Source: Brachionus manjavacas (taxonomy: Eukaryota > Rotifera > Eurotatoria > Ploima > Brachionidae). Taken from it: a stretch of DNA of 64,000 nt. The DNA lies in contig JAHQIY010000003.1 of the NCBI GenBank assembly GCA_019054805.1, forward strand, positions 4,898,001 to 4,962,000. Direction: 5' to 3'. Below the pieces are notes generated by a model. The model was not told where the DNA came from. It made no database searches and worked only from the letters and a program-made list of their open reading frames with translations. The translations under genes were made by a program, and so were the position numbers. Below, in pieces: positions 1 through 64,000 of this stretch (position 1 is the stretch's first letter; the number at the start of each line of letters is the position of its first letter).

Positions 1-1159
1 TAGAACTTAAAAAAGGATTCAAGATTTTTTTTAAGTAAAAAAAAAATTTTAGAGAATCTCTTGGATAATTATTTAAATAAAGAATAATAATTAAATTATT
101 AAAAATATTTTAAATGGCTCGGTTATCCTTGAACACTCAAGAAGAAAATAAAAACAAAAATAATTTTGTGTTTATTTATCTATCATCAATCAAAAAATGT
201 GTTAATGAATTTTTTAATATTTTCAACGAACATGGGGAATTTAAAAAAAAATATATTTTTTTTTCCAAAAGCCATTAATATGTGCTATAAATTAAGTCAT
301 TTGTTAAAACCTTTGCCGAACTCTGCAAAAATTCAAAAAATTAGCAAATACATTAAATATACTAAAATTTGCACAGTATTTGAAAAGATTGCATTGGTAC
401 ATTGAATGTATCAACTGGTGAAATTTCCAGAACTAGTTTTGGCAATTGGGGAAAAAATTAATTGGATTTTTTGTCTTTTCTTCTAAAATTCTGAATGTCT
501 TTTCAAAGCATATTAAAAAATCAAAACTCATTATTTAATAAAAAAACTTATTTAGGACTCCTCCAAATTTTAAAAACTTGGTTGAAAATTTGGTAGAAAA
601 AAAAACGCCTTTATAAAACGAATTCAATTTAAATTCTTAGCATTTTAATACTGTAACAGTAAAAAATAATTTGTAGAGTTATTTCATTTGGCCAACATTT
701 CCACTAAAATTAAATTTTGTAAATACAACCTTTTTTGATTTGAAAGGCGAGTCAACCACAATTTTAAAATAACTTTGTTCACAAATTATATCATTTTTGC
801 ACTGTCCTTTTGAATTTTCAATTCCTCGGAAACACCGCTTCTTTCATCAGGGTAAAAATTGACTCAAATTCAAAAGCTAATAAATAATATTCCTAGGGAA
901 ATGATAAATCTATTCTAATAGGTTTAATAGCAATTTTGATAGGCTTGAATTTTTTGGAGGTGAATTTAATCTATTTTAGCTGACAATAAAAAACTAATTA
1001 TTCTGACAAAAAACTAAACAACTGAAAAAAATATATATATTGAGATGACTATTTAATAATTTTGCACTGACAAAATAAAAACTATTTTACAGATTGGTTT
1101 TATAATAAAACCTATCTTTAAAATAGGTTGTAAAAAAAGAACTTAAATAGTGACGTTTT

Positions 1160-1262
1160 CTGATAGTTTTTATTTATTTTTTTTTTAATCTGAAGGAGCC
1201 TTAGCTCGGTACAGATATACAAATAAATAAAAATACAAATAAATAAATAAGTAAAAATAATT
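1160..1262 (+). mobile_element. LINE-A solo 3' end
   Basis: A short 5'-truncated copy of the 3' end of the LINE family seen at 42.5-44.76 kb. It contains a T-rich run, then the family-specific motif CTGAAGGAGC-CTTA-GCTCGGTACAG at about 1191-1216, then an (A/T)-rich tail of ATAAATA units. The motif can fold, with CTG/CAG and GAGC/GCTC pairing. The 5' limit is uncertain because the upstream part is low complexity. Confidence 0.7.
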
Positions 1263-1354
1263 TCATAATCAAATATATTTATCTTTATGATTTGTGCGCT
1301 TTGTGTTCTCAATAGGACTAAAAGATTATATATAAAACATTAAATGAAAGAATA

Positions 1355-2210
1355 AGCTACCTTACTATTTCCTTCTTTTTTCCTGAAACCTGAACTATGT
1401 AAACATTTGCCACATGTAAATTTTAATGCTATTGTAAATGCTATGTCTTCTAAACTTTCATTTTTTTTTAGCTTATTTACTTTATTTTGATTTTTTTTTC
1501 ATTTTATTAAATTTAACACTAGAAGCACCAACGAGTCAAAATGACTCTTTTTCCATTTTGGGCAGCTAAAATCTAAATCAATTTTTGCTATTTGAGCATA
1601 ATTTTTTTTCCAGCATAAAAATAAGAATAACTTTCTAAATTAACTAAATTCAAATAAAAAAATATTTCCTTTGTACAAAATCAAGTATATACTACTAGAA
1701 GCACCAAAAAGAGTCATTTTGACTCGTTTTTTAATTAAAATTTTGAATCTATCTACAAAATCAATGGATGAGTCATAAAATATTTTCAAAAAGTAGACAA
1801 ATCTTTAAAAAACTGACTCAAATCCTAATACTTGAACGAAGATAAGCAAATTTAAAAAATGTAAAAATTAAAGTTTGCGTATTTTACATGAAAGACGAAA
1901 AATTGGTTCAAAAAGGAACGAGTTCATTAGAAGATAAAATTTTCGACAGATGATTTTTTTTAGCCAAATTTTTATTTTTACTCAATTAAAATTAAGTTTT
2001 GAATAGATTTATCCAAATAATAAATTATTATCCATTTTTATCCATTAGATTCCATTAAGACAAGTCATTTTTACTCGTTTTGGTGATTCTAGTAGTTAAA
2101 AATTTTGGTACTTCTAATGTTAATTTTATTTTTTATTTTGATTTTTATTTTTTTTAATTTATTCTGAAGGAGCCTTAGCTCGGTACAGAAAACAAATAAA
2201 AAAATAAATA
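1355..2210 (+). mobile_element. LINE-A 3' end interrupted by a MITE
   Basis: Sequence from about 1355 (a run encoding a tyrosine-leucine-threonine-isoleucine-like stretch, then ACATGTAAA) matches the 3' untranslated part of the LINE copies at 44.94 kb and 47.74 kb. It stops at a TTAA at 1513-1516 and resumes after a second TTAA at 2120-2123. It then ends with the same hairpin motif at about 2164-2189 and an AAATAA-type tail. The order shows that the LINE inserted first and a TTAA-specific element landed in its 3' UTR later. Confidence 0.7.
1513..2123. mobile_element. piggyBac-type MITE, nested pair, TTAA target
   Basis: Flanked by TTAA at 1513-1516 and 2120-2123. The left end reads CACTAGAAGCACCAACGAG and the right end, on the reverse strand, CATTAGAAGTACCAAAA, so the ends are inverted repeats. 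A second similar pair lies inside: the left end near 1692 (ACTACTAGAAGCACC) and the right end at about 2056-2095 (ACTACTAGAATCACC on the reverse strand), next to another TTAA at 2096-2099. Subterminal palindromes of the form GAGTCAAAATGACTC recur. No transposase is present, so this is a non-autonomous element. TTAA plus a TAGAA-type end is typical of piggyBac; that assignment is inference. Confidence 0.65.
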
Positions 2211-3355
2211 AAATAGCTGACTCTAGCTTGATGATGCGATTTGGTCAAAACGGTTTGTCATAATCGTCTGGAGCTTCCTTCTTATTTTGGTGCTATAGTT
2301 CAAGATTTTGATTTTTATTGTGACCTGAAAATCATTAATTTGTTGTAAAAATAATTAATCACTCAAAAAAGTATTTTTTTCACTCAAATAATTATTTTAT
2401 CAGTCAATTAATTTATTTGTCATCATCTGTAGTTTTTTTTGACAGTACATTAATTGATGGCCATTTTGATATAGCTGAAAAAAAATCACTGCAAAAACTC
2501 TGGGAAGGAATTACAGATTATTTAGTAAAATAATTTTTTTCTATTTTTTATTTTAACTTTATTGTCTTTTTTTACATGAAATTTTACATGAAGACGAAAA
2601 CAGGTAAAGTTGAATATTTCTAGAAAAGATCTTTTATCTTTTCTATATCTATATCTTTTCCTTTCAAGCTGAATTTTTTTTCCATTTAAAAAAAAAGAAT
2701 GGTTTTTGAACGTTTTTTTTGTTATTTTCAATTTGATAACATTTTTATAGCTTATTTAAAATGATAAACATATGAAATTAAGAAATTATAAGGATTTCGA
2801 ATTTAGTAGAAATAAAAATTTTCTTGTATTCTGACAATAATTTTTAGTAATTTTTTTAAATAAATATAATAGTTTATTTTACCAAAAAAGCATTTCTTAA
2901 TAAAAGGTATTTTAGGCCTTTTTAGTCCTTGATGTACAAAAAAAATCGGTCTTTGAGAGTTAAAACTTGCCACAAAAAAATAATAATTATTCAAAGGATA
3001 TCGGTAGAAAAATGAAAAAATTAACAAAATAAAATTTTGTCATTTTAAAAAAATATTTTGTTTATGTCGTGTAAATAATAAGTAAACACGCAATTTAATC
3101 ATATATATCTCCTGTTTCAAAGAATTTGTTGGAAAAATCAAAAATTTAAATTGTTTAAATGTTAATTTTATTTTGTCGAACTGCAAAATTCAAGAGGCTT
3201 TTATTAATATGTAAAAAAAATTTAAATAAATTATTCAATTATGAAAATCAATTTTGAATTGGAAGTTAATGCAAAAACATCTGAGAAAAATTTCGGGATA
3301 AAAATCTTGATTATCTGAAACAAGAAAATTGTTGATATTCCAGATATTTCACATA

Positions 3356-6300
3356 ATGCTTTCACTTGACCAAGAAATTGATTCTATTAATATAACAGAT
3401 AATTCAACGGAGAATTTGACAAAAACACTTTTAGCAATTAATAGAGCTTATCAAGAAGTTATTCAGGAAAAACTTGAAAAATTAAAGACTGCTCTCGTTC
3501 TAAATCTTCAAAAACAGGTCGGTTTTATCTAAAAATTAGACAGCATCAAAAAACCTAATTATTTTGAAAAATTAAAAAACAATTTTTTTAGAATGAAATT
3601 GGAGAAAAAATTTGTAATGTCAATCAAAATTTGACTGTCACCAAAGTTGAAGGATACAAGTTTGAGCTAGAAATAAGCAAAATTAAGGGAAATTATTATA
3701 AAGATCGATTTCAATCTGTATGTTTAATATTAAATAATTTTTTAGTTTTGAGATTATTAAAAAATTCAAGGAACCGGAGCACAATAAGGATACCATACGA
3801 CGCGGTAAGCTCGTCTACTATGATTATGTACCTCAATTAAAATCCGAATGTAATTTTTCATTAAATGAAATTTAATTTAAAATTATTGCTTGAAAGGGAC
3901 CATCGAATACAGAAATAAATTGAAGCAAGCAGTGATAAAAGACTCGATTCGAATCACAAAAAATCCAATAACAAATAAGTAAATAAATATATTTATAATT
4001 TTAATTCTAAAAAACTTATATTTTAAAATTTTGTTTAATTTTTAATAAATTGAATTCAGAGTTTGAAGAAAGGTTGTTAAAAAAGTGTTGGAAATCGTCT
4101 CTATCGAATAAAATTTAAAAGTGGACACAATTTTTTTAATCGATTCTTTATTAATCTATTATTTTAAACATAATGTTAAAATAAGAAAGAAATTTTTAAG
4201 CTAAAATTTTTATTTTAAGTAATAAAAAGCTGAATAACACATTTTAAGAAAAAAAAATGTTCAAAAAATATTAGAAAAATAATTTGGTGTATTTTCGTCT
4301 TTTAATGAAATTGCTCATACAATTTAGAAAAAGTGCGATGCTCCAAATTTATTTAAAAAAAATAAATTAAACTTTCTTATGCAATTTTATTACATTGAAA
4401 CTTAATAGATTAAGGCAAGCATGGGACATTTAGTTTATATTGTTTTAAAACAATTTAGTTGATTTCTAATCAATTAAAAAAATTTTTTCAATTTAAAGTT
4501 AATCGTTTATTGAAAATCGATTTTCAACGCTTTTAATAAGTAAATTTTTGGACCTTGAAATTTAAAGAAATAAGAGTTGACAAGATAATAATTTCAAAAT
4601 TTATTTTATAAATCAGAATTCACTTAGAGAAAATTTTTTTAACAATTTTTAAGATTTCTATTTAATCAAAATTATGAAATGAAAAAATTAATTTTTTTAG
4701 TAACCATAATTAGAAGGTCAAAATTAAAAAAAATAATTTGACAATTCTGGGTTTACGGGTTTTCAAAAAAAATCAATACTTAATAAAATACAATTCTTAA
4801 AACATTTAATTAATAAGAAAAAATATTAAGTTACTTATTTAAATTTTTCAAAAATTATAAAAAGGTTTTAAAAAATTTTATTATTTTAAAATTTCAAAAA
4901 ATGAAAAATTTCAATGCATAAAAAAATTTAATAATTTCTGTTAAATGAATCAATCGATAGAGTTGAGCCGGTTTTAGGCAAAAAAAATCCTTCAAAATGT
5001 AAAATCTGTGGATGCCATTTTGAAGGCGAAAGGGGTTTAAAACTACATTTTTCGAGGTCTCATAGATATTAATTTGAATTGATTATTATAACTTTAAAAT
5101 AATATTATTTTTAAAAAAACTTTGATTGTATCGGATTGATTTTGATTCAGCATTAGCAGTAAATAAAATAAATTTGATTATACTTAGTGCACTTAATCTA
5201 AAAATAGTTCACCTAATTTAAAATTTGTTCACCTAATCTAAAAAACGTTCTCTGTATTTTAAAAAAGTTCACCTTTTGATGAAAAAAAAACTAATTGTTC
5301 ACTAAGCAAGATTTGTTCTCACAATAGGTGAACCACAGTTCACCCAACCGACTAGACCCGTTTCATCAACAAGAAAGATTTAATGAAAGGACAATTTTTT
5401 GTTATCTTTTGTAAATCTTTTTAGGTTCATCAATTTGTATTTGTATTTGTAAATTCACCAAAACAGAAAAATTTTACATCGTTTAAAAAAATCATTAAAA
5501 TTAATATTTCTAAATAATTTTTTAATAAAATTGACTTTTTTCCAATTTATATTATTTGAATAAATTTCAAAATATTTGAAGTTTTGAAAACTCTTAATAA
5601 AAAATTGAATTTTAAATTTTAATAAATAATTTTAAGTCAGCAGGATCTAATTATTTTTTAAATTTTAGAATTAAATTTTTGAACGAAAAACTGGATAAAC
5701 TTAGAGTAGTCTCGCATAAATCAAGTGAATTAAAATCTTTACAAAAAATGATGCGAGAATGTGGAAATCAAATAAAAAAAATAGAGTATTTTTTTTTAAA
5801 TGTTTTTTTAAATTTATACGAAAATTCTTTTTTTTAGCTCAATGTCAGAGGTCAAAATTTTGGAAAATATCGATTCTGAAAAAATAGACTGGCTAAAGAT
5901 ATCAAATGTTGACGTAACGTTAAAATTATTTAAAAAAAAGTTAACAAACCATTCAAATTTAATTAGTTAAATGAAAATTGGTCTGCCAATGAGTGTAAAC
6001 TGGTGTGGATAAATGTTTGTGATCCAAGGATTAATCAAAACAAATGGACACATGAAGAAAATTTACAGCTCATTGATTTGGCCAGAGAGTTCAATGAAAA
6101 AAATTGGGAACAAATTTCAATCAAATTAAATGTAATTTAAATTTTTTTAATTCAATAAGTTTTTTTTTAATCAATTAGCCAGATAATTAACCATATTTTG
6201 TTATTAATTTTTAACTGTTCTTATATTTAAATATGAGTTTATAATGAATTATAAAATTAAATGAAGTAAAGTTTTTATAGGATAAAAATTAAAAATTCGA

Positions 6301-9300
6301 AATTAAAAAAAAATTTTAATAATCAAAATTAATCTCACAGTTGTATTGTGAAATTCTAAATTTTGAAAAAAAATAAAACGATTGCAGATTATTTTTTTTG
6401 TTAGATTTTTACGTTTTTCTCAATCTGATTTTTTTTTTCCAAATGAAAAACACTGAAAGCGTTTAAAACTCTTCTTTTAAGAGAATGAATTAAAATAAGC
6501 CTGATTGTTATCTTTCTAATTTTTGAAAGAAGAAACTAAAAAAAAATATAAAACTTAATATATAAAACTGTTTCATTATTTCAGAAAATGTTCATAAAGA
6601 AAGAAACAAAAAAATGATAAATAATTAGTATTGCTTTTTAAATTATTTCAACATTAAAGTTTTATTTAAATAATAGAAAATTAAAAGGAATAAAAGAATT
6701 TTTTTTCCGATTATTTCCCGCTTAAAGTCGAAAATTTATATAACCGCACAAGTTGAAAAATTTGAACATGGGAGATACGATTCTGAGCCCAAGAGCTAAA
6801 ACTAAATTTTTGGGTTATTTGCATCACATAAAAACAAGAGAATTTGGTATCGATCATCAATTTTTAACTTTTTACATCGCCAGATATGGTTTACCCGGAA
6901 GCAATAAATAAATGAATTTTACGTTTTTTAATTTTTTTTATTTAAGACAAATCGATCTGCATTTCTCTGCATGAAACGGTATCATGAAAAAACTGTTGAT
7001 CGTTACTGCAAGAGGTAAGCAAAAATAACAAAAAATGTATACAAAAAATTTATTAAATTTTAGAGACTGGACCGAAGAAGAATCAAAGAAATTGTTAGAA
7101 CTAGTCGAATGCTATAGAGAAGGATTTTTTGTTCCTTACAATTATTGTAAGATCAATTTAGATTAAATTTTTTTTTATTTAATAATAATAATAATAAAAA
7201 TTTTAGTGTGCTATTTAAATGGAACACGGGATCGAAATAATGTGTTTATTCATCATCAAAAAATAGATCCTAATTTAAACCATGGTCGATGGACCTCGAG
7301 TGAATACCAGGCATTCGAAGAAGCCGTGCAGTACTTCTCAGCCAAAAATTGGCAGGAAATCAGCGAATATGTTGGTACTAGAACTGCTCTACAGTGTAAA
7401 GAACGCTATGAATTAAAATTTCTAAATCCTGATAAATACAAAAATTGGACCATACAAGAAGATAAAAAGTTATTGGACTTGGTGGATAAATATGGCGGAC
7501 AATGGTCAAAAATAGCTGCCTGTGAATTTCCATACCGAACAGACCATTCATGCTTATTCAGATACACTAAATTAATGAAATGGAAACGTCAGAATGAATG
7601 GTTCGAATCTCAGCCTGAAAAAATTCAAGAATTTATAAAATTCTTGTTTAAAAAGCGAAAGAGCAAAAATGACAACCACGATATCGAAATTTATACTGAA
7701 AAGGGAGAAATTGTTCCAACAACTCCAAAATTTGGTTCGGGAACAGGATTTTTGGCGTCCATGATCGAAAAAATTTTTGAAAAAAGAGACCTAGTTGAAG
7801 AATTTATTGACAAAAAAAGCGAGGGGCAACTTAGTTTAACACTATTGGCAAAAATTGGAATTTACACACCTGTTGTTACTAATTTGATTGCCAAGTACAA
7901 GAAATATCAAATGAAAAATAATGAAAAAATTAAGCTACCCGGAAAGAAGAGGGGAAGAAAGCCTAAAAGTGCTGAAAATGAAAAAAATCAAGAGTCAATT
8001 AAGACTACCAGTTTTAAGCAAAAAAAATCTTCTATTTTAGTTGAATCTGAAAGAATCAAGAGAAAATACACCAAAAGAGCAAAAAATGTACTAAGCTTGA
8101 AATCTAATAATCCAAAGTCGAAAGACGAAACAAATGTTCCATTAAGTATAAATTATTACCTGAAAAAAAAGCTATCCGGAAGAAGAAAAAGAAAAGCTAA
8201 AAATAAAAAATTTATTAGTCAAATAAATGAAACAACAATCAACGAAGAATCAAATAATAAAAGTAAAGATTTTTTCTTATCTACTAGAAAAGATATTATA
8301 GTTTTCATTCTAAAATTTTTTAATTTATAAAAGACTCGTGCAAAAATCGATTCATTGTACTTTGCTTCAAATTTTTTCTATTGTTTTTAAAGTAATTGCA
8401 TTACTTTAATTTTTTATAGAAGTTTTAGATTTATATTATGTGAAAAATGATTTACTTTAATTTAATTTTTTCTAAAAAAAGATGACTCATTTATTTATAA
8501 AAAAATGTTGAAACAAAAAATTGAATGCTTTTGTTATTTCTTGAATAAGAACTCCATACTAATTTTGAAAAATTTAAGTAAACATTTAAATGATTTTATT
8601 TTGTTTATTTTTCTGATAAAGTCTAGTTAAAAAATTAATTTACCGAAAATCATTCGAATGATTCCTTGTTTTGAGTCGAAACTTTTAAATTTTTATTTAT
8701 TTAATTTAAAGATTATTTATATTGTAGAAAAATACATGGATGTCCAAAAAAATTCAAATAACGTTTTATTGATAAAAATAAGTTTCATTACCTACACAGT
8801 ATGTATTCAATTGGAGTTTACTGATTGGTTTTTTGCTGTGTTTTCCAAATGTGTAAGTTCCAAATTAACACAAACTGAGTATGTCATTACACACATTTAA
8901 AATTTAAATCAGTGAAAATTTATTTTATTAATTAGATAATCGTGATTTTAAAACTAAAAATTTTAATACCTTATTTTAACTAAATTTTAATTATTTAATT
9001 TAAAGAACACGGTTAAAAGAGGTTTTTTTTTCACGTTTATGATAAGACTGTGGAAGCTTTTAAATGTTTTTTCTTAAAGATTTGTTTATTTTTATTTTAT
9101 TTTATTTAAAAAAAAACTTTTCATCACTATCAATAGTTAAATTAAATAAAAACCCAGCACAAAATAATCAAATTTTTTCCCCTAATTTAATAAAAAAAAG
9201 GAATTTAAATTTTAAAAAAGATTTAATTTAAATTAATAATTAAACAGCATTGAAAAATTATTGACATTAAGTGCCACGAAATTTATTAGATTTATCAAAA

Positions 9301-10688
9301 ATTTTAATGCTTTTTACTAATTTTGTTCTTAGATTCAGTAATTTTAAAAAAAATTAGAATTAATCAATTTTTTGTTTTTTATTCATAAAATCAAAAATTT
9401 GTAGAATAAAGGATAAAAAAAAGTAGTAATTAAAACTCTCTGTTTTTATTATAAATTATTGGAATTCATGAATCTGACTCAAATTTTTTTTTCTTAAGTC
9501 AAAGTCTCAATTGCGATTTGACTTTAAAAAATTCTTGTAAAAAAGTCAAGTTATTGAATTAAGGAACCTAGCATAAAATATTTGTTTACGGTTAGGGGAA
9601 TTCATTTGTTTTTTTTTGCTGTTTAATATAATAAAACACATAATTTTTATCTTTAAAAATGCTGTCTATTTTTGGTTCAAATCTAATTCAGAATAAATAA
9701 TTTTAAACCAGATGAAAGCAAAGTTTTGTTTGAAATGAATTCTTTTTTATTTATGTTTTGAATAAAAGGTTATCAAAGCCAAATTTTCTTTTCCTTAAAA
9801 TAAATTCAGATCAAAGTAAGATAAATATTTGAAACATCGCACTTTATAAAAGTTATTTCAACAGTAGATATATTTTGTAATTAAAAAACAAAAAATTAAA
9901 CCAGATTTTTTTAAAATATAAATTGTTTTAATTAATTTTAAATTTTAGAAAAAACAAAAAAATTGAGAAAATTAAAGATAAGTGAAATATTTGACATTGT
10001 TGAAGCTAATAATAGTGTCGTAGAAGAAACCGATAGAGAAGCTGTAACTTTGGAATCAATTGAAAAGATTGAAAAACTTTTAACTAGTACCAGAAGCGAA
10101 ACCAGTCAAGCGACCAAATCTATTAAGAGGAAATTGACTGAAAAGAATTCAGTAGAGCCTGTAGCAAAACGCAAATATAAACCAAGAAAAAAAAAAGTTC
10201 AAAATGAAACTTTAGAGTCACCGACAACCAGCAAAGATGCTCAAAAGCCTAAAAGAGGACGAAAAAAAGCTATAAAAGAAACGCAGCCCACTTCTAATGA
10301 TGAAAACATAAAATTTATTCTCCAAAACAAAAGTCCATTACTAGTAGATGTCAATTCAATAAATGGTATTCAAATGAAAATTTTAAGATTTTAATTCAAA
10401 GTTTTTATTTTCAGAATCGACTAAAATTGCATGTTTTAGTGAATATCCCAACGAATTCAAATACATGTATTCACTGAAAAAAGATGCCAAATTTATGAAG
10501 CATTTTACAATAATAAAATGCAAAGATACTCTAGTTGGAATTAAGCCATTTGTAAGCTCTTTATTTAACTTGTAAATTTTATGAAAATTTAATCAATTAA
10601 GAACCGAATTATTAATGATGAATATTTCACCGAGCCGAGATTGAAAGCAATTGAAAATGCCATGAAAAAAATGTCCCTTCTACGATAA
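3356..10688 (+). CDS. SNAPC4: snRNA-activating protein complex subunit 4 (SNAPc large Myb subunit)
   Basis: SNAPC4 is the DNA-binding subunit of SNAPc, which binds the proximal sequence element of snRNA promoters and recruits Pol II or Pol III in the nucleus. I assign 13 exons: 3356-3517, 3592-3717, 3753-3804, 3897-3978, 5669-5785, 5838-5913, 5967-6131, 6947-7014, 7064-7146, 7207-8262, 9949-10365, 10415-10551, 10602-10688. Together they encode 875 residues in one frame. The N-terminal helix contains NRAYQEVIQEKLEKLK, as in vertebrate SNAPC4. A conserved DW..ISN segment follows at about residue 190, then Myb repeats starting at W232, W285, W339 and W391. The C-terminal third is lysine-rich with GRKPK and KRGRKK basic patches that look like nuclear localisation or AT-hook signals. 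Introns are 35-75 bp except three long ones (1690, 815 and 1686 bp) that hold foreign fragments. The exon 2/3 junction is the least certain: it needs acceptor GAG at 3750-3752. Confidence 0.9.
4930..5073 (+). pseudogene. Intronic C2H2 zinc-finger relic, possibly from a retroelement
   Basis: Within SNAPC4 intron 4 a short open stretch ends with KCKICGCHFEGERGLKLHF, followed by SRSHRY and a stop at 5071. It has C-x2-C-x12-H-x4-H spacing and the F...GL..H core. This form is common at the N-terminus of R2/NeSL-type non-LTR retroelements, and also occurs in host zinc-finger proteins. No reverse transcriptase follows. It is probably a decayed element piece rather than an exon, because the flanking exons join in phase without it. 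Confidence 0.4.
5187..5286. repeat. Tandem repeat, five units of 20 bp
   Basis: Five consecutive 20-bp units with consensus GTTCACCTAATCTAAAAAAT lie in SNAPC4 intron 4. The second and third units are near-identical, while the first and the last two are diverged. An inverted GTGAAC/GTTCAC pair follows at about 5329-5343. Confidence 0.75.
6730..6910 (+). other. Small open frame with TATA-like box inside SNAPC4 intron 7
   Basis: Inside the 815-bp intron between exons 7 and 8 a 47-codon frame starts at ATG 6768 (MGDTILSPRAKTKF...) and runs to a TAA near 6911. Its composition is balanced (G, P, R, H, D) and unlike translated A/T noise. A TTTATATAA lies about 35 bp upstream of the ATG. It is not needed to join the flanking exons. 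It could be a nested gene, an alternative exon or a relic of an insertion. No family is recognised. Confidence 0.3.
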
Positions 10689-13600
10689 ATTTTATCATCT
10701 ATAAATAATTATAAATATATTCTTTTTTTTTAATTTGACATCACTTATTTTATCAAATAAAAGTCTTAAATTTTGAAATATTCTTTTTTCGAAATTTCCC
10801 TAAATTTCTTGTTCATTTTTTATAATAGTTTTTTCTTAATAGAAGTTCATTTTTTTTCAATTATTTAAAAAAAAAAATTTTAATTAGAAAAATGTTTTTT
10901 TTAATAATTGACTTAAAGATACTAATAAAAATCAAAAGATAACAAGTGACTAGATTTTCTTGAATTGTTTCCTAGTAAAATTTCATATTTAGTATCAGGG
11001 TCAAGTGGTAATTGAGTGAAAAAGGAAAAACAACAAGCATTAAATCTTGATAAAATTTATTTAGAAAGTTTGACTAATAAAAATCATTAGCTTTAATCAA
11101 TTTGAGTTAAATCAAATTCAAATATTTACTTTTTAAATAATGAAATTTATCCGTACTGAACTTGTATCAGATTTATAGTCGAAATTCCGAGCGACATTTT
11201 TCGGCTTATTAATAAATGATCTGGACATAAAATTCACCTTAAAGCCGAGTGAAAAGATAAATATTTTCAGAGTTGAAAAATTTTAATCTTAAATCGCGAT
11301 GAAGTGCACACAAAATATTTAAATATTCATTTACTTAAATAATCTTTAAATAAATATAATCTCATAAAAATAAGGAAGAGAAGCATTCATTTTTTGTTGG
11401 GAAAATAGCTGATCTTCGCTTTGAGTATTTTCCAATAATCAACTGTGTATTCACCGATTTATTTACTCTTTATCATTCGTCTTTATGTTTATTTAGATAG
11501 TTTCAGTTTTCAAATAAGTTTTTTTTTTAACAATTTAATGTAAAATTTTATTTTATTTGATATCATATTTATTTATAAACTCTTAATAAACGGATTTGAA
11601 AATTAAATTTTGGTTTTTCTAATTTTTAACTAGAATTCACTAAGCCTTGAAGACTAAAATTATTTTTTTCAATAGATTTTTATTACTTTTGTTTAAATTT
11701 ATCAATTAAAAAAAAGTCTTCCAAAATTAATCCCATAAGCCTATGAGTGTTAGACCACTCTTTTTGGAATATGATCGATTTTAAATTAAAATTTTTTTAA
11801 TAATTTTGATTTTTTAGAAAAAAAAATATTTAGGTTCGAAAATAATTAATATTCTTGTAATAACAACGGATATAGACCGATTTTTTACACTACTACAAAT
11901 GGTACAAAAAATATCCAAGAACTAAATGGAAAATTTTTTGTTTCTATTTTTTGTGTAAAAAAATTTACAGATTTATCATGAAGAATTTTATTAAGTTTTT
12001 TATATATTAATGACGCAGAAAATTTTGGTGATTTTTTTTTCTTCAAATCTTGGAATCGACCAGTTCAAATGAGCAAAAGTTTTTCCCAAATTTAGTTTTG
12101 CAATTTTTTTTCCGGAGTTGTTAAAAGATTGAATTTTGGTGATCCATTATTCAAGATTCTTTTTAACAATTTTATTTTTATCATTACAAATCAAATAGAA
12201 GATTTAGTTAAAACTTAATATTAAAAATATTAAATTTTATCAAGAAATTTTATGGAGATTAATGAAACACTAGCATTATTATTTTAAAAGAAGGCCTCAA
12301 TTCATCATATTGATTAGCTGCTTGACAAATTAAGTGTAAAAGCGACATCTAAATTGAAGTGAACGATGTTCAATACAAAAATATTTCTATGAACATGAAC
12401 CTTTAATGACATCATTAAGCCTATAAATTTACCTAAAATTTTACCTTAGTTGCTTGCAAAATATTAAAGCTTTAGTTAGCGTGCAGTTTCAAAGAAGGAA
12501 TAATCAAAAATGGAGTTATAGGCCTTTAACTATTTGTAAGCGTAGATTTAGTCAATGGCCAAGAGCTTTGTGAAAAAAAATATTTAGCTTTTCAAGAGTC
12601 TGAGTACACAAGTCGTTGAAGTGAGCCAAACAAAGTTTTTCCTCAGAATTTTAGTTTTACCTTTAAAAGATGGTTACGAATTTCAAAGAAAGCAAAATAT
12701 TCATTTTTTAAACCCCACCATCTCGTTAGAAAAAAAATAAAGTAAAATTCATTTGATAAGTCATCGGTTCAATATCTTACCGGACTGTTATTATTTTTAT
12801 TATTTTGATTTTTTTATTTTGAAATTAAAAAAAAAGTACATTGTTTTTTATCCATTGGTTTGTATAGATCAAGCTATTGCTCCTTCAGAATAAAAATTAA
12901 AAAAAATTACAAAAAAAACATAACATTGTAACAGAGTTGTTTAAAAGTCCCAAATTTAAAGTCCAAGTTCGGACTTTTTTTTATTTTTTTTTAATTAAAG
13001 TTCAAGCCAAAGACTTATCATTCATTTAAAAAATTGATTCAAATTTTTTTAGACAAAATTAAAATTAAAAAATTATGTGTAAAAAAAGCTTTATTTTTTA
13101 GATGCAATTTAATTTAAAGTTCTAACAAGTCGTCTACAATGCTAATTATTTTAGAATAAATCAATTCTCTAGTAAAATAGATAGTTTTTATAGATATAAA
13201 ATAATTTGGTACTCAAGCAGCTTTAGATTAATGCCTTAGTCCTGAAATTTGGCACAAGTATCGATTTTGATTACAAAATATTCATTATTTTTCTTATTAG
13301 GTGTTAAATATTTGTTTATTCAAAAATTAACTTTTTTATTACTTATCGTTCTGAATAATTTATTTGTGCCTGAAGTTAAGACTCATGCTGAAAATAAGCT
13401 TTTGTCCGCTCTGAACAAAAAATTACCCAAGAACTCTAGCAATAACACGGAAGCAATTATTTTAAAAGCTTTCTTCTTAAAATAAATCGCTATTTTTCAG
13501 GTAAACAGATATGCTTGCTTTTAGTCCTATTAGACCAAATGAGTCGATAAATTAATTCTATTTGTAGCCAAGAACAAATAGAGCTAAAACAATTTGCATT

Positions 13601-15624
13601 AGGGGTTTTAGACGATTTATATTAAAAAATCGTGAATCGATTTTTGCCTCATTTAAGATTTCCTTTAACAATATTTGTTTCAATCAGGATAACAGGAGTT
13701 AGATATAATAAGTATGTGGCTAGTTTAAATTCACACGGAAAGTGATGCTAAATACAAAAATAATCTTGAATTCTCAATAAATTTTATTGATTTTATATTT
13801 AATTTAAATCACATTCAAAGTATAACAAATGGTTGGACTTGTTAGTTTTTTTTACTTTGGTCGCTGTCATTTATAACAATAATATTTGCAGTATTTTTTG
13901 TTTCTCATTTGACTTGTTCGGCCACTAAAATAATATTTAAATCCACTTAAAATAAATGAAAGTTTATCGATTATTAGTTCCTGTTTGTCTAAAACCATCA
14001 GGTACAACTAAAACAACAGCGTTTATTTACAAGCTATTATCTGTGCTAGTCTTGACACTTTCTCAACCAGTAATTCAAAACTTTTAAGTTTGGTCAAGAT
14101 TTTCGAAGTGTTTAGCTTAATCCTTTTTTTTAAATAAAATTATCTATTTAATCCACTACTCAACAAAAAGTACTTGTAATTTGATTAGATTTTAATTTGA
14201 AATCGAACACCAAGTTAGATATTTTTATCATTTTATTTCGACCATTAACATTCGGTCAATATTAAGTCCAGTTTCTGAATCAACAACCATCACTACTTTG
14301 AATGAATTTAATAATTATTTTTTTTTCATTTATTTAAAGAGTGAATTTAATAAAAAAATTGATTTTTCAAATCAAAAAAATTGAACAATTCAATTCAAAT
14401 TTATTTTATGATAATTTTGTTTTTACTTTAATTTTTCAAGTTTAAAGATTTAAGTGACTGTATACAATGAGATGGAATTTTGGAAATGGATCTATTAAAT
14501 GATAATCAATAGCTCAGAGTCTATCAAGAGAAAATACCTTGGGAAAAATTGAGGCTATTTAGGCCTATTTTTGAAAAATCTTTGATCAACGAATAAATTA
14601 ATTTCTAAATAGAGAAATTAAAGGAATTCTTTTTTGATCGATTGAGTCTTAAGGATAAATCGTCTCTTACCTTCGATTCATCAATGTAGGACTATTTTTT
14701 GTCATGATTTAAATTGAAAAATATGGTCTTTGATCTTTTCAAAATTGTCACTTGAATTAATAAAAAAAAACTTAGAGATTAATTAAAAATATTTTCAACT
14801 AAACAATATCAAGATAAGACACACTTTTTAAAAGATGAAAATTTTTTCCCAAAATTGTTTTAATAGGTATTTTTTAGTCGGCTAAGACTTAAATTTACTT
14901 TAAGCTTTAGTTCTTTAGTCTAGAGAGAATTTCAAATTTTAAACGCTCTAAAACAGAACGACTTTTCTAGTATTAATTCCATTTTTTTTAAGTTTCTTAA
15001 TTAAGAGGATTAATGAACATCGAAAAATTTCGGATACAAAAAGCATTTGTTTTAGCAAATTAAAATTGCGTCTTAATTTTGATACAAAATCGAATTTTGA
15101 CCAAATCAGGATAGAATTACTATAATTTAATTTTTTAGCATTATTTTGTAAAATCACGTCAATTTTTTTCTCATATTTATCGGGACAATATTTACTTAAG
15201 AAAAAGATAAAAAAATTATTTCAAAATTTTATTTTAATTCAAAATTAGTACCAAATACTCGTAAAACAATTAGACCACTTAAAACTATTTATTTCACGGA
15301 TGGTTTCTCTAGAGGTTTTTAAAGTGATTGTAAAAAAATTCCGGAAATTTTTTTCAAACATCACTTTTTACGGTTTTGTTTTTTTTGCTCTAAATGAAAC
15401 ATAATTGAAAATATTTCTAGTACAAAATCGATTTAGATTGATTTGAAATCAATAGATTTAATCTTATTTTTTATCTTTAAAATTTTTTTTAGATAGACTT
15501 TGTCAATTATTGAAAATCGTCAAGAATAGAAATCTATTAAAAACAAATGACTTAGAGTTTTTTTTTGTTGTACAAAAATTATCTTATTGAGATCGAAAAA
15601 TTCTAGTTCACAAAACTATCTATA
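10689..15624. other. Intergenic region, no gene seen
   Basis: About 4.9 kb between SNAPC4 and the Kirrel-type gene. It is very AT-rich. The only recognisable item is a short reverse-strand LINE-A 3' end at about 12855-12910. The open frames near 13.25 kb and 15.0 kb are hydrophobic or lysine-rich, have no recognisable domain and do not join by splicing into anything longer. Confidence 0.5.
12855..12912 (-). mobile_element. LINE-A 3' end relic
   Basis: On the reverse strand this reads TTATTCTGAAGGAGCAATAGCTTGATCTATACAAA in pieces. It matches the LINE-A terminal motif CTGAAGGAGC...AGCTCGGTACAG with several changes, including a loss of pairing in the second arm. It is a diverged solo 3' end. 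Confidence 0.5.
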
Positions 15625-18141
15625 ATGCTTTTTGGCACTAGCCTAATAAATTTGGTCTTGATAAAATTTGCGATCTCGCTCGAGATCCAGAGCAATCCGG
15701 ACGATCAATACACCAATTTGAATGGAAATGTGATATTCCCATGTCTAATCAAAGATTACAAAGAAGGAATTGATTATGTTGAATGGTGTAAGAACGATTT
15801 TTGCACATGGGGTCGGACCATTCGTCTGAGCGATGACCGGCTCAGGTACAAAAGTCTTCGAAGGTTCTACATAATTGGCAATCGAAGCAATGGTGAATGG
15901 AATTTATTCATCCAAAACATAACTGCTAATGATGTTGGAAAATACAAATGTACAGTAACTCGTAGAGTGGACAAAAACGTTTTTAAGATAAATTCAAGTT
16001 CAGCAAGTCTTAGAATAATGAGTAAGAAAATGCATTTTTTACTTAGAATTTTAACTTAGAATCATTTTTTATAAAGAAAAACCAACCAAAATTGAATTAA
16101 ATCATCAAAATTCGGTGGAGATCATTTTGGATCAAACTGAAAATATCGAATGCTTGGTACATAATTCAGTGCCTGAGCCGAACATAAATTGGTTTATGAT
16201 GGACACAGTTGTTTTTGAAGAAATCACTGAAGCAAATAGCTTAAATAGGCTCAAAAGCATAAAATTGGTTGAAAATTTGCATTCGAGTTTTCAAATTTCG
16301 ACATTCAAAAATTCTGAATCAGTTTTTATCAACAGACTTAGTTTGACAGGTAGCATGGATTTGGCAAGAAAGACTTTAATAGCTTTAGTCGAGCACCCTT
16401 TACTCAACAAACCTGTACTAAAAGCCGTTCAAATGAACCTAAAATGTGGGATTTTAAATTAAATAAAAAAAGATAGAAATTATTGTTTAAATTTAGATCC
16501 GCCTATTTTGTCTATTGATTATGAACCAAAAGAGCCTTTGGAAGAAGGCAAAACATTCACCTTTTATTGTAAATCAGAGTCAGTTGATGATGAAAAAAAT
16601 CATTCCAAAAAGTTAGATTTTTACTTTAAAAAAATAGAATAAAAAATATTTTAAAATTTTTAAGGAATTTTTTTCATTTGAACGAGAAATTTAAATTTTA
16701 CAGCATTAATGGGTCCATTAAACTAAGATTAAATCGCAAAATGAATTCAAGTTTATTAGTGTGTGAAGATAGTAATCTAATTGGAAAAAGTATTTTGAAC
16801 TATTCTATGGACATATTATGTATTTTTTTTTAAATACCGAAAAATTCAAATCTTAATTTTTTTAATAAGATCCACCGAAATTTATAAATAAACCAGACTC
16901 AATAGTTGTGATCAGAAACAAAACGGATGGAATTTCTTTACACTGTTCAGTTGATTCCAATCCTAAGTCTGAAATTCGGTGGGTCAAAAATTTTGGTAAA
17001 GTAATTCATATTGGTGAAAGGCTCAATTTGAGTGAAAGTGTTGACGGAGAATACGAGTGTCAGGCGCATTCAGGAAAATTTCCCCCTACTTCTTCCAAAG
17101 TTTCACTGATTACTGAGGGTCCACCTTTATTTATTGGCCAGGATACGTTTTTTATCAATTCTAAAAAAGAATTAGACATTTATTTTAATATTTTGTCAAG
17201 TCCTTCTTATGAGGTAAATCAAAAGATTGAAATAAAATCATGAGATTTGAGCTTTTTTTTTTAGTCAGGACCAATTTGCTTCAAAATGGACGAAAATAAC
17301 TCAATGGTAGTCAGTACTGTTTATCCATCTAAAGAAAATGAAAAGTTCAGTCTGTTGCAAGACGATTTTAAAGAGCTTAAAATGTCTACTAGATTCAAAA
17401 TGGTAGTTAGAGAGGCAAATAGTGAAGATGAAGGGTTTTATAATTGCACAGTTGCCAATGAATTTGGAAATGCGTTCTATGGATTTAAAGTAAAAAGAAA
17501 AAGTAAATTTTTTTCAAATTTAATTTTTCCAATTTAACTATTTTTCAATCATTAGGCGAACCGATCAATGCTTTGCTGACTTTAGCGTTGATAATAATTT
17601 TTTCGATTTTGATTTTTTTTTTAATTTTGTCTATTTTTGCTTTGATTTGTATGCAGCGAATCCGCAAAGATAAAGTGACCAAAGCTTTGCCAAGTGTTTC
17701 AGATCATTCTGGATGTGAGCACAATGACAAATCGCCTCAACAGTATCAAATTTATACATGTGAAAATGCGGTATTTAAAGAAATGTCAAAAAATTTGTCA
17801 GATGTAGATTTTATAAAATTACTAATAAATAAATATTATTTTTTTTTAATAAAAGGATAGAAAAATTGATAACTCATTCAAAAAACAGTCAAATCAGATA
17901 TCGCTGGTAGTCGAACAAAATTCATTAGAATCGCTAAGTGAATGTGTTAAATTTCCGTCAGACACTCAGAATTTAATATTCATCGACAAATTAAAATCAA
18001 TAGGTCAATCGGATCTAACCGGTAAGTACTTATAAATTAATTTCTTTATTGTAATTGTTCTAACATTTTCACTTGAAAATAGCTAATGGGATTTATCAAA
18101 AAGCAAATATATATTCGTCAAGATTTCAGACAAATGTCTAG
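15625..18141 (+). CDS. KIRREL: Kirrel/nephrin-family immunoglobulin cell-adhesion receptor
   Basis: Kirrel proteins are type I membrane receptors that pair cells in filtration, muscle and neuronal contacts. The exons are 15625-16021, 16077-16445, 16497-16611, 16665-16819, 16870-17213, 17265-17502, 17556-17803, 17856-18021 and 18083-18141, giving 696 residues in frame. A signal peptide (about 1-19) is followed by five Ig domains. Ig1 has C40, W54 and C109 with DVGKYKC, and the family-like GNRSNGEWNL before it. The domain joints carry YPP (exons 2/3 and 4/5) and EGPP, as in Kirrel. The transmembrane helix is at about 545-572. A cytoplasmic tail of roughly 120 residues ends in T-N-V, a class I PDZ ligand like the T-H-V of vertebrate Kirrels. 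One oddity is that Ig2 has C158 but alanine at 235, where the second disulfide cysteine is expected. The order and number of domains fit Kirrel better than nephrin, which has more Ig domains. Confidence 0.85.
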
Positions 18142-18862
18142 TTCTATTGTTTTTCGTTTTTTAATGAGATTTTTAGTGTTTAAATAAAAAAATAATTTAT
18201 TTTCAAAATAAAAGTGTTAAATACTAATTATTTATTTGATCATTTTCAATGCTGAGTTTTAGAAATGACACCTGTTTTTGTATTGAACATTTAAATTAAA
18301 GCAAAAAATTTATATTTTTTGTACAATTTTATTTTAGCTATCTCAATTTTGAAAATTAAATATTTTATGAAATCAATTTTTTTTTTAATTTTGCGAATTA
18401 TTTTAATTTGATATTTCATGAAAAAAAGAAGCAAGAAGGTTTAAACGAAGGATTCGATATTTCGAACGAAGCGAACCCTGGTCTAACCCAAAGTTATTTT
18501 AACCTAAAACAGCAATATTTTATATATTAGATTTGAGAAATTAGGAAGCACTTGTTTTAGTTTTAGAAAAAATTGAAAAAAATTGATCAGCATTTAATAT
18601 GATATGAAAGTATCAGATAAGTGCTGTAAATTTATTTGAATAAGGCAAGTTTCTTTTTCTATTTAACTTTTTTGAAATATTTAAATTACGTTGTTTAATT
18701 AAAACAGAATACTTAAGCATGTTAAAATTTGAAATATAATTACGCAATAATTTTTAGAAATGCAAAATAGAAAAAAAAACTTGCCATATCTGTAATGAAA
18801 AATAACTTCTTTAGACTGAGAAAAAACGAAAGAAAAAAAATTTAAAATAAAGTGAAAAAAAT

Positions 18863-18940
18863 AAAATGTTTTTATTTTGTTCCTAATTCAGTATTTTAGT
18901 TTTTAAATTGCATATTATTGTTATTTAAAAATATTATTCG
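18863..18940 (+). repeat. Dispersed repeat, inverted copy at 30.05 kb
   Basis: The segment with TTTTGTTCCTAATTCAGTA and TTGCATATTATTGTTATTT matches the reverse complement of about 30035-30110 almost base for base, and more loosely 30700-30745. It is part of a MITE-like family with long terminal inverted repeats. Confidence 0.6.
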
Positions 18941-20349
18941 CGAAACTAAAATAAATCTCTAATATTTGAAATAATAATGACAACTTTCTATTAAAAAGGC
19001 GCCGCCTTAGCCTACCCGTCCAACCGGCCTAGTCGGCCATGTCGGCCAATATTTTAGTTTAGCCTGACTTTAAAAATAAAAATTATGAAAATCAAGAAAT
19101 AAAAAATCAAAAAATATAAATTTATTTTTCAAGTTATTTTTAAATAAAAATCAAATAAATTTTAATTGAGTTTTTATTTTTTCTTTAATTTTTTAAATCA
19201 AATTCAATTTTGTAAATCAATTTTAATTTAAATTTTCACTTATAAGTCAAGACTTTTCTGGATTTTGAGTTTCAAATACCAGAAAAAAATTTTCAATCGC
19301 TTTCTTTTGGGTTACTTTTTATTTTTATTTTAAACGTAGGGATTTAATCTTTATAGCTCAGTGCGTCACCCACAGTCACTCAACCAACTTGTCCGACTCG
19401 TACCACCCACTCAACCAATTAAAATGCCTTACGAAAATCTTAAATGTGAGTTAAAAAAGAAAAACTTTTATCTATTTAATTAAAAAAATTCCAGATTTTA
19501 TATTTTAATAAAGGATAACCAGCACAGGTTATATTTTAAAAATCTGTTAATATAGTATATCTAATGTGAGATTCCGGAACGGTCAAAAAATCAAGGCTTG
19601 GACAAATAAAAAATTCAATTTCCAAATTTAATTTTAATAATAATAGGTAACGTCATTAATTAATTTTAATAAAGTTAAAATTTTTTTTTTAAGATATTTT
19701 TTTGAAGGAATGCGCAATAAAAAAGTCTCAGACTGGAAGAAGATATGGGCGTACAGCGTCGACGCAAGGAAAAAATTAAAAAAAAAAACTAACTTTAAAT
19801 TTTTTTTTTAAATAAAAAAATTAAAGAAAAAAAAAATTTTGATCGGACGTGTCGGCTGAGTGAGTGAGTCGGAATGTTTTCACCGCAACAATTTTTCCAT
19901 TATTTCATTTACAGAACTAATAAAGGAAATAGATAAAATCATAATGAACCGATTGTCAAATTGTGGAATTTTGAAAAAAATTTAATTTTTTTTATGCAAA
20001 ATTAATAAATCTTTTAATGAACAAGAATTCAATGCTAAGGTTTTCGATTTAAATAATATTTTTTTTCAGATAAAGAAGCAACAATTTTAGTTTTATAACA
20101 TTAATTTGTTAATTTTTTAAATTAAACAAATATTAATTTTATACAAAAATTTTGCAAATTTTGCAAATTGAAGTTTCTGACCAATTTTTAATCCTCATTT
20201 CCATTATTAAATTAACAATTTATTGTATTAAGTATTCAAAAATGCTCATAAACTTCAATTGAAAATTTATTTTGGTTTAGAAGAAGGCCATTTGAAATCT
20301 TTAACTTTTTTTATATTTTATGCCAATTTCTCTAACTGCACTTTCTTGT

Positions 20350-20520
20350 AAGATTATGGAACTGGATCAGGACTTCCAATCAGGTCGGAAGCAGCGAGTA
20401 GCAATATAACAGTATGTGGTGGACTGGAAAGAAGTCGCTAGTGCAGTCCCTCAGGGTAGTGTTCTAGGCCTACTCTTGTTCGATATGTACATCAACGAAG
20501 GCTTTCTTCATCCTTGGCCA
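20350..20520 (+). pseudogene. Non-LTR reverse-transcriptase fragment
   Basis: The frame from about 20416 reads VDWKEVASAVPQGSVLGLL then LFDMYINE. This is the VPQGSVLGPLLF.IYIND motif of CR1/L2/Jockey-type reverse transcriptases. Flanking sequence is degenerate and stops follow. It is a short dead piece on the plus strand, upstream of and unrelated to the pyruvyltransferase gene. Confidence 0.7.
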
Positions 20521-21372
20521 GCTAAGAAGAACGTTCAGATTCTAGACCATCTTCATGTCAATATAAGATTTGATGAGTACAAACTCACTTGTATTGTGTG
20601 TTTGTAGTTTAGTCTACTAAAATTACTTTAATATTTTCTGAGTAAATTAAACTAATTTAATTTAATGAAAAAAATGTTTTGTTCAAAATAAAATAAAATA
20701 AAAATTGAAAAAACAAAATTTAATTAGTCATGATAATTTCCAATATCTATATTTATTTTTTTTTTATTTTAGTAAAATACCACAATTTAAAGAAATATGT
20801 ATTGAATGTTTCCATTCAAATATTTATACCACAACTATTATCTCTTAAATATTTAAAAAAAAAGTGAATCAGAAAATCTCACTTTTAAGAGTTTTTATTT
20901 TTTATCTAAAAAAAACAAATATTAACAATAAAAGTCTATTGGATAAGGAAATTTGTGAAAAAACTTTTGATTTTTACAATAATTTAGAAGATATTTGAAT
21001 TACCAATATTTTTAAGTAACACTTTGAAATAAAAAGCAATAGTAGTAGACACCATTTTGAAAATGATTTTATCAAATTAATTTTTATCTTTAAATATAAA
21101 GTATTTCAATTTTACAAAAAAAAGTTCAAAATAAATTTTAATTTAAAAAAAATTATTTTAATTCTAACAACTTAAATATTTAACAAAATTATATTCAATG
21201 GTCGAAAGCGACAAACTTTAAAAAAAGCTATAAAGTCGAGTAAACAGAGACTGCTATGGCCAGATAAATTTAATGACTAGTTAACAGGCCGCATATACGA
21301 TTCCAAGCATTATTTTTAAGTGAGGTAAAAAACTAAATGGAGAAGAGGAAATTATAAGCATTATTTAAAAAA

Positions 21373-23390
21373 TTAGATAATATTTATTCTTTTTAATAGT
21401 TTGATGGCAATTTTTGCGGCAGTTTCAGGATTGTTGGCATAATATTCTTTCAGAAATTTCCTATCACATTCTTTTTTGTTTCCAAAGGCAGTGGTCCGAG
21501 TATTTAAAATCTTCATATATTTCTCATTTATAATAATGTGAGGACGTCCGATCAACAACGAAAAAATGCTGGCATGCAATCGGTCTGTAATTATAACTTT
21601 TCCTTGTGAAAGAATCTTGTTGACTAAATTTTTTCTCATTATTGGAATTGCGGTTAAATTTTTTGTTTTATTATCTTCATAATCGAACCAATCTTTTTCC
21701 ATATACTTAATTTTTGAGAAATATTTTTCATAAGCCTCTTTCCAAGTACTTTCAGCAAAATTAGATTCTTTGTCAGTTCTGCGTAAGATGAAAACATCCA
21801 AAATAGGCTTGGAAAATGGTTTCAAGCTTCCAATCATAAATGCCATATCAGGAACAAGAATTGTTCTGGTATTGATAAAGTTCTTAGCCGCAAAGTCAAA
21901 TGATTCTCTCGATCTTGTTGATATTGTAAATTTGTTGTGTGCAGAAAATGTCTTCTCATCAAATTTTATAAGTTCTTTATCTTGATAATTTATTGTTTGA
22001 GGAAAGAGTATAATTGTATTGTTGACAAATTTTTTTAAAACCTTTTCACGAAAAATTGTACCTCGACGCCAAAGATCACCAAAATTGCCTCCTCCATGTA
22101 GAAATATAATTTCAATTTCTTTTATATCTTTCGATTTATGATTGTATGATTTGATTGTCAAATTTAACTTTTTAATTAATATTTCTTCACCTAACCTTTT
22201 AGAATAATAATCAAGAGATTTAAAAGTTATTTAAAAAAGAAATACCAAATCAATGAATCGCCATAGTTTTTATGTAGCGGAATATAAAATAAGTGAACTT
22301 CTTTGTTGTGATAAGAAAAATTGTTGTAAATTGCAAAAATTTCCTCACCAATTTTTTTTAGACATTTTTCTCTGTTGAATTCACTCGAGACCTTATTTTT
22401 GACATCATATTTTATTTCCGAAGGCTTATACAAAAATAAATTAAAAAAAATCAAAACAAACAAGAATGTCAAAATCTTGGAAATTTTTTTCATCTTTTCT
22501 ATTTTAAACTCTTGTTTAATATTTTTATCATTTGAAATTTTGTTTGAAATTGAGTACAAAAAAACACCAGAATCAGCAAGGAGCATGCCAAAAAATTGAA
22601 GTATAGTAAAATTTTTGGGAAACAAAAAAAGTGAAGTCATTACAGTGACTATTCTTTTAAAAATATTTAAAATTGAATGAGAAAGTGGTCTTATTTTAGA
22701 GAGAACAATGAATGAGAAAAAATTATAACTAAAGCTTCCAAATCCACTGATCAAGAGGAAAATAAAAGCTTGCTCATCATAAGCTAAAAAAATTTTTTTA
22801 CTTTCAAAAAAAGATACTTTAAAGAAGAGGAAAATTAAACCACAAACCAATGAATAGAATGATATTTCTATGTACAAATTAGTTATTTTATTATCACCTA
22901 GAATAGTTTTGGCGAGAATAGATCTATTTGCGGTACAAGTATTTGATAAAAGAGCAGATATTAAGGCAACATAATTGTAATTTATTTCTTCGATCACTGT
23001 CATCGAAATACCAAAAATAATTGGCAGTACAGATAGGCATGTTTGAATGGGATAAATTTCATTCTTTAAAAAATAAGAAAATAGAATTACAAAAACAGGT
23101 TCTGTAGCTTTTATAATGTAAGTAAATGAAACAGATCCTTCGTTTATTGATAAATTTGTGAAAAAAGATGCACTCAAATTAAAGAAGCTAATTAAAATAA
23201 TTTGAATTGGATGTTTTTCAAAAAAATAGCCTTTTTCTTTTTTGAAAATATGCGGTATTGCAAATATAAGTCCTGATAATGTTAAAATAAAAGTATTGTT
23301 GGTGCTAAGTAGAAATTTTTTTCCGAAAATAGCTCCTATAATGGTGAAAAAATACCATAAAAATATATTGAAAATCAAAAAAAAATCCAT
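21373..23390 (-). CDS. Fusion of phosphoenolpyruvate/triose-phosphate translocator and polysaccharide pyruvyl transferase
   Basis: The two exons (23390-22246 and 22195-21373) are joined across a 50-bp GT-AG intron and give 655 residues. Residues 1-285 are a TPT-family (DMT superfamily) transporter with about ten hydrophobic segments. They carry VSFTYIIKATEP (K94), a NRS..AK motif (R156) and a KR pair (K245-R246), matching the phosphate-binding Lys/Arg set of plastid phosphate translocators. A further hydrophobic helix (about 303-320) follows a lysine-rich stretch. Residues 365-655 are a PS_pyruv_trans domain, with NYGDS..W.GEE (375-386, split by the intron), HGGGNFGDLW (415-424), FPQT, VPDMAF, ILRRTDKE and TDRLHA...L.G.PH (585-601). 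Such enzymes move pyruvyl from phosphoenolpyruvate onto glycans. The splice restores both the frame and the NxGDS...W.GE motif exactly. Acting in the Golgi is inferred. The family is scarce in animals, so gene transfer is possible. Confidence 0.85.
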
Positions 23391-23654
23391 TAGATAGAAT
23401 AAAATTCCAAAGTTAAAAAAAAGCTTATAATTGTTTCTCCTTAGATTCCTTTCAGTTTCTGAACGTGATAAATCTTCAAAAATTTTAAACAGATATTTTT
23501 TGTTGCTGAGTTTTTGTTATCTAAAGACTAAAGACTCTGAATACATTAAGAAGATTTTAGTAGACATAAACAGAATTTATTTAAAAAAAATTGAAAACCG
23601 TCTATTAGCAAAATCGTTTCAAATAAATTGTGTATTCGTTAAAACTCTTGATAC

Positions 23655-25505
23655 CTGATAGACCTCAACCAAATGATATAAATTTCGTTCTATTAAATCT
23701 AAATAAAAAGTTAAATTAATCATGTGCATAATTATTTATTGAACTTTTTTTAAATCTTTTTCAAATTTATCTCGGAAAAGAATTAACAAAAACGACCATT
23801 TTTACTTAATTTGAATCAATTTAATTACTTTTTTTTTTTAAAATTATCATAGACAGAATTGGCATTAATTGAAAAAAATAATTATAAAAATAATTAATTT
23901 TTTGTTGCCCAGTATTTAATTAATTAAAACTTCCTTTTTATCAAAAATAAACGAATTTATTTTCTATTTATTCTTGCTTCCAATTTATTTTAAGACGAGT
24001 TAAGGAAATATTAGAATTTTCGCTACCATGTAAATAAATTAAAATTAATTTAAAAAAATTTTAAATCTCTTAAATTAGAAACACGATTTTTGCCGAGGCA
24101 ATTTAAGTTAAGAATATTTTAACAAGGGCGAGATGGTATTTATTGTCTGTGTCAAAGTCTCATTTCGAATTATGAGGCTTCAATATCGAACAAAGGAATA
24201 CCTGATAGATATCAAGAGAAACCTATTAGACCTCAACCAAATAAAATAAATTTTGTTTTATAAAATCTAAAATATTAAATTAATCATGTGCATAATTATT
24301 TATTGCACTTTTTTTAATTTTTTTCAAATTTCTCTCAGAAAAGAATAAACTAAAACGTTCATTTCTACTCAATTTAAATGAGAAATTTTGTTCGAGTACC
24401 ACAAATTTTTTATCTTTTTCCCCAATTATTAAGTTTATACATAAAAAAATTATTTAACACTAATTCAAATAGAAATCCACTATTTTAACTTATTACATTT
24501 AAAAGTGCAACAATAATAAATAAAGCAAAATAAATGAGTATATTTTTACAGATGTAGTTAGCTAGAAAAGTCTTCTATAAGTAAGTTTTGAAAAATTAAG
24601 AAAATAAGATAATTTACCACTGAACCTTTTGGTAAAGTAGTTTTAGATTACACGTCTGATTTACGTTAAGAGCTTTGAGGTCTTTTGGGTGAATTAATTT
24701 TAAAACGTAAATTTACTTTATGTTTCGTAAATTTTGGATAAAACAAAAAGTTGAAAATTACTTTATTATTATCAAAAAAATTAGGTACTTTTTCTTAAAT
24801 TTTTTGGTAAAAAGTGTTTTTGTTTTATCCAAAATTTACGAAATATAAAGTAAATTTAATACAATCGACTAACTCAAAAAGAGGCCAAAGCTACTGGCGG
24901 GTATTTTATTCAAAATTTGTGGTATCGATTTTAATCGTCCAATTTAAATTATTTAAATTACTTTTTTTTTAATATTATCATAGACAAAATTGGCGTTGAT
25001 TGAAAATGAAAAAAATAATTATATTTAATTTTTTTGCTCAGTATTTAATTAAGGCTTCCTTTTTATAAATAATAAAAGAATTTATTTTTTATAGTCTCTT
25101 GCTTCCAATTAATTTAAAACGAGTTAAAGAAATATTAGAATTTTCGCTTATAATTTTTTTTAGAAATAAAACTATTTATCCAAATTGTCATCATTTTATC
25201 AAAAGTTACCACGCATGATCTAACAATGGTTTACCGAAGCTAAAATGATTTTGAAAAAATTAAAAAATATTTAAAAATCACAATCAAATGGATTTTTCAA
25301 AAAAAATTTTTAAAATCTTTCCACAGAAAGTCAGGTGGAAATGCTGCATTTTTTTAAAAATTGACTTTTACTGCGCTCTTAAATTAGAAACAAGACTTTG
25401 GCGCAGGCAGCTTAAGTTAAGAATGGTTCAACAAGGGTCAGATGGTATTTATCACCTGCTTCAAAGTCCTATTTCGAATTAGGCTGATATTCGAACAAAA
25501 GAATA
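23655..25505. repeat. Tandem segmental duplication, second copy interrupted
   Basis: Unit 1 spans about 23655-24207 and unit 2 about 24223-25505. Shared landmarks include TAGACCTCAACCAAAT (23660; 24228), TTAATCATGTGCATAATTA (23717; 24282), TTATCATAGACA (23846; 24978), and AAATTAGAAAC plus GATGGTATTTAT (24070; 25382). Identity is high but with many small changes, so the event is not recent. Unit 2 carries about 540 extra bases at 24392-24929. Confidence 0.75.
24392..24929. mobile_element. Non-autonomous TIR element with internal hairpin
   Basis: It occupies the break in the second copy of the tandem duplication. The left end reads TCGAGTACCACAAATTTTTT and the right end, on the reverse strand, TCGATACCACAAATTTTG. 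Inside, 24708-24748 and 24819-24859 form a 41-bp near-perfect inverted repeat (TTTACTTTATGTTTCGTAAA against its complement) with a loop of about 70 bp. It has no coding capacity. Absence from unit 1 defines its limits well. Confidence 0.65.
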
Positions 25506-26290
25506 CCGTAATTTATAAGTGTTTTTTGATTAAAACTTTTATGATGAAAACAGCCTATGGCTCATTTTAATCAAATAAAAATGCAAAATGATAAAGCTGG
25601 CAACGCATATTTGGTCATTCATAGGTGGGAGTCAATAAATAGGCAGAGTGCATAAATTTTGAAAAAAAGTTTCCAAAAAAATATGCATGAAAGAAACTGA
25701 AAAAAAAATCAGACTTCTCGAATTTTTATTACTATATCTTTAAAAGTTCATCATTTGTTTTGGGTTAGGCCACCCGTTACCAAAGAGATATTAAGATTAA
25801 AAACTTGTCTTGTTTTCAGTTTAAATATAGATTTAATTTAAATTAATTAATAAATTAATATTTATTTTAGTCAGCAATTTTTTCAGCAGGCAATGATTTC
25901 ACAAAAAAAAGACGATTAATTAACTAAAAACTAATTTATAATTCTAATTATCTGTTTAAACATAAACTTAAAAGCGAAGTTCAAATGTGTCCCAGGTTCA
26001 TTCGAGCATAGACTGAATCAAGTGCCAAACTAAAACAAAATTATTAATTTTTTTAAAATAAATATTAATTTAATCTTTAAAATGCAGGTGTTAACGTTCA
26101 ATCTTAAATTTCTCAAACGATTAAATAACTGTTTTTGTCTTAAATTTTCTTTCTTTTTTAATTTTTAAATCGCCTCTTAGACGTTTATTTAAATAAATTT
26201 AATTAATAACAACTTAAAATTATTTCAAATATTTGGATTATCTTGATAGTTAAAAAAAGATTTAATTAGGTGTTAAATAAGAAATATATT

Positions 26291-27415
26291 TTAATTTTTA
26301 ATAAATTGTTTATTTATTTTCTTTTCCAATAGAATATTTTTCCTTTTATTTTGTTCTAAAAAATAAGGAATTCTTTCTCTTTTATTTTTAGTAAAAAAAT
26401 CATGGAATAATTTGACTCCATTTGATTTGTAAAGCTTACAATTGGTCTTGTCATCTCTTTGCATTTGATTTTTGTCCGATTTTAATTCTTGGGTACAAGT
26501 TTTAGACCAATATTTTTTTGGCAAATACCACTTTCCATAATTATTTCTTCTTTCCAAATTTGACTTTAAATTTTTATTTTGAACCAAGTAATTTTTATTT
26601 TTATTTAAACTTTTCTTCAACATTAAGCTTAACTTTTCGGAAGCAGAATCATCAGAGTCCGAATTGGTGCTATTTTCCAAGTTCAATTTAAATTTTTTTC
26701 GATCAATGTCTTGTAAATTAATCGGTGCCCAAATAAGTGGACCCTTGTCATAGTTAACCAAAAATATTTTCATTAGTGTAATTGCGTCCAACTCAAGTTC
26801 TTTGCAATCATAATTTAATTCTGCCCATTTGCAGAAATCTTTTATTTTCTGTTCTAAATTTAATCCCTTTTTTTTATCCATTACCTGACCTGATCTGGAC
26901 AATGCCATGTTTTGTTGTTTATAAAAATTATGTTTTTTATTCTGTTTGAATAACCACTTGAAATGTTCTCGAGTGTAGACTCGCAGTTTTGCATCACTTT
27001 TAGATTTTGAGGGTTCTATTGTGATATCCTTTTCTAATTTTGCATTTTTAAAACTAAATAAAGAAGTTTTTGATTGAAATTCTTTTCTGCTTGATGTGAT
27101 TGCATTTGGCTCAAAAAGTTTGGTTATCATTTTATTGTCATCTTCATCCTCATCATTCGATTTAAAATTTCTTTTATAAACCTCTGAATCTAAATTGCTA
27201 AGAGTTTTTTCTTTGCCGTTCTCAACTAAAATACTTTCTATGAGATTATTGTACAAGACTGGATGCAACAAAAGTTCTTTCTCAAAGCTGTTAATTAAAT
27301 TTTTGGCTCTTAAATTTTTTCCCAATAAAGGATACCAATTCCAAACAATGTTTTTACATGACTGCGAGCAAAATTTAAGGCGACGTTTTCTGTCTAATTT
27401 TAAATTGAAATTCAT
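26291..27415 (-). CDS. FAM47-like protein
   Basis: A single uninterrupted frame of 374 residues. It resembles the FAM47 family in several places: a basic N-terminal start (RKRRLKF...W.P), an FEKELLLHP segment (44-52) like FAM47's short acidic HP helix, a CKWAEL block (195-200) followed by a hydrophobic helix, the signature YGKWYLPKKYW (293-303) against YGAWYLKPK.W, and a FHDFF segment (about 335) like FKDFI. The middle is charged and rich in N, S, K and D, with no membrane helix or signal peptide. FAM47 function is poorly known, and mammalian copies are testis-biased. Lack of introns could mean a retrocopy or a natural single-exon gene. The similarity is by motif order only, so the name is tentative. 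Confidence 0.65.
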   Translation of the reverse strand: MNFNLKLDRKRRLKFCSQSCKNIVWNWYPLLGKNLRAKNLINSFEKELLLHPVLYNNLIESILVENGKEKTLSNLDSEVYKRNFKSNDEDEDDNKMITKLFEPNAITSSRKEFQSKTSLFSFKNAKLEKDITIEPSKSKSDAKLRVYTREHFKWLFKQNKKHNFYKQQNMALSRSGQVMDKKKGLNLEQKIKDFCKWAELNYDCKELELDAITLMKIFLVNYDKGPLIWAPINLQDIDRKKFKLNLENSTNSDSDDSASEKLSLMLKKSLNKNKNYLVQNKNLKSNLERRNNYGKWYLPKKYWSKTCTQELKSDKNQMQRDDKTNCKLYKSNGVKLFHDFFTKNKRERIPYFLEQNKRKNILLEKKINKQFIKN

Positions 27416-28890
27416 TTTTTAGTCCCAATTAATTGATTTAAATAAAAATTAAATTTAAAATGAATTTCGCACAATGCTCATTTCATAATTTCTAACATAA
27501 CTAAGATATAAGACAATTATTGATCTTTCTTTAAAATCTTTAATTTGAATTTTTGAAAATTTGGTAAATTTGAAGTTGACTTTGACTTTATGACTTTTAA
27601 ACGACTCTGACCTGGTCAGAAGAAACAAAATAGAAATTATTATTTGAACAATATGTATATATTTAAATTTAATTTATATTCAAAAATTTATTTTTTATTT
27701 TTTGCAAAATCAATGTTTCTGATCAAATTTTAATTTATTTAATTAAATCTAAATTAGAATTTATTTTAGAGCAACATTCAAATGAGAAAAAAAAATTAAT
27801 ATTTTATTTAATTTAAAAATAAAATTCGATTTAATCAAAATAAAAGATAATTTGATGATTCATAAATAAAACAATCTCTTTTACTTTAATGTTACTTAAG
27901 AACAGAATCAATCGAATGAAAGTATTTCGGATGGTAGGTAGTGTAATGTTTACATTAGTACCTTTGGGCCAGTCTATCCGATATCCCATTAGACGTTTTG
28001 GAGCATTTATTTATACTCATGCTTAAGTTAAACGCTCATGGTTAAGACAAAGATGTCGCTTTATTACACGTAATAATATTGGATTTTTAGTGATTTTTCT
28101 TTGTAGGTCTTTGTGATGCTTCTTTTAATGATATTAAACATTGTTTTCCAGGTTTACTGGTTTTAATGTGCTATTTAGGCTTTTTTTAACTCTAAGAAAC
28201 AGAAACAACTTAAGGAGCATCATAAATGAGTTTATAAATTTGGCTTAAAAACTTGATAAAATCACGTAATTTCACGTGAATTTAAGCAAAATTAAGAACG
28301 TCGAATTTGTTTTTTTTTTATTTCTTAAGATTTATATCACGATCTTTTAAGAATCCATAAAAATATTCTTTAGTTTTCTGTTTGAGGTAAGAGAAATAAA
28401 AAAAAAGATTCTTACTAAAATTTTTGGAAAATCATTTAATGCATAGATTTTTAAACAGAGACTTGGAAATATCTTGATTATCTTTATCTTATAATTCCCT
28501 TAACTATAATCAATCCTTCTTCAACATTTTTTTTTAATCTTATTTCTTTAATTCTAGTTAATATTAATAAATGAATATTAATAAATGAAATATGAAATAC
28601 TCACCATTTAATTATTATAATGGGTTGACGATAATTTTTTGCACAAATTTTAATTGACCCTCATTAAATTTATCCTCAAATTTAATAAAAATTAAAACAA
28701 AATCAATTCATAGCACACTATTATGATGAAATAAATAACATTTTGATTTTTTTGGAGCAAATTAGTTTACAGTATAACAAATTTGATGTTAATGGAACTT
28801 TTTTACTTTTTTAGAATAAATTTATTTTAAATATAACAAATTGATCAGAAATGAAATTTATTTAATAATTAATTAATTTTTTTGTTAGAA
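27416..28890. other. Intergenic region, nothing recognised
   Basis: AT-rich spacer upstream of the FAM47-like start. A less AT-rich patch at 27.93-28.07 kb has short open frames without family resemblance. I see no repeat or RNA gene in it. Confidence 0.4.
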
Positions 28891-28892
28891 TT

Positions 28893-29448
28893 GCCACATT
28901 TAATTCTTCAGGAACTTATTACTTCAGAAAAAAATTTATTACATGTATGGAACAAAATCGAAACAAATTCAACATATGAAAGAAGATATTGACATGGTCA
29001 AACGCGGAAGAAATTTGAGTTTGACTAGAGATGAATTCAGAGAGTATTTAAAAAAATTGAAAATAAAGCCATGGAATAATTTTGATAAAATGATTCAATA
29101 TATATGTGAAATGAGTATTTTCGAGATTAAAAAAATCAATTGGAAACTCAGCAAATGTACGTGATAATTTTGGTTGAAAAATTATTATTGTGATCACATT
29201 ATTGGATGCTCATTTAGACTAAAGCTAAGGAATTCAGGAGTATTGGTATGAACATTCATTTAATTATAATAAAAGGAAGAGGCACAAAATGAAAAACTAA
29301 ATCAACACTTGAAAAGCAGCCATCAGATGTTTAGCAAAACTTGGCAGTTGGTATTGAATCAGATGAAGATGTCAATTCAAGTAAGAGAAAAGTCACTTGA
29401 GAAGAAAGTCAAGTTTTATAGTCCAAAAAAAATTTTTTTATTGCTCGA
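28893..29448 (+). pseudogene. Possible coiled-coil coding fragment
   Basis: Three adjacent stretches look coding. One is a frame from about 28893 (LILQELITSEKNLLHVWNK). A second, shifted frame from 28943 contains DIDMVKRGRNLSLTRDEFR and ends at a good donor GTACGT (29158). The third, after an AAAAG acceptor at about 29274, contains EKLNQHLKSSHQMFSKTW and runs to a stop at 29448. All are charged and helical. The frames cannot be joined in phase by simple GT-AG splices, so this may be a decayed gene, or one with exons I cannot resolve. No family is recognised. Confidence 0.3.
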
Positions 29449-31419
29449 GTGATTGAAGCAAAACAAAATAGTATTTATCTATGTTTTTTTTAATTAAATT
29501 GTTCAATTTGAAATAAAAAAATTATTTTTTTGATAATATTAGGGATGAATTCATTCTTTTTTTTTACAATTCAATTAGTTATTTTCACTTTTATAGAAAA
29601 AATTACATTATGTTTGAATAAAATATTTTAATAATAACTTTGTTATTTTTTTTATTCAATTTGTGGTGGCTTTTATTAAATCTGTTATTGAAAAAATTAA
29701 GAGTCATTTTAATTTAAGTAAATTAAGCTATTATTAATAATCAAATTCATAATATAATTTATAATAAATCTTGATGTTGTATTCTTAGATTTTGTTAAAT
29801 TCAGTTCAATTCAGAGGAACAGAAAAAAATGATAAAAAATCTAATAAATTATTTTCTATAAATTTAAAATAAGTTAAGTCAATGCAAGATGGTGCAACAT
29901 TCATAGATGCTATAATTACCAAATTCTGATAAAATTTAAAATTTACGTCAATTTAAATTTCAATATATTCTAGTTAATCAAGTGAATTTTTCAAAGATTT
30001 TACAAATCTTTAACAGACATTAACAGCGCGTATAATATTTTTAAATAACAATAATATGCAATTTAAAAAATAAAATACTGAATTAGGAACAAAATAAAAA
30101 CATTTTAGTTTTTTTTTGTAATTAATGCCAATTACATTTAAATTGATCACTATTTTAATTTATTAATACATAATTGATTGAAAAGAAACTCTTATACAAT
30201 CAAAAAAACTTAAATTTTTTATTAATTAATCCTATAATGTTCAAAAAAATAGCCACTTTGAAATTTTTTTATCTTTCTTGTTTTGTTTTTCTTTTGATTC
30301 TACTTTAATATAAACCAATAAAGCCTTATCTCTAGTTCGATATAGTTAATCGAATAAATAAAAAAATCTTTAAAATAACTATAATTTATTTTATTAATAA
30401 AAATAAATAAAATAAATAATAAACTCGGGAATTAAAAAAAAAGGCCTGTAATTGAAGAAATTCCTAGTAACATATCTCAAGATCAGGCCTTTGAAGCTAA
30501 TACTAAAGGAAAAACTAGAGAAAAAGGTAAAAGTTATTTTCCTTCTTGTAGTTTTCTCTTCTTGGAGGAAGCTAAAAAATGCCATGATAGAGAATTTGAT
30601 TTTTTTGCCCTTAAAAAATATATTTTGTTTTTAATTGAATTTTTTGTTCTATTTAGATAATTAGTACTTTATATTTCTTAGATAAAGTAATGAATAAAAA
30701 ATTTAAGTTTTTGTTCCAAATTCAGTATTTTAGTTTTTTTTTTGCATAAAATAAACTCAGGTAATAATATGCCCATTAACAGTTGATGCAACAATGATTG
30801 TTGCACCATGTTACATTTAAAGAATTTTTTCGAAATTTTTGGAAAAAAAGTTATTAGATTTTTATCATATTTATTCGATCCTTTTGAATTGAAATTCACA
30901 AAACTGCATTCTTGATAATAGGAAAGTCAAGTTACTGACATTATTTTGAAACGAATTTAAAATGAATTTTATTTTTCTTTTGCACAAGACTGGGTCATCC
31001 TATGATTCCGTTATCTAATGCATGAGAACTTTTAGTCGTGGAACCTGTTTCAAAGTGCTTTAGAACGTATTTATCTTGGATTAAAGCTGATTTGCTAAAC
31101 TATAGACCACTTTTCTAAGTTTCGAAATCTTGCTCAAATTTTTCTGTCTATGGCGCGTTTTACGGAGTTCATGAGCCTGGTGTCTCCTAAGTTTAGCTTA
31201 CAGATGCAGCTCAAGACGTCTGGAATTTTTTTAATGAAAATGACGTACAGCAAAAAAAAAAAATTTAAATCAAGAATAAATTTTCATTAGTATTTGCTTT
31301 GTATATTTTTTTTTAAGTTGGAAAAAAACATTCTTCTTTTATAAATTAAATTTACAATTCTAATTTTTCATAAAACAAAATAGGAAATAAATTAAACACT
31401 TTAGTAGCATTTATGAACT
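29449..31419. other. Intergenic region with long-TIR repeat
   Basis: The AT-rich spacer is dominated by a MITE-like element with inverted ends (29881-30815). A patch of normal composition at 30.97-31.22 kb shows no coding frame or known repeat. Confidence 0.45.
29881..30815. mobile_element. MITE-like element with long imperfect inverted ends
   Basis: The left end (ATGGTGCAACATTCATAGAT at about 29889) matches the reverse complement of the right end (30783-30815, ATGGTGCAACAATCATTGTT). Further in, 30047-30105 pairs with 30697-30760 through ACTGAATTAGGAACAAAA. Spacing differs by about 100 bp between the pairs, so indels have occurred. No transposase frame is visible. A related single arm lies at 18863-18940. 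Confidence 0.5.
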
Positions 31420-32217
31420 CTAAAAGCTAACTGAATTAGTTCTCTTGGTCATGTAACTTTCCAAGTCATTATTCAATTTGGCCACATTGGTTCCTTGATT
31501 TTTCTGTCCATTTGAATTTCTATAATACATTTTATTTCGAATTATTCTAGTTTTAAAATTAGAATGTTTAGGCGCTTCTCGTTTGATGTTTCCATCAACT
31601 TTAAAAACCAAAAATAAATAAACATATTTAAATTTTAACATTGGCTCTAATCGGCGTTGATACATTGGTATTCATCAATCAAACCGAGTTAGTTTTAAGC
31701 CAGAGCATTCTTTTTTGAAAAAAATAATACTTTTAAATCGTTTTAATCCAGAGCTTTTATTGTTCATATTTGAAAAATTATTTCGCAGTCTTTGATTTAC
31801 CTGGTTTTGGTGCTTGTTTTTGGTATTAAAATTTGAACCATTGTTATTTTCAACAAGCTGCTTTCTTCTTAATCTAGCTGAATCAATTCGAGTTTTGGGG
31901 CTCAATCTGCCCTTGTAGTCCTGTCTTAAACTTATTTTAAAAGGTGGTTTATTTTCGCTGAATTGTCCAGAACTTAGTCCTTGTTTAATACTTCTTTTCT
32001 TTAATTTTAATGCAGCCTGAACAGATGGTCTGTTTGCCATTTGGATAGCTAAGCGTCTGTTTTTAGCACTAGCTTTTTGTCTTGTTAAATTTAAAGCTCT
32101 GTCATTAGAATTACCATTAGAAGCTGTTGTTGGTTTAAGCATGGCTAATTTAGTGAATCGGTCATGTAGAGAAATCTTTGTAGATGCGGATGCAGTCAAT
32201 TTATTCTGATTCAGCAT
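31420..32217 (-). CDS. CHTOP: Chromatin target of PRMT1 (CHTOP) homologue
   Basis: CHTOP (FOP/SRAG) is a nuclear mRNA-export and chromatin factor that works with TREX and is methylated by PRMT1. The exons are 32217-31731 and 31598-31420; the splice is GT-AG in phase 1 and yields 221 residues (human about 248). The N-terminus has KISLHDRFTKL. Residues 49-72 contain ASAKNRRLAIQMANRPSVQ then AALKLK, nearly identical to the human protein. The C-terminus keeps LNNDLESYM (204-212), like LDNQLDAYM. The middle differs: instead of the long RG/GAR repeat that PRMT1 methylates, it is rich in N, K, S and scattered R with few RG pairs. Thus the ends are conserved and the methylation zone is reduced. Assignment is firm. 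Confidence 0.9.
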
Positions 32218-33124
32218 TCTGGCTATCTGTTCACCGAAGTGTTGTATTCTAAATTAATTGACGAAGAGGGTTTAATAGACACCGAAATATTTATAAAATA
32301 ATTTTTTCCAAAAAGCTAGATTTTACAAAAATACTAGAACAAATTTTAAATATATTTTCATAATTATCTTGATTCTTTGCAATATAATGTTAACCAAGCG
32401 AGGAAGATTTTTTAAATATGAATATTGAGCTAAATTAGTGTGATTTATAAAAATAAATTGAAAATTCTTAGAAAAAACAAATATTTCGATTAAAGCATTC
32501 AAAAAACAAAGGTTTTATTTAGAAAAAATAATAATGACCAAAAAAAATCATCAAAAAATATTTTTCTATACTTAATATGGATCGAAAATTATGTTTTTTT
32601 TTACTTATAAATTGTAATATAGAATTCAAATAAGTTTTTGACAGATGCTTATTAAAAAACAGAACTAAAGTATGCTAATGAATCTGTTTATTTCAGAGAA
32701 ATCACCCATATATTCCTTAGAAAATGTGAAATTTGACGGAAAAGGCGAGTTTTTACCATTAGAAGAACTAAAAAATACGGTAAAAAAAGAAAAATTAATT
32801 CTTAAAAAAATTTAAACTTTTTGATGGATATGAGCAAGCTGCACCACGAATTTCATTAAAACATCACAAATTCATTTAAATACTTATAATATTACTTTTT
32901 AATTAAAAAATAACTCAAAAAGAATATTAATCTTTTCAAAACTAAATATACTTCCAAAATGGAGTGTCTATTGACAAACCATGTTACAATATAATGATGT
33001 TTTGAGACACAATGTTTCCAAAATTAAATATGTTGCAAAAGTTTTGGATTTTTTTTTTCAAATCAATTGTTGTATTAAGTTGAAAATGATGTGTGAAACT
33101 CGGTACAAAAAATTTTTTTTGAAA
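32218..33124. other. Spacer upstream of CHTOP with an orphan open frame
   Basis: AT-rich spacer. Its only notable content is the 47-codon plus-strand frame at 32672-32815. From 32820 to 33124 I see nothing until the (TAA)n tail of the CR1-type LINE. Confidence 0.4.
32672..32815 (+). CDS. Orphan exon or small open frame
   Basis: An ATG-initiated 47-codon frame. Its middle reads SPIYSLENVKFDGKGEFLPL then EELKN, with balanced composition unlike the surrounding A/T noise. A TTTATTTCAG acceptor-like site lies within it (ending near 32696) and a GGTAAAAA donor-like site near 32779, so it may be an internal exon of about 83 bp. No partner exon was found nearby and no family is recognised. It may be a relic of a lost gene. 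Confidence 0.3.
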   Translation: MLMNLFISEKSPIYSLENVKFDGKGEFLPLEELKNTVKKEKLILKKI

Positions 33125-33129
33125 AATTA

Positions 33130-36100
33130 GAGAAGGGATTTTAATAATAATAATAATATATATAAGCTACAGCAAGACTAGCTTGCGGAGGTGGCCTACT
33201 AGGAGGTCACCTATGGTAGCTCCTTGCACATTACACATAGAAAGTACTGCAAAAAGAAAAACTGTTTAAATTTATCTTTTTGGTCAAAATAAGAGTAAAG
33301 ATAGAAAAAATTGTAAAAATAAAACTTTTTATAAATTTTATAAATATGTTGCTGTTCATGATTGTTAACTGGACCGGAAGGCATCGTATCGGTTCTTGAA
33401 CTTGTTGATCGAGTCGGCGTCTATGACTGTAGCTGGCAAGGCGTTCCACTCGTTGACTATCCTGTTGGTGAATGTTTTTGTCCTTTGAAGACATTTGGTA
33501 GAGGCCTGGCAGGACGGTCTTCTCGCATGACCTCTGGTACATCCGGAAGGTCCGGGTTGGGAAAGTGAACTTGCGGGAACCGGGGGGTTCACCCAGCTCA
33601 CATCGTTGATGCCTTTGGCGAGTTTGAACATCTGGATCAAGTCTCCACGTACACGGCGCTCATGAAGGGGAGTTAGTCTAAGGATGGCAAGACGGTCTTC
33701 GTCGCGCCAGTTTCTAATGCGGGGAACCAGTTTGGTAGATGCTTATTAAATGATCCAGCATCTTTGCGTCTTTCTTGCCAGAGGGGACCAGACCACCGCG
33801 GCGTATTCCAGGTGGGGTCTTACGTAGGCACAATAGAAGGTCCTGCATGTATCTATGGTTCAATATCTAAATGATCTCTTCAACTGGCCGAGTATTCCTA
33901 TAGCTCTGTTTACTTGATTTTTAATATGAATAGAAAATTTCAAGTTACGTGAAAACGTGACTCCCAGATCCTTTTCTGTGTCAACGAAAGCTAGGGCACT
34001 CCTGGACTCGTCTTCCCCCATCAGCAGTTCGTATTTAGCGTAGCTGTTCTTGCCAGACCTGCGTAATTCCATCGCCTTGCTTTCTCACATTGAAGAGCAT
34101 AAGTCACGTGTTCGACCACTCAGAGAGTGCGTCGAGGTTATGTTGCAGGGTTGATAGGTCACTGCTGCTTCTTATTGTGGCAATCAGTTTACTGTCATCT
34201 GCAAATTGTTTGACAAGGTGGCTGACCGCCGCTGGCATGTCGTTGATGAAGATGACGAACAGAAGCGGACCGAAAACCTTGAGGGACACCACTGGACACA
34301 TAAATCCAGTGAGCAATGTGCTGACTCATCACTATCCGCTGACACAGTCTCCAGTAAATTAGTTACTACTGACTTCCTCAGGACAAAACTGTGTTGTTCA
34401 GGAACGAACGCTTTGTTGCTGTAGAGGTGATCCATCATGACGTCTCTTACCATGCGTTCCATCAACTTGCAGGGGTTTGATGTCAAGGAGATCGGTCTGT
34501 AGTTACCAGGGGAACTCATGCTTCCTTTCTTGAAGATGGGGCTGATCTGAGCGAGTCTCCAAGCGTTTGGGATCCTGCCGCTGGTGTACGATCTGGTGAA
34601 GATAGTGCTTAGGACCTCCTAAAAGGCATTGGCGCAATTTTTGATTACGTAAGGGTGGATACCAGCCATGCCCGGCGATTTCCTGGGGTTAAGGCGCAGT
34701 ATGTACTTGTGGCTGGCGAGAAGAAATCAATATCCATTTCATGCTGGGGACTTGCCGTGAGCTGGAGAGGCTGAAGCTTACAGACCCTGAAAAAAGATAT
34801 TTCGAACTTAAAGATGACATTTCTTACAGCTTCTTTTACCTGCCTACAGATCGAGGAATAAGCAGTCCTCAACTCAACTCGACGGTCTGATCTAATTCGA
34901 AAGTAGATTTTGTTCTTCATCCTGGTAAACACTTTGATTTTGGGGTTGAACCACTTGTGATTGGGGCGCTTGCGGGCTTTTGGCACTTGGTTGGGGATAG
35001 CCATCGAGGAGGCAGCGAAATAGGACTTGATTATCCCATCATATGCGACATCGAAGTCCTTATCTATGGGGTTGGTGCTGTCGTAAACGAGGGTACTGAA
35101 GAGCTCGTAGTTGCCACGGCGAAGGACTGGTCGGGGGGATACGACAGAAGGAGTATGACGGCCAGTGCGGAGCTGGTAATTCCAGTTAAGTGTTTCGTGC
35201 AGGCCGTCCTTCTCAGTAAAACCAAGGATTGGTCCTTGTGCTACTCGGACAACTGTGGCGGGATCGCTTGTGACCACGAGATCTAGGATATTGGTTACTA
35301 GCGTTGGAAAGAGAACGTGTTGGGTCAGAAAGTTCTTACCTAGAGTGTCCAAAAACTTCAGATGATGCTGATGCATCTGTTGATCTCAAAGTTGAGCTCT
35401 CGATCGGCGTATGGGGGCCTATAGATGTACCCAACAAGAAAAGTTTCGTCGTTGCTCTTGACGTTGCACCATATCTGCTCTATCCTAGTGTTGGACAGGA
35501 CCTCTTCGCTTACCTCAAACCTCTCTAAGTCACAGCGCAGATATATAGCTAAACCTCCTCGGGCCATTTCCCTATTCTTGCAGGAGAGCTTGTAGTTGTC
35601 CAATTTTCAATTGCTCAGGGAATTGAACCATGTCTCGGTGATGAGGATTACGTGAGGGGATTTGAGAAAGGCAGATAGAGAGTTGAATTCGTTCCATTTA
35701 TTAGCAAGAGATGTGGCATTAGTGTAAAAAAAGTTCAAAAATTTGGTTGGATTACCGTTGGATTCCTTGCTGCTTGAAGATGAGGTGTGATTAGTCGAAG
35801 GAGATCTCCCGGAACTCGTTCCACCTGTTGCCCCAATTAAATTTCTTGCCAGCTTTTGGATGACCCTGAGGTTTGACGCCGTAGCGGTGCCTTCCAACAG
35901 AATCGCTCTTACTTTCGCTGAGGAGGTCATTCCGTTTGTTTCGTTCGGTCCTTAGTTCTCGATCCAATGCTCTTTCGCTGGGGGATTTGTCTGGATTGAT
36001 GTACACATTCTTTAAGTCGTCCGTGCCCCGAAGGTTTTTGGCGTTGCGTAGCGCCGTGTGCTTGCTGGATTCCTCATTGAACTCCACCACGATCATGTTG

Positions 36101-36432
36101 AGCTCCTTTCATTGCTCTTGTTGTTCTTAATTCGCCTAAAGCGCTTAACGGCTATGAGAACCTGCGTTTGTTCACTCTGTTTTTTGCCGTTGACAATGGC
36201 ACTCCATGAAACTTACATGCCACTTGTCGGGTTCTTCTTTGCCCCAGCTAACTCGGCTTTCATTGCTTCGATTGTTTTGGACTTGTTCTTAACAACGGTC
36301 ACCAGTGCCATGATGTACTTGTGCATTTTCTCTCGGATTGCCCCAACCTTTTCGTTGCCCACGGACACACGGTCAACCTCCAGGATCTTAAGCGCTTTGT
36401 CCATTTGCTCAATAGAAGTAGACGCCGCGCCC
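33130..36432 (-). mobile_element. CR1/L2-type LINE, nearly full length, broken
   Basis: A GC-richer island of 3.3 kb in AT-rich DNA. On the reverse strand it holds, in order: an ORF1 remnant (coiled-coil start near 36404, then VYINPDKSPSERALDRELR), an APE endonuclease in shifted frames (YTNATSLANKWNE, ITETWFNS, RGGLAIYLR, YIYRPPY, then DTLGKNFLTQHV...TNILDLVVTSDP), a reverse transcriptase (NYRPISLTSNPCKLMERMV, GPLLFVIFIND, FADDSKLIATI, KDLGVTFS) and the terminal F.NRIVNEWNALP domain. Several frameshifts are present. A deletion removes the central RT blocks between SFVLRKSVVTNLLE and the GPLLF block. The 3' end is a stem-loop (AAGCTA...TAGCTT) followed by (TTA)n at 33139-33160. No RNase H domain is seen, as expected for CR1/L2. 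Confidence 0.85.
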
Positions 36433-36439
36433 GAATTAA

Positions 36440-38115
36440 TTTTGTTAATTTTTTTAAATTTTCAAAATTTGGAAACAATTTTTTTTTGAAAATGAATTTA
36501 TAATTTATATTCATTAAATGGCATTAAATGGATTAATTAATTTTTAAAAATAAAGATTTGTCGATTTTAGGTCTACGCCAACTCTAAAATTAGAGATGAA
36601 AATATTAAAATTCAATTTTATTATTAAATTGAGTTAATATAAAAGATTATATTTAAATTTCTTCGTAAAAAAATAACACTTGTTTATTAAAAAAAAACTC
36701 TAAGGCATAAATTCAATTAGACTTGGATTTTGCTGACGATCTCGCTCTATTAGATAGTAACTTATGAAGGGCTTAGTCTCAACTAAATGAAACTACCAAA
36801 CAAGCCGAGAAGGTCGGGCTCGTGGTGAAAACCGGTCCAATACAAGGACGGTTGACTGATGATCATGATACTAAATTTTTGATTTTAAAATTTTAAAATT
36901 TTTTTGGTTTGAAATAAATTAAAGGATCGCAATTCTTGAAGAAAAATTTTTTTTTTTAAATTTTCAATATTCTTATTTTTACTAAATTTAAAAAAAGGAA
37001 TTATAATCTATTTATACGGAGAATCCTCAGAAAAATTAGTTTTACCAAAGAAATTTTTCTTTTAATTTTTTGAATCAACAAAATTTAGTTAAAACTTGAT
37101 TCACCTTCTTTATATATTTGAATTTCGATTTGGAGAATATCTAAAATTCAACTCAAGTTTTTCGCTATACCTAGTAATAAAATTAGTATTGAAAACGAAA
37201 AATTGTTTTTGATTTAGTATTTAATGATTTTTAATAAGAATTTAATTATATTTGTAGATAAAATTTTGAATTTTAAGATAATTAAATTAATGTTCGAAAA
37301 TAAAATTCTAATTTTTTAAACAAAAAATTAATTTGATTTAAAAATTTTAATTAGATTTAGAAAAAAACAATTGATCAGAAAATTGAATATTTAAATTATT
37401 TAAATTTCATTTAAATTTTTAAAGATTATGATACCATTTTTCAATTTGTTCCGTTTATAACATCCTAAATTTGGAGTATGCTTCTTTTCTTATTAGTTTG
37501 TGAGTTAATATCTTGAGTTGTTGTCGTAAAATGCAGAAGCGTGAGCATCTTTAAGGTTTTGGGTAAATTTTTGATTCTATAGAAAATCTTCAATTACTTG
37601 TATAATAACTTTGCTCTACTAACTCAATTCCAACTAAAAAGATTAGAGGTGTTTTTTTTTATTTTCCAAACGGTTTCAATAAAAATAAAATGTTGAAGGG
37701 ATTCTCTTAAAATCTCTTTAATTTAGCTGATTTTAGCTTAAATGTAAAAACAAAAAAATTGAATCAATAACGCTTTTAATAAAACTTTTATTTTTTAAAT
37801 TTGATTTTTAAATTAAAAAATAATTCAAAGATAAATAATATTTAATCTAGTTATGTTAAATCAATAAAACTTTTTTGAATTTTTTTTATACAATTTTGAT
37901 ATATCAGCTTATTAGACCGTTTCTCAAAATGCTAAGAACCATTATGGTCAAACTATTTGAAATAATTTTAGCAATCGCTTTGCTTTCCATAAAATATTTT
38001 TTCGTTTGTAAAGTTCTAACAGTTTATTCTTGATCCTCATTGTCATTTGTCGAAGATTTCTGGGTTTTTTCGTTAATTCGTTTCAAACGAACTTAAAATA
38101 ATAATTCTAATTTAT
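36440..38115. other. Intergenic region with an RT relic
   Basis: AT-rich spacer between the LINE and the tropomodulin stop codon. It contains only the FADD-type relic at 36.73 kb. The rest shows no readable structure. Confidence 0.45.
36718..36855 (+). pseudogene. Reverse-transcriptase FADD-box fragment of another LINE family
   Basis: The translation reads LDFADDLALLDSNL, stop, RA, stop, SQLNETTKQAEKVGLVV. This is the catalytic FADD motif and the following helix of a non-LTR reverse transcriptase, with two in-frame stops. The wording (DFADDLALL...KVGL.V) differs from both other LINE families in this window. It lies on the plus strand, just outside the CR1-type element, and is a separate old insertion. 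Confidence 0.7.
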
Positions 38116-39415
38116 TTAATATTTTTTTATCAAAAAATGCTCACGATTGTCCCAGTTTCGCTTTATAACATCTTGAACTTTAGCTCTTGGTCCTAGTGTA
38201 TTAAAGTGTATACCAAGTCTAAGCAAAGTAGAATTCTGACTTATTGAATTAGCTATATCCATTTCAACTTTATTTCCTAGGATTTGAGCCCTCTGATTTT
38301 AATTTTAATTTAATCTTTAAATTTGAATTCTAAATCTTACTTGATTACTCATTCTTAAATCAATTAAAGTTTGATTTTTAAGAGTAGCTCTGCAAATGTC
38401 AGCAATCACAAATCCTGTCAACAAATTGGACTCTATATTTAGAGTCAGGAGGCTAGTGTTCTCCTCCAGCATTTCTACGATTGTCTAAAAGTAAAAAATA
38501 AATTTAAAAAATTTTAAATTTAAATTTTTTTTTTACTTTAGCAACAGAATCAGGCATCTCGATGTTAGCCATACTTAGATTTTTACAGTTTGTATTTGTT
38601 TTCATGGCTTCAATCACTTGCTTCATTCTTTCATGCGAAATATTCTGTCATAAATAAATTAAACAAATTAGATTTTTTACAAAATTATTTTTTTAAATAA
38701 TTAAACTTTTTTTGAATAAAAAAAATTAGTATAAAAAATAAATTCACTTTAATGTTGTTCAAATTTAGACTAGATAAAGATGAATCGTTTTCTTGAAGCT
38801 TTTTGATGCTTTCTTCGACATCAGTTTTGTTATCAGGCTCTGGTGGCACAAATTTTAGAGGCTCGGATTTGGCGGCCGCATTCCACCCACCAAAGCTTAT
38901 TCCAAGGTCACTTTTTTCAGCAGCGTGAAACTGAACTTGATTGACCAAGCCAGTGAATCCTAAAATGGCTGCTAATTCAACAATTTCGGCTTCAGAAGCG
39001 CCGCTTAAAATTTCATCCCATTCAGTTGTCACATGTTCCAATTCTTGATGTTCTTCTTCAACCGGTTTCGGAGGTGGTACCCAAACTTTACCTTTAATTT
39101 CTTTTTTGAATTCCTTGTTTTGCTCCCAATCTTTTTCATTTTTGCCTTGGTCTTCTAGATATTTGAGCAATTTTTCGCGATCATAGGGTCCGGTTGGTTT
39201 TTTTTTTGTCTGATCACGGCATCTTTCGGATGGTGGTAAGTGCGGATCCTAAAATAAAACTTTTTATTAAAAACAATTTTATTTATTCAGAGTTTATTCA
39301 CATCTGGATCGACTTCGCCAGCAAGACATTCGAGTTCTTCTTCTGTCAATTGGGAAAGTAAAGCGTCGATTTCATCAAAATCGACATCGGAAAAATCTCG
39401 TTGTTTCAGACTCAT
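38116..39415 (-). CDS. TMOD: Tropomodulin
   Basis: Tropomodulin caps actin pointed ends together with tropomyosin, in muscle and the membrane skeleton. Five exons (39415-39302, 39248-38748, 38644-38537, 38484-38341, 38292-38116), all phase 0, give 347 residues (vertebrate TMOD about 350-360). The N-terminal half has the first tropomyosin/actin site (DEIDALLSQLTEEELECL), PTGPYDREKLLKYLE, GKVWVPPPKP, and the second site (ASEAEIVELAAILGFTGLV). TDVEESIKKL and LNLNNIK start the leucine-rich-repeat half. The repeats follow in exons 2-5: NLSMANIEMPDSVA, LLTLNIESNLLTG, LIDLRMSNQ, and LGNKVEMDIANSIS then LLRLGIHFNTLGPRAK. It ends with the capping C-terminal helix. Introns are short. The phase-0 structure and complete domain order indicate a functional gene. 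Confidence 0.92.
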
Positions 39416-40055
39416 ATTCGTTTATACTCTGTTTAGAATAAAAAAGATATTTAGCTTCTGATTTATGTAAATATAAATTATCAATATTTAGATTTGAAGA
39501 ATTTTCATAAATTATCAAGGCTCAAGTTTATCTTCAAAAGACTTGGCTGGAAATTAGAATGGAATAGCTCAAGAGCCAATAATTTATTAATTCTAACTTA
39601 ATATAGAGATTTTTGTTTTCAAATGGAATTTTTATTATAATATATTCAAAAAATATGCATTGATTCTTTTAAAAGGTTATAAAAAATACTATTTTTTTGT
39701 TAGTAACATTAATTGAGGGGAAATTATGATGAGATTTGATGAAACCGCATTCAATGGTATACTTGAAATTTGAGAAAAATTTATTTTTTTTTCATATCTT
39801 TTTGTTGTTATAGAATTTAAATGATAAGTAGATATTTTTGTCTTTGAAATAATTTTGAAAACTGAATTTATGTTGAATTTTTTTTTAATTATTATTTAAT
39901 TTTTTTTGATAGTCAGAAAATTGTGTCTAAATAATTGATGACATCTATAATGCAATTTAAGCTATTTACAGATCGAGCGAACCCATTGACCTTTACAAAT
40001 TGGTTTATAGTAAAAAGGACAATTCACAAAAAAAATAATGATTAATCGATTAAAA

Positions 40056-40709
40056 TTGATAGATGAAACATTAATGAGTTAGGAATCATTTCATCTAAAC
40101 TCATCGATGAAAAATGTTTAATACATCAAAATTACTTTAATAATCAAATAATATTTTTTAATTTTTCAAATAATTTTTAAGATAACAATAAGCAAAAAAA
40201 AAAGTACATTTTCTAGTTTTTTTCTCAACTGATTCTAATTATTACAATCACTATTCAAAATCTATTTAGACGCTTGATTTAAGAGACGCTATTTAGACGC
40301 TATATTTCTCAATAGAGAGACTTTAATTTTTGGTTCTATAAGTTGCTTATTTATTTGAAAATTACTTAATAATCCTATAATTATACAAAAGTAGCTTGAG
40401 TAAATTGTAAATCAAAGAACATTGTAAGCAATCCAATTATTATTATTTATAAAAAATTTTCAAGTACCATGGATAAAATATATATAAAATATTTAAATTC
40501 ATACTTCATAAAAAAGTTTGAAAATAAAAAAAAACTGCGAAAATCTTACAAAAATATGCTTTTTTACTATTTAAGGCTATATAAACTATAATTTCAATAA
40601 TTTCAAGGTTAATCAACATGCTATTCCAGTAAATTAATGAGGAAAAAAAAATTTTATCGAATTTTCATCGATGAGTAGTGAGCAGATTCATAATGTTTCA
40701 TCAATGAAA
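40056..40709. repeat. Inverted-repeat element, about 650 bp
   Basis: The left arm (AGATGAAACATTAATGAG...CTCATCGATGAAAA) pairs with the right arm (TTTTCATCGATGAGTAGTGA...AATGTTTCATCAATG). The arms are about 50-60 bp with small gaps, and the interior is AT-rich non-coding sequence. It is probably a MITE. Confidence 0.5.
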
Positions 40710-41143
40710 GAAAGAAATTTTATCGGTTTTTCATATATTTCAATATTTTTTTATAAAAATTAAGAAAAAAAAATTGCTAACTAATATTATTAACATAAAC
40801 GGTTAAAAAATTTTAGTTTGTTGTTTCTCATCATTTAAGAATTATTTTAAATTTCTCTTTGTCGTATTGAACTACTTTTATAGCCGCGGCTTTAAAACAT
40901 GATAAAATGAAACAATTAAACTTCAAAATAAATACAAAAAATGTTGATTAAGATAAAACAAGTTTTCAGAGCAAAAACCGAAATTTTGATTCTCATTTAT
41001 CTTTTGGTCTTTAAATATAAGATTTTCTTTTTACCTATTATAATTTAATAATATAATAATAAATAATAATTACAAAATATTCAATTTGAAATGCAAAAAA
41101 ATGTCTTTTTTTGAAGAAATAACAATTGTAGCAATATATCGTT

Positions 41144-41167
41144 AAAGCCTCTAGAAACAGAGGCTTT
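41144..41167. repeat. Perfect 9-bp hairpin
   Basis: AAAGCCTCT-AGAAAC-AGAGGCTTT, followed on the plus strand by ACCCAGAAAGAA. Stem plus ACCCA plus a purine-rich AAAGAA resembles a histone mRNA 3' end, but the loop is six bases rather than four and no histone gene is nearby. Confidence 0.5.
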
Positions 41168-41954
41168 ACCCAGAAAGAACACTAGAAAAAAAATGCAAAA
41201 TCTATCTTCCGTTATGAAGTTTTCGAATTTTAGATTTAGCGGAAGAACATCTTAACCATTTTTTGAAGAAAATTCTTGGACATGCAAGCGTGCAACAGAC
41301 AAGCTTACTTGGGATGTTATTTGGCATCAGTGTGTAAAATTTTAAATTAGACTCAAAGTAGTTCCAAACAATGATTTGAACCACTCGGTTATGATCAGTC
41401 TTAGCAACGAGATTCATGACCATTCAAGCTGAGAAGCGCAAAATATACATTACGTCAATTGAGAACCAGCAAGAATTAAAATAATCGAGTACTTTTACGA
41501 AAAAATGAATAAACTTTTTTGTTTATTTTCAGTTATTAATTTTAATAATTTTTACTCAATATATGAAATCAAAATCTTTAGTAAAATTATTAATTTGTGT
41601 CATTTGATGCATAATGATAAAAATATACAAAAATATACTGTACAGGGTTCTGGATGAATCATTTAGTTAACGCTTATATTTTATTCATATGACAAATTTA
41701 TAGAAAGTATATGAGAAATTTTTCTTTCATTAACTGGCAAAATAAAAATAAAAAGGATAACAAAATTATAGAAGCTACTGACATTTTTTTTTATAATAAT
41801 AACAAACATTTTTTTATGACAAAAAGTAGCAATAAAATAATGACAAATATTTAAAAAAAAGGGGCGCAAAATTATTGAAACCAATGACAAATTTATTTAT
41901 TTCGAAAACAAAAAAAAAAACTCAAATGAAAATTAAAAAAATGAAAGAAAAAAG

Positions 41955-42512
41955 AAAACTCAAAGCAATTAAATTTGTTTTTTTGGTCGACCTCGGCCAC
42001 GTTTAGTCGAAGTGGCAGCAGCAGCTTCACACCATGCTTCTAGTTCAGCCAAGTTTATGCTTGGAGAGCCGAACTTTTTCTGTCTCAATCCAATCAAAAA
42101 AGTATTCAGTTGGGTAATCGATGGCTTTTCATACCCTTCTTTTTCCAAAGCACGCAATATTGCTTTTGATGCAGTAACACCTACGTCAAATAACCTCTCA
42201 ATTGCATCTTTTACAACTTTTGAAATACCTCGACTTGCCTTTGGGACATGAGTGTGTTCAACGTCACAAAAAAAACTGAAACGGTATCCTCTTTAATTAA
42301 AAGATACGCAGAAGAAGAACAAGAAGCATTCTCAGGAGAGCAAAAATAGAAAAATTTTAAACCTGACTTAGAGGATCGCTTGTACTTATAGGTAAAAAAG
42401 TTACCATCGTGGTGAAATGATTTAATCATACCCCTATCACTTGAATCGCTATCAAACTCAGAGAAAAATTCCTCAAGAGGTAGATTTTTAAAGAAATCAT
42501 AGATGAACTTAA
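41955..42512 (-). pseudogene. MULE-type transposase N-terminal relic with FLYWCH-like domain
   Basis: On the reverse strand, a FLYWCH-like zinc domain (FTYKYKRSSKSGLKFFYFC, then a second C and a final H-T-H) is followed, in a frame shifted by one base, by PKASRGISKVVKDAIERLF. That frame continues through GYEKPSITQLNTFL and LGE-like NLAELEAWCE to an RGRGRPKK tail. Together this is the N-terminal module of MULE transposases. The shift lies in a run of eight T (about 42270) between SVFF and the HTH zinc ligands. The catalytic DDE part is missing. The 5' side is cut where LINE-A sequence begins at about 42510. Confidence 0.65.
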
Positions 42513-44760
42513 CTTTAGGAAAGCAAACTGGCAATTCTTTAGCGAGATTTTAAATTCTCTAATAGTTAATATCACTGAAAGTCCCCTCACTATTGATCAA
42601 CTAAATGATAAAATTACAGAAAAAATCATTTATGCATCACATAAAAGTATTCCTTACCTTTCTCAGAAGATCTACAAATCCAGTCTTCCCCCGGACATTG
42701 TTAATTTAATTAAAGAACGTAGGAAAGTAAGAAGAAACTTCCAAAAAACTCGCTGTCAAAAGCTCAAGCAAAAATTTAATCAACTTACATTTGAATTAAA
42801 AGTCTCTTTAAAAAAATTCTGGAATCAAAATTGGTTTGATTTTATCGAGAAGATGGGAAAAACCCACTGACAAGTTGACCATTCTGGAAAGAAATAAATA
42901 AATTTAGATCAAAAAAAGGATCAAATTTAATCCCAAATTTGATTTTAAATGACAAGGAATTCAAAACTAATGAAGAAAAGGGAAAATGCCTTGGAGAACT
43001 CCTATCTTCAATATTTAGTCCTAATTCTGATTTAATAGATCTTGATAAAGATTTCGAAATACTTAATTCTAACTCTGAATTTTTTAGAAATTATGATCAG
43101 TGTAATTTCAATGATCCAATTTGCTTAAATGAATTAATTATAGCTGTAAAAAGATTGAAAAATGAAGCGGTACAGGATCTGACCAAATTCATAATTTGAT
43201 GCTAAAAAATTTACCAAGAAATTCATTAATAGAAATCTTAGAACTTTTTAATTTATCTCTTAGAGAAGGTAAAGTCCCGAAAGCGTGGAAAACTTCGAAC
43301 ATTACTACGATTCAAAAAAAAGCCTCTTCTTTACAAGATCCTTTAAATTATAGACCAATTAGTATAACGAGTTGTTTAGGAAAGCTCCTGGAACGCATAG
43401 TTTTTTCAAGATTATACAATTATTTGGAACAAAATTCACTCCTTATCCAGGAGCAATCTGGATTTAGGAAACACCGGCGAATATCAGATAATCTTTTCTT
43501 TTTAATTAAAAAAAAATTGTGGAATCATTTAATAGAAAAAAAAGAGTTTGCAGCCTTTTTTTTTGATATTTCTAAAGCCTTTGATAGGGTTTGGCATGAA
43601 GGTCTACTTTTTAAATTGATTAAAATGAATCCACCTCATTACTTGACTAACTGGATTAGATCCCTTTTAGATAGTAAGACATTTAAGGTAAATGTGAATG
43701 ATCATCTGAGCGAAGAATATCAAATAACTTCAGGTGTTCCTCAAGGCTCAGTAATTAGTCCTTTTTTATTTAGTATATATATTAATGACATCTCAAAAAG
43801 AAACAAAACAAATAATGAATACTCTCTGCTTTTCGCAGATGATCTAGTTACATTCTTCATTTATAACAAAAAAGGGAACCTAGAAAATAGGATTAATAAA
43901 TACACCAACGAACTAGAACAATGGCTTATTAAATGGAAAATGAAGATATCAGTTGAAAAGTCGTGTTCAGTAGTCTTTTCTAGGTACAAAAAAGAGGGTG
44001 ATAATCTAAACTTAAAAATCTATGGAAACAGAATAGTGAGCCAAAAAGAAATCAAGTTTCTTGGTATAAAATTTGATTCTAAATTAAATTTTATTATATT
44101 AGTGGACGAAATTAAAGAACGCTGCAACAAAAGGCTAAATATTATTAAGATATTGTCAAACAAAAAATGGGGTCTCAATCAAAACACACTAGGAAATTTA
44201 TATAAATCTTTAGTCGGATCGATTTTAGACATTTCTTTTCCTTGCTTGAATTCATTTTCAGAAAATAATATCAAAAAACTACAAGCAATTCAGAATACAG
44301 CAGTCAGATCTATTATCAAGTTAAAATATGATACTCCTTCCAACATGTTGCATCATGAGGCTTTTAATAAACTTAAATTACTAACAGTCTCAAATCGGCT
44401 TTGTGAGTTGAGTGAGAGATATGTTGGGACAGGACTGAGCCATTCTATTCCATTGGTTATTAGACTGGTGGAGGAATACAAAGAAGGTTTCGAATCAAGA
44501 TTTATTGAATACCAAACTCCATTGTGTTATTGCTACCTTAAAATTTCTTCTTTTTTCCCTTAACAATCAATTTTTTAAAAATACGTATCCTTTAACTCTC
44601 TAGTTCAATTTCATTAATTTTCCTCTATTTTAAACCATTTTATTACATTTTATTTTTTTAAATTTTATCTATCTTATTTAACTTTATTTTATTTTGATTT
44701 TTTATTTTAATCTGAAGGAGCTTTTGCTCGGTCCAGAAAACAAATAAAAAAAAATAAAAA
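42512..44760 (+). mobile_element. LINE-A, 5'-truncated, with reverse transcriptase
   Basis: This is the longest member of the LINE family whose 3' ends are scattered through the window. It begins inside the linker before the RT (NWQFFSEIL..., LPPDIVNLIKERRKVRR) and lacks the endonuclease. Two frameshifts (about 42866 and 43175) and stops precede a long intact frame at 43196-44563 (455 residues). That frame has NYRPISITSCLGKLLERIV, FFFDISKAFDRVWHEGL, SGVPQGSVISPFLFSIYIND, the catalytic FADDLVTFF and KFLGIKFD. There is no RNase H domain. The 3' UTR ends with the hairpin motif CTGAAGGAGCTTTTGCTCGG and an A-rich tail. It abuts the MULE relic. It is a Jockey/CR1-like non-LTR element; the clade is uncertain. 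Confidence 0.8.
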
Positions 44761-44766
44761 AAAAAC

Positions 44767-45400
44767 AATTAGATAAACTAAAACTATCAAAAGTCTCTAA
44801 TCGACTTTTTGAGTTGTCTGAGAGATATATTGGAGTAGGACTGAGCCATTCTGTTCCATTAGTAATCCGAATGGTCGAGGAGTACTTGAAGGGTTTCGAA
44901 TCAAGATACATAGAATACCCGACTCCACTGTGTAATTGCTACCTAACTATTTCTTCTCATTTTCATGAAACTTCAACTTTGTAAACATGTATCACATGTA
45001 ACTTTATTTTTTAATTATATATATAATAATATCCCCTTTTAATCTCATTTTATTCTAGCCTACTTGATTTAACTGTTAATTTGTTACAAAAAATAATCAC
45101 AAAATTACCGAAAAAAAAAAAAAAAATAAAAGAACACAATGAATAATAATTATCAAAATTAAAAATTAACATTTCAAAACTTAAAAAATGCTATTGTATA
45201 AATACAAAAGCATAATTTCTTGTCTTCTTACTCTATTTTACTTTATTTACTTTATTTTTAAATTTATTTTTTTGATTTTTTCTTTTTTTTTTTAAATTAT
45301 TTTATTTAACTCTATTTTTATTTTGTTTAATTTTTTTTTTTTTGGTTTTATTCTGAAGGAGCTTAAGCTCGGTACAGTTAACAAATAAATAAATAAATTT
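44767..45400 (+). mobile_element. LINE-A second copy, 3' part only
   Basis: It starts within the last coding part of the RT frame (SNRLFELSERYIGVGLSHSV, then PLVIRMVEEY) and runs through the 3' UTR (GTAAACATGTATCACATGTA) to the hairpin motif at about 45352-45378 and an AAATA tail. It lies directly behind the A-tail of the previous copy in the same orientation. The encoded tail differs from the first copy at many residues, so the two are separate insertions and not a duplication of one. Confidence 0.75.
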
Positions 45401-45497
45401 GAACATAAACATAACTTGTAATAAGGATTTTAATAACTTAATTTTTTCTTGTTTTTTTTTTTTTTTACTTCTTTTTTCAAACATTATAAATACTAAA

Positions 45498-45536
45498 AAA
45501 GGGTTGAAGGAGTTGCGCAAGCGGTCGATACAACCT
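45498..45536. repeat. Short structured GC-richer segment
   Basis: GGTTGAAGGAGTTGCGCAAG followed by CGGTCGATACAACC can fold (GGTTG/CAACC outer stem, TTGCGCAA inner palindrome). It contains a string similar to a Pol III A box (TTGCGCAAGCGG). No B box or full tRNA fold was found, so it is not called as a tRNA. Confidence 0.3.
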
Positions 45537-45668
45537 TTAATTTAAATTTTTAAAAATAAACTACTATAATCTTTCTTCTTTTCTAAATTTAATTTTGTCA
45601 GTCCCTAAAATAGTGGCCTTTAGCTAATTATTATTTCTTTCCTTCTTATTTCTTATTATTTCTTTATT

Positions 45669-46272
45669 AAGCAACAAAAGCAAAACACATTTTAGCAGAT
45701 GCGACTTATAAGTTGGTCTTTGAAGGTTATCCTTCATTGGCAATTGGAACAACAGAAAAAAACAAAAAATTCCATCATTTAAGAATTAGAATCACCGCTG
45801 GAATCGAAGCATGAAGCAAGAAAGATTTCAAAAATATCAAACTAAGGAAAAGAGTGCTTCTTAAGCAGTACTTGAAAGAATTGAAAAAAATGGTGGGAAA
45901 TAAGTCAAAAGGACACACTTCAGTAATGTTAATCAAAGATCGAAACAAAGATCAACGATGAAAGGTCAAAAAATTCGCAAATAAGAATTTTGCGAATTAA
46001 TTAAGTTAATCATAATTAACTAATTATTTGTTAAGAAAAAATTAATTTTATTTTTAGAACCTTGTAACTTTAAAGGGATCACAATGAACAATACACTTGA
46101 AAGAAAGCGTCTTCCTGGCCGCCCAAAAGCTACAACTAACCCTTTAATTCGTCATCCTAATGAAACTCAAGCCATTAACGACATCGGTATCAGGAGTCGT
46201 GAACAATCTGATTCTGAGTCAATAGTCAATGAACAACCTGTTACAAAAAAACTTCGAATAGGAGAAAAGTGA
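45669..46272 (+). pseudogene. MULE transposase catalytic-region relic
   Basis: The frame from 45669 reads ATKAKHILADATYKLVFEGY then PSLAIGTTEKNKKFHHL. This is the DATYKLV...P.L.GTTDKNK.FHP block that carries the first catalytic Asp of MULE transposases. A stop follows after about 45 codons, then SKKDFKNIKL in the same frame. A 62-codon frame at 46084-46272 with a basic LPGRPKA start may be the degraded C-terminal tail; that link is weak. The orientation is opposite to the MULE relic at 41.95-42.5 kb, so two different copies or a rearranged one are present. Confidence 0.6.
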
Positions 46273-46442
46273 AACAGTTAGGGTTAGTGAGTCGATAGAC
46301 CTGCCGACCCAAAAATAACAAAAGAGAAGTATAAGTTATTTTTATATAAATACTTTTTTTATTTTTTTTTTGTTTTATCTTTACATCAATTTACACAATT
46401 TTTTTTTTACTCTTTTTTTTATATTAAATACAGTGCCGATTT

Positions 46443-46640
46443 GACACGTAGATTTCTGGTAAATTTACTTAAAAACTGTTAAGAATGAAAGAGTAAAAGA
46501 ATAATAGTGTAAAATTCATATCTGGGGTGAGATATCTCGTAAGGGAATTACAGAATTAACAGTATATTCTATTTTTTAAATTGATTTTAAAAACATTACG
46601 TAATTTTTCGTAAAATTACCAGAAATCCACGTATCATTTA
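46443..46640. mobile_element. Short MITE with inverted ends
   Basis: The left end (ACACGTAGATTTCTGGTAAA at 46446) and the reverse complement of the right end (ATACGTGGATTTCTGGTAAT, right edge about 46633) match over about 25 bp. It is about 195 bp long and non-coding. Confidence 0.6.
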
Positions 46641-47702
46641 ATTATGCTTCTCTTTTTTTTAATGATCTCAAATTAGTGAACCTTTGTTCACCAATTAGAC
46701 TATCGCCCTGACTTATTATCATTGCAAATAATATTATTAATTAATTGCTACGCAAAAGTCAGACTCAAGTGGCTTCAGTATTTTATCATAATGCCAGCAG
46801 ACTGAATCAAAATAGCTGTATTATTTTGGGTTCCTTTAGATAAAAGGAATGAAGGAAGAACAAAGATTATCTGGAGGAACACAAATAAAATACAACTCAA
46901 AGAGATAAAACTACAGGGGATTTAGTAGAAAAAGTAAATAAGAGTAGAACATTTAGGAGAAGGAGTGTGTATACCTAATGGTCCATGGGAAGCCAATTTC
47001 AGAGATTTCATTTTAAAATAATTATTGAAAGGGAAAATAATTAAATCCTACAAAGAAAAGATTTGTCATCTCAACTGATATTTTTTGATGCCCTCGTCAC
47101 ATCCAAATGTCGGAGAAAAAAATTTTCTTTTCTATTAGGATATATTAAGATAAAGTAAAAAAAAATATCGCTCAGCTCAATATAAAAAATAATAAATATT
47201 CTTAACTTAGGTTTTGGTTTTAAATGTTAATTTATAATCAAATTCGAAAGAAAATTTAGATTGAAATAATAAATTTTAATAAAAAAAACTCAATATTAAA
47301 AACTTTAGTTCTTTAGAAATTAATTTTTAATACAAAATTTTTTTTCGGAGGTGGCGTTTAACGTTGTTTGAGCAGATTTTATTTCTAATCAATAAGATGA
47401 TGATGATGATGATTGTTTGAGAAAGTATATTAATTATCTGGTAAACAAATGGTACCAAATCTTCAAGAAAACAGAATTTTTATTTTTTGTTAAAATTTAG
47501 CTTCAATTGGTTTGGTATCACGAAAGAAAATTCTTAGAGATATTCTTCCCAAAATCAATCGGAAAATGTCGGTCAAGTGACTGGTTTAACCTCGCCGGCT
47601 CAAAATTGAGCCTTTTAATTTTTATTAAATATTTTAATTAAAAATAATTTCCAGGAAGAGCATTTTTTTATTCATTTAAATTCATAATAAAATATATTCA
47701 TA
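46641..47702. other. Transposon-rich spacer
   Basis: No gene. A frame fragment at about 46935-47010 (HLGEGVCIPNGPWEANFRDF) has a coding look but no context. A (GAT)n run lies at 47396-47412. A stretch at 47.58-47.62 kb has higher GC but is not recognisable. Confidence 0.35.
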
Positions 47703-47936
47703 TAATCAAGATACATCGAGTACCCAACTCCATTGTGTAATTGCTACCTTACTATTTCTTCTTTTTTTCCTGAATCATCAAATAATTAAAATATGTATTC
47801 TGTTACTCTCTATCAAAATTTATCTAATTTTAATTTTAATATTTATCTACTTTTTAAGTTATATTATTTTAACTTTATTTTTTTCTTACTTTTTATTTTT
47901 ATTTTATTTTATTTAACTTTATTTTAATTTTTTATT

Positions 47937-47973
<37 letters not shown>

Positions 47974-48022
47974 CTGAAGGAGCTCTAGCTCGGTACAGAT
48001 ATACAAATAAATAAATAATTCA
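47703..48022 (+). mobile_element. LINE-A third copy, 3' end with long poly-T
   Basis: It begins with the last codons of the RT frame (the RYIEYPTPLCNCYL region: ATACATCGAGTACCCAACTC), has the family 3' UTR, an uninterrupted run of more than 30 T at about 47939-47971, the hairpin motif CTGAAGGAGCTCTAGCTCGG at 47974-47993 and a (AAAT)n tail. It is severely 5'-truncated. Confidence 0.8.
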
Positions 48023-48572
48023 TTCAAAAAAAAAATTCAGTTTTTTTGAAACAGGTTCTGGACCACTATTGCGACCACCTGCTTAATTTTTATCAGGTCT
48101 CTGTACAACCCGTCAAGTAGTTACGGTAGAGATCCACATAAATCCAAGTGCTGATTGCATTCGAAATGTCACCAACACTGGCTTTAAAAATTCTAGCTTT
48201 TTAAAGCTTTTTGTTTTTTTGCTAAAAAATGCAATTTGTTGGTACTAGTTAGGATATTTTAGAATTTTGATGATTAAAGAATTTTAATAATTGTTTAAAA
48301 AAAATTTAAATCAATCCATCAAAATAATCAAAATAATTAGTGAAAAGAAGTAGCTTTCAAAAAAAAAAAACTTGCCTTTATTATTGTCTCGCTTGAAATT
48401 TTATAGACAAATAAATTTAAATTTTTTTCTAATACGGATTAAAATTTTTTCAAACAAGGTGTTCAAAAGCTGAGCACAAAGAAACGAAGACCTTGATTCA
48501 GCATAAAATTTCTACAAGAAAGAGTTTGAGGAAGAATTCGACCACCAAGAAGAACTAATACACTACTGCCTG
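48023..48572. other. Spacer, partial repeat
   Basis: No gene. The segment at about 48250-48312 (TTAGAATTTTGATGATTAAA) resembles the reverse complement of 51300-51362, which flanks a foldback repeat. The rest is unremarkable. Confidence 0.35.
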
Positions 48573-49124
48573 TTAAAATAGAAAAGCCACCCACTGCAAC
48601 TTAAGTTCTCCAAGAAAGTAGAATATCCTAACTGAATTCATGACAGTTATTAAACATTTATCCAAATGTAGTTCATCTGTACCACTTAGTCCGAAAAAAG
48701 CCTCTTTGATGTTTTTGAATTTTAAGGACGTTCTAGTTCCACCTTTGAGCAATATTGGATAATTAATAATTAAAATATATTGGATAACATTCAAAAAAAA
48801 TTGGATCAGAATATTATGGCTACTTCAAGCTCTACAGACGATTAACCAATACCAAAGATAATAGATTTTACTTTGTAGAGTATTTGCAGAGTTTAGGTGA
48901 TACATTAAATTATCGGTTGAAAAATTTTTACACGACCAAATTTGGACACTTAGGGAAAGAGTTATTAAGTTTTTATCATTTTTGTTTAGAAATTCCAATT
49001 CCGGCATAGTTTGAAAAATAAATTTTATATGTAAAAATTTAGCATTTGAAATATTTTTTAAATATTGGCGAATTTTTTCGTCTTTTAAATTTTCATACAA
49101 TTTTGAATAATAATATAAATTCAA
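48573..49124 (-). pseudogene. Probable leucine-rich-type pseudogene fragment
   Basis: Two open stretches, 49124-48828 and 48794-48573, are in the same frame and separated by only about ten codons with one TGA (48825-48827). Together they would give some 180 residues with regularly spaced hydrophobic positions: AKFLHIKFIFQTMPELEFL, LITLSLSVQIW, and DELHLDKCLITVM then NSVRIFYF. This resembles divergent leucine-rich repeats such as those behind F-boxes. No F-box was found upstream. The single stop suggests a recent pseudogene, or a readthrough or assembly error. The family call is weak. Confidence 0.4.
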
Positions 49125-51873
49125 TATAAATACAATTTTTCATACAATATTAAATTTTCATCAAAAGTGTTTCAAAGAAATTAAAAAAAAAAAATTCCTC
49201 TCTGATTAAAATGACATTGAAGCAAAGAAGAAAAAAACTTTAAACATTTTTAATTTTAGAAATTTTAGAAATTAATTTATTTTAGTCCATTTTTTAATCT
49301 AAATTATTATTTTTTTAAAAAATAACCCATAATTTCCATTCCAATGGGGTTATTTTAATCAGCGATAGAAAAATTAAAAAAACTGGTCCCTTTTTTTGAA
49401 AACTCAATTTTGGAGGCTGCATCAAAGAATTTAAATTTTGTAAATAAAGAATAATTTTTAATTAATTTATTTTTGATTTTTGATTTTGCACTAAAAACCA
49501 AAAAATTTGTTTTTTGACAAAGTAATTTTTAAATCCAAATTTAATCTTAAATGAAGCACTAATGTAGGATCTTTGGTTTTTAACGCGGTGAATATCCAGA
49601 ATTCGGATAAAAGTGCGTGACTTTAAGATTAGTAGGTTTTAACATGAGGTCGATGGTCACTTATACATGCACTAAAATTTTAGATTTAATTTTTGGTGTA
49701 TGCAACTCTTCGCAAAGGTGCTGCAGAGAACTTTAGAGCATTTGAGAACTTTGGAGCCAGAAGTTAACGCTTAATCAACTCAACTTGATAATGATCGTAA
49801 AAAAATTAGAAAATTAAAAGATAAATTTAATTATTATTAAAAATGTTCTTACTAATTTTATCAATATTACATTTTAAAATCGATATTTGGTAAATCTGTT
49901 AATAAATCAATAAAGTTTTTAAACTTGGTCATGCTGTACGAAAAAAATTAATTTTAAATTTAAAAAAAAACGATGTAGCAAAAAAATCAATAATGAGTTA
50001 CTCATTAGTTTCTGCATAGACTCTATATCCTTTGTTTAATTTCAATGTAAGATTAAATGCACTGAAAAATGGATCTGTTGTCGACAAATTTTTTTCAATA
50101 TTATTATGTATTTTTGTATGAGGTTTTCATTTTCAACTCTTTATCTTATTCCATTTAACAATTATTCCGTTTTTGTAATACAAAAATTTATGATATTAAA
50201 CTTTAAGCCTTTTTCAGGTAAAGACAATATTACGAAATTATTTATAAATGTTCAGTTTGTATCAAATTCATTGTTTTACAAAATCATTTATCGCCACCTC
50301 AATCTCATTAGTATTTATTGAAAAAAATAGAAAATGAATAATCAAAAATAAGTCGTGATTTTTCAATTTTAAAATTATTTGCAATTTATGCATTTTTTTA
50401 AAAAATTAATTTTAATTTATTCATCATTCAAAAAAGTCAATATTATTTAAATATTAGCTATTTTTTTAAATTTAATTTAAGATTCTTCAGTATTCAATAA
50501 AATTTGATTCTACTTTTTTTCCAAAAAATTCTGTAAAAACTTTTATACGTTTTTTATTTTAATATGCTAAGACTATCTTCCAAAATCTTCTTCAAAGTTT
50601 AATTTCATTTCTTTTTTTTTTTATAAATTCCTCGCTTGAATCTAAAAAAAGCTCAAGACTTCTAAAAAAAGTTTGATCGCTGCGTTCCCGTCAATTTTTT
50701 TTTGAAAAACACCATTAGTCTCAATAAAATTCAATTATCTTTATATTAAAATAAAATCCCAAGAATTCAATTCATCATTTAATGTATTATGAGGTTCATT
50801 AGGGTGAGCTGCAATAGAATCACTCAGCATAATTGTTTTCCCTCTTCCTTTATTAAAAAGGGTGCAGGGTCATCAAATATCTAAATGATTAAAAACTATA
50901 ATAAAGGCATGCTTATTTTATTGAAAGCTATTTCTTTTCAATAATTATTTTTGGTAGAATTGTGAATTTTGGAACAAAAAACAAACACAAAAATTTTAAA
51001 ATGAAATTACTTTTCTACTATGAGCCTAGAAATTGTTCTGTAAAATGTATCAGCTGATATAAACTTTGTACCACTCAAATTGGGTCTCTGCAAAAACTCT
51101 TTAAGTCTGCAAAACATTAAATGTATTGGAAAATCATTAAAATTAAATTGCAGAATTTTTGCAGAGACTTAGTTTGGCTGATAAAAAGTTTGTATCAGCT
51201 GATAAATTTTACAGAACAATTTCTAGACTCATAGTAGAAAAGTTATTTCATTTTAAAATTTTTGTTTTCGTTTTTAGTTTCAAAATTCACAATGCCTTTT
51301 TGATTTTAATTTTTTTATAAACAATTAATAAATTCTTTAACCATCAAAATTCTAAGATCCTTAAAAATGAAAACCTCATGGAAAATTACATGATAAAATA
51401 GAAAAAAAAATCAGTCGACAACAACTCCATTTTTCAGTGCACTGAACTCTTTTGCAAAAGTAGCTCCAATTTTTTTTGAATAAATTTTAAACATCACACT
51501 TTTTTCATTATTTTTCAAAATTGTACGAAAAATTTTATTAAAAGACAAAAAAATACACCAATTTATTTCACAATTTAGTTTTTTCCAAACTAAATTTTTA
51601 AATTTCCTTTTAATAATTCCCTAAAAATCATAAACAAAATTTATTAAGATTAATTATTGAATTTTTCATCAATATTACCAAACCCTCCATTGGTCAAACC
51701 AACATATTTAAGTTTTGCAAAAAAATTTTTATTTGTGTTAGAAATCCTTTGCTATTCTATTAAAAATTAAAAATTTGAAAAATAATTTATCTTAAATAAT
51801 TTTATTGACAGCAAAAAAAATCTCGGCTTTTATAAAATAAATAAAATTTACACAATAATAATTTAAATTTAAA
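49125..51873. other. Intergenic region with foldback element
   Basis: AT-rich spacer downstream of the teashirt-type gene. It holds a strong 131-bp-arm inverted repeat at 50961-51291 and a wider-spaced pair of arms. The open frame at 50.1 kb overlaps one repeat arm and is not a gene. Confidence 0.5.
50059..51440. repeat. Nested foldback inverted repeats
   Basis: The inner arms, 50961-51091 and 51161-51291, pair base to base at constant offset (for example TGTGAATTTT/AAAATTCACA, GTATCAGCTGATA in both, GTCTCTGC/GCAGAGAC) around a 69-bp spacer. The outer arms, 50059-50135 and 51362-51440, also pair (GCACTGAAAAATGG/CCATTTTTCAGTGC; ATGAGGTTTTCATTTT). The left side is about 750 bp longer than the right, consistent with an insertion into one arm of a once larger palindrome. 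Confidence 0.75.
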
Positions 51874-53265
51874 CTAATGAGTAAAATAATTGTCAATATT
51901 CATGCGCATATTTTGCAAAAGGTTCAATGGCTGATAAGAGTTATTGGTCTGAGTCAAATTAGAATGTCTGTCATTGCGCAATTCGCGTAAATCTTCGTCA
52001 ATCTTTGGTCGTTTTGACTTGGCAATTTCATTTTCTTCGTGGTTTTCTTCAGCTTTGATGTATGGTCGTTTTTTGGCCGGCAATTTAGACGCCAAGTCTA
52101 AATTCTGTTTAATCACTGATTTCTGAGGCAGACTGTCATTTTTCTGATTTTGATTTTTTATTTTGCACGCAATTGAGTCATCTAGTTCCGAAGCTCCGTT
52201 TACAAACATTTGAAGAGCCAAAAGCGGATGATTGAGCTTTTCTTTGGAATCAAGTGAAGGCGATGAGCACGACATTGTTTTTGTATCTTTTTTTTCATGG
52301 TCTACTTTATTTTTTTTTTGAGGCACACTTCCAAACTGATGAAACTCGACTAAATGTTCATTCAAGTCTTTTTCAGAGTAGAAAAACTCACCACAATTAG
52401 TGCAAATAAAATCAATTTGATGATTATTTTTTAAATGTTGAATAAGTTCGATTAGCGGTGGCAGAGAGGACTGTTCGTGGAGATTTTTTTTACAAATTTT
52501 ACAAGAAAAAATTTTGGCATCTGCAGAAGCACGAGGTGACACAGAATTTTTTGACCTAGTCAAGTCGACACTACCAGGACTTACAGGGGCGTTTTTCTGT
52601 AATTTTCCATGCGCAAATGCTGGTTTGGCCTTTGGTTTAGGCGAAAGAGGTCGCTGTAATGTCTGATTTGGATGAAACCTGGAAAAATGGTTGAATTTCA
52701 GCATGTGGAGACTTAGGTCGTCAAGAGTGTCGAAGGAAGCCGAGCACTCGAGACATTTTAAAATTTGTGAAATAAAATTATTGTTCCTTGAATTATTGAC
52801 CCATTCTTCTTGACCACGCACCATTTTGTGCGTGAGCATCGCTTCATTGCCACCGGCCACCGAACGCTTAAAGTTAGCCTGCTTTAATTGTTGCTTAAAA
52901 CCTTCGCTACCTGTGCACTCACTTTTTGATTGTGGCTTCACAGCTGGCTTGTTTTCATTAGAGGAAAGGATTTTTTCCATCGAATCCCTAGACAAACTAG
53001 CCTGGTCGGTTTGCTGTGCGCTGGCACTTGGCTCCTGCAGCCCAAAGTTCGGCTGATGCTTTTCGATCGCCTTTTCATGCAACTGGTTTTGTAGTTGATA
53101 CTGACACTGGTATAAAAATAAATTTAGAAAGTCGTGTTTGGGCTCATTGGCACCATTTAGGAAGTATTTGAAAAAATTCATCATTTTGTAAAAGTCGTCA
53201 GCGTTTTGCATGCTGAAGACTGGATTTGTTTGGTATGCTAGAAAATTTTCTTGATCGTTTGACAT
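51874..53265 (-). CDS. Teashirt-type C2H2 zinc-finger protein
   Basis: A single-exon frame of 463 residues; the start is the first ATG at 53265. ZF1 (171-193) is C-x2-C-x12-H-x5-H: QILKCLECSASFDTLDDLSL followed by HMLKFNHF. This is very close to a teashirt family finger (QILKCMECGSSHDTLQQL...HM...GHF). ZF2 (255-282) has an unusual 18-residue gap between Cys and His. ZF3 (288-309) is a normal C-x2-C-x12-H-x4-H. A VDLTRSKNSVSP segment (about 233-244) resembles the PIDLTKSK (CtBP-type) motif of teashirt proteins. Basic KKRPYIK and KSKRPKIDE patches suggest nuclear import. Teashirt proteins are developmental repressors, usually about 1000 residues with a homeodomain-like region in vertebrates; this one is much shorter. 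The family call rests on ZF1 and the DLT motif. Confidence 0.65.
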   Translation of the reverse strand: MSNDQENFLAYQTNPVFSMQNADDFYKMMNFFKYFLNGANEPKHDFLNLFLYQCQYQLQNQLHEKAIEKHQPNFGLQEPSASAQQTDQASLSRDSMEKILSSNENKPAVKPQSKSECTGSEGFKQQLKQANFKRSVAGGNEAMLTHKMVRGQEEWVNNSRNNNFISQILKCLECSASFDTLDDLSLHMLKFNHFSRFHPNQTLQRPLSPKPKAKPAFAHGKLQKNAPVSPGSVDLTRSKNSVSPRASADAKIFSCKICKKNLHEQSSLPPLIELIQHLKNNHQIDFICTNCGEFFYSEKDLNEHLVEFHQFGSVPQKKNKVDHEKKDTKTMSCSSPSLDSKEKLNHPLLALQMFVNGASELDDSIACKIKNQNQKNDSLPQKSVIKQNLDLASKLPAKKRPYIKAEENHEENEIAKSKRPKIDEDLRELRNDRHSNLTQTNNSYQPLNLLQNMRMNIDNYFTH

Positions 53266-54635
53266 TTTTAGTTTAATTCGGTTTTATAAATGACAAAGTG
53301 GCGTTCAACTGCAGTCAGAGTGCTTCTAATTTATTGCTTGTGTGGATGACATTTAAAAAGCCATTTTGTTTTATTCAGATCTCTTCTTTATTTTATCTAA
53401 ATTATTAAAATGTCATTAAAATAAGTATTTTGAAAATTTTATAAATTGTCAAATTTCGTATTAATTATTTCAATTCAATCAACAATTAGGAATGAGCCTT
53501 GGTATTACTCTCACTAATTTGATTATGAAACATTTAAAATGTACCAAAGCCATTTGGCAAACTTAAACAGCCAATTCTATTGCAATGGTTGAAATTTTTC
53601 ACAATTTTCACTTTAATTGCTAAATATGTGGATATCTAAGTTGACAGCTTAATCAGATGCGAAAATTTTTGAATTTTTTTTCTGATATCGACAAAAACAA
53701 AAACCTGTATTTATACACCTTGATTGAATTATATTTTTGGTTTTGGGTACTTCCGATTCGATATTTGTTTGATGGTTAATTAGACAAGACTTTATGTTTA
53801 AATTTTTATCATGAATATACATCTTTTGAAAGCTATTTTAAAATATAAGAGTCAATTTCATTTAATTTGATATTTATTTGGCAAATAAAAATGCCAATTA
53901 CAAACAATGGAATATTATTGAATGCTTAAAATTTTGCCAAAAGAGAACGTGTCTATAATTTCATTCATGGTAATTATTGGCAATTGATTGTTCAATAAAA
54001 TGTATCCTCAATTCTAACTCGAAATTTTTAGAAATATTTTAATCGGAAAAACAAGTGAGCCCAACTGATGTCGCTTCTAATTAGCCAATTTTAAAGTTTA
54101 GAGTTTTAAATTAAGATTTTAATTAGATTTTTGAGATAAACAAAAGAAAAAATTCGACTTGGCAACAAACTCTTTAACAATTTTATTTTATATTGGCTCA
54201 AAAAAACTCTTATCTTAAATTATATGCGTCATTAGGACCGACAAAAGAAAAAATCCTCAAACCAATTTATGGTAAATGAATGGTCAAAAAGTTTTTCTTT
54301 TTAATGTCTGTCTGAACCATAATTTTTTTAAACCTTTTTTGAAAATATTAAATAAATCTAAAAATAAATTGTATATTTTTGAGATCAAAACAAGATTGAA
54401 TCAATTTGTTACATTCGCTTATTTGTATATCTTTATCGTACATTAGCTTTATTTTGGATTAAAAAAATGAATTAAAACCAAATTTATACAGAATTGAAAG
54501 CTCAAGGTAAAATGAGCTAAATGGAATAATGGAACGATTGGAATCATAATTTGTTCCATTTAGATTTAAAAGTAGAAAAAAATTTAAAAAATTGACTCTA
54601 AAAACTTACAAGTTCCTCTATTGCTTTAATTTTTC

Positions 54636-54702
54636 TTGTACAGCCTCCGCAAGCTAACTTGTCGTAGCTTTTATTATTATTATAATTATTATTTTCAAAA
54701 TT
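54636..54702 (+). mobile_element. CR1/L2-type LINE solo 3' end
   Basis: CCTCCGCAAGCTAACTTGTC, GTAGCTT and then (TTA)n match the 3' terminus of the broken LINE at 33.13-36.43 kb, which on its own strand reads CCTCCGCAAGCTAGTCTTGC, TGTAGCTT, then (TTA)n. Only about 40 bp plus the microsatellite tail remain, so it is an extreme 5' truncation. Confidence 0.75.
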
Positions 54703-55750
54703 TTAGGAATTGTTAAATTTGGAATTGGAGAAATTTGAATAACTTTTTTTCTTTTAATATTAGTTTTTGAGAGTTAGTTTAGACAAGAGAAAGAATAACA
54801 TAAAAAATTCAACTTTAGATTTAAAACTTAATATTGTAACTTTTTTTTAGATTTTTTTATGAATTTTTTTTAAAAAAATTTTCATTTTAAGTGAAGACTT
54901 TAAACGATGACTTAAGCCATTCAGACAAACCCAAGAGAAGGCCAAAATTATCTATTTAATAATACAAAATAAATAAAAAATTTTCCTAAAGTTTACTATT
55001 TAGACCAGATTTTTTAAAGACAAAATCGTGATTAAATTTTGCTCCTAATTACCAAGTTCCCTAATTTCATCTTTCATTGAACTAAAATCTAATTTAGCTA
55101 CCAAAAAAATAAGTTAATTTTTGTATTATGATTCTAATTCCATTAACCTTTGGCTCAAACTCCTTTTTTGTCCTGTTTGTCTTTAGAAAAGACCACTGAA
55201 CAAGACTCTTCAACTGATATCTAAAAGAAATAAAATAAAATAAAAAAATGAAGATATATTAAGGTAGTATCGGTTCGACCTTGCTTTTCAAAAACAAACA
55301 GATAAAATTGTGAGCATTAATAAGGCAAATTTTAGAACAAACCGAAGCTAATCAAACAAACTAATTCTGTAAAAGTATCATTAACCATCTGTCTAATTCT
55401 AAATTTATCAGTAGTTGAGCTGTCGAAAAGCTCACGAAAAACAAAGTTATTTAATTAAATTTTTAAGAGCTATTGAAATTTGAATTATCGTCGATAATTT
55501 AAGCATTTGAAGTTTATTTCTCACAAGATAAGATAGAATTTCGATTGATCTGCAGTATGCACCAGAGCCTAGTAGTTTGCTTGCTTTTTTGTGGATATAG
55601 TTAAGTAATTAATGAGCTTGATATTGAAAATTACAATGCTGATTGATTTTAGACAAGATTTCAAAGCAATGAGAAAAAAATTCCACTTAAAATCTTTTAT
55701 TTTAAATTGATTTTACGACGATGATTAATGAATGGGCTAAATTATCTTAC

Positions 55751-55792
55751 TATATATCTATCTATATATCTATCTATATATCTATCTATCAA
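55751..55792. repeat. (TATC)n/(TATATC)n microsatellite
   Basis: About 42 bp of TATATATCTATC units. It gives rise to the isoleucine-tyrosine-leucine-serine repeats of an 85-codon frame that I do not consider a gene. Confidence 0.85.
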
Positions 55793-56944
55793 TTTCAACA
55801 TGCATTCAATTTTTACTTCAGTTCTTTTCATCATTTTAGTTGAAATTTTTCGTAAAATTTTTTGGCTATTCTTTCCAAGGCACACACGCTTCTTATCAAT
55901 ACATCATTTAAGAATCTTGTCTGAGCACATCGCTGTATCATTAATCAATGTCGCTCATGCACTTAGTCTAATTGGGCCCAAATAACTCTGGCACAATAGA
56001 CACATTGGATGTGTGCTTAATGTAAAACTTTCAGCTTAATTTTAATTCTCGCAAAAGGCGAGACATTCGACTTTGGCAAAATAAGTTTAGTCAAAGCAAA
56101 TGATTCGCATTTCAGATTATTTAACTTGATGGGACCATGGTGTTTGATTAAAGCCAATATTTTATCTTCAGTCAGCCATGCTTAAGTGGGCTATTAAGAT
56201 TTTGATATTTTAAAAAATAAATCCACCGCTATTAACACTTGATTGATGTTTTTTCGTTCAAAATGTCACTTTGATAGATTGGCAAAGAAATTTAATTAAA
56301 AATCTCATGACTAAAATAGAGTTCATCAACAACGACAAAAAATTTTTAATTTCTTTTTCTATTTTTAATTCATTTATCTTATTTTACTTGGATTAAGCTA
56401 ATTTTGTGTTTTAATTTAAATTTAAGAAACTTACAGCAGATATTCAGTAAAATGTAATAGTAAAAATTGTCTAAAATTAACATCTGTTTTAATAAAATTT
56501 AATCCTTTGATAATTTTTTTATTGAAAATATTAAAAAAAAATCAAAAAAGATATTAATCAATGGCTCAAAAATGTAGACTAATTCTAAAAATAGCCATTT
56601 AGCTTGCATTAAACATTGTCAACTTTTCTTTTATGACAATTGAAATTAAAAAAAATTGGGTTGATTAAAGGCAAATTTGATACGACGACGAACACTTAAT
56701 CGTTTGAAAATTAATCGAGCTTTTTAAGAGTTCCTCTTTTTGATATAATTACATTTTTGACTAACAAAATAATTTAGTAAAGCTTTCAATTCCAAAGACA
56801 TTTAAAAAATTTTAAAGTTTTAATTTAAAAAAAAGCCTTCATTGAAGCACTTATGATTAAGGAGATAAATCAATCAGTTTTTTAATCATTATACAAGATG
56901 TGTTTAATTAAAGGCCCATAATTTTCCTAACTGCCCATATTTTT

Positions 56945-57190
56945 TTCAACATTTTAATTTATTCCCCCTTTATGTTATTGAAAAAAAAGCTATAAAAATT
57001 TTATTTGTGTGAAAAAATTCTAATGGTGAAAAGATTACATTTTTTGTTTGTCTGGTAAGAGATCAAGTTTTTGTTCACTTTTAGTTAATTATCAAAACTA
57101 CTCAACATGGAACTAAAAGGAGACAATTTCAAACTAAACGGTCCTCCTCAAAATATTATTTTATTTATTATAATAATAAAAAATAATTAA
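56945..57190 (+). pseudogene. Micropeptide unit, copy 1 (short form)
   Basis: This copy shares about 230 bp with copy 2 (60684-60920) at roughly 95% identity: a TCAACATTTTAATTTATT lead, a GCTATAAAAATTTT TATA-like box at about 56990, a conserved leader and an ATG at 57107. The frame reads MELKGDNFKLNGPPQNIILF and then, after the duplication breakpoint, only a few more residues before a stop at 57190 (27 residues in all). The hydrophobic segment is cut short, so this copy is probably non-functional or a truncated product. Confidence 0.5.
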
Positions 57191-60100
57191 AATATTTTTT
57201 TTTATTAAGTTTTTTAATCATAATCCAAAATGTGTTTAATTAAAGGCTCAAAATTTTCCTACTGCTAATTTTAATAAAACTAAACCCTTAATTAAAGTAA
57301 AGACTAAATTAATAAGAAGACCCTCACATTCTGCTTAAATTTTAATCTTTACTGTCTGCACCCTCTTCTAATTTAGACGAGTTTTTATTAAAAATAGCGT
57401 TACAAAAAACATTATTTGCATTAAATAAATAAATTAAAAAATTTAAATTTATTTAAATTCAATTAGGGGAGTAAAATAATCTTATTATTAAATAAAAAAA
57501 GTTTGAATTTTACCAAGACATGTTCCGAGCGACCATTTGGACTTTTTTTTCTGTTAAAAAATTCTATGATGTTCTATGATCTATTTTTAAACAAAATAGA
57601 TAAAAAATAATAAAATTACGATATGATTTGATTTTAATAATTTCAAAATGGTTGAAATTACTAATTTTAAAAATAGAAGAACGAACTAAATCCGCTACTT
57701 AATCATATAGTAGATAAAATGAAACAGCGGCGGTCAAAATTGGAGCAAAAAAAATTAAAAAATTATTGATAATTTTTAAATATTTTAGCATTAAAATCGA
57801 GAAATAAAGTTTCATCGTGTCAGAGAAAAAGTCAAAAAAACTATTTATTTAATACTATTTCTTACAATATTTCATCTATTCTTCAAATATAAAAATATAT
57901 TAATTTTATGCTTTTGGTTACGAAATTTCGTTCGAAAATGTTAAACCTTTATTTTTTTAAAATAATCTTCAATAATTGAAATAAGCTGGGATTCGGTCAT
58001 AGAAAATATTTTGCTTCAAAATTCACTGTTCCAATGAAACATGGAACAAAAGAAACTTTGGATTAAGGTTCATCTTCTACAAGGTAAAACTTTACGACTT
58101 TATTAGCTATTTTGCTTATCATACTTGGAAATGAATTAATGGGAAAATTAAAAAATAAAAATAATTATTGAAATAAAAATTTGCAAAAATTGGCACTGCT
58201 AATTCAATAAGTCCCAATGGTACACCGGTGTGCCATAATAAAAAATACAATCAAAGTAAAATAGATAAAAATAAGAAGGAATAAGAAATTGATTAAAAAA
58301 TGGCCAAGTTTCCTGTTGACCATCAAATTGAGTGTTTCGTCAGCTTTATGATTTTGTTTCTGGCGCTGAAAAAATTTAAATGAATCGAATACTCGAAAAA
58401 AAACTATTTAAATACGTGTTTTGTTTTATGGCAGCTAGAAATTATTGATACAATAAATCACATTACTATTCTAAAATATTTATTAGATAGAATTTCCAAT
58501 AAAAAGAAAAAATTAGAACAAATCTTCATAGAATAATTTATAGAACCATAAACGCCAACTCCAAACTCGTTAAAAATTTATAACCCAAAGATAACTAGGT
58601 AGTTGTAATTGGCACCGGCAATCAATCGAAATCAAATATTCTAGCATCGAGGCCTACTATTAACAACTCTTTATTATTCCGAGTCAAATTTATGATTTAA
58701 CATTAATCAAATTATCTGGCAATTTTATCCATTTAACCAAATTATATGCTACAAAGGCCTGGTTGATTTATTATCTGTCTCAAAGCATCGAAAATTTTGT
58801 TTCAACTAAACAAATGTTGCATTTGCATGAGCTAGCTGATTTATTGTTGATTGTGCGAGTGTCTAAGTCTTTGCCTAACATCAACAAATCTCTATTTGTC
58901 AAAAGTAATAGGCCAACAAAATAATCTTGATAACAAGGATTATACGTATCGATCCCATCAATCACTTAGTCATTAAAATAATCTATCAATCAATCATCTC
59001 GGAAAAAAACCAAATCAATCAGTCGATTAATCAATCACATTTTCATTTATGTAAGAAATTTTGAGCTCTAAGAGGCCTGACTTATCTGGAAAAAATGCAA
59101 CAATTTTGCTCCAAGATTGAAAAATGAGATAAATTTGTCGATAAGCGATATACGGCAATTTTGAGCAAAAAAAATAGTCTGATCTTGATTAAATTTGATA
59201 CATTGACAAGTAGACGCCTCTGGCCTAATCTAGCGTGTCTTTTATTCGACTTTTTTTCCCATTTTTCTTATTTCAATCAGAATCTATGAAATTCAATATT
59301 TAATTAACTAATTTATTTAGAATGAAATCAAATAGCCAGCGAAATTTTGTTCGAGATTTTGTTTGGATTCTTAAGGGTGTAATTAATCAAGCATTTTTGA
59401 TGTTCGAGTGGCTCTTCAATATCAAATTAACCTGTCACTGGAGATGCTTTCCTACATGCTTGTAATTATTCGTTTTAAATCAGATCTTTTTGAATATTGA
59501 GTTATGCATAAATAGCTTGTCAAAGTGCACAGAGCATTTTTTCCGCTTCATTTAAACAAAGATATCTTGAACCCCTTTGACTTTTGTATTTCAATAGGCA
59601 TTTTAAAATAAACTATTTTGTCTATGTCTCCATTTCTTAAGCTAAATCATATACAATGGCTAAAATTATTTTGTTGTTGCATCAACTGATAGAAGTTAAA
59701 TGAAAGCTCTTTTAATTTTGAATTTTCTTTTTAAATTTCGATTTTTGACTTCTAATTAGTAATCCATGCAACCTAGGAGAGCCAAAAATTTCCGGAACCA
59801 AAGGCTTGTGGAGTTTAGTAAAGAAGTATGTCTTCTGAGAAATTTTTCTCATCAAAAAATTTAAAAACACCTATTGATGTCACTTTTAATATACTAAAAA
59901 CTTTTTGATTTAAAATTTTCATTTAAAGATTAATTACAATTAATTGAAACTTATTGAATTAAAAAATTAGAAAAAAGTGTTTTTTTTTTCAAAATTCAAT
60001 CTAATGAATTTTCCTGGTAAAAAAATTTATCTAGCTTCAGAATATGTAAATAGTAAAAAGAGTATAAACGATCAATTATGATATTTTAGTTTTTAATTTC

Positions 60101-60683
60101 AATTAGTTTATCACATTTTGAATAAAATACAATGTTTATTATACCATATTGTAGAGGAAGAAAACTCTACATCTTTAACCCAGAAAGTAATTGTAAAATT
60201 AAATTCATTAGTTTCTTTTTTTTTGTCGAAAATTTGAATCAAATTCAAAAAAAAACTTAAAATACTCTCTAATATAAAATAAAATAAAATAAAAAAACTA
60301 AAATTTGTCGTAAATTTTCTTCTGATTACGAATCTACTCTTATTTTTAACTGAAAATCATTTTTTTGAAAACCGATCACATGAATAAAATTATTTTACAA
60401 AAAGTTTAACAGTTCTTTCCAATGTATTTTATTTGGAGATGTGGGGTAATAAAGTAAAGTAAAGTTTTATTTGGATTGTAATCCTTGAACAAGATACAAA
60501 AAAGTCAATTTCAGTCGAACAATAATTGTTTGCTACAAAAAGATTTGAGACTGTGACGTAAATTTTTGTACTCTTTCAGAATATATGACTAATAATAAGG
60601 GTGTCAGAATAGATACAACTTTACTAAAGCTTAAGTGTCTTAAGACCCCTAACACCGGAAATATTTTGGGTTACCTCTATTTT
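57191..60683. other. Spacer between the micropeptide copies
   Basis: No gene recognised. It contains runs of ATCAATCA-type sites at 58.97-59.04 kb, and at 60.11-60.25 kb a segment that recurs diverged at 61.38-61.53 kb. A reverse frame at 58780-58965 (61 codons) has ordinary composition but no family resemblance. Confidence 0.35.
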
Positions 60684-61530
60684 TTTCAACATTTTAATTT
60701 ATTTTATTCCGTCTTTATGTTATTGAAAAAAAAGCTATAAAAATTTTATTTGTGTGAAAAAATTCTAATGGTGAAAAGAGTATATTTTTTGTTTGTCTGG
60801 TAAGAGATCAAGTTTTTGTTCACTTTTAGTTAAATATCAAAACTACTCAACATGGAACTAAAAGAAGACAATTTCGAACTAAACGGTCCTCCTCAAAATA
60901 TTATTTTATTTGTAATAATTATTATTTATTTATTTATAATTTATAAACTGCACCTAAAGGGCGACTTAAAAAAAAATAAAAATCCAAGATTAAATTATTT
61001 AAATTGCTGATTTATTCAGCACATCGTATAAAATAATAATAATAAAAAATTATTGAAAAAAAGTACTAAATAATTATAAACAAAATAAAAAGTAAAGTTA
61101 TATGTCTATAAAAAATTTATTTTAGAAATCATTTAAGTGGGGTTATCTGAGAAATATTTCCAATGATCTACTTTCGACATTCTTTCTAATTACAAAAAAA
61201 GCCAAAATTAAAATATCTTAATTTAAATTTATTTTTATTTGTAAATTTATACCTGGCTGTGGCTTATATTTTAAATGCGTAATTTCATCATTAAAACGAT
61301 AAAATGCCACCATCCTCTTTTTTAAAATTTGAAAATCAGGTTTTTGAAACTTAATAAACTCTGAGGTCTTTTTTGTACATTTTAAAACATTTGGAATAAA
61401 ATTTAATGTTTACTAAACCATTTTGTAGGGGAAGAAAATTCCACATCTTTAACCTAGGAAGTAATTGATTTGAATTTATCAATTTCTTTTTTAACATGTT
61501 TAAATTCGATAATTTATTTATTTAAAAAAA
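60107..61530. repeat. Diverged duplicated segments around copy 2
   Basis: Segment 60120-60250 (GAGGAAGAAAACTCTACATC, TTTAACCCAGAAAGTAATTG) recurs at about 61395-61530 (GGGGAAGAAAATTCCACATC, TTTAACCTAGGAAGTAATTG). Copy 2 of the micropeptide unit sits between the two, so the region has grown by several duplications of different age. Confidence 0.6.
60684..61010 (+). CDS. Predicted small membrane peptide with TATA box (copy 2)
   Basis: The ATG at 60852 opens 52 codons ending at TGA 61010. The peptide has a polar, acidic N-terminus (MELKEDNFELNGPPQ), a strongly hydrophobic segment of about 15-18 residues (NIILFVIIIIYLFIIY) and a basic tail (KLHLKGDLKKNKNPR...). That layout predicts a single-pass micropeptide with the positive tail in the cytosol. 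Upstream, at about 60735, lies GCTATAAAAATTTT with a leader of about 110 bp, conserved with copy 1. The two copies differ by few substitutions within the coding part (G/E and K/E changes). No family is recognised. Real expression is unproven, because short frames with A/T-coded hydrophobic runs can arise by chance in this genome. Confidence 0.4.
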
Positions 61531-63859
61531 AATACGATTATGAAAGTATCTGAATAGTGGAAAAATTTTAATTTTAATGAATTTTAATTTTAAAGCACAG
61601 GAATAAGCTAAAATTTTAAAAATAACTTTATTATTTCCAGGTAAAGTTTTAAATTTAGGCTTATTTAAATGTTAAATAGAACAGATTCTTGATAGTATAA
61701 TAGAGCTTAAATATTCTATTAGTGAATTTTAAAACTTATTCTTACTTTCATCACCCAAGAGGTGTTTTGAATAAATAAATAGTTCTTTAATTTTTATGAG
61801 ATGATGATATTCATTTTTTCAATTCTTACTGAAAAATTTTTCCGTGCTTAAAAAAGTTTTCACCCAAAAAAATCCTATAAAAATTTTTATATTTCATTCA
61901 GACAAAGGAAATTATTCGGTATCAAATTTTATTAAAAATTAACCATATCTACTTCATTAAAAATCGTTTTTAAATTATTGAACTTGGACATGTATTGTTG
62001 GCTTGTTTACAATCTTTAATAATAACAAACTCTTATGATTCATTAAAACCAACACCATCCTTTGGTTACTGTCAAGCACTTGTGGAACTTTTAATCAAAT
62101 TTTCAAAATCGTCGATCCTAATTAAAACTGATATTCCTGTCACATCAATTCTAATTAAAATTTATTTATACTAGCGTAATTGAGATATTTATTTTAAAGA
62201 GATGTGTTTGAGAAATTCATTTAAAAGAGAGATCACGACTAATTTCAAAATATAGTTAGTTTATACAACCAATTTCTTAAACACATGTTGTTAACATTTC
62301 AGAGCCAAATTAATTAAAATTAAAGTACTCAACCAATGATGAATTGTTTTAATATTATTTTATTTAATTGATATTGACTCCAAGAATAATTTAATTACCC
62401 CTTATTTTAAAAATATTTAGTATTTAAGCATTTAAAATTTGAAAAATATTGAAAATTAAAATTATTTAAATAAAATTCTTATCGATTTTATAGAAAACAT
62501 TGAAAGACTATTTTTGAAAAATTAAATACTAATTAAATTATAATTGAAACCCAAAGTGTTTTTTGTTTAAATACTTACAAAATTTAAAAAAAAAAAATTA
62601 TTATGTATTGTTTTACTGATAAATTTTGTTAAGAAAAGGTGAAAAATTAGTTCATTTTAAATTTTCTAATATTTTATGGTGTATCTTTAGTTTTTCAGGA
62701 GTTGTTAAGTTCGTTTCATTTCGAATCTTTGGTGATAACTTTTGAATGAAACGAAATATACTGGTTCTGAAAAATTTTAAAACCTGTGACAATTTTTTTA
62801 AACCTCGAGATAGAATCTGTAATAACTGTGCAAAGTATTAGCTCACCTTTTTAAATCATTCTTAATGGAGTGCAAAATGCCAAAGTTTGTACGCCATTTT
62901 GCAGACTCTATCTTGAAGTTTAACAAACTTGTTACAGGTTCTAACATTTTCAGAACGAATATATTTCATTCCATTCAAAAGTTATTAGCAAGGAACCGAA
63001 TTGAATCGAACTTCACAGCTCCATTTTTCTAAACTTATTACATAAAAAAATCAATTAATAATAACATTGGTATTCTTTTCCTTGCTTTTAGTAGCAAAAA
63101 AGTGTATTAAATTATTATTAATTATTTGATATAAAGTTAATTTTATTATTTGTTAATTTGTGCTAATTGATCTGATATTTACAGAATTTTAATAGTAGTT
63201 TTCATTTTCCTAATAATATAATACAATAAGAAGAACAAAATAATAATAATAATGGAAAAGTGGAAAGCTACGAAAAAAAATCAACCAATTTTTTTTGCTT
63301 TTAAGTTTAATGCTTTTTTAACTAAATGTATCTTAGTATCTAATAGTGGAAAATTTTTTGCTTGTGACTTGAAACTTGAATCAATATTAAAATCAAAACA
63401 AAAAAAATTAACTTATATGTCTAATTAGTTTTAAATTTAAAAAATTTACTTCCACCCAAATGATTGAATAAATCACTTTTTAAAAAAATAAAAAAAATCG
63501 TCACTTTTTTAATTTTGATTTTCTTTTTTACTTATAATTGATTTTAGAGATTTTTTAGATATTTTTATTTACTTTTTATCTACAAACAAGCACCTACTTC
63601 ATTAAGAAAAAATAATTTCTGAGTCTATGCAATTAGATTTTTGATATTTAAGGATCGTTGAAATTTATGTTCGCCTTTTTTTAATACCATTTACTCTAAG
63701 TTTTGTTCAATATATGAATATATTCATACATTTTGAATTTTTTTCTTATATAAAATAAAGTTGATTGATTGACTTAAATCGATTTGACTGATTGACAGTT
63801 TGACTAAGTATATAAATTGTGTGTATGTTTTTCTAGTTAAAACAGAACATTGTGCGACT
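61011..63859. other. Spacer with foldback repeat
   Basis: AT-rich, with a strong foldback at 62698-63022 and one half of the diverged duplication described above. No gene recognised. Confidence 0.4.
62698..63022. repeat. Foldback element with 124-bp arms
   Basis: Arms 62698-62821 and 62899-63022 pair at a constant sum of coordinates (GGAG...CTCC at the tips; ATAACTTTTGAATG/CATTCAAAAGTTAT; AGATAGA/TCTATCT). The spacer is about 77 bp and arm identity roughly 80%. The structure resembles a MITE or snap-back element, without coding capacity. Confidence 0.75.
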
Positions 63860-63976
63860 ATGGGTTTCGTTGGTGTTTTACAAAGGAGATCAATCAAACG
63901 ATGCCAAAACATATTTACTCTTCAAGTAAGTCAGATTTTATCAGAATTAGAGTCATTATGCCAAGTCAAGAAGTGA
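63804..63976 (+). CDS. Possible first exon of a gene leaving the window
   Basis: A GTATATAAAT box at about 63808 precedes ATG 63860 by 50 bp. The frame (MGFVGVLQRRSIKRCQNIFT) reaches a perfect donor GTAAGT at 63926 in phase 0 after 22 codons. Read through, it stops at 63976. Composition is normal rather than A/T-driven. The rest of the gene would lie beyond the right edge, so neither family nor reality can be established. Confidence 0.3.
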
Positions 63977-64000
63977 TTAATATTCTAAGAAAATAAAACT

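Follow-up and report, generated by a model that had tools for sequence, protein, structure and literature searches.

Computational analysis of the window, the whole 64,000-nucleotide stretch of Brachionus manjavacas DNA under study, revealed a minus-strand gene for 655 residues that almost certainly is a single spliced unit and that joins a TPT-family membrane carrier to a pyruvyltransferase related to Pvg1. The checked active-site residues of Pvg1 that concern phosphoenolpyruvate (PEP) or catalysis are all retained, and an extra hydrophobic segment stands between the carrier and transferase domains. We propose, with a probability of roughly 0.6, that the protein is a PEP carrier that feeds its own lumenal Golgi pyruvyltransferase; with a relative of Pvg1p joined here to a TPT carrier, this is the simplest reading. 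What is new is the covalent union of two known families, and its occurrence in an animal. We know of no other donor transporter that is covalently joined to the transferase using the donor. The gene is a candidate for an enzyme of animal glycan pyruvylation, its architecture gives a handle on whether donor supply in the Golgi is channelled, and the fusion is itself evidence on which substrate this TPT-family carrier, uncharacterised in other respects, moves.

The spliced frame begins with an ATG at position 23390 and ends in a single terminal stop, with none internal. Exon 1 covers 23390..22246 and exon 2, including the stop codon, 22195..21373. The features of the gene, all on the minus strand, are as follows.

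22246..23390, minus strand: exon 1, encoding the TPT-type carrier, a linker, an extra hydrophobic helix, a stem and the first part of the pyruvyltransferase as far as codon 382, which the intron splits
22551..23366, minus strand: TPT domain (Pfam PF03151), residues 9-280
22428..22484, minus strand: residues 303-321, predicted to form an eleventh transmembrane helix and preceded by a loop that has seven Lys/Arg and three Asp/Glu
22362..22364, minus strand: C343, candidate first partner in a disulfide resembling C68-C373 of Pvg1, its position extrapolated past the aligned part
21523..22268, minus strand: PS_pyruv_trans domain (Pfam PF04230), residues 375-606, interrupted by the intron
22257..22259, minus strand: D378, equivalent of Pvg1 D106 by alignment, in exon 1
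22196..22245, minus strand: GT..AG intron of 50 bp inside the transferase domain, placed by join scoring (other local introns, 52 and 103 bp)
21373..22195, minus strand: exon 2, encoding the rest of the pyruvyltransferase, with the stop codon
21913..21915, minus strand: R476, equivalent of Pvg1 R217 (modelled PEP contact) by alignment, in exon 2
21574..21582, minus strand: R587, L588 and H589 in TDRLHA, with R587 and H589 equivalent to Pvg1 R337 and H339 (PEP contacts by modelling or docking), in exon 2
21511..21513, minus strand: K610, equivalent of Pvg1 K361 (docked PEP contact) by alignment, in exon 2
21466..21468, minus strand: C625, candidate second half of the Pvg1-like disulfide, its position extrapolated past the aligned part

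The carrier and transferase domains

Only TPT and the broader EamA passed their Pfam cut-offs in the carrier half, TPT with an E value of 2.6e-43 (148.9 bits against a cut-off of 30) over profile positions 7-291 of 291. The model for plastid phosphate/PEP translocators, TIGR00817, gave an E value of 3.9e-31 and 108.7 bits, under its cut-off of 317.9 bits. Among solved structures, 5y78 ranks first (E 5e-19, 29% identity); its deposited name is that of a putative hexose phosphate translocator, and we take it to be GsGPT, an algal plastid GPT. The other solved relative found for the carrier, SLC35B1, matches weakly (E 0.0057). We assume that the substrate site of GsGPT is formed by residues H185, T188, K204, Y339, K362 and R363 and that His185 is the position that discriminates between substrates. 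All six fit chain 5y78 at one offset, 89, and they map here to S75, T78, K94, Y222, K245 and R246, five of the six being kept and H185 being replaced by Ser75. The preliminary description had seen the Lys/Arg positions of plastid translocators in the first half, and K94, K245 and R246 indeed match these GsGPT residues; the KR at 245-246 presumably occurs in animal SLC35E1 too. Judged from profiles and alignment, the carrier is a TPT-family member with its presumed phosphate site intact that lies outside the plastid subfamily. It shares with plastid phosphate, PEP and hexose-phosphate translocators the TPT profile and these phosphate-site positions but differs from them in being fused to an enzyme, in starting at the first helix, in Ser75 and in its sub-cut-off TIGR00817 score. 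A simple hydropathy scan of residues 1-281 gave nine hydrophobic peaks, and a polar tenth helix is supposed near 138-156. A structure model of the carrier half, built from the single sequence, had a pLDDT of 41 and was discarded.

TPT-family carriers have several substrates, PEP included, and specificity for PEP is not readable from the carrier sequence; membership of the family leaves the substrate unfixed. We consider it probable that this carrier moves PEP, by analogy with the needs of its transferase partner and with fission yeast, in which the Golgi enzyme Pvg1p is described as depending on separate PEP transporters, Pet1p and Pet2p (PMC4872226; PMC10435577), the precedent of separate proteins that the preliminary description had rightly invoked. 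By description, Pet1p and Pet2p have the task proposed here, the transfer of cytosolic PEP to the Golgi lumen for a pyruvyltransferase (PMC4872226), but they are stand-alone proteins, whereas the present carrier is fused to the enzyme.

The alternative that survives best, although we regard it as unlikely, accepts both the fusion and a lumenal enzyme. It has the carrier moving a different cargo, either some other phosphorylated metabolite or a nucleotide sugar destined for the acceptor glycan, while PEP enters the lumen through a separate carrier. Both halves would in that case work on the same glycan, with no channelling of the donor between them. The variation of substrate among TPT carriers, the serine at the presumed discriminating position and the shortfall of TIGR00817 are consistent with such a cargo. 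However, a shared substrate best explains why a PEP-using enzyme is joined to a PEP-carrying family, the residues T78, K94, Y222, K245 and R246 of the presumed phosphate site are retained, and SLC35B1, as the sole other solved relative found, is a weak match.

The transferase half matches PS_pyruv_trans with an E value of 1.8e-25 (90.9 bits against a cut-off of 25.3) over profile positions 1-278 of 280. Both profiles with which the preliminary description had proposed to search the spliced protein score above their cut-offs, and its assignment of the second half to the pyruvyl transferases from the motifs HGGGNFGDLW and TDRLHA agrees with the PF04230 match, TDRLHA holding R587 and H589. By sequence, the top solved relative is Pvg1 (5ax7; E 5.8e-31), with a pairwise identity of 33%; numbering in the 5ax7 chain equals Pvg1 numbering minus 53, a relation derived from the alignments and consistent for every named residue. 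Pvg1 residues H101, N103, D106, R217, R337, H339 and K361 are all identical here, and H373 and N375, the equivalents of H101 and N103, sit in exon 1 alongside D378. Roles of the Pvg1 active-site residues, including modelled or docked PEP contacts, are described in PMC4872226 and PMC10435577, and the D106A variant is reported to have nearly no activity (PMC4872226). Among 80 bacterial homologues, R476, R587, H589 and K610 are kept throughout (80/80), N375 and D378 in 79, with one gap each, and H373 in 73. An AlphaFold2 model of the exon 2 part, computed with 46 bacterial sequences in the input, had a pLDDT of 88.5 and a pTM of 0.86; its first match in the PDB was 5ax7 (E 2.3e-12, TM 0.75 by query length) and the next protein was 6x1l. 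In this model, the exon 2 part of the transferase has the Pvg1 fold.

Two other Pvg1 residues that were compared are not kept. Tyr165 is replaced by W424, with Trp at this place in 67 of the 80 bacterial homologues, and His168 by Gly427, where 51 of the 80 have His and none has Gly. In Pvg1, changing H168 to Ala or Cys is described as raising activity on LacNAc, which His168 hinders (PMC4872226), and in the sponge Microciona pyruvate is described as sitting on the Gal of a Gal-GlcNAc-Fuc unit (PMC7828597). Because the hindering histidine corresponds to Gly427, we predict that the acceptor may be Gal-GlcNAc (LacNAc), as in the pyruvylated unit of Microciona. Arguments from Pvg1 to the acceptor are weak because the relative nearest by score among the matches listed is bacterial, and further relatives from bacteria may act on different acceptors.

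Membrane topology and the proposed mechanism

Segment 303-321 has a mean KD hydropathy of 2.13, on par with the carrier's own helices, and the best 21-mer around it, 302-322, has a simplified insertion energy of -4.9 kcal/mol. The same hydropathy scan also marked 501-519 (1.21 against a threshold of 1.2), and by the energy measure the best 21-mer past residue 330 was 584-604, at -0.6; we take both as false because they lie within the folded enzyme, 501-519 in the soluble Pvg1 fold. Golgi carriers of the superfamily have their N- and C-terminus both in the cytosol. With both carrier ends cytosolic and one extra helix, the rest of the protein would therefore lie in the lumen. A lumenal enzyme is thus predicted from the extra hydrophobic helix, and we regard it as likely by analogy with Pvg1, whose structure is described as fitting a Golgi protein of type II (PMC4872226).

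The region of residues 322-655 contains two cysteines only, C343 and C625, near either end of the domain. A gapless extension was needed to relate them to the disulfide C68-C373 described for Pvg1, because the aligned part of Pvg1 stops short of its cysteines, and by this extension they are offset from it by about three residues at each end. Among the bacterial homologues, a Cys within 8 columns occurs in 13 of 80 at the first place, in 11 of 80 at the second and in 1 of 80 at both. The bacterial Pvg1-type polysaccharide pyruvyltransferases have the catalytic residues in common with the protein and are nearer to it by score than Pvg1, but 79 of the 80 differ in lacking Cys near both disulfide places.

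A transferase that stays in the cytosol, with 303-321 not spanning the membrane, would use cytosolic PEP directly and have the carrier as an anchor only. This arrangement would fit the charges around the eleventh helix, which by eye differ little over 15 residues (net +3 before, +2 after), and the sequons of the predicted lumenal part (357-561), which at 5 against 2.8 expected (P 0.13) show no enrichment above chance. We consider it highly improbable, given the strong hydrophobicity of 303-321, a cysteine pair close to the Pvg1 disulfide places and the type II Golgi topology that the Pvg1 structure is described as fitting (PMC4872226). The sequon count was dropped as an argument for a lumenal enzyme, the P value of 0.13 not being significant.

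In the mechanism that we infer, a single animal gene would give rise to a Golgi membrane protein whose TPT-family PEP carrier has ten helices and both ends in the cytosol. The eleventh helix would cross the membrane and hold the ketal-pyruvyltransferase, an enzyme of the Pvg1 type, on the lumenal side of the Golgi. The carrier would import cytosolic PEP, probably against phosphate that the enzyme sets free, and the tethered enzyme would add a pyruvate ketal to the terminal galactose of glycoproteins or glycolipids. To the fullest form of the proposal, a self-supplying glycan-pyruvylation machine of an animal that has donor carrier and transferase in one Golgi polypeptide, owes its tuning to LacNAc ends to the Gly that replaces His168 of Pvg1 and is, as far as the literature searched shows, the first enzyme candidate for animal pyruvylation, we would give even odds. 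Chemical work has revealed pyruvylated glycans in the sea hare Aplysia and in sponges (PMC6801904, PMC6994554), and a role in cell recognition is implicated for those of a mollusc and of sponges (PMC6801904, PMC6994554, PMC7828597); excerpts of these three papers name no animal enzyme for pyruvylation. Among the matches listed from the open-licence literature, neither an animal pyruvyltransferase nor a carrier-transferase fusion is reported, and no open-licence article on a pyruvyl transferase in a rotifer or Brachionus was found. A published similarity network took in only proteins of 250-600 aa (PMC6801904), a size range that would have excluded a fusion of 655 aa.

Genomic setting, relatives and known systems

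The window contains no N and has a GC content of 26% overall, against 27% in the fusion coding sequence, and codon usage of the fusion correlates with that of five neighbouring frames at r 0.84, a coarse value with frame ends set roughly. The following neighbours bear on the origin of the contig.

38485-39248, minus strand: part of a tropomodulin gene (PF03250) with introns of 103 and 52 bp, 15 kb from the fusion gene
15607-17857, plus strand: immunoglobulin-domain frames (Pfam) with a membrane segment seen by eye, a membrane protein in several exons

The tropomodulin frame matches PF03250 at 4.1e-34 and its best PDB entry at 8.3e-32. The sequence points to an animal contig because the tropomodulin and immunoglobulin-domain frames share one gapless stretch, and bacterial contamination was rejected on the strength of the intron and the animal neighbour genes. 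Foreign sequence in the assembly, derived from a microbe or from algae eaten by the animal, or a gene copy that is no longer functional, might be suspected from the bacterial nature of the transferase relatives among the matches listed and from a reverse transcriptase frame (43166-44560) on the same stretch. We judge this very unlikely, since the gene contains an intron, shares its gapless stretch with the two animal neighbours, has codon usage similar to that of adjacent frames and retains an intact frame with the seven checked Pvg1 residues that concern PEP or catalysis.

Other contents of the window were recorded alongside. The reverse transcriptase frame, on the plus strand, matches PF00078 at 7.7e-40, and remnants of non-LTR reverse transcriptases were recognised by eye only in a frame at 34187-34618 (minus strand) and a small one at 20410-20607 (plus strand). 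The block 32001-36000 has a GC fraction of 0.40 against 0.26 for the window, and frame 34648-35385 within it matched no Pfam family. Frame 7167-8327 (plus strand) carries Myb DNA-binding repeats (1.7e-24) and is perhaps SNAPC4-like; frame 51877-53283 (minus strand, 469 aa) has weak C2H2 zinc-finger matches and is possibly teashirt-like. No tRNA and no Rfam match at gathering score was found in the window.

A genome scan yielded at least 305 relatives of the transferase, of which the best 80, bacterial by titles or bins, were kept. The closest among the matches listed, the bacterial locus L001, has up to 36% identity (tblastn) and 167 bits against 111 bits for Pvg1, the two scores coming from different databases. 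Six frames longer than 500 aa, out of the best 80 bacterial homologues, were scanned and had no transporter domain. At L056:2986-4581, a bacterial pyruvyltransferase frame continues with a part that matches a methyltransferase family weakly (PF13489, 2.4e-4, under the cut-off) and is possibly another fusion. In a transferase tree of 82 rows (80 bacterial, Pvg1 and the window protein), the window protein and Pvg1 form long branches without a firm place. Constraining the two as a clade was not rejected (p 0.717), with a log-likelihood 5.5 above that of the free tree, which does not establish a clade. Placing the transferase by tree was given up.

Four scans of viral contigs, insensitive ones that used 2-6 short peptide patterns, matched 10, 3, 220 and 600 stretches, none of which was confirmed. 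Weak relatives of the transferase occur in 9 phage and 166 plasmid records, all below 60% identity, and the 9 of 9 phage and 20 of 166 plasmid rows listed have names of pyruvyltransferases or lack annotation. As far as annotated, a homing endonuclease lies beside two of these pyruvyltransferases, in three phage records. The fusion did not turn up in a second genome of the collections searched, which include almost no eukaryotes.

Among known systems, Pvg1p of Schizosaccharomyces pombe resembles the present protein in family, fold, the seven active-site residues and a membrane helix ahead of the enzyme, but it has a single anchor helix and no carrier, and H168 and Y165 where Gly427 and Trp424 stand here. 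Putative pyruvyltransferases of giant viruses, such as Mimivirus L143, provide a parallel in that the fibrils of these eukaryotic viruses are described as carrying pyruvate ketals (PMC9614988); compared by description only, L143 differs in belonging to a glycogene cluster, in an account that mentions no carrier (PMC9614988). The HGT-chimeras of arthropods are likewise animal genes described as built from host and foreign parts (PMC13389597), and the words 'pyruvyl', 'triose' and 'rotifer' are absent from the main text of that paper.

The splice junction

Unspliced, the minus strand holds two stop-to-stop frames that differ in phase, 23516..22227 and 22230..21373, and removal of the intron (22245..22196) fuses them. 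The intron lies three residues past the N-x-G-D-S motif, and its length is ordinary for this sequence because the tropomodulin introns here measure 103 and 52 bp. We enumerated 80 GT..AG joins of 30-250 bp near the junction and scored each with a profile of the 80 bacterial homologues, from which the co-aligned rows of the window protein and Pvg1 had been removed before profile building. The reported join came first with 248.4 bits against 214.3 for the runner-up, a lead of 34 bits, while the unspliced frame scored 15.6; it is also among the 7 of 80 joins that give a frame longer than 600 aa. Taken by itself, the exon 2 frame matches PS_pyruv_trans only from profile position 43 onwards (83.8 bits); after splicing, the match begins at position 1 (90.9 bits), and that to Pvg1 (PDB 5ax7) improves from E 1.5e-26 to 5.8e-31.

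These results confirm what the preliminary description had claimed of the gene. The coordinates of its 50-bp intron, said to join two domains into a 655-residue frame, are exact and leave no internal stop; the rebuilt motif, given as NYGDS..W.GEE, reads NYGDSLIW|LGEE across the junction; and its view that the fusion is no artefact of adjacent genes is borne out by the place of the intron within the transferase domain and by the rank of the join. Because the active-site residues are divided between the exons, we reject two adjacent genes, and neither exon by itself could encode a functional transferase. A carrier gene that ends in the intron next to a separate pyruvyltransferase gene, or a mis-predicted splice, is scarcely credible: the first frame, unspliced, does stop in the intron at 387 aa, but the intron cuts the transferase just past the catalytic Asp, the frame of exon 2 by itself lacks the first 42 profile positions and has a stop just upstream, at 22230, and the other 79 joins all score at least 34 bits lower.

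If the intron is retained, the frame ends five residues past W382. The 387-residue product would have the carrier complete and the eleventh helix, but the start of the enzyme only, and a transporter-only form could arise in this way.
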